Origin: Spirochaetales bacterium
GTDB taxonomy: Bacteria > Spirochaetota > Spirochaetia > SZUA-6 > RPPD01
Assembly: GCA_016934415.1 (NCBI GenBank)
Contig: JAFGSW010000003.1
Coordinates: forward strand, 1 to 64,000
Length of the DNA stretch: 64,000 nucleotides
Direction: 5' to 3'
The position numbers and the translations under genes are program-made. Numbering within the stretch: the first letter of the stretch is position 1; every line of letters begins with the position of its first letter. The notes below the pieces were generated by a model. That model worked only from the letters and a program-made list of their open reading frames with translations, searched no databases and had not been told where the DNA came from. Shown one piece after another: positions 1 to 64,000 of this stretch.

Positions 1-533
1 CCGCAGGATCATCGCACTTCGTTTACATTCTTCCTTTATCCTGAATCGCGAAACCGCCTCTTTCACTCGCCTTTTTATCTATATTAAAGGTCTTTTCCCC
101 CCGTCTTTCAAGAACTTTTTTTGGAATTTCCCCGGCATCGCCCCGCGCGTTGCTTTTCCCCTCTCTTCTTCATCCGCGCTCATTCGCAGCTTTCCTCCTC
201 TCTTCTTCATCCGCGTCCTATCCGTAGTTTCTCTTCCCTTCTCTTCTCTTTATCCGTGTCATCTGTCCCATCCGTGTTCATCCGTGGTTCCCTCCCTCCT
301 CTCCCTTCCTCATCCGCGTCCCATCTACTTTACGCTTCCCCTCGACTACGCTCGGGGAACGTCCGCCTGCCGTGTCGTCACCCCCTTCGCCTTCTCCTTT
401 TCTCCTCTCCTCTCCTTCATCCGCGTCCTATCCGCGTCCCATCCGTAGTTCCTCTCCTCTCCTTCATCCGCGTCCTATCCGCGTCTTATCCGTAGTTTCC
501 CTCATCTCCCTTCCCCCGGGAAGCGAGTCTTTC
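1..533. repeat. Leading intergenic region with family A repeats (reverse arms)
   Basis: No gene is supported here. From about 160 to 510 the sequence is a pyrimidine-rich run of family A modules in reverse orientation, with words such as CATCCGCGTCCTATCCGTAG recurring four or more times, separated by C/T-rich spacers. A different element, CTCGACTACGCTCGGGGAAC, is embedded near 340-360. The first 120 bases hold nothing recognisable. A minus-strand gene could start at the very edge (ATG reading leftward from base 12), but too little is visible to call it. Confidence 0.75.
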
Positions 534-562
534 TGGCGATTCCGGCCTGACTAGGCTACAAT
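533..562 (+). promoter_or_regulatory. Predicted promoter of the DUF4846 gene
   Basis: A TACAAT -10 hexamer lies at 557-562 with CTGGCG as a weak -35 about 18 bases upstream. The likely start codon at 570 is 7 bases after the -10, so the transcript would begin at or next to the start codon. The earlier in-frame ATG at 561 overlaps the -10, which argues against its use. Confidence 0.45.
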
Positions 563-569
563 GATACCC

Positions 570-1382
570 ATGAGAAGACACCCGTCCATCGCCGTCGCCG
601 CCGCGCTCGCCATGGTCGCCCCGCTGTGCCTCGTGGCCCTGGCGGCCGATCCCGCGGGCCCGGACGGCGGGCGGTTGATCGACGAAGCCGGGAAGACGAT
701 CGGGACGCGGATCCTGCCGCCTCCGGGGTATGAGCGGGCGCCCGTCGCGGCGGGCTCGTTCGAGGAGTTCCTGCGCAGTCAGCCGCTGAAGCCCCACGGC
801 GCGCGCGTGAAGTACTGGGACGGGCGGGAGAAGGATCCGGCCGGCGTGTACTGCGCGGTCGTCGACCGGGCCGTCCGGCCGGGGGACATCGAGCAGTGCG
901 CGGACGCCGTCATGCGCCTGCGGGCCGAGTACCTCTTCGCCCGGAAGCGCTATTCGGAAATCGCCTTCAACTTCGTCTCCGACGGGAAGCCCCGTCGCTA
1001 CGTCGACTTCGCGGGCAACGACCGCTCGTACGCGAGGTTTCTCAAGTATCTCGATTACGTTTTCGCCAGGGCCAACACCACCTCGCTCTACGGACAGCTC
1101 AAGCCGGTGAAGGATCCCGCCAAAATCCGGATCGGGGACGTCTTCATCCAGAAGCACCGGGCTGTCAACCACGCCGTCATGGTCGTCGACCTGGCCGTCA
1201 ACCCCGCGACCGGCGAAAAGGTCTTTCTCATGGTCCAGAGCTACATGCCCGCCCAGGAGACGCAGATCCTCATCAACCCATGGGACGATGCCTTGAGCCC
1301 GTGGTATGCCGTCCGCTTCGAGGAGATCTTCGACACGCCCGAATGGCGGTTTTATCCGTTCAAAGACCTCCGGCGGTTTTGA
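570..1382 (+). CDS. DUF4846 family exported protein
   Basis: About 270 residues with an N-terminal signal peptide (hydrophobic segment roughly residues 8-25, then a cleavage-like ALAADP). The body begins with GTRILPPPGYER and continues with conserved-looking stretches LKPHGARVKYWDG and CADAVMRLRAEYLF, which match my memory of the DUF4846 family, whose function is not established. It should act outside the cytoplasm. The ORF track starts at 561, but that ATG overlaps the -10 element, so I chose the ATG at 570. It stands alone between two repeat blocks; a family A arm begins about 35 bases after the stop. Assignment to the family is fairly secure; no biochemical role can be given. Confidence 0.8.
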   Translation: MRRHPSIAVAAALAMVAPLCLVALAADPAGPDGGRLIDEAGKTIGTRILPPPGYERAPVAAGSFEEFLRSQPLKPHGARVKYWDGREKDPAGVYCAVVDRAVRPGDIEQCADAVMRLRAEYLFARKRYSEIAFNFVSDGKPRRYVDFAGNDRSYARFLKYLDYVFARANTTSLYGQLKPVKDPAKIRIGDVFIQKHRAVNHAVMVVDLAVNPATGEKVFLMVQSYMPAQETQILINPWDDALSPWYAVRFEEIFDTPEWRFYPFKDLRRF

Positions 1383-1414
1383 CCAGGCGCTTTCCTTTTC
1401 CTATCAGTGAAAGG

Positions 1415-1660
1415 GATGAGAAAAACTACGGATGACGCGGATGGGACGCGGATGAGGAAAGACGAAGAGAATTGAAAGCGGAACAAAATAAACCGGTAAT
1501 ATACCCTAAAGGATTTGTATAGAGCATATTCCTTTTTTTCTCATCCATGCTACCCGTCTCCCCTCCGTATGAATCCTACTTCTTCGCCTTCATCCGCGTC
1601 CCATCCGCGTCCCATCCGTAGTTCTTCTCTTTCTTTTCCTCCCATCGTTGTCATCGCTGG
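1415..1660. repeat. Inverted pair of family A repeat arms
   Basis: A forward arm (about 1420-1470, AACTACGGATGACGCGGATG then GGACGCGGATGAGG) and a reverse arm (about 1577-1645, CATCCGCGTCCCATCCG repeated) face each other around a roughly 100-base unrelated core. The two arms are complementary over most of their length, so a transcript could fold into a long hairpin. The reverse arm runs on into a second motif, CGCTGGAAGCTTCGCTGCGA, related to one seen again near 28540. Confidence 0.8.
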
Positions 1661-1746
1661 AAGCTTCGCTGCGAGATACGTGGTTCCCCAAGACCTCTCC
1701 GCCGCGGTATAATCATGCCGACGCAACACGTGAAAGGCGACGCCCG

Positions 1747-3207
1747 GTGAACTACCGTTTCCTGGAAGAAAAAATCGACGATATCCGCGGCCTGCCGCAG
1801 TACGCGGACTGCGGGTTCGACGACGAGACGCTCATCGCCTTTTTCCGCGTGCTCGAAGACCGGCGCGGGTGGGAGCTCGTCCGGATCAACCCCCTCGCGT
1901 TGGCGGAAAAGTTCGATTTCAGACCCGACGATGCGGTCAGCCTCTTCCTCCTCGGCGCCAAGGTCGGGCTGTTCGCCTTCGAGTGGAGCCTCCTCTGCCC
2001 GCGCTGCGGGTGCCGCGAGCGCACGTACGGATCGCTCCGCGCCCTCGACCGGGACGTCTTCCGCTGCCCGCTCTGCGACGCGGAGGAGGCGGTCGCGGCC
2101 GACGACCGGCTGGAGGTCTCCTTCACCATGCCGCCGTCGGCCTCCGGCGAATGGCCCGATCAAGTCGTGTCCCTGCCCGAGTACTGGTCCTATTTTTTCT
2201 CGACCTCCGTCGACTGGACCGGGGAACTGCTCGACGATTTCGCCCGGCGCTCCGCCGGGCCGCAGCCGCCGATTCGCTTCGTCGCCCTGCCGCGGGGCGG
2301 GAAGGCGCGCATCCGGCTCGACGCCGCCCGGGCCGGCGCGGTCGGGCTCGTGACGCTCGAAACGCACTCAGCCTTTTTCGTCCGGATGAAGGACGATGCG
2401 AACCGCCCGCCCGCGGCGATCGACCTCGAGTACCGGGACTCGGGCTTCGACCGGCGCGAGGCGTTCGCCCCGTTGGGCCCGACGGAGATCGCGCTCGCCA
2501 ACCGCGCCCGCCGGGCCGTGGGCTGTCTCATCGGGTCGCCCGATCCGGATTTCCTGCGGTCGCTCGTCGCCGCCCACCCCCCCTCTTTCCGGCCGTTCTG
2601 CTCGGGAAAGCTGCTGCTCAACCATCAGGCTTACCGGGACCTCTTCGCGCCGGACGATCTTCCGGACGATCTTTCGCTCAAAATCGACGACCTCACGATC
2701 CTCCGCGCCGACCCCGAAGGCCGGGCCGGGTCGCCCGTACGCTCGCGCGGCGGCGGCGATTCACCGTCCGCGCGCCGGCTTTTCGACCTGCTCGCGGCCG
2801 TGGCACGGGCGCACCGCGGCGCGATCGAACGGCGGGCCGGCGGCTCGATCACGGCCACCTTCAATGCGCCGCTCGACGGAATCCGGGCGGCCGTGCGCAT
2901 GGCGGCCGGGCTGGAAGAGTCGGCCGCGGCGGGGGAAGACGGCGGCGGAATCCGGATCGGCCTTCACCGCGGCCCGGTCGTCGCGGTCAAGGCCGGCCGC
3001 CGGCTCGATTTTTTCGGCCGGGCGATGAACGTCGTCTCGCGCCTCCTCGACCTCGCGGACCCGGGCGAGATCCGGCTCAGCGAGGACGTGATGCGCGACG
3101 AGACCGTCGCCGCGTACCTGCGCGCCTCGGGTTATTCGGGAGTGGCGGAGGAGATCGCGCTCCCGGGCCCGGCGAACATGGTGACGGTGTATTCGTGCAG
3201 GCGATAG
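1747..3207 (+). CDS. Zinc-ribbon protein with degenerate class III nucleotide-cyclase-like C-terminus
   Basis: About 486 residues from a GTG start. The ORF track's upstream ATG lies inside repeat DNA, so I prefer the GTG, which overlaps an 11-codon ORF as GTGA. The N-terminal region resembles the DUF5939-type modules found in front of cyclases. A zinc ribbon follows around residues 77-115 (CPRCGC ... CPLC). The last 160 residues read like an adenylate/guanylate cyclase domain, ending in a recognisable IGLHRGPV and FGRAMNVVSRL. The metal-binding positions look lost: the usual GDG-like motif is GGSITATF, and I see no F-D-I-x-G motif before it. I infer a non-catalytic or strongly diverged cyclase homologue, perhaps a nucleotide sensor. 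A TATAAT at 1708-1713 is a possible -10. Confidence 0.6.
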   Translation: MNYRFLEEKIDDIRGLPQYADCGFDDETLIAFFRVLEDRRGWELVRINPLALAEKFDFRPDDAVSLFLLGAKVGLFAFEWSLLCPRCGCRERTYGSLRALDRDVFRCPLCDAEEAVAADDRLEVSFTMPPSASGEWPDQVVSLPEYWSYFFSTSVDWTGELLDDFARRSAGPQPPIRFVALPRGGKARIRLDAARAGAVGLVTLETHSAFFVRMKDDANRPPAAIDLEYRDSGFDRREAFAPLGPTEIALANRARRAVGCLIGSPDPDFLRSLVAAHPPSFRPFCSGKLLLNHQAYRDLFAPDDLPDDLSLKIDDLTILRADPEGRAGSPVRSRGGGDSPSARRLFDLLAAVARAHRGAIERRAGGSITATFNAPLDGIRAAVRMAAGLEESAAAGEDGGGIRIGLHRGPVVAVKAGRRLDFFGRAMNVVSRLLDLADPGEIRLSEDVMRDETVAAYLRASGYSGVAEEIALPGPANMVTVYSCRR

Positions 3208-3395
3208 GACGATCTCCGGTTCAACGCGGAGGAGGAAAGGGAACCGCCCTTCGACTTGTTTTGGAGCATACATGCTCCAAAACAGCTCAGGGCAGGCTCC
3301 TGACACGGATAGGAACGGATAGCACGGATGAAGAAAGAGGAAGGAAAGGAGAACTACGAATGAGGAGGAAGCAAGATAAAGAAGCCGGATAAGGA
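3208..3395. repeat. Composite intergenic repeat with nested palindrome
   Basis: Contains a CCCTTCGAC...GCTCAGGGCAGGCTC element whose centre is occupied by a near-perfect palindrome at 3257-3284 (13-bp arms TGTTTTGGAGCAT around 2 bases). Family A words follow (GACACGGATAGGAACGGATA), then a GAACTACGAATGAGG tail running up to the next gene. Confidence 0.75.
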
Positions 3396-3401
3396 GGGGG
3401 T

Positions 3402-3824
3402 ATGGACGAGATTTTGCTGAACGATATGAACCGATACCCGGACGATGCCTGCCTGGCGAGCTGTCTCGGCAAAGCGAAGGCCGTCTGGGACGAGTTCCTC
3501 GCGCGGGCGGCGGGGGTGTCCGGGCTGGCGTTCGTCGGTTGGCGCTATTACAGGGACGGCAAGGCGTGGCTGTCGCGCCTGGCGTTCAAAAAGAAAACCG
3601 TCTGCTGGATTTCGATCGGCGAGGGATGCTTCAAGACCTCTTTTTATTTCACGGCGAAAAACGGCGGCGGCATCAGGGCTCTCGGCGTTGACGATAAATT
3701 GAAGGCTGAATACTTCGCCCGGGAGTCGGGCGGCAAGCTGAAACCTTTCGTCGTTCGGGTGAAGGCGATGAAGACGCTTGACGACGTCTTCAGGCTTATT
3801 GATTATAAAATTTCATGCAAGTAA
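3402..3824 (+). CDS. DUF3788 family protein
   Basis: 140 residues, cytoplasmic, no signal peptide or membrane segment. The pattern WRYYRDGKAWLSRLAFKKKT followed by CWISIGEGCFKTSFYF matches DUF3788, a small family with no assigned activity, often found as a single gene in anaerobic Firmicutes, Bacteroidetes and spirochaetes. The ribosome-binding site AAGGAGGGGGT sits directly in front of the ATG. It is a single-gene unit bounded by repeats on both sides. Confidence 0.8.
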   Translation: MDEILLNDMNRYPDDACLASCLGKAKAVWDEFLARAAGVSGLAFVGWRYYRDGKAWLSRLAFKKKTVCWISIGEGCFKTSFYFTAKNGGGIRALGVDDKLKAEYFARESGGKLKPFVVRVKAMKTLDDVFRLIDYKISCK

Positions 3825-3849
3825 TTGTGGTACAGGTTTAGCCGATTCT

Positions 3850-3940
3850 ATCGACCGGAAGGTCATGGTTCGACAGGCTCACCATGACCAATATTCCATG
3901 AACATAGCGTCACCCTGAGCCTGTCGAAGGGCGGCCTGTA
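3850..3940. repeat. TTCGACAGGCTCA-type inverted repeats
   Basis: A hairpin at 3861-3889 (arms GGTCATGGT / ACCATGACC) carries TTCGACAGGCTC in its loop. At 3911-3934 the inverse word TGAGCCTGTCGAA follows. This word is common in environmental bacterial genomes. The rest of the 3825-4060 gap shows nothing else. Confidence 0.75.
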
Positions 3941-4065
3941 ATTAACGAGGTTCGGAAATTGGGTCATAGACGGTGCTCGTTAACTGCAAATATAATCCGA
4001 TCACAATCCATGAAGTGCCGGACGTCCGATAATTTTTCGGCGCCGGTATCAAAGGAGGCCTCACG

Positions 4066-4506
4066 ATGATCCTTTTCATTTGCCGCGGCAATGTCGCGCG
4101 GAGCCAGTTCGCAGAGGCTTTGGCGCGCCAGGCCGGCCTAGCCGACGTGTCCTCCGCCGGCGCCGACGTGAAGCCCGAGAAGGAAGGCCGGCGGCTCGCG
4201 GAGGACGGGCCTTTCGCCGTCAACGCGGTTTCGTGCTTCAAGGCCGTCACCGGCATGGACCTCTCCGACAACCGCCGCAAGGCGGTGACCGCCGGGATGG
4301 CGGCCGGGGCGGACAGGATCGTCTCGCTCGTGGACGCGGAAACCCTGCCGGATTTCGTGCGGGCGCACGAATCCAAGATCGAATACTGGCCGATCGCCGA
4401 CCCGCGCGAGTACGACGTGGCCGGGTACAAGATTGTCATTGAAGAAATGAAGTCGAGGGTGGCGGCGCTGAAAAAGACCCTCCCGGGGAATGGGGGCGGC
4501 GAATGA
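4066..4506 (+). CDS. Low-molecular-weight phosphatase / arsenate reductase-like protein
   Basis: 146 residues, essentially the full LMW protein-tyrosine-phosphatase fold. The P-loop is CRGNVARS at residues 6-13 (C-x5-R-S), giving the nucleophilic Cys6 and phosphate-binding Arg12. A WPIADP segment near residue 109 supplies the expected general-acid Asp. Family members dephosphorylate phosphotyrosine or act as thiol arsenate reductases; sequence alone does not separate these, and no ars gene is adjacent. A strong AAAGGAGG lies upstream. The stop overlaps the next start as ATGA, so the two genes are probably co-translated. Confidence 0.85.
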   Translation: MILFICRGNVARSQFAEALARQAGLADVSSAGADVKPEKEGRRLAEDGPFAVNAVSCFKAVTGMDLSDNRRKAVTAGMAAGADRIVSLVDAETLPDFVRAHESKIEYWPIADPREYDVAGYKIVIEEMKSRVAALKKTLPGNGGGE

Positions 4507-5234
4507 GATTGAGACTTTTCGCCTGTGCGTGCTGCATCGGCCTCGGATCGATCCTCGCCCTTGGCGCGGACGACGTCGTTATTACCACGACCAACCTCGC
4601 GGCCGCCATTGAGAACAGCCGGAGCGGGGCGGGTCCGGACGTCATCGGCTGGTCGAAAAAAGGGAGGATGGCCTGCGTGGATTACGTGCAGGCTCCCGAA
4701 CCGGACGGCCGGGCGGACGTGTACGTGAGGGTCGTCGACCTCATCACCGATTCCGTCGTTTACAGCCGGCAGTGCGGGCGGTCGGACAATGGCTTCACGC
4801 TCAATGACTCGGCCGTGAGAGCCGCCGCGGCGCAGCTCAATCGGCTCGGGGTTTTTTACGCGCCCACGGTGAAGCAGCGGTTTCCGGTATTACTGGAAGA
4901 CGAAGTCGTCACTCTCACGGTCTCGGAAGAACCGATCGCGGAAGAGGAGATACGGGTCAGGGGAACCGGGCCCGGCGACGGGTCGGCGGGAAAGACAAAG
5001 CTCACGCTCGCCTGGACCAAGGAGCGTGCCAAAATGACCAAACGGTTCGTGACGACACTCACCGGTCCCTGCGTCATCGGGGACGAGGAAGGCGTTGTCT
5101 CCTATTACCGGAGCCCGTACGAGAACCGCATCGCCGTCGCCTACCACGCGGGCGCCTATCGCCAAGGCGACACGATCGTCAATCGAGGAGACAACGGATT
5201 CATCGGCTGCAATCTGGGGGTGGGGTTCAAGTGA
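4503..5234 (+). CDS. Secreted protein of unknown function
   Basis: 243 residues. Residues 1-21 form a signal peptide (MRLRLFACACCIGLGSILAL then GADD). The mature part contains a mixed beta-rich region with YVRVVDLITDSVVYSRQ and ends in NRGDNGFIGCNLGVGFK. I recognise no family. It overlaps the preceding phosphatase gene by four bases and is thus in its operon, but a periplasmic or outer-membrane protein has no obvious mechanistic link to a cytoplasmic phosphatase. Confidence 0.75.
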   Translation: MRLRLFACACCIGLGSILALGADDVVITTTNLAAAIENSRSGAGPDVIGWSKKGRMACVDYVQAPEPDGRADVYVRVVDLITDSVVYSRQCGRSDNGFTLNDSAVRAAAAQLNRLGVFYAPTVKQRFPVLLEDEVVTLTVSEEPIAEEEIRVRGTGPGDGSAGKTKLTLAWTKERAKMTKRFVTTLTGPCVIGDEEGVVSYYRSPYENRIAVAYHAGAYRQGDTIVNRGDNGFIGCNLGVGFK

Positions 5235-5347
5235 GCGGCCGCCGGGCCGTACACCCTCCTCTTCGTAGGAATCTTCGTTTTTTTAGTAATTTCCCTCCGG
5301 GCGCCGTATCATTGTATGGAGGCTCGCATGCCGGGAAAGCGAGGGGT

Positions 5348-6313
5348 ATGGCCAGGCTGAAATACGCGCTCTATTATCTCGACCGCAAGCTCGAGCTCGA
5401 GCGCGGGAAATCGTACGCCGTCGGCCGGAGTCCGGCCAATGACGTCGTCCTGCCGGGGCTCACCGTGTCGCGCCGGCACGCCGTGGTCTCCTGGAGGACG
5501 AACGGCTTCCTCATCGAGGATATCAAGAGCGCCAACGGCCTCCTCGTCAACGGGCGGCGCCTGAAAACGGCGGCCCTTTCGGACGGAGACCAGATCGCCA
5601 TCGGCACCTGCTACCTCGTCTTCCGCGAGTTCGCGGGGCGCAAGGGGAGCGAGGCCGATTTCGACCGCGCCCTCTCCGACACGCTCTGCATCGAGCACCA
5701 GATGGCCGAGCTCCTGCAGGCCATCGGGGACTCGAAGATCCGCACCCGGCTCTTCGCGCTCAAGCGCAGCGTCGACCGGGCGAGGCTGCGCCTCGATTTT
5801 ATGGCCAACCGCGACCGGCTCACCCGGCTCTACAACCGCCGCTGGTTCGACGAGGAGCTCGACCGCGAGCTCGAGCGCGCCCGCCGCTACCGCCACCCCC
5901 TCTCGCTTTTCATGCTCGACCTCGACCGCTTCAAGAACGTGAACGACGAGTACGGCCACCGCAAGGGCGACCAGGTGCTCGCCGCCGTCGCCGCCATCGT
6001 TTTGGCAAAAACGCGCCGCAACGACATGGCCGTGCGTTACGGGGGCGAGGAGTTCGCGGTCGTGATCCCGCAGCTCGATCGGGAGCACGCGGTAGCCGCG
6101 GCGGAGAAGCTGCGCGCGCTCATCGAGCGCGAGGCGCCGCTGCGCACGGGCCTCCCGGTGACGGCTTCGATCGGCGTGGCTTTCTTCCACCCGTCGGACA
6201 CGGCCGGCGAGCTCGTCAACCGGGCGGACCAGGCGCTGTACATGGCGAAAAAACGCGGGCGGAACCGTGTGGTCCTCAACGTGCGGAAGCGGAAGAACGA
6301 CGCGAAACCGTGA
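5348..6313 (+). CDS. FHA-domain diguanylate cyclase
   Basis: 321 residues from the ATG at 5348, preceded by GCGAGGGGT; the ORF track's start at 5231 adds 39 residues that look non-native. Residues about 20-85 are an FHA domain (GRSPANDVVL, SRRHAVV, SANGLLVNG), which binds phosphothreonine. A short helical linker precedes a GGDEF domain (about 150-310) with active-site GGEEF and a complete RxxD inhibitory site (RRND) five residues before it. It should make cyclic di-GMP with product inhibition, in the cytoplasm, and be recruited or controlled by a Ser/Thr-phosphorylated partner. No Ser/Thr kinase is in the window. Confidence 0.9.
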   Translation: MARLKYALYYLDRKLELERGKSYAVGRSPANDVVLPGLTVSRRHAVVSWRTNGFLIEDIKSANGLLVNGRRLKTAALSDGDQIAIGTCYLVFREFAGRKGSEADFDRALSDTLCIEHQMAELLQAIGDSKIRTRLFALKRSVDRARLRLDFMANRDRLTRLYNRRWFDEELDRELERARRYRHPLSLFMLDLDRFKNVNDEYGHRKGDQVLAAVAAIVLAKTRRNDMAVRYGGEEFAVVIPQLDREHAVAAAEKLRALIEREAPLRTGLPVTASIGVAFFHPSDTAGELVNRADQALYMAKKRGRNRVVLNVRKRKNDAKP

Positions 6314-6461
6314 CGCCCGGCCGCGGGCGGGCGAAGATTATGCGTGAGATCGCCGGCCGTTCCGGGTGTATACCTCCTCTTCCGGTACGGGTATAATGAC
6401 CGCGGGCCGCGCGCGCTGAGAAATCGATTTCAACGCGACTCGCGTGAGGGAGGGGAGCGCG

Positions 6462-6806
6462 ATGCCGGAACATCAAGGCGGGAAGCCGGGAAACGAAGCA
6501 CGGGGCGGATACAGCTGGGGAATCGCCGGATTCATCGTCAGCTTCGCGGTCGCCCTCGTGGTCGCTTTTCTTTTCATGTTCCTGACATTGGGCGGCCTGG
6601 GGGGCGGCGTGGGCGCGGCCTACGCCGGCATGGCCGCTCTCTTCGTCGGCGGGCTCATTTTTCTGGGAACGCTCTTTTTCCTCGGCCTGTTTTTTCTCAT
6701 CTTCTTCCTGGCCACCGGCCGCAGGAAAGCGCTTCTCGTCGCCGTCGGGCACGTCGTCTTCGCCGGCGTGCTCATCGTGATTTTCCTGGTGTATATTGCG
6801 AGTTAG
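6462..6806 (+). CDS. Small integral membrane protein
   Basis: 114 residues from the ATG at 6462, which has GGAGGGGAG before it; the GTG at 6444 is less likely. After a hydrophilic Gly-rich N-terminus there are three strongly hydrophobic segments (about 21-43, 50-84 possibly two passes, 91-113), with the basic loop ATGRRKALL. No recognised family. The gene is alone between the cyclase and rarA and is followed by a hairpin. Confidence 0.65.
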   Translation: MPEHQGGKPGNEARGGYSWGIAGFIVSFAVALVVAFLFMFLTLGGLGGGVGAAYAGMAALFVGGLIFLGTLFFLGLFFLIFFLATGRRKALLVAVGHVVFAGVLIVIFLVYIAS

Positions 6807-6830
6807 CTGGACTTGTCATATCCTTGAAAA

Positions 6831-6862
6831 ACACCACGAAGGGCGTTCTTCGTGGTTTATTT
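6831..6862 (+). terminator. Hairpin after the small membrane protein gene
   Basis: ACCACGAA (6833-6840) pairs with TTCGTGGT (6849-6856) around an 8-base loop, followed by TTATTT. A related CTTCGTGGTGTT word occurs near 24850, so this may be a repeat used as a terminator. Confidence 0.5.
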
Positions 6863-6882
6863 GAAGGCCTATAGAGCAACGG

Positions 6883-6912
6883 CTGGCGCAGCCAACGACA
6901 ATTCCATATAAT
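6883..6912 (+). promoter_or_regulatory. Predicted promoter of rarA
   Basis: A perfect TATAAT at 6907-6912 ends 6 bases before the ATG at 6919, with CTGGCG about 18 bases upstream as a weak -35. This predicts a leaderless transcript; no ribosome-binding site is present. Confidence 0.5.
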
Positions 6913-6918
6913 GGCGCG

Positions 6919-9129
6919 ATGAACCTCTTCGAAGCCTCCTCCAAGCGCCAGTTCGAACCGCTGGCCGCCCGCATGCGGCCGCGCACGCTGGAGGAGTTCG
7001 TGGGGCAGGAGCACATCCTGGGCAAGGGGCGTCTCCTGCGGCGGGCCATTCAGCTCGACCAGTTGTCGTCGCTCATTTTTTACGGGCCGCCGGGCACGGG
7101 CAAGACCACGCTCGCCCGGGTCGTCGCCAACACCACCAAGAGCATCTTCACCACCCTGAACGCCGTGCTGGCCGGCGTGCAGGAGGTGCGCGCGGTGGTG
7201 GCCGAGGCGCAGAAGCAGCGCGACTATTACGACCACCGCACCATCCTCTTCGTGGACGAGGTCCACCGCTGGAACAAGGCCCAGCAGGACGCGCTCCTGC
7301 CGTGGGTGGAGAACGGCACGGTCATCTTCATCGGGGCCACCACGGAAAACCCCTTCTTCAAGGTGAACCAGGCCCTCCTTTCCAGGAGCCGGGTCTTTCA
7401 GATGCAGCCCCTCACCGGGGAGGATCTCCTCGCCGTGGCGCGCCAGGCGCTGGCCGACCCGGAGCGCGGCTACGGAAAATACAAGGTGGCGATCGACGAC
7501 GGCGCGCTCGCCCACCTGGTGAAGATCGCGGACGGCGACGCGCGCAGCCTCCTCAATGCGCTCGAGCTGGCGGTGGAGACGACGCCGGACACGTTCCCGC
7601 CGCCCATGGACCAGGCTATCAACATCACCCTCGACATCGCCCAGGAGAGCATCCAGAAGAAGGCGGTGCTCTACGATCGCGAGGGAGATTACCATTACGA
7701 CACCATCTCAGCCTTCATCAAGTCCCTGCGCGGCTCGGACCCGGACGCCGCTTCATACTGGATGGCGCGCATGGTGGCGGCGGGTGAGGACCCGGCCTTC
7801 CTCTTCCGGCGCATGCTCGTCTTCGCCTGCGAGGACGTGGGCCTGGCCGACCCGCAGGCCCTCGTCTTCACCGAGGCCTGCGCCGCGGCCTTCGAGCGGG
7901 TGGGCCTGCCCGAGGGGCGATACCACCTGGCCGCCGCCTGCCTTTACCTCGCCACCGCGCCCAAGTCGAATTCGGCCATGGCCTTTTTCGACGCGCTGAA
8001 AGTGGTGGAGGAGGAGGCTCAAGGAGACGTGCCCGCGCACCTGAAGGACGGGAACAGGGATAAAAAGGGCTTCGGCCACGGAGAGGGCTACCTCTACCCG
8101 CACGCCTTCCGCGACCACTGGGTGAGCCAGCAGTACCTGCCGGACGCGCTCAAGGGGCGCGTCTTTTTCAAGCCCTCGGAGATCGGGTACGAGCGGTCGA
8201 TCAGGACCGAGGTGGAGCGCCGCCGCGAGATCCAGCTCGAATCGCTCGCGCTCGCCGCGCGGCCCGAGGTGCTCTCCTACTCGGCGGACGCGAAGAGCCG
8301 CGAGGCCTGGCTTCGCCGCGCGCAGGGGAGTCTCTACGCCGAGGCGGCCGACGCCCGCGAGCGGGTGTTCGCGGCGCTCACGATCTCCCGGCACGACCGC
8401 GTCCTCGACCTCAACGCGGGCCGCGGGCTCCTCCTCTGGGAGGCCGTGCGCCGCACGCCCGAGGGCGGCGTCGCGGGCCTGGTCTGGGAAAAGACCGACC
8501 TGGAGATACTCGGCCACTACGCGGCCGAGCGGCCGGAGAGTGAACGACCGCTTCTCGTGCCGAAGACGCCCGCCTCGTTCACCGAGGCCGACCTGCCGGC
8601 CGACTGGCGCGGCGCCGCCTTCGAGCACGTCGTCGGCCGGAACGCGTGGTCCGGGCGGGAGGCCGGCGCGGCGATAGGCGGGTTACTCGCGCGTTTGCTG
8701 CAAGCGGGAGGTCGCGTCTCCCTGGCCGAACGGATACCGCGGCGGAGCACGCGCCTTTCCGAGCTCGTCCGCGATACCTGGCCCGAGGGAGCGGCGGTTC
8801 TCGAAAAGATCGAATCGCTCGTGTACGCCAATCCCGACAACCCCCTCGTCGACTGGGACGAAGCCGACGTGGAGGGCGCGCTCGCGGGCGCGGGCCTCGC
8901 GATCGCCGCCAGGGAGCTCGTGCCGTATACCGAGCGCCGCTTCATCGCCCCCGCCGACGTCGACCGCTGGCTGAAAGCCGATCCGAAAATCGATTCCTAC
9001 GGCAAGCGGCTGGCCGAAGTCCTTGCGGCGAAGGAAAGCGAGGGTTTCGCCGCCAGGCTCCGCGAATCGCTCGCGGGGAGGGAGGTGGAATGGCGGACGG
9101 TCGTGCTCTACATTGCCGGGGAGAAGTGA
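6919..9129 (+). CDS. rarA: Replication-associated recombination protein RarA fused to an additional C-terminal domain
   Basis: 736 residues, against about 430-450 for ordinary RarA/MgsA. Residues 1-420 are the AAA+ clamp-loader-like ATPase: Walker [10 protein letters not shown], Walker B LFVDEVHR, sensor-1 IGATTENP, and the MgsA C-terminal part. The family acts at stalled replication forks. Residues about 430-736 are an extra region, with [16 protein letters not shown] resembling the SAM-binding loop of a methyltransferase but without a clear catalytic motif. Cyanobacteria carry proteins annotated as RarA/unknown-domain fusions, so the architecture is known elsewhere. A repeat arm starts immediately at the stop codon. 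Confidence 0.9.
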
Positions 9130-9215
9130 ACCATGGATAATACGGATGGGAACGGATTACACGGATGGGGAAAGAAGGGAATAAAAACTACGGATGAGCG
9201 AGCACGCCATCGTAT
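9125..9215 (+). repeat. Family A repeat arm at the 3' end of rarA
   Basis: Starting with the last codon and stop of rarA the sequence reads AACCATGGATAATACGGATG, GGAACGGATTACACGGATGG and then AAACTACGGATGAGCG. Its inverted partner is at 9655-9775. Confidence 0.8.
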
Positions 9216-9263
9216 CAGATGAGGAAGAGGGTGGAGAACTTTCATTTTGTAGAGGGATTGAAC

Positions 9264-9650
9264 ATGAAAATCCATATTTTTGTTTTGGTGATTATCCTTT
9301 CATCGAATATGGTATCGTGTTTTTGTTCCAACGGGCAATTAATTTCTGAAGAATCGCCACCGCATAAATAAAGCGGTAGAGTTACAATTCAAGAAACGGA
9401 TGAAAAAATATTATTCTACATCGAAACAGTAATGAATCCAAAAAACTATTTCTTTTATAGGATACACGCCATCCCTAATGATGGGAGTCGGCTGCGGTTT
9501 TCTGGAGGCGAAATTACCATAATAAATATAAGCGATACGATTTTAGGTATTGAATATCAGAAAACAGCAAAAAATAATATAGCAATAACCGAAGGGATGA
9601 TCGAATTAGGAAACAAGTCCACAAACAGACATGAAGCATATATATTTGAG
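9264..9650 (+). pseudogene. AT-rich small lipoprotein gene, interrupted and truncated
   Basis: From ATG 9264 a 35-codon reading frame encodes a lipoprotein-like N-terminus (hydrophobic run, then NMVSCFCSN with a Cys at a lipobox-like site). It stops at TAA 9369, but the same frame reopens and encodes a plausible continuation (VTIQETDEKILFYIETVMN and onward) until it runs into a family A repeat around 9655. Base composition is much more AT-rich than the neighbours. I read it as an acquired gene damaged by one nonsense change and by loss of its 3' end at the repeat. It could also be two unrelated short ORFs. Confidence 0.45.
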
Positions 9651-9654
9651 ATTT

Positions 9655-9775
9655 TCTTTTTCTCTCTATCCGCGCTCATCCGCGTCCTATCCGTAGTTTT
9701 CCTTCCCCTCCTCATCCGTGTCATCCGTCCCATCCGTTCTCATCCGTGGTTCCCTTCTCCTCCTCCCACTTCGCC
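9655..9775 (-). repeat. Family A repeat arm, reverse orientation, entering a gene
   Basis: Reverse-arm words (CATCCGCGTCCTATCCGTAG, CATCCGTGTCATCCGTCCCA) continue into the 3' end of the minus-strand lipoprotein gene and supply its stop codon at 9721-9723. Confidence 0.8.
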
Positions 9776-10305
9776 TTTTCCCACACCTCGATGTAATCGA
9801 TCGTCATGCCGGACTCGCCGCGGGGGACCCGGGTGGAGAAGGCGGCGAATTGGAGGAACTCCTTGCCCGGCGCGTCGACGCGGAACTCGAGAACCTGGGG
9901 GCAGAAGTCGTAGCGGCGCGAGAGGGGGGGCGAGAGGTCGGCGACCGCCCGACCCACCGACAAAAAGAACTCGTCGTGCGCGGCGTCCTCGGCGCGGGCC
10001 CGTACCCGGGCGACATAGGCGCCCGGGGGGAGCACGAGGTCGAGGGAGCAGAAGGCGCGGGAGGTCCGGATCAGGACCGCCTGGCCGCCGCTCGCCTCGG
10101 GATCGTCGACGACGTCCGCGTCCGCCAACCTGAAGGTCTCGGCTTCGAAGACATATACGCCGTCGCGCGCCGCGGCCTTGAATGGTTTTTGTTCCGTTTG
10201 GCAGGAAATCGAGGCGAGCAATAGAACGATGAAAAATACCGTGCCAATTGCTTCTGGCAAGAGGCTTGAAACGAGCGGGTTCCTTTTTTCATGTACGGTG
10301 CTCAT
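9721..10305 (-). CDS. Lipoprotein of unknown function, possibly carbohydrate-binding-like
   Basis: About 194 residues from the ATG at 10303-10305; the ORF track's longer start lacks support. A hydrophobic signal around residues 18-36 ends in ASISC, a relaxed spirochaete-type lipobox, so the protein is probably membrane-anchored by lipid. The mature part (YVFEAETFRLADADVV, ASGGQAVLI, GAYVARVRARA) resembles the beta-sandwich carbohydrate-binding modules whose members begin with an EAE-like motif. The last ten residues (GTTDENGWDG) are encoded by the family A repeat, which also gives the stop. Function unassigned. Confidence 0.65.
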   Translation of the reverse strand: MSTVHEKRNPLVSSLLPEAIGTVFFIVLLLASISCQTEQKPFKAAARDGVYVFEAETFRLADADVVDDPEASGGQAVLIRTSRAFCSLDLVLPPGAYVARVRARAEDAAHDEFFLSVGRAVADLSPPLSRRYDFCPQVLEFRVDAPGKEFLQFAAFSTRVPRGESGMTIDYIEVWEKAKWEEEKGTTDENGWDG

Positions 10306-10476
10306 TCGAACTATATAGGTATTTATTCTTTTACTCGTTCGCCCTGTATTTCGTATTCCCATGTGTGCCTTCCAAGATTCCGTCATTGTGAATTTAATTC
10401 CCGGCGGGGGAGACGTCGGATGCATGCATCCGGCGCGCCCTCCCCAGCCGTAGCTCTCTTCCGGGAAGTAAAGTAT

Positions 10477-10794
10477 TTATTTGTCGGGTCCGTCCTTGGA
10501 GCCGGCCTCGGGTTTCTGCACCAGGACGATGATCTTCTGCATGAAGGAGCGGACATAGTCGCGGTCGATGGTGTAATGGATGCGGTGGCCTTCCCGGGAG
10601 GCGACGGCGATGCCCGCGGCCTTGAGTATTTTCAGGTGTTGGGACACGGCCGGCTGCGACATCTTCAATCTGGCGGAAATGGCGTTGACGCACATTTTGT
10701 CCCGGCTCTGCGCCAGGGCCAGGAAAATCTTGAAGCGGGTGGCGTCGCCGAGGGCTTTGTATATTTCGAAGGTCGGGGTGATCTCTTTCAGCAT
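10477..10794 (-). CDS. ArsR-family transcriptional regulator
   Basis: 105 residues. A winged helix-turn-helix typical of ArsR/SmtB: ALGDATRFKIFLAL, MSQPAVSQHLKILKAAGIA, GHRIHYTID. Only one cysteine is present (KMCVNAIS), so the classic ELCVCD arsenic site is absent; a different metal site, or regulation by something else, is likely. It is transcribed divergently from the split permease, and the shared region contains an AT-rich palindrome expected to be its operator. It likely represses the permease pair and perhaps itself. Confidence 0.9.
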   Translation of the reverse strand: MLKEITPTFEIYKALGDATRFKIFLALAQSRDKMCVNAISARLKMSQPAVSQHLKILKAAGIAVASREGHRIHYTIDRDYVRSFMQKIIVLVQKPEAGSKDGPDK

Positions 10795-10840
10795 GTTTCA
10801 CCAAGCGTATGCGAAAAATAGTTTTTTTTCAAGAGAAGGC

Positions 10841-10891
10841 TTGACGGGAGCTAAATATAATAATATAATAATATAATTATATTATAAGGAG
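10841..10891 (+). promoter_or_regulatory. Permease promoter with palindromic operator
   Basis: TTGACG at 10841-10846 and TATAAT at 10864-10869 are separated by exactly 17 bases. A perfect 18-bp AT palindrome (ATAATATAATTATATTAT, 10868-10885) starts inside the -10 and ends at the AAGGAG ribosome-binding site. This is the expected position for repression by the divergent ArsR protein. Confidence 0.7.
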
Positions 10892-10897
10892 AACGCT

Positions 10898-11377
10898 ATG
10901 TGGGTATTGGCGGCGGTGACGGCGGCGGCGCTTTTGGTTTCGACGATCGTGAACCGGAAGAAAACGTGGGAGGCGATCAAGAAGGGGATGAGGATGCTCC
11001 TCTCGCTCGCCTTCCCGTTTCTGACGGTGCTCATCGTCGTGTCGCTGGCGCTCATGTTCCTCACGCCCGAGTCGATCGCCGGCCTCCTGGGAGGGGCGGG
11101 TGACGGCTGGGCCGTCGCGGCGGCGGCGGTCGTCGGGTCGGTGACCCTCATCCCCGGCTTCGTCGCGTTTCCGCTCTGCGCCCTGCTCCTCCAGATGGGC
11201 GCCGCTTACTCCGTGGCGGCGGTGTTTCTCACCACCCTGATGATGGTGGGCGTCGTCACCCTGCCGCTCGAGGCGAAATACTTCGGCTGGAAGACTGCGC
11301 TCCTGCGCAACGCCTTGAGCCTGGCGGCCGCCGTCGTCGTCGGCCTCGGCATCGGACTGGCCTGGAGTTTCGTATGA
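10898..11377 (+). CDS. Permease, first half (ArsP/DUF318-like)
   Basis: 159 residues with about four transmembrane segments. It contains the characteristic IPGFVAFPL segment in the middle, and the hydrophobic block after it. I read it as the half-size form of the ArsP/DUF318 permease family, in which two adjacent genes together make a complete transporter. The stop overlaps the next start (ATGA). The substrate is unknown; full-size ArsP exports organoarsenicals, but that cannot be transferred here. Controlled by the divergent ArsR gene. Confidence 0.8.
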   Translation: MWVLAAVTAAALLVSTIVNRKKTWEAIKKGMRMLLSLAFPFLTVLIVVSLALMFLTPESIAGLLGGAGDGWAVAAAAVVGSVTLIPGFVAFPLCALLLQMGAAYSVAAVFLTTLMMVGVVTLPLEAKYFGWKTALLRNALSLAAAVVVGLGIGLAWSFV

Positions 11378-11943
11378 AGCAGTTCCTCAAGCGCAATGCG
11401 GCGCACATCGCCCTCGCCCTGGCCTTTGGCGTTTTCATCCTCGTCTCCTGGCTCGTTCCTTTGCCCGCGGGCAAGGAGGCGGCCGGCCGCTTCGCCTATT
11501 TTTTCCTCGAATTCGCCATGTTCGTCCCGCTTCTGTTCATCCTCGTCGGTCTGTTCGACGTCTGGTTTCCCAAGGCCGTGATCGAGCGCCATCTCGGTCC
11601 CGGTTCGGGGGCGAAGGGGATCTTCTGGGTCACCCTGCTCGCCATGCTGCAGGCCGGCCCGCTCTACGGCGCCTTCCCGATGGCGGGCGTGCTCTGGAAG
11701 AAGGGGGCGAGCCCGCGCAACATCTTCATCTACCTGGGCGCGTTCGCCACGCTGAAGGTGCCGATGCTCGCCTTCGAGAGCGGATTTTTGGGCCTGAAGT
11801 TCACGCTCCTGCGGACCCTCTTCACCGTCCCCCTCTTCATCGCCGTCGGCTTCCTCATGGAGCTCATCGTGGGCAAACGCGGCTTCAAGGTCACGCCGCC
11901 GGGGGAGGGGGGAGAAACTACGGAGTGCGCCAAGCAAGCTTGA
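11374..11943 (+). CDS. Permease, second half (ArsP/DUF318-like)
   Basis: 189 residues, about five transmembrane segments, with QAGPLYGAFPMAGVLWKKGA, a motif that mirrors the PGF motif in the first half. Translationally coupled to the preceding gene. The hydrophilic tail GEGGETTECAKQA lies in repeat-derived sequence: GAAACTACGGA is a family A word, and the rest belongs to another dispersed element. The native C-terminus probably ended near FKVTPP. Confidence 0.8.
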   Translation: MKQFLKRNAAHIALALAFGVFILVSWLVPLPAGKEAAGRFAYFFLEFAMFVPLLFILVGLFDVWFPKAVIERHLGPGSGAKGIFWVTLLAMLQAGPLYGAFPMAGVLWKKGASPRNIFIYLGAFATLKVPMLAFESGFLGLKFTLLRTLFTVPLFIAVGFLMELIVGKRGFKVTPPGEGGETTECAKQA

Positions 11944-12052
11944 CGCTTCTTGCCGGTGGAAGTCCCGAACGGAGTTCGGGCGCGCGGATGAAGAAAGGAA
12001 GGAAAATGCGGATGAGGAAGAAGGAACTATAAGGAATCCAGGAAACCAGGAA
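11912..12052 (+). repeat. Family A arm followed by a family B arm
   Basis: GAAACTACGGA, then a GCCGGTGGAAGTCCCGAACG element, GCGCGGATGAAG and AATGCGGATGAGG, then TATAAGGAATCCAGGAAACC. It joins the permease 3' end to the sppA remnant. Confidence 0.65.
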
Positions 12053-12100
12053 CGATAACGGCTGATAATTATGTAAAATATTCTGCACAAAATAAAATGA

Positions 12101-12649
12101 GTGAAGCGGACGGTCGAAGCGGGCAAGCCGGTCGTCGTTTCGATGGGGAACGTCGCCGCCTCGGGCGGCTACTACATCTCCGCCAATGCCACCCGCATCT
12201 TCGCGGAGCCCGCCACGATCACGGGATCGATCGGCGTTGTCTCCGTGGCGTTCAATTTCGCGGACACGCTCGCCAAACTCGGCATCCACACCGACGGCGT
12301 GCGCCTCTCGGAAAGCGGCGGCACGCTCGACCCGTTTGAACCGTTCCGCGAGCGTGACCTCGATCTCGTACGGGAGCAGGTCCAGGCGATGTACCAACGA
12401 TTCGTGGCGGCCGTCGCCCGGGGCCGGAAAATGGAGCCCGCCGCCGTCGAGGCTATCGGCAGCGGGCGGGTCTGGACCGGCCGCGAGGCGGTCGGCAACG
12501 GTCTGGTGGACGCCCTGGGCGATACCCGTCCTGACTCCATAAAAGCGATCGATGCGGCGCTCGGCCCGTACGCGCGGGAAGTGCTGGGTTTTATCGAGAT
12601 GGGAGTCGGACCGCTCTATTATTGTCCGTACACGCCTGCCGGCGAGTGA
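12101..12649 (+). pseudogene. C-terminal remnant of signal peptide peptidase SppA (long type)
   Basis: 182 codons from a GTG. It contains the catalytic-serine region SMGNVAASGGYYIS, then ITGSIGV, and LGIHTDGV and VWTGREAVGNGLVD, which match the C-terminal half of the 67-kDa E. coli-type SppA. That enzyme needs a lysine in its N-terminal half, which is absent here. There is no membrane anchor. Immediately upstream lies repeat DNA and an unrelated permease. I infer a decayed gene whose first half was lost at the repeat junction; a free-standing serine-nucleophile protein is a less likely alternative. Confidence 0.7.
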
Positions 12650-12654
12650 TCGGG

Positions 12655-12855
12655 AGGAATTTATAAGGAAGCCAGGAGGGAAGGAAGCCAGGAATTGAAA
12701 AAGAGATTTTAAAAAATAATTAAAATATCGTAGATGAAAAAGCAGTCTTTCTCTGTTTTTTATTGCGGCCATTGGAATTATCGAACTTTATACTTTCCAT
12801 TTTCTCCTCTATCTTTTCCTGGATTCCTTTCCTCCTGGTTTCCTTAAAAATTCTT
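12655..12855. repeat. Inverted pair of family B repeat arms
   Basis: TTTATAAGGAAGCCAGGAGG at about 12660 and the inverse CCTTTCCTCCTGGTTTCCTT ending at about 12846 enclose an AT-rich core of about 110 bases. The arms are complementary for about 30 bases with few mismatches. Confidence 0.8.
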
Positions 12856-12881
12856 ATCGAGAAAATCGTGCGTAAGTGAGT

Positions 12882-13973
12882 CTACGCCGGCAATGTGAAC
12901 CAGAAGGTATTCCCCCGCCCGAGTTCGCTTTCCACTCCGATTTTACCGCCGTGGGCCTCCACGGCGAGTTTGCAGAAGGTGAGACCCAGGCCCGTCGAGT
13001 GCGTCTGGTCCTGCCCGAGCGTGCCGATTTGGCCGAATTTTTCGAAGATTGTCCGGTAGGACTCGGGCGGGAGGGGCGGTCCCGAATCGGATACTTCAGC
13101 CCGGACGCCGTATGCGGCGGTCCGCGCCGACACGAGGATCCTGCCGCCGGTCGGGGTGAACTTGACGGCGTTGCCGACGAGGTTGTCGAGCACCCGCCGG
13201 ATAAGGGCCGGATCCGCCCTGAGCTGCGCCGGCGCTCCCTCAAGGGTCAGGTTGAGGTTTTTCTTTTCGGCAAGGGGGCGATAGGCGCCGAGCGAAACCC
13301 CCGCCAGATCATAGAGGTCGCACTCGATGGGGTTGATCGGCATTTTCCCCTCCTCGAGGCGATTGACGTCGAGCAGGGCGTCGATCATCTCCATGAGCGC
13401 TTCGGCGCCGTGCCAGGCCGCCTCCAGGCCCGAGGCGCTCACGGGGCGGCCGGAATCCACCGCGATCCGGGTGAGCTCGAGGTTGCCCAGGATCACGGTG
13501 AGGGGCGAGCGCATGTCGTGCACCACCATGTGGATGAGATCGTCACGCAGCTTCTCGACTTCCCGCAGCCGTGTGTACTGTTCCCGGAGCGCCTTCTCCA
13601 GGCGATGGCGATGGAGGGCCATCTCGACGGTGATGTGGAGCTCGCGGTCCCGGACCGGCTTCACGAGGTAGCTGTACGGTGCCGTGACCTTGGCGCGTTT
13701 GAGAGTCTCCTCGTCGGTATAGGCGGTGAGGTAGAGCACGGGCACGTCCTGCCGGGCCTGGATCAGCTCCGCCGCGCCGATACCGTCGAGCTTTCCCGCC
13801 AGCCTTATGTCCATGAGAATGAGATCGGGGGGGCTTGAGCCCGCCCGATCGACCGCCTCCTCGCCGGTCGCCGCGGGGGGCGGTACGCGGTAGCCGAGCC
13901 CCGAAAGCTTGTCGCACAGCGCCTCGGCCGAGATCACGTCGTCCTCGACCACCAGGATCCTCTCCTCGCTCAC
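12882..13973 (-). CDS. Response regulator receiver-histidine kinase
   Basis: 363 residues from a GTG at 13971-13973 that overlaps the upstream kinase stop as GTGA; the longer ORF in the track is a shadow frame. Residues 1-125 are a receiver domain (LVVEDD, phosphoacceptor Asp in LILMDIRL, Thr in YLTAYT, Lys in LVKPVRD). Residues about 145-215 are a HisKA domain with HDMRSPLTVILGN. Residues about 240-360 are the HATPase (N box DNLVGNAVKF, G box STGLGLTFCK). No membrane segment. It likely receives phosphate from the partner kinase and relays it onward. No output domain is in the operon. Confidence 0.9.
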   Translation of the reverse strand: MSEERILVVEDDVISAEALCDKLSGLGYRVPPPAATGEEAVDRAGSSPPDLILMDIRLAGKLDGIGAAELIQARQDVPVLYLTAYTDEETLKRAKVTAPYSYLVKPVRDRELHITVEMALHRHRLEKALREQYTRLREVEKLRDDLIHMVVHDMRSPLTVILGNLELTRIAVDSGRPVSASGLEAAWHGAEALMEMIDALLDVNRLEEGKMPINPIECDLYDLAGVSLGAYRPLAEKKNLNLTLEGAPAQLRADPALIRRVLDNLVGNAVKFTPTGGRILVSARTAAYGVRAEVSDSGPPLPPESYRTIFEKFGQIGTLGQDQTHSTGLGLTFCKLAVEAHGGKIGVESELGRGNTFWFTLPA

Positions 13974-16900
13974 GATACGGTTCCTCCCCTTGTCCTTTTG
14001 AATACGATTCGAAATGTCGTGCCGGCGCCCGGCCGGCTTTTCACGGTAATCTCTCCGGCGAGTTGTTTGCAGAACATGTTGACGAGCCGGATTCCGAGCG
14101 TATCGGCGCTGTAGATGTCCCAGTTTTCGGGCAGGCCCCGGCCGTTGTCCGATACCTCGAGAACGATGCCGTCGCCGTCCGGCGCGAGACTGACGCCGAT
14201 CCGGTTGTTTTTCGCGCCCTCTTCGAACGCGTATTTCATGGCATTGGAAACGAGCTCGTTCATGATGAGCCCGCAGGGGACGGCCTGGTCGATGTCGAGG
14301 GCCAGGTCGCCGACGGTGAGGGCGAGGCGCGTGGACTTGACGCCGTAGGTCTGGGAGAGATCGACCATCAGGTCGGAGAGATAGGCGTTCATGTCCACCG
14401 TCGACAGGTCCCAGGAGCGGTAGAGGTGCTCGTGAATGCGCGCCATCGACTGGATGCGGTTTTGGCTGTCGCGGAAGGCGGCCACCGCCTGGCGGTCCTT
14501 CAAGAGCTTGGCCTGGAAGTAGATGAGGTTCGAAATGGTGTTGAGGTTGTTCTTGACCCGGTGGTGGATTTCGCGGATAAGAGCCTCTTTCTCTCCCAGG
14601 CCCCGGCGGAGCTGTTCCTCCGCCTCCTTGCGGACGGTCACGTCCTGTTTGGCGCCGATGAGCCGGATCGCCGATCCGTCGGCGTCGCGGATGATGACGT
14701 AGTCTTCGGTGATCCAACTCCGGCCCCCGTCGCCGTGGACGATGCGGTACTCGCTGCCCCAGTGCTCGTCCCGGGAGGCGAGCGCCGTCTCCAGCGACGA
14801 CCGCACCGCCTCGCGGTCTTCCGGGGCCACGAGCTCGGAGAGGTAGCGGTCGAGGGTGACCTCCGTGTCGGGGGAAAGGCCGTGGATATCGGCGCAGGTG
14901 GAGTCCCAAATGAGCTCGCCCGTCGTCACGTCGGTTTCCACGATGCCGATCTGGGCCGAGCGCGTGGCCAGCCGGAGCCGCGTCTGGCTTTCCGTGAGGG
15001 CCTCGGCCATACGGGTCGACGTTTGGAGCGCCTCTTCGGCGCGCTGGCGCTGGGCGGTGGCGGTCTCCATAAGCTTGATGGCCGCCTCGCGGGAGCGCTC
15101 CAGTTCCTCGGTGCGTTGATCCACGAGCTCCTCCAGGTGCTCGCGGTAGAGGTCGAGCTCCGTCTCGGCCTGCTTCCGGTCGAGGAGGTTGACGATCATG
15201 TCGCCGATGAGGCCGAGGAGGGTGACAAGCTGAGCCGGCCACTCGGCCTCGCTCCCCGTCTCCCCGTACACGCCGACCGCTCCGATGAGCTCGCCGCTCC
15301 GGAAGAGGGGCGCGAGCGCGAAGGGCCGGAACCCGTACTTTTCCGCCAGCTCCCGCTCTCCGTTCTCTTCGGGCGGGTAGTCGGCGAGCCGGGAAACGGA
15401 CACGGCCCGGTTGCGGCTCAAAGATTCGAGGTGGAACTCACGGATGCCGACCGGAGGGTGCGGGCCCATGGTGAACTGGGAATCCTCGGGCGATGCGCAC
15501 CATTCGTGGGTGTTGGTCACCGTCGTTCCGTCGGGGGTGACGACGAAGAGCGATCCCAGGCGGGCGCCGGCGAACAGCGTCGTCTTTTTCAGCGCCAGTT
15601 TGATGGCGGCGTCGATCTGGTCGAACGACACGTTGACGAACTCGGCGGAGATCTCGGCGGCGAGCCGCTCGACCTCAAGCCTTCGGGTGAGCTCCTCCTC
15701 GGCGGTGACCCGCTCGGTGACGTCGGGAAAGACCGTCAGGGCGGCGATGATCTCGCCCTCGGAATTCCTCACCGGCGCGGCGCTCACCTGCTCCCAGCGG
15801 ACGGACCCGTCCTTGCGCCGCAGCCGATATAATTCGTTTTTGGTCGTCTCGCCGTTCAAGGCCCGCATCAGGGGCATGCGTGACAATGGGATCGGATTGT
15901 TCAGGACATCGAAGGTCTCCCAGCTGGGGGATAAATCGTTCACCTTTTGACCTATGTGGTCGAGCTCGGCTTCGGCCCTGAGGATCTCGATCGCCGCCCG
16001 GTTCGTCATTCGAAACACATTGTCCGGCGCGGAGGCCAGGACCATGGGAATGGGCGTCTCCTGGAAGGCCGTTTCCAGGATGGCCCGGGCCTCGGCGAGA
16101 TCCTTTTCCAATTTCTTCTGCTCCGAGATGTCGACGATCATTCCGCGCAGGCCACGGGGACGTTCGTTTTCCAAGATCGGCGCCGAATAGGCGAGCGCGG
16201 GAAAGACGGTGCCGTCCTTACGGAGGGCCAGGTACTCGGTCCCGGTTATTTTCTCGCCTTTCAGAATGCGCCCGACGACCTCCCGCAGGCGGTCGCGGTC
16301 GCCGGGGACGACGGCGTCAAAGACGGAGAAACCGCCTCGCACATCTTCCATGGTGTAGCCGGTCGCCTCGAATCCGCTCCGGTTGACGTAAATGAGCTTG
16401 CCTTCAATATCCGCCTCGTATATCGTCTGCGGCAGCAACTCGGCCAGGTCGCGGAACCGCGCCTCGCTCCGCTTGAGCGCGTCCTCGGCCTCCCGGCGCT
16501 CGGTGATGTCCAGGACCTGGGTGACGAAATGCAGGGGCCGGCCGCGCCGGTCCCGTACGAGCGCGGAACTCACCAACCCCCAGATGACGATTCCGTCCGT
16601 GCGGACGTACCGCTTCTCGAGATTGAACATCTCGCGTTCGCCGTTCAGGGTCGCCCTTGCCAGCTCCGCGCCGAGCGGGCGGTCCTCGGGCAGCGTGACG
16701 TCCTGGAATGTCTTCGCCTGAAGCTCTTCCTCGGTGTACCCGAGCATGCTGCAGAAGGCGGGATTCGCCTTCCGAAATCGGAAATCGAGACCCACGATCA
16801 CGAAGCCGCCCGCCGAATGCTGGAACATGAGCCTGAATCGCTCCTCGCTCCGGATGAGAGCTTCTTCGGCCTCCCTTCGTTCGGTGATGTCGCGGAAGTT

Positions 16901-19636
16901 GACCACGATGGCTTTGACGCTGGTATCGGCGAGGAGATTTTGAGCCATGCCCTCGATCCAGCGCCAGGATCCGTCGGCGCGCCGGACGCGAGTGGGCGGC
17001 AGATCGATCCGTTCGGGCCGGTCGATGATCTCGGCGAGCTGGCGCCGAATGGCGGGCAGGTCGTCGGGATGGATCAACTCCAGGACTGTCTTCCCCAGGC
17101 GTTCCTCGCTCCGATAACCCATGATCCGTTCATAGGCGTGACTTACGTAGAGCACGGCGCCGTTCGGGTCGATCAGGATGATGGCGTCCGAGCTGTTTTC
17201 AATGAGGGCCCGGAAGCGTTCCTCGCTTGTCCGAAGCGCTTTCTCCGAAAGCTTCAGTTCCGTGAGATCGACGCCGATCGCCCAGGATTCCCAGCCCGGC
17301 AGCTTCCGGTCACTCGAGATGTTTGTCCAGGAGACGCATCGTTTTTCTCCGTTTTTACAGGTGAGCTCCATCTCCCAGTTTCGGAATTTTTTTTTGCGCT
17401 TTTCCCATTCCGTCATGTGACGAGAAAGGTAAATAGGATCGGGGTATAAAAGGTGAGCCGCATCCGGATTGCCTACGATTTCGGCGCTCGAATAACCGGT
17501 GACGCGTTCGCATTCCGAATTCCAGAAAGCGAATGTTCCGTCCTTGCCGTATGCATTTATTAATACGGGGATATTTTTGGCCATGAGCCTGAACCGTTCC
17601 TCGCTCAGGGTGAGAGCTTCTTCGGCCTCCCTTCGTTCGGTGATGTCGCGGAAGTTGACCACGATGGCTTCGACGCTCGGATCGGCGAAGAGGTTTTGGG
17701 CGACACCCTCGATCCAGCGCCAGGATCCGTCGGCGCGCCGGACGCGAGTGGGCGGCAGATCGATCCGGCCCGGCCTGGCGGTGATTTCCGCCAGGAGGCT
17801 CCGGATGGCGGACCGATCATCCGGATGGACCAGGTCCAGGGCGCTTTTGCCCAAACGCTCCCCGCTCCGGTAGCCCATGATCCGTTCGTAGGAGGGGCTT
17901 GCGTAGAGGACCGAGCCGTCGGGACCGACCAGGGAGATGGCGTCCGAGCTGTTTTCAATGAGAGCGCGGAAGCGTTTCTCCCCGGCCAGGCGGACCTCCT
18001 CCGCGGCTTTCTGGGCTGTGATGTCCTGGGCGATCCCGATAAGGCCGCACACCCGGCCGTCGGCGTCGAAAATGGGGGCCTTGTCGGTTTGCAGCCAGCG
18101 CCGGCCGCTGGGCGTTTCGTACTGCTCCATGATCCCAAGCTTCGGCTTTCCCGAATCGAACACGTCGTGGTCGTCCCTCGTCATTCCGCCGGCTATGTCC
18201 GGGGAGTAGATATCGAAGACCGTTTTCCCGATGAGATCGCCTTCAGCCCGGCGCAGGGTTGCGGTGAAGGCTTTGTTCACGCGGAGGAACCGGCCGTCCA
18301 GGTCCTTGTAAAAAATCCGCAGCGGCGCGGTATCGATCATGGTCTGCATTTCCCGCCGGTCTTTTTCAAGCTTTGTTTCGAGATTGAGTCGGTCGCTGAT
18401 GTCGCGGATGAAAGCCGTATGCAGCCGTCGGCCGTTCTGCTCGAAGTACCCGCCGGTGATTTCCACCGGGAACACGGTGCCGTCTTTTTTACGGTGATAG
18501 CGGACCGGAACGGTCGCGGCGCCTTTTTCGACGGCGGCCGCGGATTTTTTCGGTTCCGCGGAAACGTCGACGTTCTTCATTTTTTTAAATTCTTTTTCCG
18601 TGTACCCGTAGAGGCGGCAGGCGGCGGGATTGGCCGCTACGATGGCGAGTGTGTCGCGGTCGATGATGAAGATGCTGTCCTGGGTGGTCTCGAACAATGA
18701 CTTGAAGCGTGTCTCATTGTCCGCCATCCCGCGCTCCGCCTGCTTGGCGGCGGTCACGTCGCGCAAAACGCACAGCCATCCCCCGGGAACGGGATCGATG
18801 CTCGCCTCGAACCATCCCCGCCGGCCGCCGAAATCGAACGGGCCGGAAACTGTGTGCGACTTTCCACGGCGGAACGATGTACGCATGGTCTGGAAAACGG
18901 GCGACGACGACGCTTCGGGAAACACCTCATCGATCCGCCGTCCGGCGACTTCCTTCTTGTTCAACCCGAGGAAGCGCAGCCCCGCCGGATTGACGATTTC
19001 GAATTTCATGTCGCTGTCGATGACGAATACCGCGTCCGACGTCGCCTCCAGGAATTGGCGGTTTTGTTCGCGGCTCCGCCGCAAAGAGTCCTCCGCCCGA
19101 AGGCGGCTTACCGCGCCGCCGATGGACTCGGCCACCGACTCGAGCCCGCGGCGTCCCGCGGCGCCGAGCGCATATCGGGCGTGCGAGGACGCGTTGAGAC
19201 AGCCGATGACCCGCCCCTCATGACGAAATGGAATGATGGCGATGAAACGGAGTCCCTCCTTTATTCGGACATCGTCCTTGGGCACTTTGAGGTTGCGGTA
19301 GACGCGGTAGACCGGGCGGCCGGCCGTCACGAGCAGGGCATTGGGAGACTCGGCGGGGTAGGAAGCCGCCGAGCGGATGAAGCGGGCGGACAGGCCGCGG
19401 TGGTGGGCGAGCCGCAGCTCCCCGTTCGCCTCGTCGAACAGGTACACGCCGCCGCAATCGAGGCCGGATACCGTGAGCGCGCACTCCAGGCACAGGCGTA
19501 GTCCCTCGTCGACTGTCCGGGCTGCGCCGAGGGCGCGCGCCAGGTCGTATTGCGCGCAAAGGAGTTCCTGCGCCACGCGCGGTTTTTTCCTCGCGGCGCT
19601 TACGGGAGAGGGTTTCCGGCGGGCTGGGCGTTTCAT
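13970..19636 (-). CDS. Giant soluble multi-PAS/GAF HisKA_2 sensor histidine kinase
   Basis: 1,888 residues, very long for the class. Order by rough residue: GAF (30-175), PAS at about 190, 305, 420, 550, 680, 805, 930, 1055 and 1180, GAF (1315-1480), a coiled coil (1482-1540), a tenth PAS (1545), HisKA_2 with EIHHRVKNNLNTISNL (about 1685) and a HATPase with NELVSNAMKYAF (1785-1880). No membrane span is visible, so it senses in the cytoplasm, possibly through several ligands. PAS4 and PAS6 are almost identical at DNA level (756-bp spacing), showing a recent in-frame duplication of a PAS pair. The start ATG has AGGAG before it. Co-transcribed with the downstream REC-kinase. Confidence 0.9.
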   Translation of the reverse strand: MKRPARRKPSPVSAARKKPRVAQELLCAQYDLARALGAARTVDEGLRLCLECALTVSGLDCGGVYLFDEANGELRLAHHRGLSARFIRSAASYPAESPNALLVTAGRPVYRVYRNLKVPKDDVRIKEGLRFIAIIPFRHEGRVIGCLNASSHARYALGAAGRRGLESVAESIGGAVSRLRAEDSLRRSREQNRQFLEATSDAVFVIDSDMKFEIVNPAGLRFLGLNKKEVAGRRIDEVFPEASSSPVFQTMRTSFRRGKSHTVSGPFDFGGRRGWFEASIDPVPGGWLCVLRDVTAAKQAERGMADNETRFKSLFETTQDSIFIIDRDTLAIVAANPAACRLYGYTEKEFKKMKNVDVSAEPKKSAAAVEKGAATVPVRYHRKKDGTVFPVEITGGYFEQNGRRLHTAFIRDISDRLNLETKLEKDRREMQTMIDTAPLRIFYKDLDGRFLRVNKAFTATLRRAEGDLIGKTVFDIYSPDIAGGMTRDDHDVFDSGKPKLGIMEQYETPSGRRWLQTDKAPIFDADGRVCGLIGIAQDITAQKAAEEVRLAGEKRFRALIENSSDAISLVGPDGSVLYASPSYERIMGYRSGERLGKSALDLVHPDDRSAIRSLLAEITARPGRIDLPPTRVRRADGSWRWIEGVAQNLFADPSVEAIVVNFRDITERREAEEALTLSEERFRLMAKNIPVLINAYGKDGTFAFWNSECERVTGYSSAEIVGNPDAAHLLYPDPIYLSRHMTEWEKRKKKFRNWEMELTCKNGEKRCVSWTNISSDRKLPGWESWAIGVDLTELKLSEKALRTSEERFRALIENSSDAIILIDPNGAVLYVSHAYERIMGYRSEERLGKTVLELIHPDDLPAIRRQLAEIIDRPERIDLPPTRVRRADGSWRWIEGMAQNLLADTSVKAIVVNFRDITERREAEEALIRSEERFRLMFQHSAGGFVIVGLDFRFRKANPAFCSMLGYTEEELQAKTFQDVTLPEDRPLGAELARATLNGEREMFNLEKRYVRTDGIVIWGLVSSALVRDRRGRPLHFVTQVLDITERREAEDALKRSEARFRDLAELLPQTIYEADIEGKLIYVNRSGFEATGYTMEDVRGGFSVFDAVVPGDRDRLREVVGRILKGEKITGTEYLALRKDGTVFPALAYSAPILENERPRGLRGMIVDISEQKKLEKDLAEARAILETAFQETPIPMVLASAPDNVFRMTNRAAIEILRAEAELDHIGQKVNDLSPSWETFDVLNNPIPLSRMPLMRALNGETTKNELYRLRRKDGSVRWEQVSAAPVRNSEGEIIAALTVFPDVTERVTAEEELTRRLEVERLAAEISAEFVNVSFDQIDAAIKLALKKTTLFAGARLGSLFVVTPDGTTVTNTHEWCASPEDSQFTMGPHPPVGIREFHLESLSRNRAVSVSRLADYPPEENGERELAEKYGFRPFALAPLFRSGELIGAVGVYGETGSEAEWPAQLVTLLGLIGDMIVNLLDRKQAETELDLYREHLEELVDQRTEELERSREAAIKLMETATAQRQRAEEALQTSTRMAEALTESQTRLRLATRSAQIGIVETDVTTGELIWDSTCADIHGLSPDTEVTLDRYLSELVAPEDREAVRSSLETALASRDEHWGSEYRIVHGDGGRSWITEDYVIIRDADGSAIRLIGAKQDVTVRKEAEEQLRRGLGEKEALIREIHHRVKNNLNTISNLIYFQAKLLKDRQAVAAFRDSQNRIQSMARIHEHLYRSWDLSTVDMNAYLSDLMVDLSQTYGVKSTRLALTVGDLALDIDQAVPCGLIMNELVSNAMKYAFEEGAKNNRIGVSLAPDGDGIVLEVSDNGRGLPENWDIYSADTLGIRLVNMFCKQLAGEITVKSRPGAGTTFRIVFKRTRGGTVS

Positions 19637-19739
19637 GACGACTCCTGCGGCGGCCGCGTTCCCCCCGGACCGGGGAAATAAACGGCTTTCGGCGGATGCG
19701 GTATATTACAATTATATGAAACGGAAGGACCTCATTCAA

Positions 19740-19955
19740 AGGAATTTGCGCGCGAGGGGGAAGAACATAAGGAAGCCAGGAAGAAAAGAATCCAGGAACA
19801 AAGAGAAAACATGGATTTTTCTACTGGCAGTGATTATCGTCTCACTCGGATTTGACACAATTTTTCATTATCCTTTTTTTCATTCAATCCGTTTCACTTT
19901 TTTCCTGGTTTCACCCCTTCCTGGCTTCCTAATAAATTCCCCTCTTCCAGGTTTC
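19740..19955. repeat. Inverted pair of family B repeat arms
   Basis: CATAAGGAAGCCAGGAAG near 19767 faces TTCCTGGCTTCCTAATAAAT near 19920, with an AT-rich core of about 90 bases. A partial third copy (CTTCCAGGTTTCC) follows. No gene lies between 19637 and 20115. Confidence 0.75.
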
Positions 19956-19965
19956 CGGCGTTGAT

Positions 19966-19994
19966 TTGACACTGCCCCCCCTTGTTGCTATAAT
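19966..19994 (+). promoter_or_regulatory. Consensus sigma70-type promoter
   Basis: TTGACA (19966-19971), 17 bases, TATAAT (19989-19994): a perfect match to the housekeeping consensus. It leaves a 5' leader of about 115 bases before the ATG at 20116. It is the strongest promoter-like site in the window. Confidence 0.8.
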
Positions 19995-20115
19995 CCCACA
20001 CATTCTAAAACCGTCGCGGAAGCGTCACCCAAGCGCGTTCTCACCACACGACACACGAGACGTGAGCTCGACGTGAACGGCATGTTGCCGGGCCGTACGG
20101 AACGCTGGAGCAGGT

Positions 20116-22626
20116 ATGAGAAGAATCAACATTAAAATCTTCGCCCTCTTTCTCTTTTCGATCGTCCTGATTGCGTATGAGTTGTTCGTGATGCGCGTAT
20201 TCTCCATCGGAAGCTGGTCGAATTTCGGCTTTCTGGTCATCTCGACGGCGCTCCTCGGTTTCGGCGCGGCCGGCACCCTGCTCACCCTCATCGCCAAGCG
20301 GATCAAGCGGGCGCCGAACCAATGGCTCGCGCGCTGCGCGATCGCCTTCATCCCCGCCATGACCCTCGGCTATATGATCTCCCAGCAGATCCCGTTCAAT
20401 CCCATCCTCATAAGCCAGGACGCGCTCCAGCTTCTGTGGGTGGGGGTGTACTATCTGATTTTCGGCATCCCGTTTTTCATCGGCGCCATGTTCATCGGCA
20501 TCATGTTCATGGTCCTCTCCACCCGCATGCACCAGCTTTATTTCTGGAACATGGCGGGCTCGGGGCTGGGCGGGATCGTCATCCTCCTTTTCATGTACCT
20601 GCTCCCGCCCGCCTACCTCGTCTACCCGCTTGTCCTCTTTTCCGCGCTGGCCGCCTTTTTCAGCATCGTGACCCATGACATCGAGGGGCGGCGCTACATG
20701 ATCAAGTTTTCAAACCTGGCCGCGGGAGGGATCGCGCTGGCCGTGTCCCTGGCGGCGGTCATCTGCTTCGGGCAGATCAAGATCTCGGAGTACAAGTCGG
20801 TGAGTTACGCCCGCAATTACCGCGACGCCAGGCTCGTTCACCACTCGTACAGCCCCCTGGGAGAGATGCACGTCTACGCCAGCTCCCAATTCCACTCCGC
20901 GCCCGGCCTTTCCGACATGGCGATCATCGACCTGCTCGACACGCCGCGCCAGGATTTCTGGGGCCTGTTCACCGACGGGGACGGGCCGATGTACGTCATG
21001 GGGAAGCAGGTCGAGTCAGAGACAGCCTACATGGAGTACCTGCCCATGGCGGCTCCGTACAAGATCCTTGTCCGCCCCGACGTCCTCCTCGTGAACCTGA
21101 ACGGCGGCATCAGCGCCCGGCTCGCGCTCTACAACGACGCGAGCCGCGTCGTCGTCGCCGAACCGAACCCCGACCTGATCCGCCTGCTCAAGGACGACCC
21201 GGTCGTCGGGGCCTATACCGGCTACCTCCTGCGGGAGGAAAAGATCGACGTGGATCGCGAGGAGCCGCGGGCCCACTGCGTGGTCAATAAAAACGCCTAC
21301 GATCTCATCGAAATCAGCCTCATCGACGCCATCGGCTTCGACAAGGCCCAGGGGTACCCCGTCACGGAAAATTATCGCTACACCACGCAGGCGATCCGCG
21401 ACTACCTGGGCGCCCTCAAGGACGACGGCATCCTCTCCATCACCGTTTGGAACATGCTTGAACCTCCCCGCAACGTACTCAAACTTTTCACGACGATCAT
21501 GGACGAACTCAAGGATCTCAAGTCCGGAAAGCCGGGCGACCACCTGTTTGCGTTCTGCCTGCACCGGTCCACGGCCACGATCCTGGTGAAAAAGTCGGCC
21601 TTCCAGCCCGACGAGGTCGCACAGCTGCGCACCTTCGTCCGCAAGATGTCCTTCGAGCAGATCTACTATCCCTCCATGCCGCCGCCCGAGACGAAGTACC
21701 GGAACATCATGACCTATTACGTCAATTACTTCTCGGCCAAGCCGGAGGGGAAGGGCGAAGACCTCGGCAAGCTCTTCCGGCCCACCGACCTCTACCAGGT
21801 CGCGCTCCAGGAGATCATCGACGGCAATGAGGACCGGCTTTACAAGGACTACATTTTCGACATTACGCCCATGACCGACGACCGGCCGTACTACAGCTCC
21901 TACCTTAAATTCGACCGCCTCTTCGATTACCTCAGGCAGCCGCTCAAGGTCATCGAGGAATGGGGCTTTCTCCTCATCCTCGCCGTCTTCGTCCAATCGA
22001 TCATCTTCGCCGCGCTCATTGTCCTCATCCCGGCGGCGGGGCGCTTCCGCGAGCTCCTCACGGAGAAAAAACGAACGTTCAAGGTCATCGTCTACTTCGC
22101 ATGTCTGGGCCTCGGGTACATGCTGATGGAGATGTTCCTCATCCAGCGCCTGGTGTTTTTCCTGAGCGACCCGACCTTTTCCACATCGATCGTCATCACC
22201 TCCATGCTCGTCATCTCCGGCCTGGGGAGCCTGGCCAGCGCCAGGATCAGGATGCCCCGCTTGCGGCTCATCCGCTGGGCCGTGTTCGCCGTCGTTCTCA
22301 CCGTCGCCTTTTACGTGTTCGGCCTCCCGCCGCTTCTCTCCGCCTCGCTCGGTGTGCCTTTTGCGCTTAAGATTCTCATCGCCGTGGGCATCATAGCGCC
22401 CGCCGCCTTCTTCATGGGCATGCCGTTCCCCAATGCCCTCGCCGCGCTCGGGGCTTCGCGGCCGCGGCTCCTCCCGTGGGCCTGGGGCATGAACGGGGCG
22501 CTCTCGGTCACCGGCTCGGTCCTGGCGCGGCTCATCTCCATTCCCTTCGGCTTTTCGTTGGTGCTCGTGGTGACCGCCATCGTCTACTTCATCGCCGCGC
22601 TCCTCTTTAGGGCCAATGAAGCCTGA
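20116..22626 (+). CDS. Polytopic membrane protein with spermidine-synthase-like domain
   Basis: 836 residues. About six transmembrane helices in residues 1-230, a soluble Rossmann-like region (about 310-600: LLVNLNGGISARLALYNDAS, then VVVAEPNPDLIRLL) resembling the spermine/spermidine synthase fold, and about seven more helices (630-830), with MGMPFPNAL near the end. Family members are widespread in anaerobes, and polyamine synthesis has not been shown for this arrangement. The canonical aminopropyltransferase motif GGGDG is replaced by LNGGIS, so catalysis is doubtful. GGAGCAGGT supplies a ribosome-binding site. Transcribed alone from a consensus promoter. Confidence 0.8.
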   Translation: MRRINIKIFALFLFSIVLIAYELFVMRVFSIGSWSNFGFLVISTALLGFGAAGTLLTLIAKRIKRAPNQWLARCAIAFIPAMTLGYMISQQIPFNPILISQDALQLLWVGVYYLIFGIPFFIGAMFIGIMFMVLSTRMHQLYFWNMAGSGLGGIVILLFMYLLPPAYLVYPLVLFSALAAFFSIVTHDIEGRRYMIKFSNLAAGGIALAVSLAAVICFGQIKISEYKSVSYARNYRDARLVHHSYSPLGEMHVYASSQFHSAPGLSDMAIIDLLDTPRQDFWGLFTDGDGPMYVMGKQVESETAYMEYLPMAAPYKILVRPDVLLVNLNGGISARLALYNDASRVVVAEPNPDLIRLLKDDPVVGAYTGYLLREEKIDVDREEPRAHCVVNKNAYDLIEISLIDAIGFDKAQGYPVTENYRYTTQAIRDYLGALKDDGILSITVWNMLEPPRNVLKLFTTIMDELKDLKSGKPGDHLFAFCLHRSTATILVKKSAFQPDEVAQLRTFVRKMSFEQIYYPSMPPPETKYRNIMTYYVNYFSAKPEGKGEDLGKLFRPTDLYQVALQEIIDGNEDRLYKDYIFDITPMTDDRPYYSSYLKFDRLFDYLRQPLKVIEEWGFLLILAVFVQSIIFAALIVLIPAAGRFRELLTEKKRTFKVIVYFACLGLGYMLMEMFLIQRLVFFLSDPTFSTSIVITSMLVISGLGSLASARIRMPRLRLIRWAVFAVVLTVAFYVFGLPPLLSASLGVPFALKILIAVGIIAPAAFFMGMPFPNALAALGASRPRLLPWAWGMNGALSVTGSVLARLISIPFGFSLVLVVTAIVYFIAALLFRANEA

Positions 22627-22629
22627 GGG

Positions 22630-22815
22630 CGGGGGAATTCCTAAGGAAACCAGGAGGGAAGGAAGCCAGGAAGAGAGAAGAAAGGAGATAAGGAGAAATG
22701 GAAAGAGCCTGGAGAGATTTATAGGCTTTGAGTAAATCACCCGCTCCTATTTCTACTTATTCTTCATGCTTTTTTCTTTTTTTCCTGGTTCCCTTCCCTC
22801 CTGGCTTCCTTAGAT
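22630..22815. repeat. Inverted pair of family B repeat arms
   Basis: TTCCTAAGGAAACCAGGAGG (about 22638) and CCCTTCCCTCCTGGCTTCCT (about 22793) are inverse copies around a core of about 110 bases. The first arm begins just after the stop codon of the membrane protein. Confidence 0.8.
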
Positions 22816-22883
22816 TCTTTCTCTACTCAATTTCCGGTAAAGGCCGGGGGCGGATCGGCAGATAATGTAACTGGGGAGGGAAC

Positions 22884-24623
22884 ATGCAGGAGTTGTTGCA
22901 CACCCAGCGCGTTCGCGGCCGGGGGAAGACCGACCGGCCGCGGACGAACCGAAAACACAAGCGATCGTCCTCGAGTCACCATCGGAGCCGACGGCAAAAC
23001 TGCCAGGTCACGATTTTCCAACCGTCCGCGGATCGGGCCGTCGTGAGCCGCGCCCTTTCTACAGTGGGCCGTTTCTGCGCGAACCTCTTCCGGCGGAACC
23101 GATACCTGTTCGTTACCGCCTGCGGCCTTTTCCTCATGGCCGCCACCGGTCTCGTTTTTTCCATGACGCTCCAGCAATCCCTCGCCAAACCACGGGCCGC
23201 CGCCGACGCGGGAACCGAAGACGTACCGGCAGACGTCTCCTCGCGGGCTTTGACCGCCGCCTACGACGAGTTGGGCGCCGGCTCGACCGTCGTCACCCGC
23301 AACCTGGTGCGCGATAAAGACGTCGAATACACGCTCCAGGAGGGCGACTCACTCTACAGCATCGGCAAGCTCTATGTCGTGAGCGCGCGGGACCTGCAGG
23401 ACTTCAACCGCATCACCGATCCCAACCGCCTCCGGATAGGCGCGACCATCGTCATTCCCTCCAAGGACAACCTAGAGAAATTCATGAGAAAACGCGAGGC
23501 GGCGCGCCTCGCGTTGAAGGCCGCGCGCGCCTCCGTGCCTCCACCGGCCAGCCTGCTTCCTTCCGCCGTCGTCATCAGCGCGAACACCGTCAAGGACGGA
23601 GCGCTCTTCACGGCCGAGCTCAAGCCCGAAACCGCGCTTCCGTCCCAGGGGGTGTATTATCTGTGGGACCTGGGCGACGGGAGCGTCGCGCGCACTCCCG
23701 CGGCCACCTACCGCTACGTCGAGCCGGGCACCTACACGGTGAGCCTGACCGTGCGGGACACATACGGCTACGAGGTGAAGAGCAACGACCTTTCGATCGA
23801 GGTGGGGAGCGGTGAGGCGGCCAACCTGCACCGAACGATGTATCTCACCGTCAACGCCGTCGGGGACACGTTCGCCCTGCCCGCCCGGGTGAGTCAGATC
23901 GACGATTACCTCGGCCGAGAGGAAAAACCGATCCAGTTTGTCGAGGAACGGGACGGCAGCTGTTTCTATCGGGCCCTCGCGGCGGGCAATTACTCGCTCA
24001 TCGCGCGCGGCGGCGAGACGACCTACAAGATCTACCTGTTCATCAGTCCCTATCCCTCGGTGCAGAACGACCGATACGACGTCGACTGGTACCGGACGCA
24101 ATACAACACGGGTTCCTCGAACTGCGGTCCGGCTTCGGTGTCCATGGCAGTCGGTTGGGCGAAGGGCATTTACGTGTCCGTCACCGCGGTCCGGAACTAC
24201 CTCGGTTTCCAGGGCGACGGCAGCACGAGCTTCCCGCAGCTTGAACGGGCGCTGGCCTGGCGGGGCGTGAAGACGCGCACGGTGGACATGAACGGTATCG
24301 GGGACATCTTCGCCGCCATCGACCGGGGCGAAGTCGTCATCATCCTCTTCCACACCGCCCGCATCTCCAAGGTCCGCGGCCGGGCCGACCTCAATTACGT
24401 GGGCCGCTACTACGCCGACCGGGTCGGCCACTACGTGGTGGTCAAAGGCTACACGACGGACAAGAAATATCTCACCGTTTACGATCCGCTGCCTTCGGAC
24501 TGGACCTCCAACGGCAGCCGCTACGGCGACGGCATCTCCATGATCGGGCGCAACCGCTTCTACTCGGTCGCCGAAATGAGGAGGGCCTTGAGCGTGCCCA
24601 AGATGCTGGTTATTTCGAAGTGA
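22884..24623 (+). CDS. Membrane-anchored LysM-PKD-C39-like cysteine peptidase
   Basis: 579 residues. A basic cytoplasmic N-terminus (1-70) precedes one transmembrane helix (about 74-97). A LysM domain follows (about 148-193, YTLQEGDSLYSIGKLY), expected to bind peptidoglycan. A PKD-like beta-sandwich (about 215-310, YYLWDLGDGS, YVEPGTYTVSLTVRD) comes next. The C-terminal peptidase (about 390-575) is of the C39-like type: catalytic Cys in SSNCGPASVSMA, His in VGHYVVVKGY, and YDPLPSD downstream. It likely cleaves a peptide or cell-wall-associated substrate in the periplasm. The GGGGAGGGAAC ribosome-binding site fits the start. No transporter or double-glycine peptide is nearby. Confidence 0.85.
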   Translation: MQELLHTQRVRGRGKTDRPRTNRKHKRSSSSHHRSRRQNCQVTIFQPSADRAVVSRALSTVGRFCANLFRRNRYLFVTACGLFLMAATGLVFSMTLQQSLAKPRAAADAGTEDVPADVSSRALTAAYDELGAGSTVVTRNLVRDKDVEYTLQEGDSLYSIGKLYVVSARDLQDFNRITDPNRLRIGATIVIPSKDNLEKFMRKREAARLALKAARASVPPPASLLPSAVVISANTVKDGALFTAELKPETALPSQGVYYLWDLGDGSVARTPAATYRYVEPGTYTVSLTVRDTYGYEVKSNDLSIEVGSGEAANLHRTMYLTVNAVGDTFALPARVSQIDDYLGREEKPIQFVEERDGSCFYRALAAGNYSLIARGGETTYKIYLFISPYPSVQNDRYDVDWYRTQYNTGSSNCGPASVSMAVGWAKGIYVSVTAVRNYLGFQGDGSTSFPQLERALAWRGVKTRTVDMNGIGDIFAAIDRGEVVIILFHTARISKVRGRADLNYVGRYYADRVGHYVVVKGYTTDKKYLTVYDPLPSDWTSNGSRYGDGISMIGRNRFYSVAEMRRALSVPKMLVISK

Positions 24624-24639
24624 TCAAATCGCCGTTTTA

Positions 24640-24870
24640 GTCTTAGGAAAGGGAACCACCGATACCACTGATAGGAACTGATAACCCGGATAAAGGAAAG
24701 AACGAGTATAATAAAAGCGAGTCGTAAAAAGCTCTTTTCGATATTCTCGGTTGCTGCTCACAAGCCGAGTCAATTCTATGCAAAATACGTGCTCGGAGCC
24801 TGCCCCGAGTCACTCGACTACGCTCGGGATAGACTCCGCCGAGGGGTGTTCTTCGTGGTGTTTTCCAGGC
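24640..24870. repeat. Intergenic repeat mosaic
   Basis: A family A variant (GGAACCACCGATACCACTGA, then GATAACCCGGATAAAGG) at about 24650-24705, a CTCGACTACGCTCGGGATAG element near 24816, and GTTCTTCGTGGTGTTTTCC near 24849, which is related to the hairpin at 6833. Confidence 0.65.
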
Positions 24871-24887
24871 TGATAAAGTGTACTCCC

Positions 24888-24917
24888 TTGACCGTCCCCG
24901 CCCTTTGACCCTACAGT
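24888..24917 (+). promoter_or_regulatory. Predicted folP promoter
   Basis: TTGACC (24888-24893), 18 bases, TACAGT (24912-24917), ending 6 bases before the ATG. A leaderless transcript is predicted and no ribosome-binding site is seen. Confidence 0.45.
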
Positions 24918-24923
24918 CAGCGA

Positions 24924-25784
24924 ATGGACCCTCGCACATCACCACTCGCCAGGCTCGAATGGCGCGGCCGCGCGCTTGACTTCGCCGAGCGCGTGTACGT
25001 GATGGGGATCGTCAATGCCACGCCCGACTCGTTCTACCCGGCGAGTCGGGCGCCGGAGATGGCTCGGGCGCTTGAGGCGGCGCTCGGCATGATCGAGGCC
25101 GGCGCCGACATCATCGACGTGGGGGGCGAATCCACCCGGCCGGGATCGGCGCCCGTGGACGAGGCCGAAGAGACGCGGCGGACGGCGCCGCTCATCCGCG
25201 AACTCCGCCGTTCGTGCGGGGCGCTTATATCGGTCGACACCCGGAGGCGCGCCGTGGCCGAGGCCGCCCTGGAGGCCGGCGCGGACATGGTGAACGTGGT
25301 GGGCGGACTCGCCGAGAACGAAGAGTTCGCCTCCGCCCTGGCCCGCGCCGGCGTGCCGGTCGTGCTCATGCACATGCGCGGCACCCCGGCCGATATGCAG
25401 AAGAACCCCCATTACGACGACGCCGTCCGGGAAGTGACCGGCGAGCTCCGCGCGCTCATGGAGCGCGCCGTCGAGTGCGGTGTCAGGCGCGAGCTTGTCG
25501 TCCTCGACCCCGGCATCGGCTTCGGGAAGCGGGTGGAGGACAACCTCGCCCTCCTCGCCGGGCTCGATCGGATCAGGGCCCTCGGCCGACCGGTCCTTAT
25601 CGGCGTCTCCCGCAAGTCTTTCCTCCAGGCGGTGACCGGCCGTCCGGTCGAGGACCGCCTGGCCGGCACCGTCGCGGCCAACACCCTGGCCGCATTGCGC
25701 GGAGCGGACATTCTTCGCGTTCACGATGTACCCGAGGCCGTGGACGTCGCGCGCTTCGTGGAGAGCGTCAGGAGGCTTCCTTAA
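24924..25784 (+). CDS. folP: Dihydropteroate synthase
   Basis: 286 residues, normal length. It condenses p-aminobenzoate with dihydropterin pyrophosphate in folate synthesis (cytoplasm). Diagnostic motifs: VMGIVNATPDSFYP at the N-terminus, IIDVGGESTRPGS, SVDTRR, LMHMRGTP, DPGIGFGKRVEDN and GVSRKSF near the C-terminus. No other folate gene is adjacent. The usual partner in spirochaetes and many other bacteria is the cdaA-ybbR block, which follows at 26.4 kb after a stretch of debris. This suggests an ancestral folP-cdaA order that has been interrupted. Confidence 0.95.
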   Translation: MDPRTSPLARLEWRGRALDFAERVYVMGIVNATPDSFYPASRAPEMARALEAALGMIEAGADIIDVGGESTRPGSAPVDEAEETRRTAPLIRELRRSCGALISVDTRRRAVAEAALEAGADMVNVVGGLAENEEFASALARAGVPVVLMHMRGTPADMQKNPHYDDAVREVTGELRALMERAVECGVRRELVVLDPGIGFGKRVEDNLALLAGLDRIRALGRPVLIGVSRKSFLQAVTGRPVEDRLAGTVAANTLAALRGADILRVHDVPEAVDVARFVESVRRLP

Positions 25785-26114
25785 GGCGTTATCCTAAAGA
25801 GGACACCCTTACAGGATGCGTCTTTTTCTCCCGCCTGCCTTCCCGTTCCCGATTACCTCCCCACCGCCGAATACGGCGGGGGAGCCGTATATCAACTGAA
25901 CGATGCGGGAGATCCGGAAGGTTGGGTCGCCAAACCATGGAATCGCAAAGTCCAGGAAAGGTTCGCCCTGCTTCTGCAAGCATTGGGCCGGGCGTTTGAC
26001 GGTGAAGCAGGGGGAGTCAATCTTCAGGAATCGGCAATCGGCGTCTCCCGAAAATACGATTCCACTTATGCGTGCGGAGAAGCGATCGGCGCACGCTCCG
26101 ATATCGATCCGTAG
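25785..26114 (+). pseudogene. Gene fragment downstream of folP
   Basis: In the same frame as the folP stop there is an open frame without a start codon that ends at TAG 26112-26114. From about 25851 it encodes convincing protein sequence: DYLPTAEYGGGAVYQL, KPWNRKVQERFALLLQALG and VNLQESAIGVSRKYDSTY. This resembles an internal piece of large secreted proteins of the glycoside-hydrolase-like type in which a W-x-R-x-x-x-E-R segment precedes an E-T/S-A-I-x-V motif. Family unnamed. It lacks both a start and the expected remainder, so it is a remnant. Confidence 0.5.
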
Positions 26115-26330
26115 GCGGCCGTGCCCATCGGACTCGGCTGGTTGAACATCCGTCTTCGGTCAATGCCGCAAGAGCGCTCATCGGTGAAGACGGCGCCCAC
26201 TCTGAAACCAAGCCTGGGCTTATTATTAGTCCACCAGTCTTCGACGATGCGAGATTCCGCCAGCGGGTTTATCGTCCAGCCGTAGAGCGGAGTCTTTCCA
26301 CGCCGCCCGGTTCGTGGTAAGGTAGCCTGA
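26100..26330 (-). pseudogene. Minus-strand gene fragment before cdaA
   Basis: The reverse strand encodes KTPLYGWTINPLAESRIVED then WWTNNKPRLGFRVGAVFTDE, which has the texture of real protein, with no credible start or family. It overlaps the tail of the plus-strand fragment. I see it as further debris between folP and cdaA. Confidence 0.35.
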
Positions 26331-26396
26331 ACACTCAAGGCGGGCGCGGCCGCCGGGAAAGGGTTCGTCACGCTGGATTTTCTCAATCTCGATTTT

Positions 26397-27197
26397 TTGA
26401 ACGATTTTTTCAACCTCTGGATCATGCGGGACGTCATCCGTCCGACCCTCGACGTTCTCATTCTCGCCTTCATCCTCTACCGCGGCTACCAGATCCTCCA
26501 GCAGACGAGGGCGATCCAGCTCATCAAGGGCCTGCAGATCATCATTCTTATTTTCGTGTCGGCCCTCGTGCTGCGCCTCAACACCTTGAGCTGGCTCATG
26601 CAGACGTTTTTTCCGTGGGTCATCGTCGGCCTGGTCGTCATCTTCCAGCCCGAGCTGCGGAAGATCTTCACCCAGATCGGCCAGCGCAACTGGTTCCGGC
26701 TTTCGCGATCCGTCAAGAAAACGCACCTTGAGTCGATCATGAACTCGGTCGAGGTGCTCGCCATGCGCAAGATCGGAAGCATCATCGTCATCTGCCGCCA
26801 GGTGGGCCTGAAGAACGTCATCGAATCCGGGACACTCCTCAACGCCGAGCTTTCCTCGAGCCTCATCCTCACCGTCTTCAACACGGCCGCGCCGCTCCAC
26901 GACGGGGCCGTCGTCATTCGCGAGGACCGGATCGTGGCCGCCGGCTGCTTTTTGCCCCTTTCCGAGCAGAACGATATCAAGAAGAGCTTCGGAACGCGGC
27001 ACCGGGCCGCACTTGGGCTGGCCGAGGAAACGGACGCCGTGGTGGTGGTGGTCTCCGAGGAGACAGGCGCCGTTTCGCTCGCCTACGACGCCAAGCTCTA
27101 TTACGACGTCACCCTGGAATTCGCCCTGCGCCGACTCGTTGAGCTTTTCGAGGTCCGCGGGGAGGAAACGGAGAAGAGCAGTGAAGTTGAGGAATAG
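26397..27197 (+). CDS. cdaA: Diadenylate cyclase CdaA (DisA_N domain)
   Basis: 266 residues. It makes cyclic di-AMP from ATP. Three N-terminal membrane helices (about 12-80) are followed by a DisA_N domain with both signature motifs: LHDGAVVI (DGA) and GTRHRAALGL (RHR). The start is uncertain: the track's TTG at 26397 is in the right place, but a start a few codons upstream or at ATG 26424 is possible, and no strong ribosome-binding site distinguishes them. The gene overlaps ybbR by 17 bases, the standard cdaA-cdaR pairing in which the YbbR protein modulates the cyclase. Confidence 0.92.
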   Translation: MNDFFNLWIMRDVIRPTLDVLILAFILYRGYQILQQTRAIQLIKGLQIIILIFVSALVLRLNTLSWLMQTFFPWVIVGLVVIFQPELRKIFTQIGQRNWFRLSRSVKKTHLESIMNSVEVLAMRKIGSIIVICRQVGLKNVIESGTLLNAELSSSLILTVFNTAAPLHDGAVVIREDRIVAAGCFLPLSEQNDIKKSFGTRHRAALGLAEETDAVVVVVSEETGAVSLAYDAKLYYDVTLEFALRRLVELFEVRGEETEKSSEVEE

Positions 27198-28146
27198 CCG
27201 GTTCGTCCACCGTCTTCTCTCAAACTGGCATCAGAAGGTGATCGCCCTCGTCGCGAGCCTCTTCATCTACGTCTTCTACCGCATCAGCACGCAGAGCGAA
27301 CTCCCCATTGCCCTCAAAGTGGACCTGCCGCCTGGGTATGAGCTCTCGCACGATTGGCCTCGCAAGGTGACCCTCATTTTCCGCGGCGCCCGGGGTACGG
27401 AAAAATACTTGGAGCAGGATTTCAAGGCCACGGTCGACCTGTCGGGGTTCGTCCAGGGCGGTACGGTCAGGGGGGAAGTGAAGGTGGAAATCGTGAACGA
27501 AGCAGTCAAGAGGAACCCGCCCGATTACTCTTTCAGCCCCTCGGTGTTCGATTTCGTCCTGGAGCGCGTCACCGAAAAATACGTGCCCATCGACGTCAAG
27601 GCGGGCGTGCGGGGAACGCTTCCCCCCGGCTACACGCTCGAGAGCCTGACCTGGTCGCCGCAAAACGTTCTCGTGCGGGGACCGAAGAGCCGATTGGACG
27701 CCGTGACCAAGGCGGCGATCCAGCCCGTCGATCTCTCAGGCCGGAGGGGGCCGTTTTCGATCTCCACGAAGATCGTCCTCCCGAATGCGTTCGTCCGCGC
27801 CGTCACCGCCGAGGCGGTTGCGATTACGGCCGTCATCAAGGGCGAAAAGACGCTTGAGAATGTCGGTTTCGTCCTGAACGGTCTGCGCGCCGAGCTCTTC
27901 GCGCTCGCGCCGCCGAAGGGAAAGATCGAGGTGCAGGGCACGGCCAGGCTCATGGAGAACGTCGAGGCGGCCGGGCTCACGCTCGCGGTCGACTGCCGCG
28001 GGGTTACGGGTCCGGGCGAATATACGCTGGCCGTGTCCCGGCCGGTGCTGCCCGTCGACCTTGAGGGCGAGGGCGCGATCACAGCCTGGGAACCGAAGGA
28101 AGTGAAGCTGCGGTTCGCGGCCAAAGTGAAGGACGGCGCGCCATGA
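27181..28146 (+). CDS. YbbR-domain protein, CdaA regulator
   Basis: 321 residues from a GTG within the end of cdaA (the ORF start at 27013 is an out-of-gene extension). One N-terminal transmembrane helix (about 16-36) is followed by two to three YbbR repeats in the periplasm (VDLPPGYELSHDWP, GTLPPGYTLESLTWSPQNVL, IEVQGTARLMENV). In Firmicutes the homologue CdaR binds CdaA and tunes c-di-AMP synthesis. The position directly after cdaA and before acpS supports the same role. Confidence 0.88.
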   Translation: MKLRNSRFVHRLLSNWHQKVIALVASLFIYVFYRISTQSELPIALKVDLPPGYELSHDWPRKVTLIFRGARGTEKYLEQDFKATVDLSGFVQGGTVRGEVKVEIVNEAVKRNPPDYSFSPSVFDFVLERVTEKYVPIDVKAGVRGTLPPGYTLESLTWSPQNVLVRGPKSRLDAVTKAAIQPVDLSGRRGPFSISTKIVLPNAFVRAVTAEAVAITAVIKGEKTLENVGFVLNGLRAELFALAPPKGKIEVQGTARLMENVEAAGLTLAVDCRGVTGPGEYTLAVSRPVLPVDLEGEGAITAWEPKEVKLRFAAKVKDGAP

Positions 28147-28526
28147 TCCGGGGAATCGGCCTGGACGTGGTCAACGTCGCGCGACTCAAGCGCTGGCTGG
28201 ACCGGCCGGGCCTGCTCGAGCGTTTTTTCCATCCGGACGAGCTTGAGCTTCTCGCCGACAAGGGACGGCAGGCCGTGCTTGGTTTGGCCGCCCGCTTTGC
28301 GGCCAAGGAGGCTTTCGGCAAGGCGCTCGGCACGGGACTCAAGGGGTTCACATTGCGGGACATCCGCGTCACCAATGACGCGTTGGGCAAACCGTCGCTC
28401 GGCCTGTCGGGCGCGGCGGAGAGGGAATTCAGCCGGCGAGGCGGGGGACGGATTTTCGTGTCGCTCACTCATGAGTACGACTACGCCTTGGCGATGGTCG
28501 TCATCGAGGAGGATGGGGACCGCTGA
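28143..28526 (+). CDS. acpS: Holo-[acyl-carrier-protein] synthase
   Basis: 127 residues, normal length. It transfers 4'-phosphopantetheine from CoA to ACP. Motifs: IRGIGLDVVNVARL at the N-terminus (metal-binding Asp), RFAAKEAFGKALGTG and FVSLTHEYDYALAMVV. Overlaps ybbR as ATGA, so it is co-translated with it. The following repeat words begin within 10 bases of the stop. Confidence 0.94.
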   Translation: MIRGIGLDVVNVARLKRWLDRPGLLERFFHPDELELLADKGRQAVLGLAARFAAKEAFGKALGTGLKGFTLRDIRVTNDALGKPSLGLSGAAEREFSRRGGGRIFVSLTHEYDYALAMVVIEEDGDR

Positions 28527-28640
28527 TGAAGACCGAATTTCGCAACGAAGTTTCCAGCGGGAAGACTGATGACACTGATAGGAAAGAAAAAAAGGCGAGG
28601 GAAAGAAAAGAAAAAGGGCGCGGAAGCGGGGCGCATCGAG
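28510..28640 (+). repeat. Short repeat block after acpS
   Basis: Contains TTTCGCAACGAAGTTTCCAG, an inverse relative of the CGCTGGAAGCTTCGCTGCGA element near 1655, and CTGATGACACTGATAGG, a family A variant. Confidence 0.5.
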
Positions 28641-28644
28641 ACTC

Positions 28645-29538
28645 ATGAAAAAGAAGCAGGACGAGAAACTCAAGAAACTCACCTTCATCTCCACCAATCA
28701 CACACTCTGTCCGATCTGCGCGGAAAAATTCTTCAAGGAAGAGCTCCTCACCGGCGGCGGCCGGCTCATCGCCGGGAAACTGACGGACGAGCTCCGGCGG
28801 TTGTACGAGCCCTCGGCCCGCTTCGGCGAGGTGAGCCCGCTCGTCTACCCGGTGACCGTCTGTCCCGCCTGCTACTTCGCGGCCCTGGGCGGCGACTTCG
28901 AGAAGGTCGAGCGGGAGGCCATCAATGAGCTCGAGAAACTCACCGCCTTCCGGCGGAAAAGCGCCGAACTCATGTTCCCCGACCTCGATTTCAAGCGCCC
29001 GCGGGCGCTCAAGGAGGGCGCGGCGAGCTGCTACCTGGCCATGGCCTGTTACGATCATTTCAAGCCGTATTTCATGCCGACCGTCAAGCGCGGCATCCTC
29101 TCGCTTCGCACCGCCTGGATCCTCTCCGATCTGCACCGAAAGGATCCCGGCGCCAACTTCGACTACGCCGCCAAGATCTTCTACCGCAAGGCTCTCTTCT
29201 TTTACCGCCTCGCGCTTGAGCGGGATCAGAAAGGCGAGGAGGCTCTGCACGTGAAGGCCAATTTCGGCCCGGACACGGACAAGAACTACGGGTACGACGG
29301 TATTTTGTACCTCTCCGGATACCTCGAATACCTCTACGGCGACAAAAAGGACAAGGCCCGGCGCCTGAAGACCCTGCAGTACGTGAAACGGCTTTTTGGC
29401 AAAATTTTCGGCCTCGGCAAATCCTCCAAGAACAAGCCGTCGCCCATCCTCGAGAAGGCGAGGGACATTTACACCAAGATCGGCGAGGAGGCGGCGGCGC
29501 TGGCCGGAGGCGTCGTGGAAGAGAATGGCGAGGATTAA
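28645..29538 (+). CDS. DUF2225 family protein
   Basis: 297 residues. Two Cys pairs near the N-terminus (TLCPICAEKFFKEE and VCPACYFAALGGDF) probably bind one zinc. The remainder is helical and TPR-like (SCYLAMACYDHF, DYAAKIFYRKALFFYRLALE). DUF2225 is common in spirochaetes and Firmicutes, with no proven role. It sits in the same run as cdaA-ybbR-acpS and overlaps the truA start, as expected for an operon. Confidence 0.85.
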   Translation: MKKKQDEKLKKLTFISTNHTLCPICAEKFFKEELLTGGGRLIAGKLTDELRRLYEPSARFGEVSPLVYPVTVCPACYFAALGGDFEKVEREAINELEKLTAFRRKSAELMFPDLDFKRPRALKEGAASCYLAMACYDHFKPYFMPTVKRGILSLRTAWILSDLHRKDPGANFDYAAKIFYRKALFFYRLALERDQKGEEALHVKANFGPDTDKNYGYDGILYLSGYLEYLYGDKKDKARRLKTLQYVKRLFGKIFGLGKSSKNKPSPILEKARDIYTKIGEEAAALAGGVVEENGED

Positions 29539-30310
29539 GCTCCTGCTCGCCTACGAGGGCACGCGCTTCGCGGGCTGGCAGACGCAGGCGAAGGAGCGCA
29601 CCGTGCAGGGCGAGCTCGAGGCGGCCCTGGAGAAAATCCTCGGGAGCCCGGCGACCGTCACCGGCGCGGGCCGGACGGACGCGGGCGTGCACGCCACCGG
29701 CCAGGCGGCGCACTTCGACGCCGAGGGTTCGCGCGTTCCGCCGGAACGCTGGGCCGACGCCCTCAACGGCAACCTGCCGCACGACGTGCGCGTGCTGAAA
29801 AGCGAGGAGGCCCCGCCCGGGTTTCACGCCCGCTACTCGGCCGTGCTCCGCGTCTACCGGTACTACCTCTACGCGGCGCCCGTCGGCTTTCCGCACCTCC
29901 GCCGCTTCGCCTGGCGGATCCGGCGGCCGCTCGACCTTCAGACGCTCAACCGCTACGCCGCCCTGATAGCGGGCGAGCACGATTTCACGAGCTTCGCCGC
30001 GGCCGGCGACCCGACCGAGTCCAAAGTCCGCACCGTCGCGACGAGTTGTTTTTCTCGGCACGGGGACCTCATCGTCTTCCATATCGCCGCGTCCTCCTTT
30101 CTCTGGCGCATGGTGCGGAACATCGTGGGCACGATTGTGGACGCCGCGCTCTGCGGCCGGAGCGAGGATGAATTCACGGCCATCTTCGCCGCCCGCGACC
30201 GCTCGGCCGCCGGCCCCACGGCCCCGGCGCGGGGGTTGTTCCTGGAGGAGGTCGTCTACGAGGACCCACCACGAAGAAGAGAAGAAGAACTACGGATAGG
30301 ACGCGGATGA
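29525..30310 (+). CDS. truA: tRNA pseudouridine synthase A
   Basis: About 261 residues from the ATG at 29525. It isomerises U38-40 in tRNA anticodon arms. Motifs: LAYEGTRFAGWQ, the catalytic Asp in GAGRTDAGVHA, YRYYLYAAP, GEHDFTSFAAAGDP and FLWRMVRNIVGTIV. It overlaps DUF2225 by 14 bases. The native protein should end near EVVYEDPP; the last 14 or so residues (RRREEELRIGRG) and the TGA stop come from a family A repeat arm. Confidence 0.92.
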   Translation: MARIKLLLAYEGTRFAGWQTQAKERTVQGELEAALEKILGSPATVTGAGRTDAGVHATGQAAHFDAEGSRVPPERWADALNGNLPHDVRVLKSEEAPPGFHARYSAVLRVYRYYLYAAPVGFPHLRRFAWRIRRPLDLQTLNRYAALIAGEHDFTSFAAAGDPTESKVRTVATSCFSRHGDLIVFHIAASSFLWRMVRNIVGTIVDAALCGRSEDEFTAIFAARDRSAAGPTAPARGLFLEEVVYEDPPRRREEELRIGRG

Positions 30311-30330
30311 GCGCGGATGAAGAGGGGCAG
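30265..30330 (+). repeat. Family A arm overlapping the truA 3' end
   Basis: GAAGAACTACGGATAGGACG and CGGATGAGCGCGGATGAAG. Partner of the reverse arm at 30495-30545, which reads CCGCGTCCCATCCGCGTTCA. Confidence 0.8.
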
Positions 30331-30456
30331 GGAAGAGTTTTTAATGAGCTGGGAAGACTTTTCAATGAGTGGGGAAGACTTTTCAATGAGTCGGGAGGAC
30401 TTTTCAATGAGTCGGGAGGACTTTTCAATGAGTCGGGAGGACTTTTCAATGAGGGT
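30331..30456 (+). repeat. 21-bp minisatellite, six tandem copies
   Basis: Unit GGAGGACTTTTCAATGAGTC plus one base, six copies head to tail; the fourth and fifth are identical, the outer ones diverge. Because 21 is a multiple of three and the unit lacks stops in several frames, the ORF track shows repetitive ORFs on both strands (LFNESGG, SSRLIEK); I consider these non-coding. The array sits in the core between the two family A arms. Confidence 0.9.
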
Positions 30457-30570
30457 GGGGAAGAAATTTTTTCGTTTTTCCTCCCCCCTCTCCTTTATAT
30501 CCGCGTCCCATCCGCGTTCATCCGTAGTTTTGCCTTCTCTTGAGTGCTCAGTACAGGATAAAATGTACAT

Positions 30571-31257
30571 ATGAGTGACGCTTCAAACCGCGCGAAACAA
30601 TATTACGAACTCCTCAACCTTTACGGCGATTACGTGCGCACGGGGTTCCGTTCGGCGCACGCTGCGCCGGTCCTGAAAAAGCCGGACGACACGGCGGCGC
30701 GGAAGGGGGCGCTCGAGAAGCTCGGCGCCGAGGTGCGGGCCTGCACGCGCTGCGACCTCTGCCACAATAGGCTCAAGGCCGTGCCCGGCGAGGGAACGCT
30801 CGATCCGCTCGTCATGGTTGTGGGCGAGGCGCCCGGCGCGGACGAGGACGAAACCGGCCGGCCCTTCGTGGGCGCGGCCGGGCAGTACCTCGATAAGTGG
30901 CTGCAGGCGATTCACGTCACCCGCCGGACGAACGCCTACATCGCAAACGTGATCAAGTGCCGGCCGCCGCAAAACCGCGATCCCCGGCCAGAAGAAACGG
31001 GCGCCTGCCTTCCGTATCTCACGCGCCAGGTCGAGCTCCTGCGGCCCCGCTTTATCCTGGTCGTGGGCCGCGTCGCCGCCCAGGTCCTCCTGCGCGAGGA
31101 GCGCGGCATCGGCGCCCTGCGCGGCGGCACGTATCGCTTCCAGGACGTCCCCCTCGTGCCCACCTACCACCCCAGCGCCGTGCTCCGCGACCAGTCCCTG
31201 CGGGCGAGAGTCTGGGACGACCTCAAGCGCCTGAAATCGCTCTTCGAACATGCCTGA
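30571..31257 (+). CDS. Uracil-DNA glycosylase, family 4
   Basis: 228 residues. It removes uracil from DNA. Motif 1 GEAPGADEDETGRPFVGAAG and motif 2 with YHPSAVLR are those of family 4. The iron-sulfur cysteines appear as CTRCDLC, IKCRPPQ and TGACLPYL. The first 60 residues are a typical variable N-terminal extension. A -10-like TAAAAT ends 6 bases before the ATG and no ribosome-binding site is visible, suggesting a leaderless message. The gene overlaps priA by 8 bases; both serve DNA maintenance. Confidence 0.93.
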   Translation: MSDASNRAKQYYELLNLYGDYVRTGFRSAHAAPVLKKPDDTAARKGALEKLGAEVRACTRCDLCHNRLKAVPGEGTLDPLVMVVGEAPGADEDETGRPFVGAAGQYLDKWLQAIHVTRRTNAYIANVIKCRPPQNRDPRPEETGACLPYLTRQVELLRPRFILVVGRVAAQVLLREERGIGALRGGTYRFQDVPLVPTYHPSAVLRDQSLRARVWDDLKRLKSLFEHA

Positions 31258-33232
31258 ATACTGCGACGTCGTCTTCAACCTGCCCCTCGACCGTTCGTTC
31301 GTGTACGAGTGTTCGCAGCACCCCGATTGCGCCGTGGGCAAGCGCGTGCGCGCGCCGTTCCGGGGGCGGCCGCTTACGGGGTTTGTTATCGCCCTGCGTG
31401 AGACGGCCCCGGAGGGCGGCTTCTCGATCAAGCCTATCGACCGCGTCATCGACGGCGAGCCGGTCTTCGGGAAACGCACCCTCGAGCTCGCCTCCTGGCT
31501 TTCGGGCCTCTATCTGTGCGGCCCGGGCGAGGCGCTCGCCCTTATGGTGCCGGGCGGCAAACGGGAGGTGGAGACCGAGGGGGCGATCACGTTCCACGAC
31601 TCGGACGAATTCAAGGTCGAGGCGCTCACCGCCGCGCAGGAAGAGGCGCTTGAGAAGATCCGCGCGACGACGTCGCCCTTCTTTTATCTCTACGGGGTGA
31701 CCGGCTCGGGCAAGACCCTCGTCTTCCTGCACGCGGCGAAGGAAGTGTTCGAAAAGGGCAAGGGTGTCATTTACCTGGTGCCGGAGATCGCCCTGACGCA
31801 CCAGGTGATCGGCGCGTTCCGGCAGGTGTTCGGGAAGGAGACCGCGGACCGCGAGCTGGCCGTGCTCCACTCGGGACTCACCGCGTCGCAGAGGCTCACC
31901 GAGTGGCGGCGCGTGCTTGCGGGGAAGGCCCGGTTGGTGGTGGGCGTGCGGAGCGCAGTGTTCGCGCCGCTGCCAGACCTCGGACTCATCGTCCTCGACG
32001 AGGAGCACGAGTCCACCTACAAGGCCGGGGCCACGCCGCGCTACCACGCGCGTCAGGCCGCCATGCACCGGGTGCGGACCGAGGGCGGACTCCTCCTCAT
32101 GGGGAGCGCCACGCCCTCCCTGGAAGCCTGGCACGGCATGCGGACCGGGAGCCTGGAACGCGCCGCGCTTTCCGACCGGGCCACCGGCGCCGCCCTCCCC
32201 AAGGTCGAGATCATTGATCTGAAGCCGGACGAGGGGCCGATTTCCCGGCGGCTGGCCGCCGAAATCGAGGCGGTGAAAAGCCGGGGCCGGCAGACCATTC
32301 TCTTCTTGAACCGCCGCGGCTTCAGCCACTTTTTCGTCTGCCGCTCATGCGGTTTCGAGCTGAAGTGCAAACGATGCTCGGTGGCGCTTACCTTTCACAA
32401 GGCGCGCGGTCTTCTCGTCTGCCACTACTGCGGATTCAAGACCGCTCCCGTCTCCGTCTGCCCGGAGTGCGGTTCGCTCGATGTCGGCTACCTGGGCTTC
32501 GGTACGGAGCGGGTCGAAGAAGAGCTCGCCCGCCGCTTTCCGTCTCTCTCCGTCGCGCGCCTCGACGCGGACACGGCGAAGGGGAAGAGGTCGATGGGCG
32601 AAACCCTGGCCGAATTCAAGGAGGGGAGGATCGACCTTCTCCTCGGCACCCAGATGGTGGCCAAGGGCCTCAACGTGCGCGGGCTGTCCCTCGTCGGCGT
32701 CGTGCTTGCGGACACGAGCCTCATGCTTCCGGACTTCCGCGCGGCCGAGCGCACCTTCAACCTCATCGTGCAGGTGGGCGGCCGGGCCGGCCGCTTCGAC
32801 CGCGACGGCACGGTGTTCATCCAGACCTACCGATCCTCCCACGACGCTGTGTCCTGCGCCGCGCGCTTCGCGGTGGAGGAATATTACGAGCGCGAGCTCG
32901 AGGTGCGCCGCGAGCTCGGCTTTCCGCCCTTCACGCGGCTCGTGCGCCTCGTCTTCCGGGGCCGGGAAAAGGACGCGGCCGAGCGGGCGGCGGACGAAAC
33001 CGCCTCCCGCTGCCGCGAGACCCTCGCGTCCGAGGACCGGGGAGACAGCGAGGTCCTCGGCCCGGCCGAGTGCCCGCTGGGAAAGATCGCGCACAACTAT
33101 CGCTTCCAGCTCATCCTCCGCGGCGCCGACTCAAGCGTTCTGCGCAACGCCGTGAAGCACGCCCTGGCCGCGGGCAATCCGCCGGCCGGGGTGTACGTGG
33201 AAGTGGACGTCGATCCGCAGTCGTTATTGTAG
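31250..33232 (+). CDS. priA: Primosomal protein N' (replication restart helicase PriA)
   Basis: 660 residues. N-terminal 3'-end-binding domain (DVVFNLPLDRSFVYEC), Walker A YGVTGSGKTLVF, DEEH box LDEEHESTY, motif III MGSATPSLEAW, and the zinc-binding module with paired cysteines (CRSCGFELKCKRC, CHYCGFK, CPECGS). C-terminal helicase motifs follow (LLGTQMVAKGLN, QVGGRAGR). It restarts collapsed forks; the window also holds RarA, another fork factor. Slightly shorter than E. coli PriA, normal for this phylum. Confidence 0.96.
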   Translation: MPEYCDVVFNLPLDRSFVYECSQHPDCAVGKRVRAPFRGRPLTGFVIALRETAPEGGFSIKPIDRVIDGEPVFGKRTLELASWLSGLYLCGPGEALALMVPGGKREVETEGAITFHDSDEFKVEALTAAQEEALEKIRATTSPFFYLYGVTGSGKTLVFLHAAKEVFEKGKGVIYLVPEIALTHQVIGAFRQVFGKETADRELAVLHSGLTASQRLTEWRRVLAGKARLVVGVRSAVFAPLPDLGLIVLDEEHESTYKAGATPRYHARQAAMHRVRTEGGLLLMGSATPSLEAWHGMRTGSLERAALSDRATGAALPKVEIIDLKPDEGPISRRLAAEIEAVKSRGRQTILFLNRRGFSHFFVCRSCGFELKCKRCSVALTFHKARGLLVCHYCGFKTAPVSVCPECGSLDVGYLGFGTERVEEELARRFPSLSVARLDADTAKGKRSMGETLAEFKEGRIDLLLGTQMVAKGLNVRGLSLVGVVLADTSLMLPDFRAAERTFNLIVQVGGRAGRFDRDGTVFIQTYRSSHDAVSCAARFAVEEYYERELEVRRELGFPPFTRLVRLVFRGREKDAAERAADETASRCRETLASEDRGDSEVLGPAECPLGKIAHNYRFQLILRGADSSVLRNAVKHALAAGNPPAGVYVEVDVDPQSLL

Positions 33233-33354
33233 GCGGACGTGTCATCCGCCGGCGCGGACCTTTTCGGCTGTGGGATTTCCTTCCATAAGGGAGGACACGA
33301 AGGGCGCGAAGAGAAAGAGAAGAACGCGAAGAAGAAAAAAGGAGATCACCGATT

Positions 33355-34134
33355 ATGAAAAAAGCCGTGTCATGCGCGCTGTTTGTCGTGTATTGCGTTT
33401 CATCGATCTGCGCCCAGGATAAGGTCGAAAATCTCGGCCGTTATTTCGACGGCTTCAGCGGATGCTTCGTGCTTTACGACGAGTCGAAAAAAGAGACGGT
33501 CGTATACAACGAAAGCAAGAGCGCGAAGCGGATCTCGCCGTGTTCCAGTTTCAAAGTCGTCCACGCCCTGATAGGACTGGAGACGGGTGTATTGAAGGAC
33601 GAAAACAGCTCGTTCCAATGGGACGGCGCGAGATACCCGGTGCGGGAGTGGAACAGAGACCAGACGCCGGCTTCGGCGGTAACATTTTCGGTCGTGTGGT
33701 GCTTCCAACAGGTGGCCCGGAAGGTGGGAAAGGAAAGGGAGCAATACTACGTCGATAAAATCGGATATGGCAACAGGGATTTGTCCGGAAGCCTGACCGG
33801 TTTTTGGCTGCAATCGTCTCTGAAAATCTCGCCGAAGGAACAGGTGGAAATGCTGAAGAGGTTTTATCACTACCGGCTTCCGTTTTCCAAGCGGAACGTG
33901 GATATCGTGAAGAAGATACTGGTGTTGTCGCGAAATAACGGAACTGTTTTTTCGGGTAAAAGCGGTTCGGGCGCGAACGGCGACAAGGCGGTCAATGGCT
34001 GGTTCATCGGGTATATCGAAAAAGCGGGCGCGGTGTATTTTTTCGCCTTGAACATTGAAGGCGAAAACCGAGCGACGGGCTCCATGGCGAAAGAGATTGC
34101 TCAAAGAATATTACGAGATAAGAATCTGCTGTAA
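33355..34134 (+). CDS. Class D (OXA-type) beta-lactamase
   Basis: 259 residues. Signal peptide 1-20 (ending SSICAQ), so periplasmic. All class D signatures are in order: SSFK (active Ser and the lysine normally carboxylated) near residue 64, the S-x-V motif in FSVVWCFQQ, YGN in KIGYGNRDLSG, the omega-loop Trp in FWLQSSLKISPKEQV, and KSG in FSGKSGSGANG. It hydrolyses beta-lactams, or may serve as a related penicillin-recognising sensor; the lack of an adjacent integral-membrane sensor gene favours the enzyme. Codon use is visibly more AT-rich than its neighbours. GGAGATCACC precedes the start. Confidence 0.88.
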   Translation: MKKAVSCALFVVYCVSSICAQDKVENLGRYFDGFSGCFVLYDESKKETVVYNESKSAKRISPCSSFKVVHALIGLETGVLKDENSSFQWDGARYPVREWNRDQTPASAVTFSVVWCFQQVARKVGKEREQYYVDKIGYGNRDLSGSLTGFWLQSSLKISPKEQVEMLKRFYHYRLPFSKRNVDIVKKILVLSRNNGTVFSGKSGSGANGDKAVNGWFIGYIEKAGAVYFFALNIEGENRATGSMAKEIAQRILRDKNLL

Positions 34135-34184
34135 GCGAGCCGGAAGCGTCGTCTTCCCGTGGCTCGCCTCCTCGGTTTCTTTTC
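34135..34184 (+). terminator. Hairpin after the beta-lactamase gene
   Basis: GCGAGCC (34135-34141) pairs with GGCTCGC (34161-34167), with inner GGAAG/CTTCC pairing, then a T-rich GGTTTCTTTTC a few bases further on. It begins at the stop codon. Confidence 0.55.
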
Positions 34185-34233
34185 TCCGTACGCTCCGTTT
34201 TTCTGTGGCGGGCACGCGAATGGCTTCCGCTGG

Positions 34234-35469
34234 TCAGGCATCTTCCAGCATGAGGAGCGCCATCACTTTCGCGTCTCCCGCCATGTGGTCGACCACGCAG
34301 TACTCGTTGGGCATGTGAGCCTGGTGGTCGATCCGCGACCAGACCGCGGTGTCGATGCCTGCGCGGCGCAGGTAGGCGCCCACCGTGCCGCCGCCTATCC
34401 CCACCGGCCGGGCCGCGACCCCGTAGACGGTCTTGACGGCCGCCGTCAATCGCGACACGAGGGGCGAGGAAGCCTGCGTGGCGGGAGACGATTCCCGCTG
34501 AACGGTTTCCATGCTCACGGACACGCCGTATTTCGTTTCGACATCCCGGGCGGCGGCCTGAATGCGGCCGTAGACCCCGTCCAGATTCTCGGCCGGCAGG
34601 ATCCGGCAGTCGACGTAAAAAACGTCATCGCCGGGAATGGTGTTGACGTTGGGGACGTTCGCTTCCTTTTTGGTGGGGGAGAAGGTGGAGACCGGCGGGT
34701 CGAAGAGGGCGTCCGAGCGCGCGTAGGCGCGGTTGAGTTCGTCGATCCGAAGCACCAGGTCCGAGGCGGCCACGAACGCGTTTTTGCCCCGGTGCGGAAT
34801 CGAACCGTGCACCTGCACGCCTTTGGTGCGGATTTTGAGCCAGAGGATGCTTTTTTCCGCGATCTCGATGGCGGAGCCGTCGGGCTCGCCCGCGTCGGGG
34901 ACCAGGGCGAGCCCCGGTTTGCGGAACGGCTCCGGAAAGTGATCGAGGAGATACTTGATGCCGTAGGTCGAACCGGTCTCCTCGTCGGCGGCGAAAAGAA
35001 GGCTGACGTCGGCCGCGGGGGTGAGGCCGAGATTCTTCAGGGCGAGGAGGGCATGGAGCGAGGCGACCAGGCTCTGCTGGTTGTCCTCGGTCCCCCGGCC
35101 GTAGAGTTTCCCGTCCGCCTCGCGCAGGACGAACGGATCGCCGGTCCAGGCGGCGAGGTCGCCGGGCGGCACCACGTCCAGGTGGGTCATGATCCAGAGA
35201 ACGCGGCCGCGGTCGCGGCCCGGCCGGGTGACGAGCAGGCTGGGCCGCTCCCCGGAAGGCGCGCGGGAGTCGGGTGCGGCCATCCGCTCGATTTTCGAAA
35301 ACCCCATCCCGCGGACATGCTCTTCGAGAAAGGCGGCCTTCTCGCTTTCACCGCGGCCGCCGGACTCCGGCGCGATCGCGGGGAGGGCGGTGAGCCGCCG
35401 TTGAAGCTCGATCATGTCGGGGCGCAGGCGCTCGATTTCGGCGAAAAGGACATTGATGTCGGGTTTCAT
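34234..35469 (-). CDS. M20 family metallopeptidase / dipeptidase
   Basis: 411 residues from the ATG at 35467-35469, preceded by AAGGAGTCC. Metal ligands appear as THLDVVP (His and catalytic Asp), GRGTEDNQQS (bridging Asp), ADEETGS (general-base Glu and metal ligand) and, near the C-terminus, RIDHQAHMPNEY (His). It is the M20 fold shared by ArgE, DapE and small dipeptidases. The pattern with VHGSIPHRGKNA in the lid domain matches peptidase subgroup members annotated as M20 family metallo-hydrolases. Probably a cytoplasmic aminopeptidase/dipeptidase; substrate uncertain. Confidence 0.88.
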   Translation of the reverse strand: MKPDINVLFAEIERLRPDMIELQRRLTALPAIAPESGGRGESEKAAFLEEHVRGMGFSKIERMAAPDSRAPSGERPSLLVTRPGRDRGRVLWIMTHLDVVPPGDLAAWTGDPFVLREADGKLYGRGTEDNQQSLVASLHALLALKNLGLTPAADVSLLFAADEETGSTYGIKYLLDHFPEPFRKPGLALVPDAGEPDGSAIEIAEKSILWLKIRTKGVQVHGSIPHRGKNAFVAASDLVLRIDELNRAYARSDALFDPPVSTFSPTKKEANVPNVNTIPGDDVFYVDCRILPAENLDGVYGRIQAAARDVETKYGVSVSMETVQRESSPATQASSPLVSRLTAAVKTVYGVAARPVGIGGGTVGAYLRRAGIDTAVWSRIDHQAHMPNEYCVVDHMAGDAKVMALLMLEDA

Positions 35470-35539
35470 TATGGACTCCTTGAGCGGTATCGTCGTGAGA
35501 CGGGATTCAGCGTAGGACAATCGTGGAATTTCCGCAAGT

Positions 35540-35576
35540 ATGAAAAAAAGAAATCGCGCGGCTGGAACCGCGCGAT
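35540..35576 (-). terminator. Intrinsic terminator for the hsp20 operon
   Basis: On the minus strand ATCGCGCGG pairs with CCGCGCGAT around a 6-base loop and is followed directly by TTTCTTTTTTTC. It is 30 bases beyond the stop of the second hsp20 gene. Confidence 0.85.
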
Positions 35577-35606
35577 CGACTGCTGTCCAGAAAGCTCATA
35601 ACGCGC

Positions 35607-35969
35607 TCAAGTGCGGGCGACGACTTCAATCTTCCTCGGCTTTTCGGATTCCTTGAGAGAGAGGGCGATGATAAGCTGCCCGTTCACCAATTCCGCCTCG
35701 ATTTTATCCCTGTCGATGGTGGCGTCGAGCGTGTACGCCTGGTAAAAATCCCGGTCGGGGATCTCCCTCACCAGGTAGCGACCGGCGCCGGCGGCCACGG
35801 CGTCGCGTTTGCCCGAGATCTGGAGCTCGTCGTTCTCGACGTGTATGGAAAGGCTCTCCTTGGTGACGCCCGGCATGTCGAGCCGGAGCATGATTTTTCC
35901 GCCTTCCTCGAAAATATCGCAGGGGGCGGCTGTGGTTTTTCGCATCGGTTTCCGGTCATTGTCGTTCAT
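35607..35969 (-). CDS. Hsp20/alpha-crystallin small heat-shock protein (second)
   Basis: 120 residues. ATP-independent holdase chaperone. The alpha-crystallin domain occupies nearly the whole protein (LRLDMPGVTKESLSIHVEND through YTLDATIDRDKIEAEL and GQLIIALSLKESEKPRKIEV). The N-terminal arm is short and the C-terminal I-x-I/V anchor is present as IEV. Start supported by AAGGAGGCACAGCG. It follows the other hsp20 gene by 18 bases and shares its terminator. Confidence 0.92.
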   Translation of the reverse strand: MNDNDRKPMRKTTAAPCDIFEEGGKIMLRLDMPGVTKESLSIHVENDELQISGKRDAVAAGAGRYLVREIPDRDFYQAYTLDATIDRDKIEAELVNGQLIIALSLKESEKPRKIEVVART

Positions 35970-35987
35970 CGCTGTGCCTCCTTTCGT

Positions 35988-36443
35988 TTATTTCGCCTTG
36001 ACCGTGATCTGCTTCGGTTTGGCTTCCTCGCGCTTGGGCAGGACGAGGGTGAGCACGCCGTCCTTGAGATCGGCCTTGACGTTCCCGGCGTCGACGGAAA
36101 GAGGGAGGGGGAGCGTGCGCTGGAAGCTTCCGCTCCAGGTCTCGCGGCGATAGACCTTCCCGTTCTTCCGTTCCTTATCTTCCTTCTTCTCTCCGCGGAT
36201 GGTGAGAACGTTCGACGCGATGGACACGTCCAGGTCCTTTTCGGAGAGTCCCGGCAGCTCGGCGCGAACGGTATAGGCGTCCTCGCTTTCGGTCACATCC
36301 AAGGCGGGGGAAAAACTCCGGTCGAACAACCCCGCCGTACCGGGAAAGCGGTCGAAGTTGAAGAGATCGTTGATCTCGTTTTGCAATACCCGCAGTTCCC
36401 GGAAGGGATCGTAGACATCCGTCGGTCTTTTCATGATAGCCAT
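35988..36443 (-). CDS. Hsp20/alpha-crystallin small heat-shock protein (first)
   Basis: 151 residues with a longer N-terminal arm (VYDPFRELRVLQNEINDLF, the classic class A start) and the crystallin core (AYTVRAELPGLSEKDLDVSI, then the SFQRTLPLPLSVDAGNVKAD strand pair, then GVLTLVLPKREEAKPKQITV). First gene of a two-gene operon; paired Hsp20 proteins of unequal length often form mixed oligomers. A very strong AGGAGGTGTTGT precedes the start. I see no CIRCE or other known heat-shock operator upstream. Confidence 0.94.
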   Translation of the reverse strand: MAIMKRPTDVYDPFRELRVLQNEINDLFNFDRFPGTAGLFDRSFSPALDVTESEDAYTVRAELPGLSEKDLDVSIASNVLTIRGEKKEDKERKNGKVYRRETWSGSFQRTLPLPLSVDAGNVKADLKDGVLTLVLPKREEAKPKQITVKAK

Positions 36444-36675
36444 ACAACACCTCCTAAAAACTGATCTTCATTAATGAATATGCAAAGAGCGTACCAACCG
36501 ATTTTACGTCCTCTATCGCCAGCAGAGGCCGAAAATAGTCATTTCCCGCATTCCCGGCCGGGCGGGAACGGCCGAGTACGGATTCGAAGCAAGGATAAAA
36601 GGGCGGCTGCGTTTCTCAATGAAACAAAAGACGCGGTAAAAATGCGGCGGAGCGTGGCGGCGTGATACAGGAGTA
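36444..36675. other. Intergenic, nothing recognised
   Basis: The space between the hsp20 promoter side and the next terminator holds no supportable gene or repeat family. The 63-residue ORF in the track has no ribosome-binding site and no family resemblance. Confidence 0.6.
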
Positions 36676-36699
36676 AAAACCGGAACACCGGGGGTGTTT
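36676..36699 (-). terminator. Hairpin terminator
   Basis: On the minus strand AACACC and GGTGTT pair around CCC and are followed by CCGGTTTTTAC. It lies about 60 bases after the stop of the TPR-like gene. Confidence 0.55.
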
Positions 36700-36760
36700 C
36701 ATTTTGACAAAGAAACGGCCGCACCGGACGGAGGAGGCGGGTCTTCCCGGGATGGCGGGA

Positions 36761-37528
36761 TTATTTTTTTTGACTCCTGGCGAGCTCGACGTCGACCTTG
36801 GCCAGGCGCAGCCTCAACTTGGCGATGCAATCGTCTTCCTCAAGCGGCAGCCGTTTGTCGTACGGAATGGCCAGGCCTTCGCTGATCGTCATTTCGGCGT
36901 TGCGCCATTCGCCCCAGGAAATGTAGATGTCGGCGATGATGAGATAGTTCGAGCGATAGTCCTTGCCGTATTTGAAGGCGGAGGCGATATCGGCCCGCGC
37001 CTTCGTCCAATCTCCGACGGAGATGATGCCGGGGGCCAGGGCGTACACCGAGGCGCGGATGGCGAAGGGGAGCCCCTTGAAATACGCCGGATCCATGTTG
37101 ATGACAATCGTCATCTGTTCCAGGATGTCGTCTGCCGAAAAAAGGCTGTAGAGGACGCCGTTCGCCTCCGCCCATTTCGCCAGGCCCACCCCGAGCCAGT
37201 AGTGGCCGGCGATGCCCTTCGGATCTACCTTCACCGCCTTGTCGGCGTAGTCCTTGCAGAGGGTGAAATATTTCTTCTTGTCCTCCGGCTTGGTGCTGTA
37301 AAATTCGCCCTGGTAGTAGTTGAGGGCGGCGTACATCCACAGGAGGCCGTAGCCGTTCGGCTTGGCGGCGAGCTCGGCCGTCGCCTGCTTTATAAGCTCG
37401 TTCAAGCCCGCCTGTGTGTTTCGCTGTTGACCCAGCTTGGAATAAAGAAGGTCTTCGATGTTGTCGTCGGCCCGCGCGGCGAGGCCGATGAAAAGCAGGG
37501 CGGCGGCGAAGATGGCGAAGCGCTTCAT
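36761..37528 (-). CDS. Exported TPR-like helical protein
   Basis: 255 residues from the ATG at 37526-37528. Signal peptide 1-20 (AAALLFIGLAARADD), so periplasmic. The mature part consists of helical pairs with TPR-like spacing (ELAAKPNGYGLLWMYAALNY, YADKAVKVDPKGIAGHYWLG, KARADIASAFKYGKDYRSNY). It recalls the periplasmic TPR proteins that accompany TRAP transporters in spirochaetes (TatT of Treponema), but no TRAP genes are adjacent. Role therefore unassigned. Confidence 0.7.
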   Translation of the reverse strand: MKRFAIFAAALLFIGLAARADDNIEDLLYSKLGQQRNTQAGLNELIKQATAELAAKPNGYGLLWMYAALNYYQGEFYSTKPEDKKKYFTLCKDYADKAVKVDPKGIAGHYWLGVGLAKWAEANGVLYSLFSADDILEQMTIVINMDPAYFKGLPFAIRASVYALAPGIISVGDWTKARADIASAFKYGKDYRSNYLIIADIYISWGEWRNAEMTISEGLAIPYDKRLPLEEDDCIAKLRLRLAKVDVELARSQKK

Positions 37529-37692
37529 GTGTCGGTCCTTTTCCGAATGAATGAATCCCGATTCCGATGGCGGACTCGATGGGAACATAATATAAAACAG
37601 CGTTTTTAGCAACAGGTTTCCGATTGCGCGCGGACGGAGCGTCCGGCCTCACTGCGTTTCTAAAGAAATTTGCTTTAAGCCTGAACGAGAAA

Positions 37693-37721
37693 TTTGCATT
37701 CCGTGCGATCATAAATATAAT
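37693..37721 (+). promoter_or_regulatory. Predicted promoter of the radical SAM gene
   Basis: TTTGCA (37693-37698), 17 bases, TATAAT (37716-37721), ending 8 bases before the ATG at 37730; no ribosome-binding site. Confidence 0.55.
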
Positions 37722-37729
37722 TATGCATC

Positions 37730-38827
37730 ATGAAAGACGGAGACGCGAAAAAATACACGTTTTCAATAAAACTCAATTCATTTTGGAGAGCGGCGTCGAG
37801 GATGTGCCGTATGGCCCTCGGGGCGCTTGTCCGCAGCCGTCGATATCTCCTGGTGAAGACGGCCAACTTCCTGCTGGTATGGATTCAAAAGAGGATCTTC
37901 AAACCGGCCCGCGTTATCGGGTACCCCTACTATCTGACCGTTGATCCCGGCAATATCTGCGACATGCGCTGTCCCCTCTGTCCCACGGGCCAGCGGAAAG
38001 AAGGGCGCGCGCGCGGCTTCCTCAGACTCGATGATTTCCGAAAGCTCATCGATCGTCTGGCGCCTTATATCATCGTCCTCGATTTATTCAATTGGGGAGA
38101 GCCGTTTCTCAACCGCGACACGTTCGAAATGATCTCGTACGCCCGCTCCAAGGGCATGGTGGTGCGCGTCTCCAGCAACCTGAATTGCCTCCGGGACGGG
38201 TCGGCGGCGCGGTTGGCGGGATCGGAATGCGATCTTCTGCTTGTTTCGCTTTTCGGCGCGAGCCAGGAAACGGCCGAACGGTACCAGGAGGGTACGGACT
38301 TCGCGCACGTCGTCGAGAACATGCGGGCCGTTCGGAAGGCGAGAAAAAGATTCCCCGTCGTCACCTGGAGATTCCTTGTCAACAAATACAATGAGCATGA
38401 AATCCCGAAGGCCGTGGAAACGATGAAGGGCACGGCCGACGCCGTCGAATTCAATCATCTCTTCTGCGACATGGGAGAGGAGCCGTTTTGGGACAACCGG
38501 ACTCAATATGAAAACATACGCCCCTGGCTGCCGGATGACGGCCACTGGTCCCACTACGACGGTGAATCGGCGATGAAAAAGCGGACGCGTACCCGCTCGT
38601 GCTCCTTCCTGTACTCCAGTTGTTACGTCAATTGGAACGGATCGGTCTCTCCCTGCTGCATGGTGTGGCCCGAGAAATACGATTTCGGGAACGTATTCCG
38701 GGAAGAATTCGAGGCGGTCTGGAACAACGAGCTCTTCCGGGCCAGCCGCGGTCTGATATTCAAAGGCAGGCCCTCCGCCGTGCGGACGATCTGCGGCATT
38801 TGCAGGAAGAACAAGGCGCTGCGCTGA
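37730..38827 (+). CDS. Radical SAM protein with SPASM domain
   Basis: 365 residues. The radical SAM cluster motif is CDMRCPLC (C-x3-C-x2-C) around residue 80, followed by FNWGEPFLN (the GGE-like SAM contact) and core strands. The C-terminal SPASM-type region holds further cysteines (CSFLYSSCYVNWNGSVSPCC and CGIC) for an auxiliary cluster. Such proteins modify peptides or act on cell-surface precursors. No obvious substrate peptide is adjacent; the nearest clusters are a sensor kinase and sugar genes. An N-terminal basic-hydrophobic region (20-55) may associate with the membrane. Confidence 0.88.
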   Translation: MKDGDAKKYTFSIKLNSFWRAASRMCRMALGALVRSRRYLLVKTANFLLVWIQKRIFKPARVIGYPYYLTVDPGNICDMRCPLCPTGQRKEGRARGFLRLDDFRKLIDRLAPYIIVLDLFNWGEPFLNRDTFEMISYARSKGMVVRVSSNLNCLRDGSAARLAGSECDLLLVSLFGASQETAERYQEGTDFAHVVENMRAVRKARKRFPVVTWRFLVNKYNEHEIPKAVETMKGTADAVEFNHLFCDMGEEPFWDNRTQYENIRPWLPDDGHWSHYDGESAMKKRTRTRSCSFLYSSCYVNWNGSVSPCCMVWPEKYDFGNVFREEFEAVWNNELFRASRGLIFKGRPSAVRTICGICRKNKALR

Positions 38828-38838
38828 ACCGCGCGGGA

Positions 38839-41130
38839 TCAGGCCGGCTGTTCCCGGCCGCCGAAGGAGACGGCGACGCAGGCGTGCGGCCGGTTCGACA
38901 GCGTCATGGTGCCGCCGAGCTGGCTGGCAAGCGTCTCCACCAGGTTGAGCCCGAAGGATTCGAACTGCTCGCGGGGGAAATCCTCGGGGAAACCCTTTCC
39001 GGAGTCCTCGATTTCCAGGAGCAGTCCGCCGGGCTCGCCCCGGTCCGCCAGCGACCGGAACCGGACTTCGATCGTCAGGGGCTCGCGCCCGTCGTAGCCG
39101 TGGATGATGGAGTTGGTGATGAGCTCGTTGATGATGAGCGAAAGGGGAAGGGCGATGTCGACGGAAAGCTTGGCCTGGTCGATGTAGTAGGCGATGCTGA
39201 TGTGCCCTTCCTTGAGGCGGGAGACGCTCAAGGCCTGTTTGACCGAGGCCGGGATGAAGGTCTCCGAATCGACCTGGGAAACGTCCTTGGAGAGATACAT
39301 CCGGTTGTGGACATTGGCGATGGCGCGGATCCGGCCCGCGGTCGCGTCGAGCACCTCGTGGAAGCGCGGGTCGTCGATCTCCCGCGATTTGAGCCGGAAA
39401 AGGCTGATGATGATCTGCAGATTGTTCTTGACCCGATGGTGCACTTCCTTGAGGAGCAGCTCCTTCTCCCGCACCGACGTCCGCAGGCCGTTGAGCGCGG
39501 CCCGAAGATCGCTGATGTCCTCGACGCAGCAGAGCACCCCTTCCGGCTCTCCCGCCGGGGTGGCGGTAAAGTTCAGGAAATAGCGGACCGTGATTCGTCG
39601 GCCGGTTCTGGTGACGTTCGTGCGTTCGAAAGTGGCGATTCCCGCGCGCGGGCCCGCGACCAGCGTGTCCCAGTACATCCGTTCGGCATTGTGACGCGAC
39701 TCGGGATACACGAGGGTGAAGAAGTATTTCCCCAGCAGTTCCTCGCTCTCGCGCTCGTACATCCGGCAGTATGAGCGGTTCACGGCCAGGTACTTCCCGT
39801 CGAGCGTAAACAAGGCGATTCCCAACGGCGCCGTCTCGAAGAGCATTCGGTAATCGCTCTCCATCCGTTCCGCCTTCTCCAGGTTGGTCCGCCCCCATTC
39901 CTCGGCGTTCGCCTTTTCCTTCTGGAGGACGTTGATCCGGTACGCGAGACCGAAGGAGAGGAGCACGGCCTCGACGGCCGATCCGACCTGGAGTCCGTAT
40001 TCGGCGAAGAATATCTCCGGCAGGAGGCCGATGTTCCGCAGGAGAAAGGCGGTCACGCCGAGGATGATCGCCGCCCAGGCGGCGATGTAGAACAGGACCG
40101 GTGTGTAGCGCCGGCGCAGACAGCGGACGACCAGAATACCGGTGAGGATGAAAGTGGCCAGGTACGTGATGGCGAGCACCAGGAGCCGGGCCAAATAGGG
40201 CATGAAGAACACCGTGGGCACCATGATGAGTCCGGCGAGGGAGAGCAAGCCGAGCAGCCTGTCGAGGGTTACATTGATACGCGCCGCGATGAGATACTTG
40301 CGAAGGAACTGGTTGTAGCTGGTGAGGGCGAGGGCGGTGAGAATCGTTTCCACCATATCCGGGGTGAGGAAGCCGCCCGCGGGGAGGATGTCGTAGATAA
40401 TGCCGGAAAGCACCACGCGGAGAAGCGCCATGCAGAGAATGTAGCATGAGTAATAGAGATAGCTTGCGTCCCTGAGGAGAAAAAACAGGAGAAGATTGTA
40501 CAGAATCATCGCACCCATGATGCCGAAGAAGATGCCGCTCACGATGGTCTCGGTATCGGCCGTCAGGAGCGTTTTCGCTTCCGCGATGGAGAGGTGGATG
40601 ACCATCGTGTCGCCGTGAACATAGCGGAGGTAGACGTAATGGCTCCCGTCAAGGCGGGGGAGTTTGATGAAAAAAGCCCCGGCCCGGCGGATGGCGTCGG
40701 GACTCTCCCGGTCACGACTGAGTTTCAACTCCCGATATCCTCCGTCCGCTCGGGGGAGATAGACGCGGACATCGTCGAAGGCGTCGGTTTTGAGAAACCA
40801 GGTCCGATTGTCACTCGCGTCCCGAAAGCTGAAGCGACTCCAGACGGCCACGCTGGAATACCCCAGGTTCAGAACAGTCTTCCCCCAGGACCGGAATCCG
40901 CCGGCGGCGGAGGCCGCCTCGGCAAAGGGCATCGTTTTATAGTCGTCGATGAAATATTGGCTGTACAGGCCCGCCAAAACCGTTCCGGTATTATCATGAA
41001 GGGTGATGATCTCTTCGGCGTCGGCCCTGATTCCCCCGAGCAGGAGGAGCGACAAGAGCAGAGCCGCGCCGCCGGCTCGCAACGATCCGGGGATCGTCAT
41101 GAGCGACTTGAACTTCGGGAACGGGATCAC
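38839..41130 (-). CDS. 7TMR-DISM sensor histidine kinase (HisKA_2)
   Basis: 763 residues. Signal-like N-terminus (about 18-38), a periplasmic 7TMR-DISM extracellular domain (45-185), seven transmembrane helices (190-400), one PAS domain (about 430-545, MLFETAPLGIALFTLDGKYL), HisKA_2 with EVHHRVKNNLQIIISLF (about 570), and a HATPase (NELITNSIIHGYDG, EDSGKGFPEDFP). It probably senses an extracellular carbohydrate-like or other ligand and signals inward. It resembles the kinase core of the giant multi-PAS protein at 14-19 kb. No response regulator is beside it. Confidence 0.92.
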   Translation of the reverse strand: MIPFPKFKSLMTIPGSLRAGGAALLLSLLLLGGIRADAEEIITLHDNTGTVLAGLYSQYFIDDYKTMPFAEAASAAGGFRSWGKTVLNLGYSSVAVWSRFSFRDASDNRTWFLKTDAFDDVRVYLPRADGGYRELKLSRDRESPDAIRRAGAFFIKLPRLDGSHYVYLRYVHGDTMVIHLSIAEAKTLLTADTETIVSGIFFGIMGAMILYNLLLFFLLRDASYLYYSCYILCMALLRVVLSGIIYDILPAGGFLTPDMVETILTALALTSYNQFLRKYLIAARINVTLDRLLGLLSLAGLIMVPTVFFMPYLARLLVLAITYLATFILTGILVVRCLRRRYTPVLFYIAAWAAIILGVTAFLLRNIGLLPEIFFAEYGLQVGSAVEAVLLSFGLAYRINVLQKEKANAEEWGRTNLEKAERMESDYRMLFETAPLGIALFTLDGKYLAVNRSYCRMYERESEELLGKYFFTLVYPESRHNAERMYWDTLVAGPRAGIATFERTNVTRTGRRITVRYFLNFTATPAGEPEGVLCCVEDISDLRAALNGLRTSVREKELLLKEVHHRVKNNLQIIISLFRLKSREIDDPRFHEVLDATAGRIRAIANVHNRMYLSKDVSQVDSETFIPASVKQALSVSRLKEGHISIAYYIDQAKLSVDIALPLSLIINELITNSIIHGYDGREPLTIEVRFRSLADRGEPGGLLLEIEDSGKGFPEDFPREQFESFGLNLVETLASQLGGTMTLSNRPHACVAVSFGGREQPA

Positions 41131-41377
41131 ATTCTATTCCCCTTCCGTATGATAGGCCTGAGGTGTAGTTCCGGGAGCCGTCGGAGCATCCGCGCCGGCA
41201 GGGGCGGGATCGGTTTGACGGCCTAGAATAATATTAGTTTGAAAGAGCGAGGTTTGCAAGAAATACTTGTCGGAGCGGATCGGCATGAGGCTTGCAGAGC
41301 GCCCCTTCCTTCACGCTTTACATTTATCACAATGTTTACTAAAATATCGGGGCATCGCCTCAACGAAGGAGCACGGA

Positions 41378-42283
41378 TTGGAAAAAATCGCCGCTTTGGT
41401 GCTGACGTTCAATAGAAAAAAGCTCGTCACGCGGACCCTCGGCGCGCTTGCGCGGCAATCGCTTCCCCTCGATAAAATATTCGTCGTCAACAACGCCAGC
41501 ACGGACGGCACCGATCAGGTGCTCGCGGAATACCGGAAAAAGGGCGGGGACGACCGGATCGAGATCGTTTCCCTGAAAAAAAACCTCGGCGCTTCCGGCG
41601 GCTTCGCCAAGGGCATGGAGCGCATCGTCAAGAATTCGGACGCGCAGTGGATCTGGATCATGGACGACGACGCCGTTCCGGAGAAACGGGCTCTTGAGAA
41701 ATTCAGGCACTTTTACGGCTCCCTTTCCCCGCGGCGGCGCCGAAAAACCGGCATCCTCCTGAACCAGCGCTACATCGACTATGATAAATTCAAGGCCGCC
41801 GCGATCCCCGTGGAGGCCGTCTACGGCCGGGTCAAATTCCGGGCCACCTTCGAAGGTTACCTCATCAAGCGGGAAGTGGTCCGCGACATCGGGTATCCCC
41901 GGAGCGAGTTCTTCATCTACTCCGACGACATCGAGTACACCTGGCGCGCCATCCGCCGGGGCTACCGCGTCTACCGGGTCTACGGCTCGCTCATTTACCA
42001 CAAGGATTGGGCCAAGCTCGACAAGGTCAACCGCGGCCTCGTGGCCAAGCCCAATATCCCCCCGTGGAAGCTCTACTATCGCTTCCGCAACCCGTTCCTC
42101 GTGTGCGAGCGCTACCCCGTTTTACGGTTCTTCATGATGATCGTCCTCTCCATCGACCTCCAGTTATGGGCGTTCATCAACCGCGAGAACGCCTATTTCG
42201 CCAGGCGCGGACTGGCCGACGGCATCAATCTCGTTTCGGGGAAAAAAATCGCGCCGGAATCGCTCCCGGTACCTCGAGATTAG
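41378..42283 (+). CDS. Family 2 glycosyltransferase, GlfT2/rhamnosyl-type
   Basis: 301 residues from a TTG at 41378-41380; a clear AAGGAG seven bases upstream decides this start over the longer ORF. GT-A fold motifs: ALVLTFNRKKLV, VNNASTDGTDQVL, and the metal-binding region WIWIMDDDAVP. Downstream SDDIEYTWRAIRRGYRVY resembles the ED-acceptor region of polymerising GT2 enzymes such as GlfT2. It transfers a sugar from a nucleotide donor during surface glycan assembly. First gene of a run with RmlC-, RmlD- and epimerase-like genes. Confidence 0.88.
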   Translation: MEKIAALVLTFNRKKLVTRTLGALARQSLPLDKIFVVNNASTDGTDQVLAEYRKKGGDDRIEIVSLKKNLGASGGFAKGMERIVKNSDAQWIWIMDDDAVPEKRALEKFRHFYGSLSPRRRRKTGILLNQRYIDYDKFKAAAIPVEAVYGRVKFRATFEGYLIKREVVRDIGYPRSEFFIYSDDIEYTWRAIRRGYRVYRVYGSLIYHKDWAKLDKVNRGLVAKPNIPPWKLYYRFRNPFLVCERYPVLRFFMMIVLSIDLQLWAFINRENAYFARRGLADGINLVSGKKIAPESLPVPRD

Positions 42284-42337
42284 CCGGAAATACCCCATGC
42301 CGTACTTCGAGACCGCACGCGTCGAAAGGAACCGCGA

Positions 42338-42976
42338 ATGAAGATCGTATCCGTCGTCCCGACCGCCCTGCCGGACGTGCTCGTCATGCGCTTCGCGCGT
42401 TTCCGCGACGAGCGGGGATATTTCAGCGAGCCGTTCCGCAGGTCGGACGTCGACGGGCACCCCGCGCTCGCCCCGCTCGCCGGCCGTCCCGTTCTCCAGG
42501 TGAACGAGAGCTGGTCACGGGCCGGCGTGATCCGCGGCCTCCACTTCCAATGGAATCCCTTCATGGGCAAGCTCGTGCGCACCCTGGCGGGCCGGATGGT
42601 CGACATCGCCCTCGACATCAGGCTCGATTCCCCCACCCTGGGGCAGGCGGTGCTCGTCGATCTGCCCGCGGATCCGGAAGGGGAGAAATCGGACTGGATC
42701 TGGGTCCCGCCCGGTTTCGCCCACGGCAATTTCTTCACCGCCCCGACGCTCATTGAATACTTCTGCACCGGCGAGTACTCGCCCGGCAATGAGGCGGGCA
42801 TCAGCCCGTTCTCGGACGATATCGACTGGTCCCTCTGCGACCCGGCTCTGCGGAAGGAATTCGAGAGGCTGAAAAGCTCGGGCCCGCTCGTTTCCGCGAA
42901 GGATAAAAACGGACTCGCCCTGAAGCCGTGGCTCGACGACCCGCGGTCGAGGAATTTCGTCTACGGGAGGTGCTGA
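42338..42976 (+). CDS. dTDP-4-dehydrorhamnose 3,5-epimerase-like protein
   Basis: 212 residues, cupin fold. RmlC motifs are visible: RDERGYFSEPFR, NESWSRAGVIRGLHFQ (catalytic His), VDIALDIRLDSPT and VPPGFAHGNFF. Family members epimerise 4-keto-6-deoxy sugars. No rmlA or rmlB is present, so the true substrate could be a different nucleotide sugar. Last base shared with the next start (TGATG). Confidence 0.88.
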   Translation: MKIVSVVPTALPDVLVMRFARFRDERGYFSEPFRRSDVDGHPALAPLAGRPVLQVNESWSRAGVIRGLHFQWNPFMGKLVRTLAGRMVDIALDIRLDSPTLGQAVLVDLPADPEGEKSDWIWVPPGFAHGNFFTAPTLIEYFCTGEYSPGNEAGISPFSDDIDWSLCDPALRKEFERLKSSGPLVSAKDKNGLALKPWLDDPRSRNFVYGRC

Positions 42977-43791
42977 TGTCCGGCGCGAATGAAAGCGACC
43001 CCGCGCCCGAGCCTCGGGCTCCGTCACGGAGGACGGAAGGCGCGGGCGGCGCGCGAATCCTCTTCACCGGCGGGAGCGGCCTTCTCGGTTCCGCCTTCCG
43101 GAAGATCCGGCCCGAATACGATTATCCCTCCGAGACCGTCTTCGACGTCACCGATTACCGGGGCATGGAGGCCTACCTGCGCCGCGGCGCGTACACGACG
43201 ATTTTTCACGCCGCCGCCTTCACTTCGCCCCCGAAGATCGACGCCGATCCGCTGCAGGCCCTCGAGGTGAACGTCATCGGCACCGCCAATGTGGTGCGGC
43301 TCGCCATGGCGCACCGGCTCAAACTCATATACGTCTCCACCGATTACGTGTTCCGGGGAGACCGCGGCCGCTACCGGGAAGAGGACGAGCTTCACCCGGT
43401 GAACAAGTACGCCTGGTCGAAGCTGGGCGGCGAGTGCGCCGTTCGACTTTCCGACGATTCCCTCATCCTGCGCACGACCTTCGGCCCGGCTCCCTTTCCC
43501 TACCCCAAGGCCTTCGTCGACCAGTGGACGAGCCGGGAGAGCGTGGACGTGATCGCCGGACTCATGGCGCGGCTCATCGACCGGAACGCGCGCGGCGTCG
43601 TTCACGTCGGCGGCGAGCGGAAGACGGTGTATGAGTACGCCACATCGCTCGATCCGGCGCGGCCGATCGGGGAGCTCTCCATCAAAGACGCCGGCTTTGC
43701 CGCGCCGGCCGACACATCCCTCGACTGCGCGCTTATGAAAAAAATCCTGCTCGCGCCCGACGGCGGAATTCGAAAGGAGGAGCGGACATGA
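42976..43791 (+). CDS. RmlD-like NAD(P)-dependent sugar reductase
   Basis: 271 residues from the ATG at 42976. After a charged N-terminal tail of about 25 residues comes the Rossmann loop FTGGSGLLGSAF, then HAAAFTSPPKID, the STDYVFRGDRG segment and NKYAWSKLGGE (YxxxK catalytic pair). This is the extended SDR fold of dTDP-4-dehydrorhamnose reductase. It is somewhat shorter than usual in the C-terminal substrate domain. Coupled to both neighbours. Confidence 0.85.
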   Translation: MSGANESDPAPEPRAPSRRTEGAGGARILFTGGSGLLGSAFRKIRPEYDYPSETVFDVTDYRGMEAYLRRGAYTTIFHAAAFTSPPKIDADPLQALEVNVIGTANVVRLAMAHRLKLIYVSTDYVFRGDRGRYREEDELHPVNKYAWSKLGGECAVRLSDDSLILRTTFGPAPFPYPKAFVDQWTSRESVDVIAGLMARLIDRNARGVVHVGGERKTVYEYATSLDPARPIGELSIKDAGFAAPADTSLDCALMKKILLAPDGGIRKEERT

Positions 43792-44771
43792 AAATTCTCG
43801 TGGCCGGCGGCGCCGGATACATCGGATCGGTGCTGGTGCCCATGCTCGTCGAGCACGGATACGAGGTCGACGTCATCGACCTCCTCTGGTTCGGCAACAA
43901 TCTCCCCCGGACGGTCAACGTCGTCCGGAAGGAGCTGTTCCGCTGCACCCGCGAGGACCTCGCTCCATACGAGCAGGTCGTGTTCATGGCCGGATTGTCC
44001 AACGATCCCATGGCCGAGTACAGTCCGGCGAAAAACTTCATCGACAACGCCGCCCTGCCGGCCTACATCGGCTTCCTGGCCAGGGCGGCGGGAGTGCGCC
44101 GCTTCATCCTCGCGAGCTCCTGCTCGGTGTACGGCTACACGGTCGACAAGCTCTACGACGAGGAGGCTCCCGCCGTGAGCGCCTACCCGTACGGGATATC
44201 GAAGCTCCAGGGCGAGCTCGGCGTCCTCCAGCTCGCTTCAAGCGATTTCTCCGTCATTTCCCTGCGCCAGGGGACGATCTCAGGCTACAGCCCGCGCATG
44301 CGCTTCGACCTGATCGTGAACACCATGTTCAAGACCGCCGTCACACGGAAGAAGGTAGTCGTCAACAATCCCTCCATCTGGCGGCCGATCTACGACATCC
44401 GCGACGCGGCCACCGCCTTCGTGCGCGCCATCCAGGCCGACTACGGGGTGAGCGGCGTGTTCAACGTCACCTCTGAAAATTACACCGTGGGCCAGGTGGC
44501 CGACCTGGTGAAGGGGGAGATCGAGAAGCGCATGGGACTCAAGATCGCCATCGAGCTGAAAAACATTCAGGACTTCCGCAACTACAAAGTGGCGGTGCGC
44601 AAGGCTCGGACCTGCCTCGGCTTCACGCCCATCCACTCGATAGCCGACATCATCGACGACCTGTGCGACCATCATGAGGCCTACGGAGATTTCGAACAGG
44701 ACCGATATTACAACATCAGAGTCTTCAAGAAGCTGGATTCGGGCGTGTTCGACAAGGACGTGCTCGCGTAG
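43788..44771 (+). CDS. NAD-dependent epimerase/dehydratase
   Basis: 327 residues, extended SDR. GGAGYIGSVLVPML nucleotide loop, SSCSVYGYT, and YPYGISKLQGEL with the YxxxK pair. Related to UDP-glucose 4-epimerase and sugar dehydratases. A GAAAGGAGGAGCGGAC ribosome-binding site overlaps the previous gene's end (ATGA). With the three genes upstream it forms a nucleotide-sugar and transfer unit, likely for a cell-surface glycan. Confidence 0.9.
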   Translation: MKILVAGGAGYIGSVLVPMLVEHGYEVDVIDLLWFGNNLPRTVNVVRKELFRCTREDLAPYEQVVFMAGLSNDPMAEYSPAKNFIDNAALPAYIGFLARAAGVRRFILASSCSVYGYTVDKLYDEEAPAVSAYPYGISKLQGELGVLQLASSDFSVISLRQGTISGYSPRMRFDLIVNTMFKTAVTRKKVVVNNPSIWRPIYDIRDAATAFVRAIQADYGVSGVFNVTSENYTVGQVADLVKGEIEKRMGLKIAIELKNIQDFRNYKVAVRKARTCLGFTPIHSIADIIDDLCDHHEAYGDFEQDRYYNIRVFKKLDSGVFDKDVLA

Positions 44772-44774
44772 GCT

Positions 44775-44965
44775 GTCGCGTCGCGTTCGCTTCGGCGGAG
44801 TTTATCCCGAGCCATCCTGAGCTTGCCGAAGGACGAGGGGCTCAGCGAACGTTCCCCGTAGTTCGACTTCGCTCGCCAACCGCGGAGCCGAGGGGAACCT
44901 GGGAGTTAATCCGGAACCCGCGCGGCGCGCTCACCGCGGGATGCGCTCAGCGAACGTCCCCCCGG
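44775..44965. repeat. CTCAGCGAACG / CCTGAGC-type dispersed repeats
   Basis: Contains CATCCTGAGCTTGCCGAAGG, GGGGCTCAGCGAACGTTCCC, GTAGTTCGACTTCGCTCGCC and, inside the 3' end of the MFS gene, GCTCAGCGAACGTCCCCC. Related words occur near 340, 3920 and 24816. Confidence 0.7.
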
Positions 44966-46443
44966 CCGTGATCTCCGTCCGCTCCTTCGCCCCCCTCCCC
45001 GCTATTGGCGGTTTTTACCGCCCTTTTTCGCCAGGCGATCCGTGCGAGGATGGAGATGCGGGCCACGATCCCGCGGGTGGGCATCATGGAGATGATGCGC
45101 AGGGGAAGATGGTACGCCCGTATGTGCCGGACGGGGCGCGTCTCCTTGAGGAAGCGGGAGAAGACCACGGTCAACGACAGGCGCATGACGCCTGAGACGA
45201 GGAAGATGACGAGATACGGCGACCACAGAAAACGTTCAGGCAGGAAGGTAAAGCGTCCGACGAGCCACGAGGTCGTGGCGGGCACACCGGGCCAGGTGCC
45301 CGCCCAGGCGACGAGCGCCCCCGCGACGAGACTCCCCGCCAGGGTCATCAGACCGTTCGTCATGCTGTATATGGAAACCGTCGAAACGCGGTTGCCGATC
45401 GAGGTGTTGTCGAAGAGGAAATTGAAGGTGGAGATCTCGAAACCGGCCCAGCCGAACCCGGCCGCCGCCTGAATGAAAAAGGCGAACGGCAGGAGATAGC
45501 CCCAGTACCAGAGAAGCGGAATGACGCCGATGATCGCGCTCGAGACGAGAAGCACCTTGCGCGTTCCGTACCTGTCACAGGCCCGGCCCCAGAGGGGCAT
45601 GAAGAGGAACTTGACGGCGAGAAGCGTGGCGGTGAGCGCGGTCCAGGGAAGATAACCGACGTTGACGCTGAAGAGCAGGAAGGGATCGACGTACGAGGCG
45701 ATCATGCTCATGGCGAAATTGAGAAGGCTCATGTATAAAATGAAGGACCCGATGTTGGTTTTTTTCGCGTTGCTGACGAAATCCCGGACGGAGAGCGAAC
45801 GGCGCGCCTCGTAGTCGTAGGGCGGATCGTATTTGCGGCTCAGAAACCAGGCTGAAATGCTGCGGGCCACGAAGGCGACGCTGAATATGACGACGAATCC
45901 CAGGTAGGGGCGGCCGAGGGACTTCATTTCGTCCAGGATGAAGCCGGCCGCGAGCATGGAGGGAAACGTTCCGACGCTGGAAAGGCTCGACCGGCGGCCG
46001 AGATAACTGCCCCGGGTCTTTTCGTCCATGAGGTCGCCCATCCAGCTCGACCAGAGGGGGATGGGGAGCATGAAGAAGACGTTGGCGATGATGACGAACA
46101 GGATGAGCACCGCGACCCGTCCTTCTCCGAGGAACCAGCAGAGAAACACCGGGATGAACATGAGGGCGTGGAGAAGGGCGAAGAGGCTGATAAACCGCCG
46201 ACGACTCTTGAAAATCGCCGCCAGCTGGCCCGCGAAGAGCTGCGAAACGGACCCGACGGCGATGGGGAGCGACCTGATGAGCCCCAGGACGATGATGTCG
46301 GCGCCCAGGAATTTGCCGAAGGGTTGGAAAAAGGAATCGCTCATCCCGAACATGATCGAGAAGGCGATGCCGTCGTAGATCGAAAAAACGAGGCTGCGGC
46401 GAATCTTATCCTTGACGTCGAGGGTCGGGGTGAGGGTCGTCAT
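44947..46443 (-). CDS. Major facilitator superfamily transporter
   Basis: 498 residues from the ATG at 46441-46443. About twelve transmembrane helices. Features: GKFLGADIIVLGLIRSLPIA near helix 2, the loop RSSLSSVGTFPSM, and GRACDRYGTRKVLLVSS, which is the MFS A-motif-like loop in the second half. Substrate unknown. The C-terminal hydrophilic tail (SGEGGEGADGDHGRGDVR) is encoded by repeat sequence and supplies the stop. Location beside sugar genes permits a role in solute uptake or export, but this is a guess. Confidence 0.85.
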   Translation of the reverse strand: MTTLTPTLDVKDKIRRSLVFSIYDGIAFSIMFGMSDSFFQPFGKFLGADIIVLGLIRSLPIAVGSVSQLFAGQLAAIFKSRRRFISLFALLHALMFIPVFLCWFLGEGRVAVLILFVIIANVFFMLPIPLWSSWMGDLMDEKTRGSYLGRRSSLSSVGTFPSMLAAGFILDEMKSLGRPYLGFVVIFSVAFVARSISAWFLSRKYDPPYDYEARRSLSVRDFVSNAKKTNIGSFILYMSLLNFAMSMIASYVDPFLLFSVNVGYLPWTALTATLLAVKFLFMPLWGRACDRYGTRKVLLVSSAIIGVIPLLWYWGYLLPFAFFIQAAAGFGWAGFEISTFNFLFDNTSIGNRVSTVSIYSMTNGLMTLAGSLVAGALVAWAGTWPGVPATTSWLVGRFTFLPERFLWSPYLVIFLVSGVMRLSLTVVFSRFLKETRPVRHIRAYHLPLRIISMMPTRGIVARISILARIAWRKRAVKTANSGEGGEGADGDHGRGDVR

Positions 46444-46620
46444 AAACAGAGGTGGTGAAAAACCGATCGTTCGTGCATGTGGAATCCGAATAAATATAAT
46501 ATAAGCGGCCGGAAAACGCAAAAATAAATCGACGAAAATATATGCTCCCCGGCGACCATTCCCGTCGTTCCGGCCGGCGTCTCCGTCATTCCTGACGGCC
46601 TATCGCCAAGGTCCCCTCTC

Positions 46621-46649
46621 TTGAGCAGAAATCGAATTTCGGCTACAAC
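46621..46649 (+). promoter_or_regulatory. Predicted promoter of the YkgJ-family gene
   Basis: TTGAGC (46621-46626), 17 bases, TACAAC (46644-46649), ending 5 bases before the ATG; no ribosome-binding site, hence a predicted leaderless message. Confidence 0.5.
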
Positions 46650-46654
46650 CGGGC

Positions 46655-47308
46655 ATGCGGGAATTGATCGAAAGCCGTCTGCCTGCCGGCTCGGCGCTCC
46701 GTGAACGCCTGTTTTTGCTCGACGCGCTCTATGCCGAGCTCGACGCGCGCCTGGGCGCCTTCGCCGCGGCAAGCCCGTACCGCTGCCCGCCCGGCTGCGG
46801 ACGCTGTTCGGCCAAGTTCGAGCCGGATGTCCTGCCGGTCGAGGCCGTCTATATCGTTCTGTACGCCGCCGCAGCCGGCTCACCCGACGTCGCCGGTATT
46901 CTCGCCGGAGAATTGGAGTCGCGGCCGGCCGATTGCTGCCCGCTCTACCGCTCCGCGGTCGAAGCCCATTGCCCGATCTACCCGGCCCGGCCGCTTGTCT
47001 GCCGGCTTTTCGGCTTCTCGACCGTCACGGACAAGCGCGGAGACTTCGTCTACACCCCCTGCGGCCGCATGGAGCCTGCGGGACGCGGCGGGAGTCTCGG
47101 GGAGGCCGGCCTTCGAGCCTGGAAACTCGCCGACCTCGGCCTCCCGGAGGCGGCGCTTCCGCCGTACATGATGGAATACTCGGTTCGTCTCACCCTTGTC
47201 GAGCCCGGCGGGGAGGCGCGCCGCGCCCCCCTCAGGATTGCACTTCGCGATGCGGCCGGTCGTATCGGACTTTATGGGAACCTGATGAGAACCGCGGAAA
47301 AATGGTAG
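46655..47308 (+). CDS. YkgJ-family cysteine cluster protein
   Basis: 217 residues. Cysteine motifs YRCPPGCGRCSAKFEPD, CCPLYR and HCPIYPARPLVCRLFGF are those of the putative zinc/iron-chelating YkgJ family (CxxCxxCC-type). No membrane segment. The C-terminal 70 residues are family-typical. Function not established; metal binding is likely. Confidence 0.85.
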   Translation: MRELIESRLPAGSALRERLFLLDALYAELDARLGAFAAASPYRCPPGCGRCSAKFEPDVLPVEAVYIVLYAAAAGSPDVAGILAGELESRPADCCPLYRSAVEAHCPIYPARPLVCRLFGFSTVTDKRGDFVYTPCGRMEPAGRGGSLGEAGLRAWKLADLGLPEAALPPYMMEYSVRLTLVEPGGEARRAPLRIALRDAAGRIGLYGNLMRTAEKW

Positions 47309-47355
47309 TATCCCTACAGCGACCTCGATCGACCGAAGGTGAGGTGAACGGACGC

Positions 47356-48051
47356 ATGGAGGAGAATCGATTCGACGCCGCCGCGGCGGGCTGGGACGAC
47401 GATCCCGCGCGGCGCGAACGGACGGCCGCGGTCGCCCGCGCGATCCGCCGCTTTCTGCCCGCGTCCGGCCCGGCCGGCCACGCCGTCGAGCTCGGTTGCG
47501 GGACGGGGCTCTTGAGCTTCACGCTCGCGGACGCCTTTGCGCGCGTCACGCTGGTGGATTCCTCCCCGGGCATGGTTGAGACGGTCGCCCGAAAAATCGC
47601 CGCGGCCGGTCTGGCGCATTTCTTCCCCCTCCGCGCCGATCTCGCCGATTTTCCCCCTGCAGGCTTCGCCTGTGACGCCTTCTATTGCCTCATGGCGCTT
47701 CATCACCTCCCGGACTACCTGGGACTCCTCTCCCGCTGCTTCCGCGCGCTCCGCGAACCGGGGCTTCTTTTCATCGCCGACCTGGAAAAGGAGGACGGCA
47801 GTTTCCACAGCCACATCCCGGATTTCAAGGGGCACCACGGGTTCGACGCCGGGAAGTTGAAACGCGATCTGGAACACATCGGCTTTACGGGGATTGAATA
47901 CGATCGCGTTCTCACCCTGAAGCGGGATCACGGCGAAGGCGAAAAAGAGTTCGGGATTTTCCTGATGAAAGCGGAGAAGAGAACTACGGATAACGCGGAT
48001 AAAAGGCGGAGAAAATCTTCATCATTTTCAATATTTCAGCCCAGAAAATGA
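47356..48051 (+). CDS. SAM-dependent methyltransferase, class I
   Basis: About 231 residues from ATG 47356; the GTG four codons upstream is possible. Motif I VELGCGTGLLSFTL, motif II VTLVDSSPGMVE, motif IV CLMALHHLPDYLG. It resembles UbiE/small-molecule methyltransferases. The native part ends at FGIFLMKAE; the remaining residues (KRTTDNADKRRRKSSSF...) are translated from a family A repeat. No biosynthetic genes nearby suggest the substrate. Confidence 0.85.
   Translation: MEENRFDAAAAGWDDDPARRERTAAVARAIRRFLPASGPAGHAVELGCGTGLLSFTLADAFARVTLVDSSPGMVETVARKIAAAGLAHFFPLRADLADFPPAGFACDAFYCLMALHHLPDYLGLLSRCFRALREPGLLFIADLEKEDGSFHSHIPDFKGHHGFDAGKLKRDLEHIGFTGIEYDRVLTLKRDHGEGEKEFGIFLMKAEKRTTDNADKRRRKSSSFSIFQPRK
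47975..48015 (+). repeat. Family A arm inside the methyltransferase 3' end
   Basis: AGAACTACGGATAACGCGGA in the reading frame giving TTDNAD. A weak inverse partner lies at about 48295-48335 (ATCAGTGTTATCGGTGGTTC). Confidence 0.7.
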
Positions 48052-48079
48052 ACAATTTCTTTCCTTATTTTCATTGAAT

Positions 48080-48135
48080 TCTGGCACATTGTAATGTTAC
48101 AATCTGGCAGATTGTAACATTGCAATCTACCAGAT
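48080..48135. repeat. Long imperfect palindrome
   Basis: Perfect 14-bp arms (AATGTTACAATCTG, centre G, CAGATTGTAACATT) at 48093-48121, extended on both sides by further matching blocks including CTGG/CCAG, to about 26 bases per arm. AT-rich, unlike the surroundings. It could be an operator, a transcript hairpin or a mobile-element end; no gene start is adjacent. Confidence 0.75.
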
Positions 48136-48650
48136 TCTACAATGATAATCCGAACAAAACAATAATACTCAAAGGGAGAAATATTCGTCCCCCGCCAAGC
48201 AAACATCGCTGAAAAATAGATGTCCGCCTCGGTGTTGAAGCAGAAAAAGCAGCATCCCATCCACGTATGCGCACCCCGACCCGTTGTTTGCACCCTCCTC
48301 TCCGCTCTAATCAGTGTTATCGGTGGTTCCCTTTGATGCGCAAGAAAGCCTTCCCGAAAAACCCGGTTCTCTCAGGAATCCCGGGCGGGTGGGCAAAAAA
48401 AATGAAAATTTTTCGAGTGATTTCGGCCTTTTCCACGCCATATATAGTGAGAGAAAAAAAGTTCAGCTATGGCGCCGCGGCCGTCCATTATGGCCCTCGT
48501 CCACCGTGTTACGGTAAAGGAACATGTCGCGGCGCCGTTTTTTTCGCGTGTCGCGTCAGCGGGACCGATAGGAGTATTCGTGAGCGAGCCGCGCGGAAAA
48601 AATCGATATCGGCATGTCATTCCGTATCGTAAAATTCTCTTCGCAAGGAG
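48136..48650. other. Long intergenic stretch, mostly unexplained
   Basis: Apart from the weak family A reverse arm near 48300 I see no convincing gene. The 121- and 106-residue ORFs in the track are shadows without ribosome-binding sites. A non-coding RNA is possible but nothing specific supports one. Confidence 0.5.
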
Positions 48651-48656
48651 GGCGCA

Positions 48657-48875
48657 ATGCCCGCAAATCGAGAGTCCGCGGCGTACGTGCACCGTGAATT
48701 GGATAAAATCGTCGACATGATCGCGGCGATCGGGATCAAGTTGTCGTTTCTCATAACCCTGATCGACGCAGAAAATGAAGAGCTTTCGCGACCGGTGCCG
48801 AGGCCGCGGTCCCGGTCCGGGGAGAGGGCGCGTCGCCGCGTTTCCCGGTCGGGGAAGGTCCCCGCGGTATTATGA
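48657..48875 (+). CDS. Small orphan protein
   Basis: 72 residues behind a strong AAGGAGGGCGCA. The N-terminal half is amphipathic/hydrophobic (LDKIVDMIAAIGIKLSFLIT), the C-terminal half is very basic and Arg/Ser/Pro rich (RPRSRSGERARRRVSRSG). No family recognised. A long hairpin follows the stop. A real gene is likely because the Shine-Dalgarno site and terminator both fit. Confidence 0.5.
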   Translation: MPANRESAAYVHRELDKIVDMIAAIGIKLSFLITLIDAENEELSRPVPRPRSRSGERARRRVSRSGKVPAVL

Positions 48876-48891
48876 GGCGGGCGATCGCCAG

Positions 48892-48925
48892 GCCGATAAA
48901 AAACCGAAAGCGGTTTTTTATCGGC
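48892..48925. terminator. 15-bp-stem hairpin terminator
   Basis: GCCGATAAAAAACCG pairs perfectly with CGGTTTTTTATCGGC around AAAG. The internal A6/T6 tract could work as a terminator in either direction. Confidence 0.75.
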
Positions 48926-49039
48926 TTCCATAGATGTAAACTATAAATTGCCGGAACTCACTATATGAGACTTTTCCCGGTTTTTCGGCTGTTTTTTCAA
49001 TCAATTCGCATATACAAAATAGGCTCCGGCAATTTCATG

Positions 49040-49080
49040 AGCATGTTGTTGAAAAAGCTCAACTTTTTCAAAAACATGCT
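49040..49080 (-). terminator. Hairpin after the SEC-C gene
   Basis: AGCATGTTGTTGAAAAAG and CTTTTTCAAAAACATGCT pair with one mismatch around CTCAA. It begins at the stop codon of the minus-strand gene. Confidence 0.65.
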
Positions 49081-49390
49081 AAGCGCCGTGGCACTTCTTG
49101 TACTTCTTCCCGCTGCCGCAGGGACAGGGGTCGTTGCGGCCCGGGGTCTCCTTCACGTGCACGGGCTTGACCGGCTTTTCGAGGTTGCGTAGGGCGACGA
49201 GATCCTCCGGCTTGTCCGAATCAACCTCGATTTCTCCGATCCAGCCGTTTTTCTTGAGGACGGCGGCCACTTCCTTTTTCTTTTCTTTGGTCTTTACGCG
49301 CAGTATGAGCGGGTTGTCCTCGGTCCCGGGTTTGGCTTTCTTTTTCCCGTCGTAGACCTTGAACTCGCGTTTCGAATCGGAAAATATCAT
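49079..49390 (-). CDS. SEC-C metal-binding motif protein, PBPRA1643-like
   Basis: 103 residues. The C-terminus is a SEC-C zinc motif: [19 protein letters not shown]. The N-terminal part ([35 protein letters not shown]) matches my recollection of the short SWIM/SEC-C family named after PBPRA1643. Function unknown; SEC-C motifs in SecA bind SecB and zinc, but this protein is not SecA. Start supported by GGGGGGTTCGCC. Confidence 0.8.
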
Positions 49391-49489
49391 GGCGAACCCC
49401 CCTGGTCGTGTTCAATTATGGTGAATCTAATATACCATGGATGATCTTCTTTATGAAAGTCTCCGTGTCCTTTTCAGGGAGGGGCGGCT

Positions 49490-51199
49490 TTAGACCGGCG
49501 CTTCCACGTTGACGAGCTCCTGGAGCACGCCGGATGCTTCGAAGGAGAGGCGGATGATCTTCTCCCATTCCTTTTTCAGGGTCTCGTTCTCCTTGCCGCC
49601 GACGTATCCCAGGTTGGAGAGGGTGTCGAAGGCGCCGCCCGCTTCGCTGAAGAGGATCCCGTTGAGGATTTTATTGAGAAGCTTCAGGGATTCGATCGTG
49701 CGCTCCGCGAGGACGAGGGCTTCGGCGTCGGCCCGCTTCAGGATTTGTTCGAGTTTTTTGAGCTGCTGTTCGCGGGGGACCCGCTCGTTTTTCGCCTCGG
49801 CCATCGCTCTGCCGATTTCCCCGTTCGGCCCGATGCGCCGCTCGAAGAAGAGGAGCTTTTCGCCCAGGGTGCTCAGGTAATTGAAGACGTCGGCGAAAGC
49901 GACGCGGTTTTCAGTCTTGTAGAACTCGCCGTTCAGGAACAGGACCTTCAGGCTGCGGAGGAATTTCGGAGTGAACATGTTCTTGGAAAAGGCGAGGATG
50001 AACGAAAGCGAGCGCCAGTGGGCGACGGCGAGCTTCGGGTCGTAGAACTCGGGATGGTAGTTTTTGATCGCCTCGAAGCGGCGGATGCCGAGGAGGGAGA
50101 AGGCCTTCTCGGCGACCGCCGTGGTGCGCAAGGTTTGGACGTAATCCCGGAAAAGCCCGCCGAGCCGGGCGGCCCAGTACTTCTTGAAGAGCACGAACCA
50201 GTCCTCGCCGCCCGACAAGCCGGCCGGCCGGTAGTTGCAGTCGTCGGCGAGGATCCGGGAAAGGAGGTCGATGGGGACCGCGCGGTTGAACTCGCGGATG
50301 CGCGCGAGCGCTTTTTCCGCGGCGTCGAATTCCCCTTTCAGGAAATCCCCAAGTTCCGCCTCGTCCTTCGTCTCCGTGCGCCGACCGTAGAGGAAGAGGG
50401 ATTCGAGGGCGATCTTGGAGGGAGGGAGGCGGAGGCTCTTCAGAACGTCGGCCAGGGCGAGCAGCCGCTTGGCCGCTTCTCCGAAGGAGCAGGTGTACTC
50501 GCCGCGGACGCGGTCGAGCGTGAAACGGGCGAGGAGCGATTCGAAGTCGGTTTCGCAGAAGGCCTTCAGGTGGTCGAGCGCCTGACAATCGAGATAAATG
50601 GCCGTCCGGTCCTCTTCGGGAAGTTGGCCCAGGATCTCGAGGAAACGCCGCTCCATCTCGGTTTTAACGTCCGCCTCGGTGGCCGGCCGGCTTTCCGCCA
50701 CCACGGTCCGCGGTTCGGTCTCCTCTTCCAGGCGCTTCATCAGAGGCTCGGCGCGGCGCCGGGCGAGGAAGGCGATGAACTCGCTCCGGACCCGCTCCGA
50801 CGGCGGGAGGAGGTTGGGGAAGAAATAATCGACGCTCTCCTTGAGGCTTTCGAGCTCGACCTTCATCCGCTCGAGGAACACGCCGTGGCGGAAATCGGCG
50901 AGCCGGGGTGCCCGGTGGGCGATCTCCTTTTTCACCCGCGAAAGCAGGGTTTCCTCGTACGCCTCGAGGCCGGTCTTGCCGGTGAAGAGACCCTTGAGCC
51001 GGTAGAGGAAGCGCGCGAAGGAGCCGAGCATGTGGAAGGCGATCTGGGAATCGGCCGCCTCCTCCCCCTCCGGCTCGGGCGCGGACCGGAGGGGCTCGGT
51101 CGAGAGCACGACGATGTCTTCGAGCTGAGCGAGCAGCTTGCGCCGTTCGTCGCGGGAGAGCTCTTCCACCAGTTTGTCGAATACGGACATCGTCTCCAT
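49490..51199 (-). CDS. Spirochaete-type protein of unknown function (DUF5312-like)
   Basis: 569 residues from ATG 51197-51199, with GGGAGAGAGACC upstream. Entirely helical, no signal peptide or membrane helix. The N-terminal SVFDKLVEELSRDERRKLLA is a short helix bundle that recalls the first lines of several spirochaete proteins, and the whole length resembles the family I know as DUF5312, restricted to spirochaetes. The rest has repeated helical segments (RDYVQTLRTTAVAEKAFSLL, SLKLLNKILNGILFSEAGG). No enzymatic motif found. It is one of the main reasons for the taxonomic inference. Confidence 0.75.
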   Translation of the reverse strand: METMSVFDKLVEELSRDERRKLLAQLEDIVVLSTEPLRSAPEPEGEEAADSQIAFHMLGSFARFLYRLKGLFTGKTGLEAYEETLLSRVKKEIAHRAPRLADFRHGVFLERMKVELESLKESVDYFFPNLLPPSERVRSEFIAFLARRRAEPLMKRLEEETEPRTVVAESRPATEADVKTEMERRFLEILGQLPEEDRTAIYLDCQALDHLKAFCETDFESLLARFTLDRVRGEYTCSFGEAAKRLLALADVLKSLRLPPSKIALESLFLYGRRTETKDEAELGDFLKGEFDAAEKALARIREFNRAVPIDLLSRILADDCNYRPAGLSGGEDWFVLFKKYWAARLGGLFRDYVQTLRTTAVAEKAFSLLGIRRFEAIKNYHPEFYDPKLAVAHWRSLSFILAFSKNMFTPKFLRSLKVLFLNGEFYKTENRVAFADVFNYLSTLGEKLLFFERRIGPNGEIGRAMAEAKNERVPREQQLKKLEQILKRADAEALVLAERTIESLKLLNKILNGILFSEAGGAFDTLSNLGYVGGKENETLKKEWEKIIRLSFEASGVLQELVNVEAPV

Positions 51200-51212
51200 G
51201 GTCTCTCTCCCA

Positions 51213-51241
51213 ATACTAAAGTGCCGCCCGTGGAGCGTCAA
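51213..51241 (-). promoter_or_regulatory. Promoter of the DUF5312-like gene
   Basis: On the minus strand TTGACG (51236-51241), 17 bases, TAGTAT (51213-51218), with a 13-base leader containing GGGAGAG. Confidence 0.65.
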
Positions 51242-51274
51242 GGACTTTCATCGTGCTGAAATTTGCTCCCCAAG

Positions 51275-51560
51275 GAAGTGAACCACGGATGACACCGATG
51301 AAAGCGGATAACACGGATGAGGAATGTGGAAGCGAAAAGAAGCGGAAAATGCCGAGTACGCTGCTGACGTGATGTAAGTATTGGGACGTTGAAGGGGTTT
51401 TTAAGAAGAAAATGTGCGGAAATTTTTTGAGTTTCCATGATGTTTTGTTACTACCTTGTAAAAGGCTTAAAAGATCCGGTAGGATGTTTTTTCGGCTTGA
51501 CGTTTTTTTCTTCTTCCCTTTCCTGCTTTCATTTCCTGACTTCCTGGTTTCCTCATAAAT
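51275..51560. repeat. Family A forward arm facing a family B reverse arm
   Basis: AAGTGAACCACGGATGACAC through GATAACACGGATGAGG at 51279-51326, an unrelated 160-base core, then CCTGACTTCCTGGTTTCCTC at about 51536. The only pair in the window whose two arms come from different families. Confidence 0.7.
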
Positions 51561-51587
51561 ATTTTCTCCGTTCTGTTTGAAAAGCGA

Positions 51588-52688
51588 TTAGAGGTCCTCC
51601 CAGGTGATGCCCCGGCCGGACGGCACGTCGTGCCGGGCCTGGCGGCCGAGGACGACGGGGAGATGGCGCGGGTGGAGACCGGGCGGGAGGTTCTTCTCGC
51701 TGCGCAGGAGCGCCGTGTTCTCGGCCGTCAACGTCTCTCCCGCGGCGATGTCCCGGGCGGCCAGGATCGAGCGGCGGGTGGTCGCGTAATTGCCGGCCTC
51801 CGCCGGGGCGAGCGCCTTGCGGCCGTCGCCCAGCATGCGCTCCACTCGTTCTTTCCCGTAAATCTGCGCCAGGTTGCGCGTCACTGCGGCCGGGTTCTTT
51901 TCCTGCGCCCGGCGCACCGCCCAAACCAGGGCCTGGAAATTTTTCGGGTCCAGGGCGAAGGCGTCGTCCAACCCGCCGCCGCTCCGGTCCAGGGTGAGGT
52001 GCTTCTCGATGATCGCGGCCCCGACCGCCGCGGCGGCCGCGGGCAGGAGGCAGGGTTCGAGCGAGTGGTCGGACACCCCGACGGGCAGGCCGAAGAGCCG
52101 GGACAGGAGCGGGATCACGCGCAGATTGTACTCCTCTTCCGGCGCCGGGTAGGCGGTGACGCAGTGGAGGAGGGCGGCCTCGGCCGGCGCGTGCGCGAGC
52201 GCCTCTTCGATGTCGCCCAGGAGCGACACGCCGGTCGACAGGACGACCGGGACGCCGTAGTTTTTCACTTCGTCCAGGAGCGGGAAATGATTGAGCTCGG
52301 GGGAGGCGATTTTCACGGCCGGCGCGCCGATTTCCCTGAGAAGGCGCGCGCTCCGCGGGCCGAAGGCCGAGGCGAGGAAGACGAGGCCCTGCGCCTCGGT
52401 ACGGGCCTTGAGCCCCCGGTAAAATTCGACGCCCGTCTCCAGTTGCCGGAAGCGCTCGTACATGGAGACTTTCCCTCCCGGCAGATCGACCGTCCCGCAC
52501 CTGGGGTGGACGATTTCGTCGGCGAAGACCACCTGCGTCTTGACGCAATCGGCGCCGGCCTCGGCCGCGGCCTTGACGAGCGCCTCCGCCGTTTTCGGGT
52601 CGCCGTGATGGGCCGTGCCGATCTCGGCGATGATGAAGCACGGCCGCCCCTCGCCGATCGTTTTCCCGCCGATCCGTATCTCTTTCAT
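51588..52688 (-). CDS. NeuB-family sialic/nonulosonic acid synthase
   Basis: 366 residues. It condenses phosphoenolpyruvate with an N-acylated hexose to give a nine-carbon sugar acid. The TIM-barrel NeuB domain (1-270) has IIAEIGTAHHGD, KTQVVFADEIVHP, KIASPELNHFPLL, VSDHSL and EKHLTLDRS. A C-terminal SAF (antifreeze-like) domain (about 300-360: RRSILAARDIAAGETLTAEN) completes the usual architecture. AAAGGAGACG precedes the start. No neuA/neuC or pseudaminic acid genes are adjacent, so the exact product (Neu5Ac, legionaminic or pseudaminic acid) is open. Confidence 0.9.
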   Translation of the reverse strand: MKEIRIGGKTIGEGRPCFIIAEIGTAHHGDPKTAEALVKAAAEAGADCVKTQVVFADEIVHPRCGTVDLPGGKVSMYERFRQLETGVEFYRGLKARTEAQGLVFLASAFGPRSARLLREIGAPAVKIASPELNHFPLLDEVKNYGVPVVLSTGVSLLGDIEEALAHAPAEAALLHCVTAYPAPEEEYNLRVIPLLSRLFGLPVGVSDHSLEPCLLPAAAAAVGAAIIEKHLTLDRSGGGLDDAFALDPKNFQALVWAVRRAQEKNPAAVTRNLAQIYGKERVERMLGDGRKALAPAEAGNYATTRRSILAARDIAAGETLTAENTALLRSEKNLPPGLHPRHLPVVLGRQARHDVPSGRGITWEDL

Positions 52689-52784
52689 GCGCGCGTCTCC
52701 TTTCGCATGTACCGCCCCTGTTTTCCTTATCGGCGTTTTATCATCGCTTTTTGTTGATACATATCATGAGAAAAAAAATATAAA

Positions 52785-52925
52785 GAATTTATAAGGAAGC
52801 CATGAAACCAGGATCAGGAAATCAGGAATAGGAAGGGAAAAAGCGATGGATATTCCGATCTTCTCCGGGTCCCTTTTCCATTCCTGCCTCTCTTTCCTGG
52901 ATTCCTGGGTTCCTTATCGATTTCC
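52785..52925. repeat. Inverted pair of family B arms
   Basis: TTTATAAGGAAGCCATGAAA with CAGGAATAGG (52790-52840) and TCCTGGATTCCTGGGTTCCT (about 52895) around a short core. The second arm overlaps the pncB 3' end, and the TAA stop of pncB is part of the conserved TAAGGAA word. Confidence 0.8.
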
Positions 52926-54353
52926 CTCTTTCGATCCCGAGAAGGCGCCGAGCTCGCGGCGGAGGTCGTGCAGGCCGCGGCTGACGAAGACCGGATATGA
53001 TTTCGGACGCGCGAGCGTGAGGACCGCCGGATCGAAACGCTCGAGCTCGCGCCGGGCGAAGCCGCGGACGGCGGCGAGGGAGGGCCGGTCCTGAGCGGGT
53101 TCCCCACGCTCCATGACCGCGGCGAGGAGGGGGAACATGAAAGCGGCCTCGAGCCGGACGCGCCGGCCGCCCGCCGGGGTGAAGGCCTCGATCCGGGTCC
53201 CGGCCCCGATCGTTTCCCCTTCCAGGGCGATGACGTCGGCCTGGGGTGCGCCGCGCCGGTCGTGCACGCGATAGACCTGCTTTTCGCCGGGTAAGCTCGA
53301 TTTCTCCGGGCTGTCCGAGCGTTTCATGACCGGCTTCAGGCGGCCGGCCTCCTCGTACGCGGCGAGCTTGTAGACGCCCGTGAGCGAGGGATCGTCCTGA
53401 CCCGTGACGAGCCGCGTGCCCACGCCCCAGACGTCGATGGGCGCCTTGCGGCGCGTAAGGCGCGCGATCGAACGCTCGTCGAGATCGTTCGAGGCGATGA
53501 TCTTGGCGTCGGCAAGGCCGGCCCGGTCGAGGCCGCGGCGCACCCGGCGGCTCAATGCGAGGAGGTCGCCGGAGTCGAGGCGCACCCCGGCGAGCGGGCG
53601 CCCTTCGGCCTTGAGCGCGAGTCCGGTCTCGATCGCGTGGGGCAGGCCCGACTTCAGGGTGTCGATGGTGTCGATGAGGAGGACGCAGCCGTCCGGATAG
53701 GACCGGGCGTAGGCCGCGAACGCCTCGCGCTCGCCGGCGAACGCCTTCACCCAGGAGTGGGCCATGGTGCCCCGCACGGGGATGCCGAAGCGCTTACCGG
53801 CGAGCACGTTCGAGGTGGCGCCCGCCCCGCCGATGTAGGCCGCGCGCGCCGCCGAAAGCGCGCCGTCCGGTCCCTGCGCCCGGCGCAGGCCGAATTCGAT
53901 CACGTCGCCGCGGCCGCTCGCGAGCCAGACGCGCGCCGCCTTGGTGGCGACGAGGGTCTGGAAGTTGATCGTGTTGAGGACGAGGCTTTCGACGAGTTGG
54001 GCCTCGAGCAAACCGCCCGCCACCTGGAGGAGCGGCTCGCCGGGGAACACGAGCGCGCCCTCGCGGTGCGCGCGCACGTCGGCCCGGAAGCGGAACGCGG
54101 CCAGCCAGTCGAGAAATTCCCGGGTGAACAGCTTGAGCGAGTCGAGGTACTCGCAGTCTGAGGGCGTGAAGCGGAGGGCCGCCAGCGATTCGATGAGCGG
54201 CTCAAGGCCCGCGAATACGGCGAAGGCGCCGCCGAAGGGCGGGCGGCGAAAAAACATCTCGAACACGGCACGCGGGTTCTTGCCGGCCGCGAAATAGCCC
54301 TGCATCATGGTGAGCTCGTAGAGATCGGTGAGCAGGGCCGCGCTTTCGCTCAT
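52914..54353 (-). CDS. pncB: Nicotinate phosphoribosyltransferase
   Basis: 479 residues from the ATG at 54351-54353; the longer ORF in the track is not coding upstream. It converts nicotinate and PRPP to nicotinate mononucleotide. Motifs: LLTDLYELTMMQGYF at the start, FPGEPLLQV, NTINFQTLVATKAAR, EFGLRRAQGPDGALSA, GTMAHSWVKAF and the phosphate loop GVRLDSGDL. It shares one base with the preceding pncA stop, so the two NAD-salvage steps are coupled. The stop lies in a family B repeat. Confidence 0.95.
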   Translation of the reverse strand: MSESAALLTDLYELTMMQGYFAAGKNPRAVFEMFFRRPPFGGAFAVFAGLEPLIESLAALRFTPSDCEYLDSLKLFTREFLDWLAAFRFRADVRAHREGALVFPGEPLLQVAGGLLEAQLVESLVLNTINFQTLVATKAARVWLASGRGDVIEFGLRRAQGPDGALSAARAAYIGGAGATSNVLAGKRFGIPVRGTMAHSWVKAFAGEREAFAAYARSYPDGCVLLIDTIDTLKSGLPHAIETGLALKAEGRPLAGVRLDSGDLLALSRRVRRGLDRAGLADAKIIASNDLDERSIARLTRRKAPIDVWGVGTRLVTGQDDPSLTGVYKLAAYEEAGRLKPVMKRSDSPEKSSLPGEKQVYRVHDRRGAPQADVIALEGETIGAGTRIEAFTPAGGRRVRLEAAFMFPLLAAVMERGEPAQDRPSLAAVRGFARRELERFDPAVLTLARPKSYPVFVSRGLHDLRRELGAFSGSKEGNR

Positions 54354-55024
54354 CAGTCGGTCTCCGCCGCGGACCCTTCGGCGGCGTACGCCGCGGCGAG
54401 CTCCTCCGCGAAGACGAGCCCGACGCCCGATCCTTCCATCTCTTCGAGGGCGCGCCTGACCGCGCCCGCTGGCCGGTCGACCCCGCGGCAGGCGTCCTCG
54501 ACGAGGAACGTGCGGTACCCGAGGCGCACCGCGTCGAGCGCGGTCGCGCGTACGCAGAAATCCGTGGCCAAGCCGGTTACGAACACATCGGTCGCGCCCA
54601 GGCCGCGCAGGAGACCGTCGAGCCCGGTCGCGGTTTCGCGGTCGTTCTCGAAAAAGGCCGAGTAGGAGTCCATGCCGGCGCGGAAACCCTTGCGCACAAT
54701 GAAGCGCACCGGCCGGAGGTCGAGGGCCGGATGGAAATCCGCGCCCGGCGTGCCCTGCACGCAGTGATCGGGCCACAGCTCCTGCAGGCGGCCGCCGGTC
54801 TCAACCGCGGTAAACGGCTCCGCCCCCCGGTGGGAAGAAGCGAAGGACACGTGCCCGGCCGGGTGCCAATCCTGGGTGGCGACCACAACCGGGAAAAGAC
54901 GGGCAATGCGATTGATGACGGGGATCACCAGGTCGCCCTGTTTCACGGCCAACCGGCCGCCGGGGCAGAAATCTCTCTGAACGTCAATGATGAGAAACGC
55001 GGTATGTGGAGACGTTTTTTTCAC
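54353..55024 (-). CDS. pncA: Nicotinamidase
   Basis: 223 residues from a GTG. It deamidates nicotinamide to nicotinate. Cysteine hydrolase fold with catalytic Asp in IDVQRDFCPGG, metal-binding ATQDWHPAGHVSF, PDHCVQGTPGA, Lys in VRKGF, and the catalytic Cys in TGLATDFCVRATALDA. Directly followed by pncB: a complete salvage pair. GAGGTAGC supplies the ribosome-binding site. Confidence 0.95.
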   Translation of the reverse strand: MKKTSPHTAFLIIDVQRDFCPGGRLAVKQGDLVIPVINRIARLFPVVVATQDWHPAGHVSFASSHRGAEPFTAVETGGRLQELWPDHCVQGTPGADFHPALDLRPVRFIVRKGFRAGMDSYSAFFENDRETATGLDGLLRGLGATDVFVTGLATDFCVRATALDAVRLGYRTFLVEDACRGVDRPAGAVRRALEEMEGSGVGLVFAEELAAAYAAEGSAAETD

Positions 55025-55150
55025 ACGCTACCTCGGTTTCAAAGTACAGAAATAAATATCTAGTGTAAAGCCGGCTGTTCGTTGCCCAGAGACGGCTATT
55101 CCCCTTTTCGAAGGAATAATCGATAGAGGCCAAAAAAAAAGACAATCCCC

Positions 55151-55179
55151 TCGACAAGCTTACCGGAATCGATTAATAT
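55151..55179 (+). promoter_or_regulatory. Possible promoter upstream of the zinc-ribbon gene
   Basis: TCGACA, 17 bases, TAATAT. The spacing is right but the -10 is weak. Confidence 0.35.
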
Positions 55180-55259
55180 ATGGGCGGATAACCGATAATG
55201 GACGCAGGGAACGTCGAATGAGGGCACCCGGCGTATTTCAACAGGTAAAGGAGATTTTT

Positions 55260-55472
55260 ATGCAGCAGATTTATTGCGACGCATGCGGGAAACAGATAAA
55301 AAACGCCTCCCGCGGCATCAATTACGTCACCGTGACGACCAAAGAGATGTGCCTGCCGTGCAATGCGAAATTTGAGGAAAAAGTGTCCACTTCGATGATG
55401 AGCAAGAAACGCTACATTTTCCTCGACGGTAAAAAGATCCTTCTCGATACCCTCAACCGCATGTGCCGATAA
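55260..55472 (+). CDS. Small zinc-ribbon-like protein
   Basis: 70 residues from ATG 55260 behind AAAGGAGATTTTT. Two Cys pairs (YCDACGKQI and MCLPCNAKF) spaced about 22 residues apart suggest a single zinc site. The remainder is basic (MSKKRYIFLDGKKILLDTL). Seen in my memory as short anonymous proteins in spirochaetes and other anaerobes; no function known. A strong terminator follows. Confidence 0.6.
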   Translation: MQQIYCDACGKQIKNASRGINYVTVTTKEMCLPCNAKFEEKVSTSMMSKKRYIFLDGKKILLDTLNRMCR

Positions 55473-55492
55473 TCCGGAAGTGGAATGACATC

Positions 55493-55525
55493 GCCCTCCG
55501 CCCGTGCGGCTGAGGGCTTTTTTTA
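55493..55525 (+). terminator. Intrinsic terminator
   Basis: GCCCTC...GAGGGC with inner CCG/CGG pairing, followed by TTTTTTT. It lies about 20 bases after the zinc-ribbon gene. Confidence 0.85.
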
Positions 55526-55830
55526 CGGGACTCCGAAATTGATCGCCGTACCGATGTAATAGGCCCCGGCCGCGGACCGGCCGGTGTAGTACATCCGCCA
55601 GCGATCCGTGTCCCGGATGACCCACGGCGTGTAGGTTCGATTGTCCCGCCAGGCCAGGCCGTCGTTGATCGACATGACCGGATTGTCGTTGTCCTTGGTG
55701 AAAGACGAACCGTCGCCCGACACCGCCGTGGCGATCGCCTTGTCATTGCCGGAAAACCCGAAGACGCTGGTGGAATAAAACAGTATGTACGCGGCGCCGT
55801 TTTTCACGATTTGAGCGCGAGGGCCGAGGA
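55523..55830 (-). pseudogene. C-terminal fragment of a secreted beta-propeller-like protein
   Basis: The minus strand encodes LLGPRAQIVKNGAAYILFYS, then SGDGSSFTKDNDNPVM and TPWVIRDTDRWRMYYTGR, ending INFGVP and a stop. The repeated Y-x-x-Y/W-R-M-Y-Y-T pattern is that of five-bladed propeller proteins (GH43/GH32-like). Upstream the frame becomes arginine-rich nonsense and no start exists. Truncated remnant. Confidence 0.55.
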
Positions 55831-55904
55831 GCGCCGGGCGCAATTGAGCACGGCGTCCGAAAACCGGGAGCCGGCCGATTCTACCATCCCTCCCGATACC
55901 GAAC

Positions 55905-55959
55905 GGCCCGAACATCCGGAAGCGGCGGCCGATTCCGGATGTTCGGCGGGCCTTTTTTT
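55905..55959 (+). terminator. Strong orphan hairpin terminator
   Basis: GGCCCGAACATCCGGAA pairs with TTCCGGATGTTCGGCGGGCC around an 11-base loop and is followed by TTTTTTT. It lies inside an open reading frame, and no intact gene ends nearby, so it is probably left from a lost gene. Confidence 0.8.
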
Positions 55960-56290
55960 CCAGGCCGAGGCCGCCTGGAATCCCTTTGCGTATAATGCTT
56001 TCGAGAATTCGCATGGCGACGGGCTCGATCTGTCCGTTTCCCTCGGGCTGCCCGTGGGGCCCGTGCGGCTGGGCGGTACGCTCTCGTACCACTACCGATC
56101 TTTCGATACGTTCGACGCGGGCGTAATATTCAACGGAGCCTAGGACCTGCTCGGCCTGGACGGGTTCGTCGAGCTGGGGGTCGAGGTGTGGAGTTATCCC
56201 GGAACCGTGTTTTCCGCGGCGGAGGGCTTGCTCGTGATCAAACTCACCGCCCGCGTGGAACTCGACTTCGCGGGCGCCGGACTCAAATGA
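55955..56290 (+). pseudogene. Outer-membrane beta-barrel remnant with in-frame amber stop
   Basis: The frame encodes AGLFFQAEAAWNPFAYNAFE, then DLSVSLGLPVGPVRLGGTLS and YHYRSFDTFDAGVIFNGA, meets TAG at 56141-56143, and continues in frame with VELGVEVWSYPGT and VIKLTARVELDFAGAGLK to TGA 56288-56290. Alternating strands and a terminal aromatic-poor strand suggest a barrel. There is no start or signal peptide. I infer a 3' remnant with a nonsense change. Confidence 0.55.
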
Positions 56291-56305
56291 ATCGGTGATG
56301 CTTCC

Positions 56306-56956
56306 CTAAAGGTCTTTCGCCGCCTCGAGTGCGTACAATCCCGTCATGAGAATCGATTTTTCGAATTCTGCGAGGCGGTCGGAGGAGATCAGCGACTGAA
56401 GCGCCGCTTGTACTTCCGTCTCTTTTTTCCCGGGAGCGAAATAGAAGCGACTGAAGATCGAATCGCTTGCCTCCCGCCGGGCGAGTTTGAGAAGAAATCC
56501 GGCGTTCGGGACGGCCTCATACCACAAGACCGCCCGGTCGGCGTCGATCGGAGCGACGGCGTTCAGACGGTTGAGGCGGGTGCGGAGCACGGCGGCGACA
56601 CCCCGCGGCAGGCCGACGGGCTGCGAGCGGCCGGGCGGCAGGACGACATCCTCAGGAAGGACGGCCGGAAGGCGGGATTTTTCGAGCGCCCGGCGCACGG
56701 CTTCCGCATCATAGGACGCGGGGGGGGCCGCGGCCGCCGTTCCCAGGCAGGTCTGGCCCGCCGCGTCTTTCGCGGCGAGGTCGGGCCGCCGGGCGAGCGC
56801 GCGCGCCAAGGCGGCGTTGTCTTTATCCCGGATGGCGTGGAACAATGCGCCGGCGTCGCCGGCCTCGCCTGGACAACCGGCGACGAGCGCCGACAGGCAG
56901 GCGATGAACCCGGCGAGGAGGAAGCTTCGTCGTTTTCTTCGGGAAACACCTGACAT
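56306..56956 (-). CDS. Putative lipoprotein with ankyrin-like segment
   Basis: 216 residues from the ATG at 56954-56956 (GAGGGAT upstream favours it over the ATG six codons earlier). Signal sequence with lipobox LVAGC about residue 28. Residues 35-75 (GALFHAIRDKDNAALARALA, then RRPDLAAKDAAGQTCLGTAA) look like a single ankyrin-type helical pair. The rest is helical without a recognised domain. Probably membrane-anchored in the periplasm; function unknown. Confidence 0.65.
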   Translation of the reverse strand: MSGVSRRKRRSFLLAGFIACLSALVAGCPGEAGDAGALFHAIRDKDNAALARALARRPDLAAKDAAGQTCLGTAAAAPPASYDAEAVRRALEKSRLPAVLPEDVVLPPGRSQPVGLPRGVAAVLRTRLNRLNAVAPIDADRAVLWYEAVPNAGFLLKLARREASDSIFSRFYFAPGKKETEVQAALQSLISSDRLAEFEKSILMTGLYALEAAKDL

Positions 56957-57134
56957 CGTTTTATCCCTCGCCATTAAATGATAGGGATTCCGGGGTAAAA
57001 TGCAAATTCCGAACGATTTTTCGCCAGTCGCGTTTTCCCGCCGATCCCATCGTCAGTATATTATCCGAAGACGATCGCGCTTCCCCGCGTGGCGCGGGAT
57101 AGAACCGATAAGGCGAGAAGGGCGGTACGGGGTC

Positions 57135-58157
57135 ATGAACGACGAGTCGATCATTAAATTTCTGGACGGCGACGACGCGAACGGGTCGAATTCGGTTCCC
57201 CGGGAGAAGGAAAACACGAGCGACGCCGATCCGCTCGACGCATATTCCCGGACCGTCATCAAGGTGGCGGACCAGGTCGGTCCCGTCGTGGCGGCCGTGC
57301 GTGTCAGGCAGAACGGGTACACGCCCTGGGGCCGGGAAGGGGCGGGGAGCGGGGTGATCATCGCGCCGGACGGGTTCGTCCTCACCAACAACCACGTGGT
57401 GGAAAACTCGGGCGAGCTTATGGTCACCCTCACCGACGGCGAGACGTACCCCGTGCGCGTCGTCGGCACCGACCCGGCCACGGATCTGGCGGTGATAAAG
57501 GCCGACGCCGCCCGTCTTCCCTTCGCGGTTTTCGCCGATTCCGACCGCCTGCGCGTCGGCCAGCTGGCGGTGGCCATCGGCAATCCGTTCGGCTTTCAGA
57601 GCACGGTGTCGGCGGGCGTGATCTCGGCGCTCGGGCGCTCGCTGCGCGGCCGGTCCGGCCGGCTCATTGACAACATCATCCAGACCGACGTCGCCCTCAA
57701 CCCCGGCAACTCGGGCGGCCCGCTGGCCGACTCCCTGGGACGCGTCATCGGCATCAACACCGCCATGATCCAGACGGCGCAGGGGATCTCCTTCGCCGTT
57801 CCGTCGAACACCGCCAAGTGGGTGGCGGGAGAGATCATCGCCCGCGGCCGCGTCACCCGCGCCTACCTGGGGATCGCCGCCGCGTCAGTGCCGGTGTCGC
57901 GCAGCATCCAGCACAGGCTCGCGCTCAAGTTCCCGTCCATCGTCGAGGTGGCCTCGGTGGAGGCCGGCGGCCCGGCCGTCCGCGCCGGGCTCGCGCCCGG
58001 CGACCTCATGTACGGTCTCGAGGACTCCGAGGTCAACTCCGTCGACGACATCCACCGCCTCCTCTCCAAGTGGCCGCCGGGCAAACCGGTGGCGGTCAAG
58101 ATCGTCCGCCGCCGCAAGCCCATGACGCTCACCATCACCCCGGGCGATTCCGGCTGA
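57135..58157 (+). CDS. HtrA/DegP-type serine protease without visible signal peptide
   Basis: 340 residues from ATG 57135. Trypsin-like domain with catalytic His (TNNHVV), Asp (ATDLAVI) and Ser (NPGNSGGPL), followed by one PDZ domain (about 245-335, AGLAPGDLMYGLEDSEVNSV). The N-terminal 45 residues are polar and acidic, with no signal peptide or membrane anchor, unlike the other two HtrA proteins in the window; an upstream start in the ORF track adds only a basic tail. It may be cytoplasmic, or exported by another route. A repeat arm begins at the stop. Confidence 0.88.
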   Translation: MNDESIIKFLDGDDANGSNSVPREKENTSDADPLDAYSRTVIKVADQVGPVVAAVRVRQNGYTPWGREGAGSGVIIAPDGFVLTNNHVVENSGELMVTLTDGETYPVRVVGTDPATDLAVIKADAARLPFAVFADSDRLRVGQLAVAIGNPFGFQSTVSAGVISALGRSLRGRSGRLIDNIIQTDVALNPGNSGGPLADSLGRVIGINTAMIQTAQGISFAVPSNTAKWVAGEIIARGRVTRAYLGIAAASVPVSRSIQHRLALKFPSIVEVASVEAGGPAVRAGLAPGDLMYGLEDSEVNSVDDIHRLLSKWPPGKPVAVKIVRRRKPMTLTITPGDSG

Positions 58158-58525
58158 GGGGAAACACGGATAACATGGCGCCAGGACGGATGAAGAGGGG
58201 TGCCACGGATGGCACGGATGGGACGGATGAAGAAGGAGGGAGGCTGAGGAATCCAGGAATATAAAAAACCAGGAAAAGAAGGAATATTTGAAAAAAGCGA
58301 TGAGGATTTTATTCATGGAGTTTATTTGTTCACAAACCGAAGTCCATAGTAAGAGTTTCTTCCACAAGTCTTTCTGTTTTCCATTCGCGTTTATCCACAT
58401 CCTTTCCGTTATTTCCTGATCTCTTTTCCTGAATTCCTATTTCCCTGGTTTCCTGATGTTCTTATCCTCATCCGTGCTCATCCATCTTGTCCGTCTCATC
58501 CGGGGTTCTCCCTCGGGGATTGAGT
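58155..58525. repeat. Nested inverted repeat: A-B-core-B'-A'
   Basis: Forward: AACACGGATAACATGGCG, CACGGATGGGACGGATGAAG, then family B GAGGAATCCAGGAAT. Core about 110 bases. Reverse: family B CCTGAATTCCTATTTCCCTG (about 58430), then family A CATCCGTGCTCATCCATC at about 58470. The two families are symmetrically nested. Confidence 0.85.
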
Positions 58526-58527
58526 CA

Positions 58528-58556
58528 TTGCCGTAAAGACCGCTTCCCACTATACT
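58528..58556 (+). promoter_or_regulatory. Predicted cinA promoter
   Basis: TTGCCG (58528-58533), 17 bases, TATACT (58551-58556), ending 7 bases before the ATG; leaderless message predicted. Confidence 0.6.
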
Positions 58557-58563
58557 CGCACCC

Positions 58564-59910
58564 ATGAAACCGAAAACAGCCGCCGTGATCGGCATTGGCA
58601 CCGAGATCATGAAGGGCGCCATCGACGATACCAATGCCACGTTCCTTTCCCAATGGCTTTTCAATCTTGGCTTGGAAGTACGGCTGCGCGTCAATGTTCC
58701 CGACGCCCGGGAGGACATCGCCGCCGCCCTGCGGGCCGCGGAGGGGTGCGGCCTCGTCATCTTGACCGGCGGGCTGGGACCGACGGACGACGACCTGACG
58801 CGGGAGGCCCTGGCCGCGTACCTGGGAAGGGAGCTTGTCTTCGACGAGCAGGCCTGGACCGTTATGCGCGCTTTTTTCGAGAAGCGCGGCCGTGAGACTC
58901 CCGAGTCGAACAGGCGGCAGGCTTTCGTCATGACCGGGGCCGAGGTGCTGTCCAACCCGAACGGGACGGCTCCCGGCCAGTTCTGCGAGGCGGGCGGCCG
59001 GCATTTCGCGCTGCTGCCGGGCCCTCCGGCCGAGAATCAACCCATGGCGCACGGGCCGCTTCTGGAGAAGCTGCGCGAGCGCGGCTTCTCCTCCGGCGCG
59101 CCGGTCCTGCGCGTCATCCGCACCTACGGCGTCGGCGAGAGCGCCCTGGCCGACCTCCTGCCGGGCGCGGCGTTCCGCTCCGAAGTGGGCTGGTATTTCA
59201 GTCAGGAAGGCTGGGTCGAGATGCACTTCACCGCCCGCGATGACGGAAGCGGGCGCGGCGCCGCCGTCGTGGACGCCGATTGCGAGAAAGCGCGGACCGC
59301 GCTTGAGAAATCAGGCGTTTTTTTTACCGGCCCGATCGATCTCTCCACGCTTCTCCTTGAGGAGCTCGCCGGGCGAGGACTCACCATCGCCTTCGCCGAA
59401 TCGATCACCGGCGGCGCCATGGCCGCCGAGCTCGTGAAGAATCCCGGCGCCTCGAACGCGCTGCGGGGCGGGGTGGTCGCCTACTCGAACGAGATCAAGG
59501 AAAAACTCCTCGGCGTCTCGGCCGAGACCCTGCGCAGGCGCGGCGCGGTGTCGGCGGAGACGGTGCGGGAGATGGCGGCCGGTCTGCGGGAGCGCACCGG
59601 CGCCGACGTCTGCGTCGCCGTGTCCGGCATCGCCGGCCCGGACGGCGGGAGCAGGGCCAAGCCGATCGGCCTGGTCCACTTCGGCTTCCTCATCGGCGAC
59701 CGCGACTTTCAGCTGCGGGCGCTTCTGCCGGGCAACAGGCTGCGCGTGATAAGGCGCGCGGTCGCCTTTGCCTTCGTGGAGACGCTCAAGGCTTTACGGG
59801 CCGGGGATAGGGGAACCACGGATAACACGGATAAGAGAAAGAGAGAAGGAAGAACTACGGATGGGACGCGGATAAACGCGGATGACGTAAGGAAAGCTTT
59901 GGAAAAATAA
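58564..59910 (+). CDS. cinA: CinA family protein (NMN deamidase / competence-damage-inducible)
   Basis: 448 residues. N-terminal MoCF-like domain (VIGIGTEIMKGAIDDTNATF, LTGGLGPTDDDLTREALA) of the kind that acts as ADP-ribose pyrophosphatase, and a C-terminal nicotinamide-nucleotide amidase domain (TIAFAESITGGAMAAEL, VSGIAGPDGGS). It fits the NAD-recycling theme with pncA/pncB 3 kb away. The native protein should end at about KALRAGDR; the last 35 residues (GTTDNTDKRKREGRTTDGTR and onward) are two family A units translated in one frame. Confidence 0.92.
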   Translation: MKPKTAAVIGIGTEIMKGAIDDTNATFLSQWLFNLGLEVRLRVNVPDAREDIAAALRAAEGCGLVILTGGLGPTDDDLTREALAAYLGRELVFDEQAWTVMRAFFEKRGRETPESNRRQAFVMTGAEVLSNPNGTAPGQFCEAGGRHFALLPGPPAENQPMAHGPLLEKLRERGFSSGAPVLRVIRTYGVGESALADLLPGAAFRSEVGWYFSQEGWVEMHFTARDDGSGRGAAVVDADCEKARTALEKSGVFFTGPIDLSTLLLEELAGRGLTIAFAESITGGAMAAELVKNPGASNALRGGVVAYSNEIKEKLLGVSAETLRRRGAVSAETVREMAAGLRERTGADVCVAVSGIAGPDGGSRAKPIGLVHFGFLIGDRDFQLRALLPGNRLRVIRRAVAFAFVETLKALRAGDRGTTDNTDKRKREGRTTDGTRINADDVRKALEK

Positions 59911-60120
59911 AGAGATGTAAAATGCCGGAAAAAGTAGTATCGGTACAAACAGTCGTTTCCTTATTCGTCGTTTGACTCTGTTCATTCAATATCAGAATAT
60001 TTTTTCGTTCGTTTTTTCCTACTTTCCACCCACCCTTTGCTTTCTTCATCCGCGTTATCCGTCCTATCCGTGTCATCCGTGGTTCTCTTCTCATCTCCGC
60101 GTTCATCTGAAGTTTCCCCT
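59805..60120. repeat. Inverted pair of family A arms
   Basis: Forward units at 59811-59895 (GGAACCACGGATAACACGGA, GAACTACGGATGGGACGCGG), within cinA's 3' end. Reverse units at 60030-60115 (TATCCGTGTCATCCGTGG). The core is AT-rich. Confidence 0.85.
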
Positions 60121-60137
60121 CATTGTGAATTATTCTA

Positions 60138-60170
60138 TTGTAATTATATTGAAAATACAATATAATTACA
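60138..60170 (+). promoter_or_regulatory. Promoter overlapped by a perfect palindrome
   Basis: TTGTAA (60138-60143), 17 bases, TATAAT (60161-60166). A palindrome with perfect 13-bp arms TGTAATTATATTG / CAATATAATTACA and a 6-base centre covers both hexamers (60139-60170). Repression by a dimeric DNA-binding protein, most simply the AbrB-type product of the next gene, is the natural reading. Confidence 0.8.
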
Positions 60171-60187
60171 TATACAAGGAGGCAAAC

Positions 60188-60601
60188 ATGCGCATACCAA
60201 TCATCGACATCGGCAATTCCAAGGGGGTGCGGATCCCGAAGGCGGTTCTGAAGCAGGTCCTGTTCAAGGACGAGGTGGAGATGGACGTGGCCCACGGTAG
60301 AATCGTATTGAAGCGGCCGGGGAGCGTCAATGTCATCCCCGACTTCGACGGCATTGCCGATATGGACGATCTCACCATCCAGCTCATGCTCCGCAGAATC
60401 TCAGGCACCGACCTACTCATCGCCATGGTCGGCGCGGAAAAAAAGGTCAAGGCGGCGATGTACCGCAACCTGTCCGAGCGCGTCCGGAACTACGTCCAGG
60501 CCAAGCTCAAAAAACTGGAGAAGGGCGACGCCCGCGACATTCTCATCGAGCGGAGCCGGGACAAAATCAGCGAGGCGTTCATGGAAGTGCTGCAGGGCTG
60601 A
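60188..60601 (+). CDS. AbrB/MazE-like N-terminus fused to a FliG C-terminal-like domain
   Basis: 137 residues from ATG 60188 behind AAGGAGGCAAAC (the longer ORF start is in repeat DNA). Residues 1-44 are a swapped-hairpin AbrB/MazE DNA-binding domain: IDIGNSKGVRIPKAVLKQVL and VEMDVAHGRIVLKRP. Residues about 55-137 (DDLTIQLMLRRISGTDLLIA, MVGAEKKVKAAMYRNLSERV, ILIERSRDKISEAFMEVLQG) match the helical pattern of the FliG C-terminal domain, the flagellar rotor part that follows LDDRxIQ-type starts. No toxin gene follows. It may be a repressor that reads the motor or uses the FliG fold as a multimerisation module. Confidence 0.75.
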   Translation: MRIPIIDIGNSKGVRIPKAVLKQVLFKDEVEMDVAHGRIVLKRPGSVNVIPDFDGIADMDDLTIQLMLRRISGTDLLIAMVGAEKKVKAAMYRNLSERVRNYVQAKLKKLEKGDARDILIERSRDKISEAFMEVLQG

Positions 60602-60604
60602 GGC

Positions 60605-60649
60605 CGAAAAAAGAAAGGCCGTCCCCGCTTTGTGAAACGGGTGACGGCC
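60605..60649 (-). terminator. Intrinsic terminator for the first HtrA gene
   Basis: On the minus strand GGCCGTC...GACGGCC with inner CCG/CGG pairing, then TTTCTTTTTT. It lies just beyond the htrA stop. Confidence 0.8.
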
Positions 60650-60672
60650 CGCTTAAGGGAGTAGGCTGGGGA

Positions 60673-62103
60673 TTACTTGGTCAACGTGAACGTCATCGGG
60701 CTGCCGCCCCGGTTGACGCGCAGCTCGATGCTGGACCGGGATGAAACGAGGTTGAGGTACCGGTAGAAATCGGCCCCGTTCGAAATTTGATGGTTATCGA
60801 GGCTGATGATGACATCACCCTGCCGCAACCCGGCTGCGTCGCCGCGGCTTCCCCGCGGCACGTCGAGGACGACCGCTCCCCGTAAGCCGTTGGGAATATT
60901 GAGCGCGCTCCGGATGTCGGGCGAGAGCGAATCGATCCCGAAGCCGGGCCAGACGACGTTGGCCTGCGCGCTTAGGGTGTTGGCGTCGGCGCGGGTGGCG
61001 AGGGTGACGCGGACGGTGTGCGGCCGGCCGTCGCGGACGAGCGAGAGCGCGGCGGTATCGCCGGGCGTCAGGTTGGCGATGAGCTGCAGGAGCCGGGACG
61101 TGTTGCCCGCCTTGTCCGACCCAATGGCCGTCACGTAGTCGCCGGGCAGGAGCCCCGCCGTGGCCGCCGGCCCGTTGGTGAACACTCCCGAAACAAGGGA
61201 ACCGCCGCCGGAGGGAAGGTTCATGTCCCGGGCAAGCGTCGCGGAGAGATCGCCGACGGTCACGCCCATCCAGCCGTACTCGACTTTCCCCTTGGTGATG
61301 AGATCATTAATGTCCTTCTTGGCGTTGTTGATGGGGATGGCGAAGCCGAGTCCCACGCTGCCCCCCGAGTTCGAGGCGATCCAGGTGTTGATGCCGATCA
61401 CCTGGCCCTCGATGTTCACGAGGGCGCCGCCCGAATTGCCCTGGTTGATCGCCGCGTCGGTCTGGATGTAGTTGGTGAAGCCCGCACCGTTGGCCTGCGC
61501 GTAATCGCGGCCCACGGCGCTCACGATGCCGGCCGTGAGCGTGCCGGTGAAGCCCAACGGATTGCCGATGGCGAGCACCCAGTCGCCCACCTGGACGGAA
61601 TTCGAGTCCCCGAGCTCGGCGATGGGGACCTGGTCCGAGGTCGTGAAGGAGACGAGAGCCAAATCTTTGTTTTCATCTTTCCCCACGAGCGTGGCCGGGA
61701 ACGTCCGGTTGTCCGAAAGCCGGACCTGGATGGAGGCGGCCGAGCCGGCCACATGATTGTTGGTGAGCACGTATACGGTGTTCCCGCGGCGTTCGACGAT
61801 CACGCCGGAGCCGAGGGCCGGCCGGCGGAATTCCCTCGTACGCGGGGGATTGTTCCCGAAGTCGAACGGATTGAAATTGAGGACCGGACCCCGCGTGATG
61901 TCGACCACGTGAATCTCAACCACGGTCGGCACCACCTTGGCCGCGACGACGTGAAAGGCGTCCTGCATCTGCTTCAGGGTTTGCAGTCCCATCTGCGCCT
62001 GGGACGGATCCTTGGCCCCCAGGAACAGGAAGGCCAGGAGCACGATCCCGAGGCCCGCGATCGCGTTGCGGATTATTTTTCTCGATGCTGATTGTACGTT
62101 CAT
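60673..62103 (-). CDS. HtrA/DegQ-type serine protease with two PDZ domains (downstream copy)
   Basis: 476 residues from the ATG at 62101-62103 (GAGGAAAAACAG). Signal/anchor helix about 14-35. Protease domain with TNNHVAG (His), NKDLALV (Asp) and NQGNSGGAL (Ser), then PDZ1 (YGWMGVTVGDL, GLLPGDYVTAI) and PDZ2 (GIDSLSPDIRSAL, GLRQGDVIISLDN). Periplasmic protein quality control. About half identical by eye to the gene immediately upstream; a tandem duplication. Between them is a short GC hairpin. Confidence 0.93.
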   Translation of the reverse strand: MNVQSASRKIIRNAIAGLGIVLLAFLFLGAKDPSQAQMGLQTLKQMQDAFHVVAAKVVPTVVEIHVVDITRGPVLNFNPFDFGNNPPRTREFRRPALGSGVIVERRGNTVYVLTNNHVAGSAASIQVRLSDNRTFPATLVGKDENKDLALVSFTTSDQVPIAELGDSNSVQVGDWVLAIGNPLGFTGTLTAGIVSAVGRDYAQANGAGFTNYIQTDAAINQGNSGGALVNIEGQVIGINTWIASNSGGSVGLGFAIPINNAKKDINDLITKGKVEYGWMGVTVGDLSATLARDMNLPSGGGSLVSGVFTNGPAATAGLLPGDYVTAIGSDKAGNTSRLLQLIANLTPGDTAALSLVRDGRPHTVRVTLATRADANTLSAQANVVWPGFGIDSLSPDIRSALNIPNGLRGAVVLDVPRGSRGDAAGLRQGDVIISLDNHQISNGADFYRYLNLVSSRSSIELRVNRGGSPMTFTLTK

Positions 62104-62134
62104 CTGTTTTTCCTCCTCAAAAAAGCCAATATTT

Positions 62135-62152
62135 CGCCGCTGACGAGCGGCG
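62135..62152 (-). terminator. Hairpin between the two HtrA genes
   Basis: CGCCGCT / AGCGGCG with loop GACG; on the minus strand a T-rich GGCTTTTTTG follows after about ten bases. It may be an attenuator, letting part of the transcription read into the second gene. Confidence 0.45.
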
Positions 62153-62208
62153 TTTCGTACAATGCTTTTTGCATGAACGGTTTTTGCCGATACCGCTGTT
62201 CTCACGGT

Positions 62209-63702
62209 TCACCTCCCGAGATCGATCGTGAGATCCGCGCCGCTGCGGATGATTCCGACCCGGACGGGGTTGTGCGATCGGTCATTGAGCGCGGCGTAAA
62301 ATTCGCGCAGGGTGGCCGCGGTCCGGCCGTTCATGGTTTTGACGATGTCTCCGGCGAGGAATCCGGCCGCCGCCGCCGGCGACCCCCGATCCACCCGACT
62401 CACCACCAGACCGCCGGCCGATGGCGCAAGGCCCAGACGGGCGCGAATGTCATTGGTGATTTTGACCAGGCCCAGGCCCGGCCAGAGTTCGGAGGAGCCC
62501 AGGTCATTATCCGCCGGCCGCTCAGTGATGGCGACGGAGAGCGTCCGTTCCACGCCCTGACGCACCACCGAAAAGGTCGCGCGCGCGCCGGCCGGCAGGT
62601 TGCCGACGGTGAGGGTGAGCTGCGTCATGTCGCTCAAGTCGCGGCCGTCGACTTTGACGATGAAGTCGCCGGGCAGTACGCCGGCCGCGGCCGCGGGCGA
62701 ATTACGATACACGTCGGAGACGAACGCGCCCCCGCGGTTCGCCGCGCCCAGGTCCGCCTTGGCGGCGTCGTTCAGATCGGTTCCCGATATGCCGAGCCAG
62801 CCGTAGGAGACCTTCCCCTTGGTGATGAAATCCTCGATCGCCTTCTTGGCGTTGTTGATGGGGATGGCGAACCCCAGTCCCACGCTCCCGCCCGAGGTGG
62901 AGGCGATCCAGGTGTTGATGCCGACGACCCGCCCCTCGATGTTGACGAGCGCGCCGCCCGAGTTGCCCTGGTTGATGGCGGCGTCCGTCTGGAAGTAATC
63001 ATTGAGCGATGAAACGCCCGAGCCGGGCAGCGAATGCCTGCCGACGGCGCTGATGATGCCCTCGGTGACGGTGGAGCTGAACCCGAGCGGGTTGCCGACG
63101 GCCATCACCCAGTCGCCCACCTGAACGGTGTCGGAATCGCCGAGCGCGGCGACGGGAAACGTCCCGGACGCCGTGAACGACACCAGGGCGAGGTCCTTGC
63201 GCTCGTCCCGGCCGGTGACGGTCGCCTTGAAGCGTCGCTTGTCGGTGAGAACGACGGTGATCTCGTCGGCGCCTTTCACCACGTGGTTATTGGTGAGCAC
63301 GTACACCCGGTTGCCCACCTGGCGGACAATGACGCCGGAACCGAGGCCTTCCTGGCGGTACTGCCGCGTTTGGGGCCGGAGGGTGTCCGGAGAGCCGAAG
63401 AAAAAGTCGAAGGGCGAGGGAAAGGAGGGCGCGGTTTGCGTCACCACGTCCACCACGTCGATTTCAACCACCGCCGGAAGAATGGTGCTGGAAATCTCCC
63501 GGAAGGCGGCCTGCATGTTCGAGACGGCCTCGAAGCCCCGGCGCGCGTCGTTCGTTAATTCCACGTTAAGGGGCGCGCCGGCGACAACGTCCCCTCCCCG
63601 GGGAATGACCGCCGCCGACACAAGCAGACCCGCCCCGAAAAAGACGAGCGCTGCGGCGGCGATCTGGAAGATTCTCGATTTCAATATTTTTTTTATTTCC
63701 AT
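62209..63702 (-). CDS. HtrA/DegQ-type serine protease with two PDZ domains (upstream copy)
   Basis: 497 residues from the ATG at 63700-63702, supported by AAGGGAGGTTGATT. N-terminal membrane helix (about 12-33). Protease domain with TNNHVVK (His), RKDLALV (Asp) and NQGNSGGAL (Ser), PDZ1 (YGWLGISGTDLND, GVLPGDFIVKVDG) and PDZ2 (PGLGLVKITNDIR, GFLAGDIVKTMNG). First gene of the tandem pair. The two copies share unusual features such as STSGGSVGLGFAIPINNAKK. Confidence 0.94.
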   Translation of the reverse strand: MEIKKILKSRIFQIAAAALVFFGAGLLVSAAVIPRGGDVVAGAPLNVELTNDARRGFEAVSNMQAAFREISSTILPAVVEIDVVDVVTQTAPSFPSPFDFFFGSPDTLRPQTRQYRQEGLGSGVIVRQVGNRVYVLTNNHVVKGADEITVVLTDKRRFKATVTGRDERKDLALVSFTASGTFPVAALGDSDTVQVGDWVMAVGNPLGFSSTVTEGIISAVGRHSLPGSGVSSLNDYFQTDAAINQGNSGGALVNIEGRVVGINTWIASTSGGSVGLGFAIPINNAKKAIEDFITKGKVSYGWLGISGTDLNDAAKADLGAANRGGAFVSDVYRNSPAAAAGVLPGDFIVKVDGRDLSDMTQLTLTVGNLPAGARATFSVVRQGVERTLSVAITERPADNDLGSSELWPGLGLVKITNDIRARLGLAPSAGGLVVSRVDRGSPAAAAGFLAGDIVKTMNGRTAATLREFYAALNDRSHNPVRVGIIRSGADLTIDLGR

Positions 63703-63894
63703 AATCAACCTCCCTTGCTCTTGATGGTCTTAAGGTACAGGCGCCTCCTTTCGATAGGCTGACAAAAGGATTACAGATTTGTAAGGGAGATACTTTCACT
63801 CGGACGGACGCTTCCGGCATGAGTGTGTTTTTCCCATCCGGCTTTTCGCGACACCGCCGTTCGTGATATGCTCGAAATGAGGCAAGGTTGGCGC
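63703..63894. other. Divergent intergenic region
   Basis: Contains the leader of the HtrA gene on the minus strand and the space before the last gene on the plus strand. I see no clear consensus promoter, repeat family or palindrome. Confidence 0.5.
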
Positions 63895-64000
63895 ATGGGT
63901 ACAATGCTCAAGGATCTCCGGACGCTCTTTTCCACGCGCGGCGGTGAGATCGAACGGAAAGCGGCCGAATTCAAGGCGCAGCGCGAAAAGCGGGCCGCGG
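63895..64000 (+). CDS. Partial gene at the window end
   Basis: The first 35 codons from ATG 63895 (or 63904), running off the window. The visible sequence MLKDLRTLFSTRGGEIERKA followed by AEFKAQREKR is charged and helical, typical of a coiled-coil start. No family can be named from this. Confidence 0.5.
   Translation, partial: MGTMLKDLRTLFSTRGGEIERKAAEFKAQREKRAA

Follow-up and report, generated by a model that had tools for sequence, protein, structure and literature searches.

Does the protein encoded at positions 33355–34134 destroy beta-lactams or merely sense them, and how did its gene come to lie at this site? The gene sits in the first 64,000 nucleotides (the window) of a contig from a Spirochaetales bacterium, and the sequence-only reading had described it as a divergent class D beta-lactamase acquired from elsewhere, while leaving room for a BlaR-type sensor domain. 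Enzyme or sensor is the right question to ask, because the best profile and structure-database matches of the protein are BlaR1/MecR1 sensor domains: the top NCBIfam profile is BlaR1_generic (294.5 bits for a cut-off of 400, the alignment being confined to the sensor half), and among PDB sequences the BlaR1 domain 1nrf ranks first. The evidence presented below makes it highly probable, in our judgment, that the gene encodes a homologue of class D (OXA-type) serine beta-lactamases that stands alone and is secreted, and that it was horizontally acquired into the junction between priA and an M20 peptidase gene.

Gene, Motifs, and Fold

The open reading frame (ORF), whose boundaries match the ORF list exactly, lies on the plus strand, starts with ATG, and encodes 259 amino acids. 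The sequence AAGGAG, 10 nt 5′ of the ATG (33339–33344, plus strand), resembles a Shine–Dalgarno element and may act as one; a scan for promoters and terminators gave nothing convincing on the strand of the gene. The N-terminus (33355–33414) looks like a signal peptide, MKKAVSCALFVVYCVSSICA followed by QD, with a cleavage site placed by eye and low model confidence over residues 1–19, and from it we infer that the protein would be exported. Further along, the motifs appear in class D order: motif 1 PCSSFK (residues 62–67; 33538–33555), with the nucleophile Ser64 and with Lys67, which is expected to be carboxylated (roles from PMC12389319); the SxV motif as SVV (residues 112–114; 33688–33696), in which Val114 occupies the position that discriminates enzymes from sensors (PMC9045261); YGN (residues 138–140; 33766–33774); the omega-loop FWL (residues 150–152; 33802–33810), whose Trp and Leu belong to the wall of the pocket around the carboxylated lysine (PMC12389319); KSG (residues 202–204; 33958–33966), an accepted form of K(S/T)G (PMC12389319); and GWFIGY (residues 215–220). 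All the OXA signatures announced from the sequence, the omega-loop Trp included, were thus located. Two elements of the seven-motif fingerprint of Gram-negative OXA enzymes are not matched, PASTFK being replaced by PCSSFK and GWxxGW by GWFIGY (PMC12389319).

Database matches agree with this assignment. PF00905 is the sole Pfam domain of the protein (E = 8e-41), and the NCBIfam class_D_main profile matches far beyond chance (E = 7e-74), its 248.1 bits falling 2 bits short of a curated cut-off of 250, which is an annotation threshold and not a defining feature of class D. The PDB search returned 136 sequences at E ≤ 0.001. An AlphaFold model built from 16 sequences (pLDDT 84) superposes on MecR1, BPU-1, OXA-10, and BAT-2 alike, with TM scores of about 0.81–0.86, a fold match that is common to enzyme and sensor and does not discriminate between them. 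The gene and its class D active site are confirmed as real.

Enzyme or Sensor

A survey of 24,916 OXA-domain proteins showed that some class D enzymes are closer to BlaR than to other class D proteins, and it distinguishes the two groups by length (less than 350 aa in class D vs. more than 550 aa in BlaR) and by two features of BlaR, namely a motif II whose third residue is polar, together with an M56 domain (PMC9045261). By length, motif II residue, and M56 domain alike, the protein falls on the enzyme side. We compared residues in 72 aligned sequences, comprising 11 BlaR/MecR domains, 60 other stand-alone proteins, and the window protein. At the third position of motif II, Asn or Thr occurs in all 11 BlaR/MecR domains but in none of the 60 stand-alone proteins, where Val (53) predominates over Ile (6) and Tyr (1); the window protein carries Val there. 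Likewise, the omega-loop residue Leu152 is a Leu in the window protein and in 60/60 stand-alone proteins, and is variable in BlaR. In class D enzymes, the hydrophobic residue of motif II and the omega-loop Leu sequester the carboxylated lysine (PMC12389319). The BlaR1 sensor of Staphylococcus aureus has SVN, and about a month passed before its adduct with the inducer CBAP was seen to deacylate (PMC5957439).

A free-standing BlaR1-type sensor or beta-lactam trap would stay acylated and would signal or sequester instead of hydrolyzing. Besides the highest profile and PDB scores, which are to BlaR1, and a position beside the BlaR clade in our trees, this explanation can invoke Ala245, the equivalent of Arg250, an arginine that is also absent from 11/11 BlaR domains. 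However, Ala occupies this position in 17 of the 60 stand-alone proteins as well, BPU-1 among them, and the remaining observations run against a sensor. Motif II carries Val where every BlaR/MecR domain is polar, the transmembrane M56 protease domain is absent from the 259-aa protein, and the genome (93% complete) has no PF03965 match that would indicate a BlaI/MecI-type repressor and no PF05569 (M56) match above cut-off, its one subthreshold match being on another contig. The window protein also falls outside the BlaR clade. We consequently regard a sensor or trap as highly improbable. Every discriminating test that was run favors an enzyme over a sensor, and the original description of the protein as a class D homologue rather than a sensor is upheld by the motif II Val, by the tree, by the fact that the protein stands alone, and by the lack of a bla regulon in the genome.

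The SSFK Motif and Two Cysteines

The SSFK motif had been called unusual. This is correct insofar as the Thr of motif 1, replaced by Ser in PCSSFK, is more than 99% conserved among Gram-negative class D enzymes (PMC12389319), but it is overstated: in our alignment, PCSSFK and KSGSG are identical in OXA-9, and PCSSFK occurs together with KSGAG in a homologue from the same phylum (L049). SSFK is, on this comparison, rare rather than new. The same-phylum homologue clusters with OXA-9 (100/100; L049, L057), SSFK and KSG being common to the two, a grouping that offers a possible lead to wider kin of OXA-9.

Two cysteines lie at active-site motifs of the window protein, Cys63 (33541–33543) directly before the catalytic Ser, and Cys116 (33700–33702) past SVVW. 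The pair is present in only 2 of the 72 aligned sequences, those of the window protein and of a cyanobacterial SZAS-4 homologue (L007), and could form a disulfide near the active site.

Phylogenetic Position

Whether 53 or 72 proteins are included, the trees unite the BlaR/MecR domains in a single clade (100/99) that leaves out the window protein. The latter and a homologue from the Sporomusa termitida plasmid pSPTER adjoin this clade (85/92 for the three together), and the support for the window protein as sister of BlaR is weak (67/74). AU tests rejected none of the alternatives that group it with the Sporomusa protein, with the cyanobacterial SZAS-4 protein, or with two homologues from its own order (p-AU 0.25–0.38; 0.376 for the last). 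Because these alternatives to the finer branching order stand unrejected, the placement that we claim from the trees is limited to "outside the sensors, near them", with no firm branch. Placement among sensor domains in a phylogeny including OXA and BlaR-type sequences had been named as an outcome that would speak against an enzyme; the position found is outside them.

This position also allows a broader, tentative scenario, which we hold at low confidence: the window protein and its Sporomusa relative might be surviving soluble enzymes of the lineage that gave rise to the BlaR1/MecR1 sensor domain, or might have been freed from that domain and have regained turnover. If so, both proteins would show the switch between enzyme and sensor at the motif II residue, and, if truly sister to the BlaR sensors, the window protein would help to reconstruct how a sensor of antibiotics arose from an enzyme that destroys them.

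Origin of the Gene

The gene is flanked on the left by priA (replication restart helicase; 31250–33232, plus strand; NCBIfam match) and on the right by a convergent gene for an M20 family metallo-hydrolase (34234–35520, minus strand; NCBIfam and Pfam matches). It is contained in a stretch of 1,001 bp running from the priA stop to the M20 peptidase stop (33233–34233). In one genome of the same family (G002), priA and the M20 peptidase gene are also convergent, their stops abut, and the 1,001-bp stretch is absent. In the other (G001), the junction is occupied by other genes over about 8 kb with 45% GC (L103, 1923–9832), so that it seems to be a variable site.

In the order, 3 of 26 genomes have a match, and neither of the two same-family relatives does; across the class, there were four matches in 395 genomes, including the window's own and a marginal one. 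The genome collection was scanned once, with a single protein as the query, and close relatives may have escaped that scan. The two other homologues of the order are 37–39% identical to the window protein and stand apart from it in the best trees.

Horizontal acquisition had been proposed from AT-rich codon use. The gene does have a GC content of 51.5%, where the window as a whole has about 62%, but when it is ranked against 207 ORFs of its own genome, which were picked mechanically and make the percentiles rough, it lies at the 8th percentile for GC and, with 67%, at the 26th for GC3. Composition is thus a weak sign of transfer, and these within-genome ranks rule it out as proof. It is the patchy distribution and the empty site in G002 that support the proposal, so that the conclusion stands and the codon argument for it is weak. 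That no mobile element lies beside the gene is borne out: neither transposase nor integrase occurs among ten nearby proteins scanned and the flanking genes. Around the gene, a search for flanking repeats and target-site duplications yielded just short, chance-like repeats. Elsewhere in the window, a 21-bp unit is repeated in tandem about 5.9 times (94% matches) at 30330–30453, between truA and a family 4 uracil-DNA glycosylase gene, and dispersed short repeats of the CATCCGCGTCC type (208–1612, 9677, 30299, 30498–30519, and others) have 17 matches with at most one mismatch vs. 3.6 expected.

Taken together, these findings make it probable that the gene entered the priA/M20 junction by horizontal transfer. 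As G002 is a single genome, the gene may instead have been lost there. More generally, vertical inheritance with repeated loss in relatives would concern the origin only and is compatible with an enzyme; it would fit the presence of a homologue in two other genomes of the order and a composition within the range of the genome. Both same-family genomes lack the gene, however, and the two order homologues do not group with the window protein in the best trees, although the AU test does not reject such a grouping; we consider vertical inheritance unlikely. The assembly consists of 102 contigs, which makes a chimeric contig possible in principle, yet the gene order of the left flank is as in relatives.

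Proposed Function

If the protein works as class D enzymes do (roles from PMC12389319), Ser64 would attack the beta-lactam ring to give an acyl-enzyme. Lys67 would undergo carboxylation in a pocket that Val114, Trp151, and Leu152 close off, and would serve in both steps, as the general base and then by activating the water through which the acyl-enzyme is released. A proton shuttle would involve Ser112 and Lys202, and Ser203 would hold the substrate carboxylate. Lysine carboxylation, turnover, and a protective role are all predictions, and hydrolysis of beta-lactams by the window protein is likely.

Conserved motifs are no guarantee of activity, because the YbxI/BAC-1 cluster keeps them and is nevertheless classed, like the CDD proteins of Clostridioides difficile, as pseudo-class D (PMC9045261). 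The window protein could similarly be a low-activity protein whose natural role is other than antibiotic hydrolysis, perhaps a minor cell-wall function; the precedent of such proteins with intact motifs, the failure to find a class A beta-lactamase in the genome, and the lack of any sign of antibiotic selection nearby are in line with this. On the other hand, 7 of 10 homologues from previously untested clusters hydrolyzed a beta-lactam (PMC9045261), and a distribution this patchy is more in keeping with an accessory gene than with a core function in the cell wall; we judge a pseudo-enzyme to be very unlikely. The gene may also be a reservoir candidate, as was suggested from the sequence; that class D genes have reservoirs in the environment is established (PMC9045261).

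Comparison with Known Proteins

The window gene adds one divergent homologue to a class D family already known to be very diverse, and is in itself unsurprising. Genes of this kind are rare in its bacterial class, and the case illustrates how a best match to BlaR1 can lead the annotation of a soluble enzyme astray. OXA-63-type genes are typical of Brachyspira; within the same phylum we observed a genome with a gene of this type (fragment L048, 355.8 bits) and, at G194:C52 in a genome of the phylum, an OXA-63-like gene broken by stop codons (L050, L054).

Among specific enzyme subfamilies, the best-scoring profile is that of the OXA-1089 family (243.5 bits), which corresponds to OXAVL02, an enzyme of environmental origin that acts on imipenem (PMC9045261); given the cut-off of 580 bits, the window protein is not a member. 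OXA-9 has in common with it the residues PCSSFK, SVVW, and KSGSG but is only about 35% identical and belongs to a distant, well-supported clade, so that the SSFK/KSG likeness is likely convergent. The class D proteins of Bacillus (BPU-1, BAT-2, and BSU-2; 38–41% identical) are also stand-alone, with a hydrophobic SxV residue and no Arg250, but have PQSTFK and KTG and form a separate clade (100/100). The BlaR1/MecR1 sensor domains (1nrf, 2iwb) are 36–43% identical, provide the best sequence match and are among the best fold matches, and resemble the protein in its Ala at the Arg250 position; unlike it, they have SxN or SxT, are joined to a transmembrane M56 half, and work with BlaI as a partner. 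The closest homologue found is the pSPTER protein of Sporomusa termitida (WP_246105656.1, annotated as a penicillin-binding transpeptidase domain protein), 48% identical over 98% of the query. It belongs to Negativicutes, is encoded on a plasmid with transposase genes a few kb away, and differs by PCSTFK and KTG, but like the window protein it is stand-alone, has SVV as its SxV motif and FWL, and lies beside BlaR in the tree.
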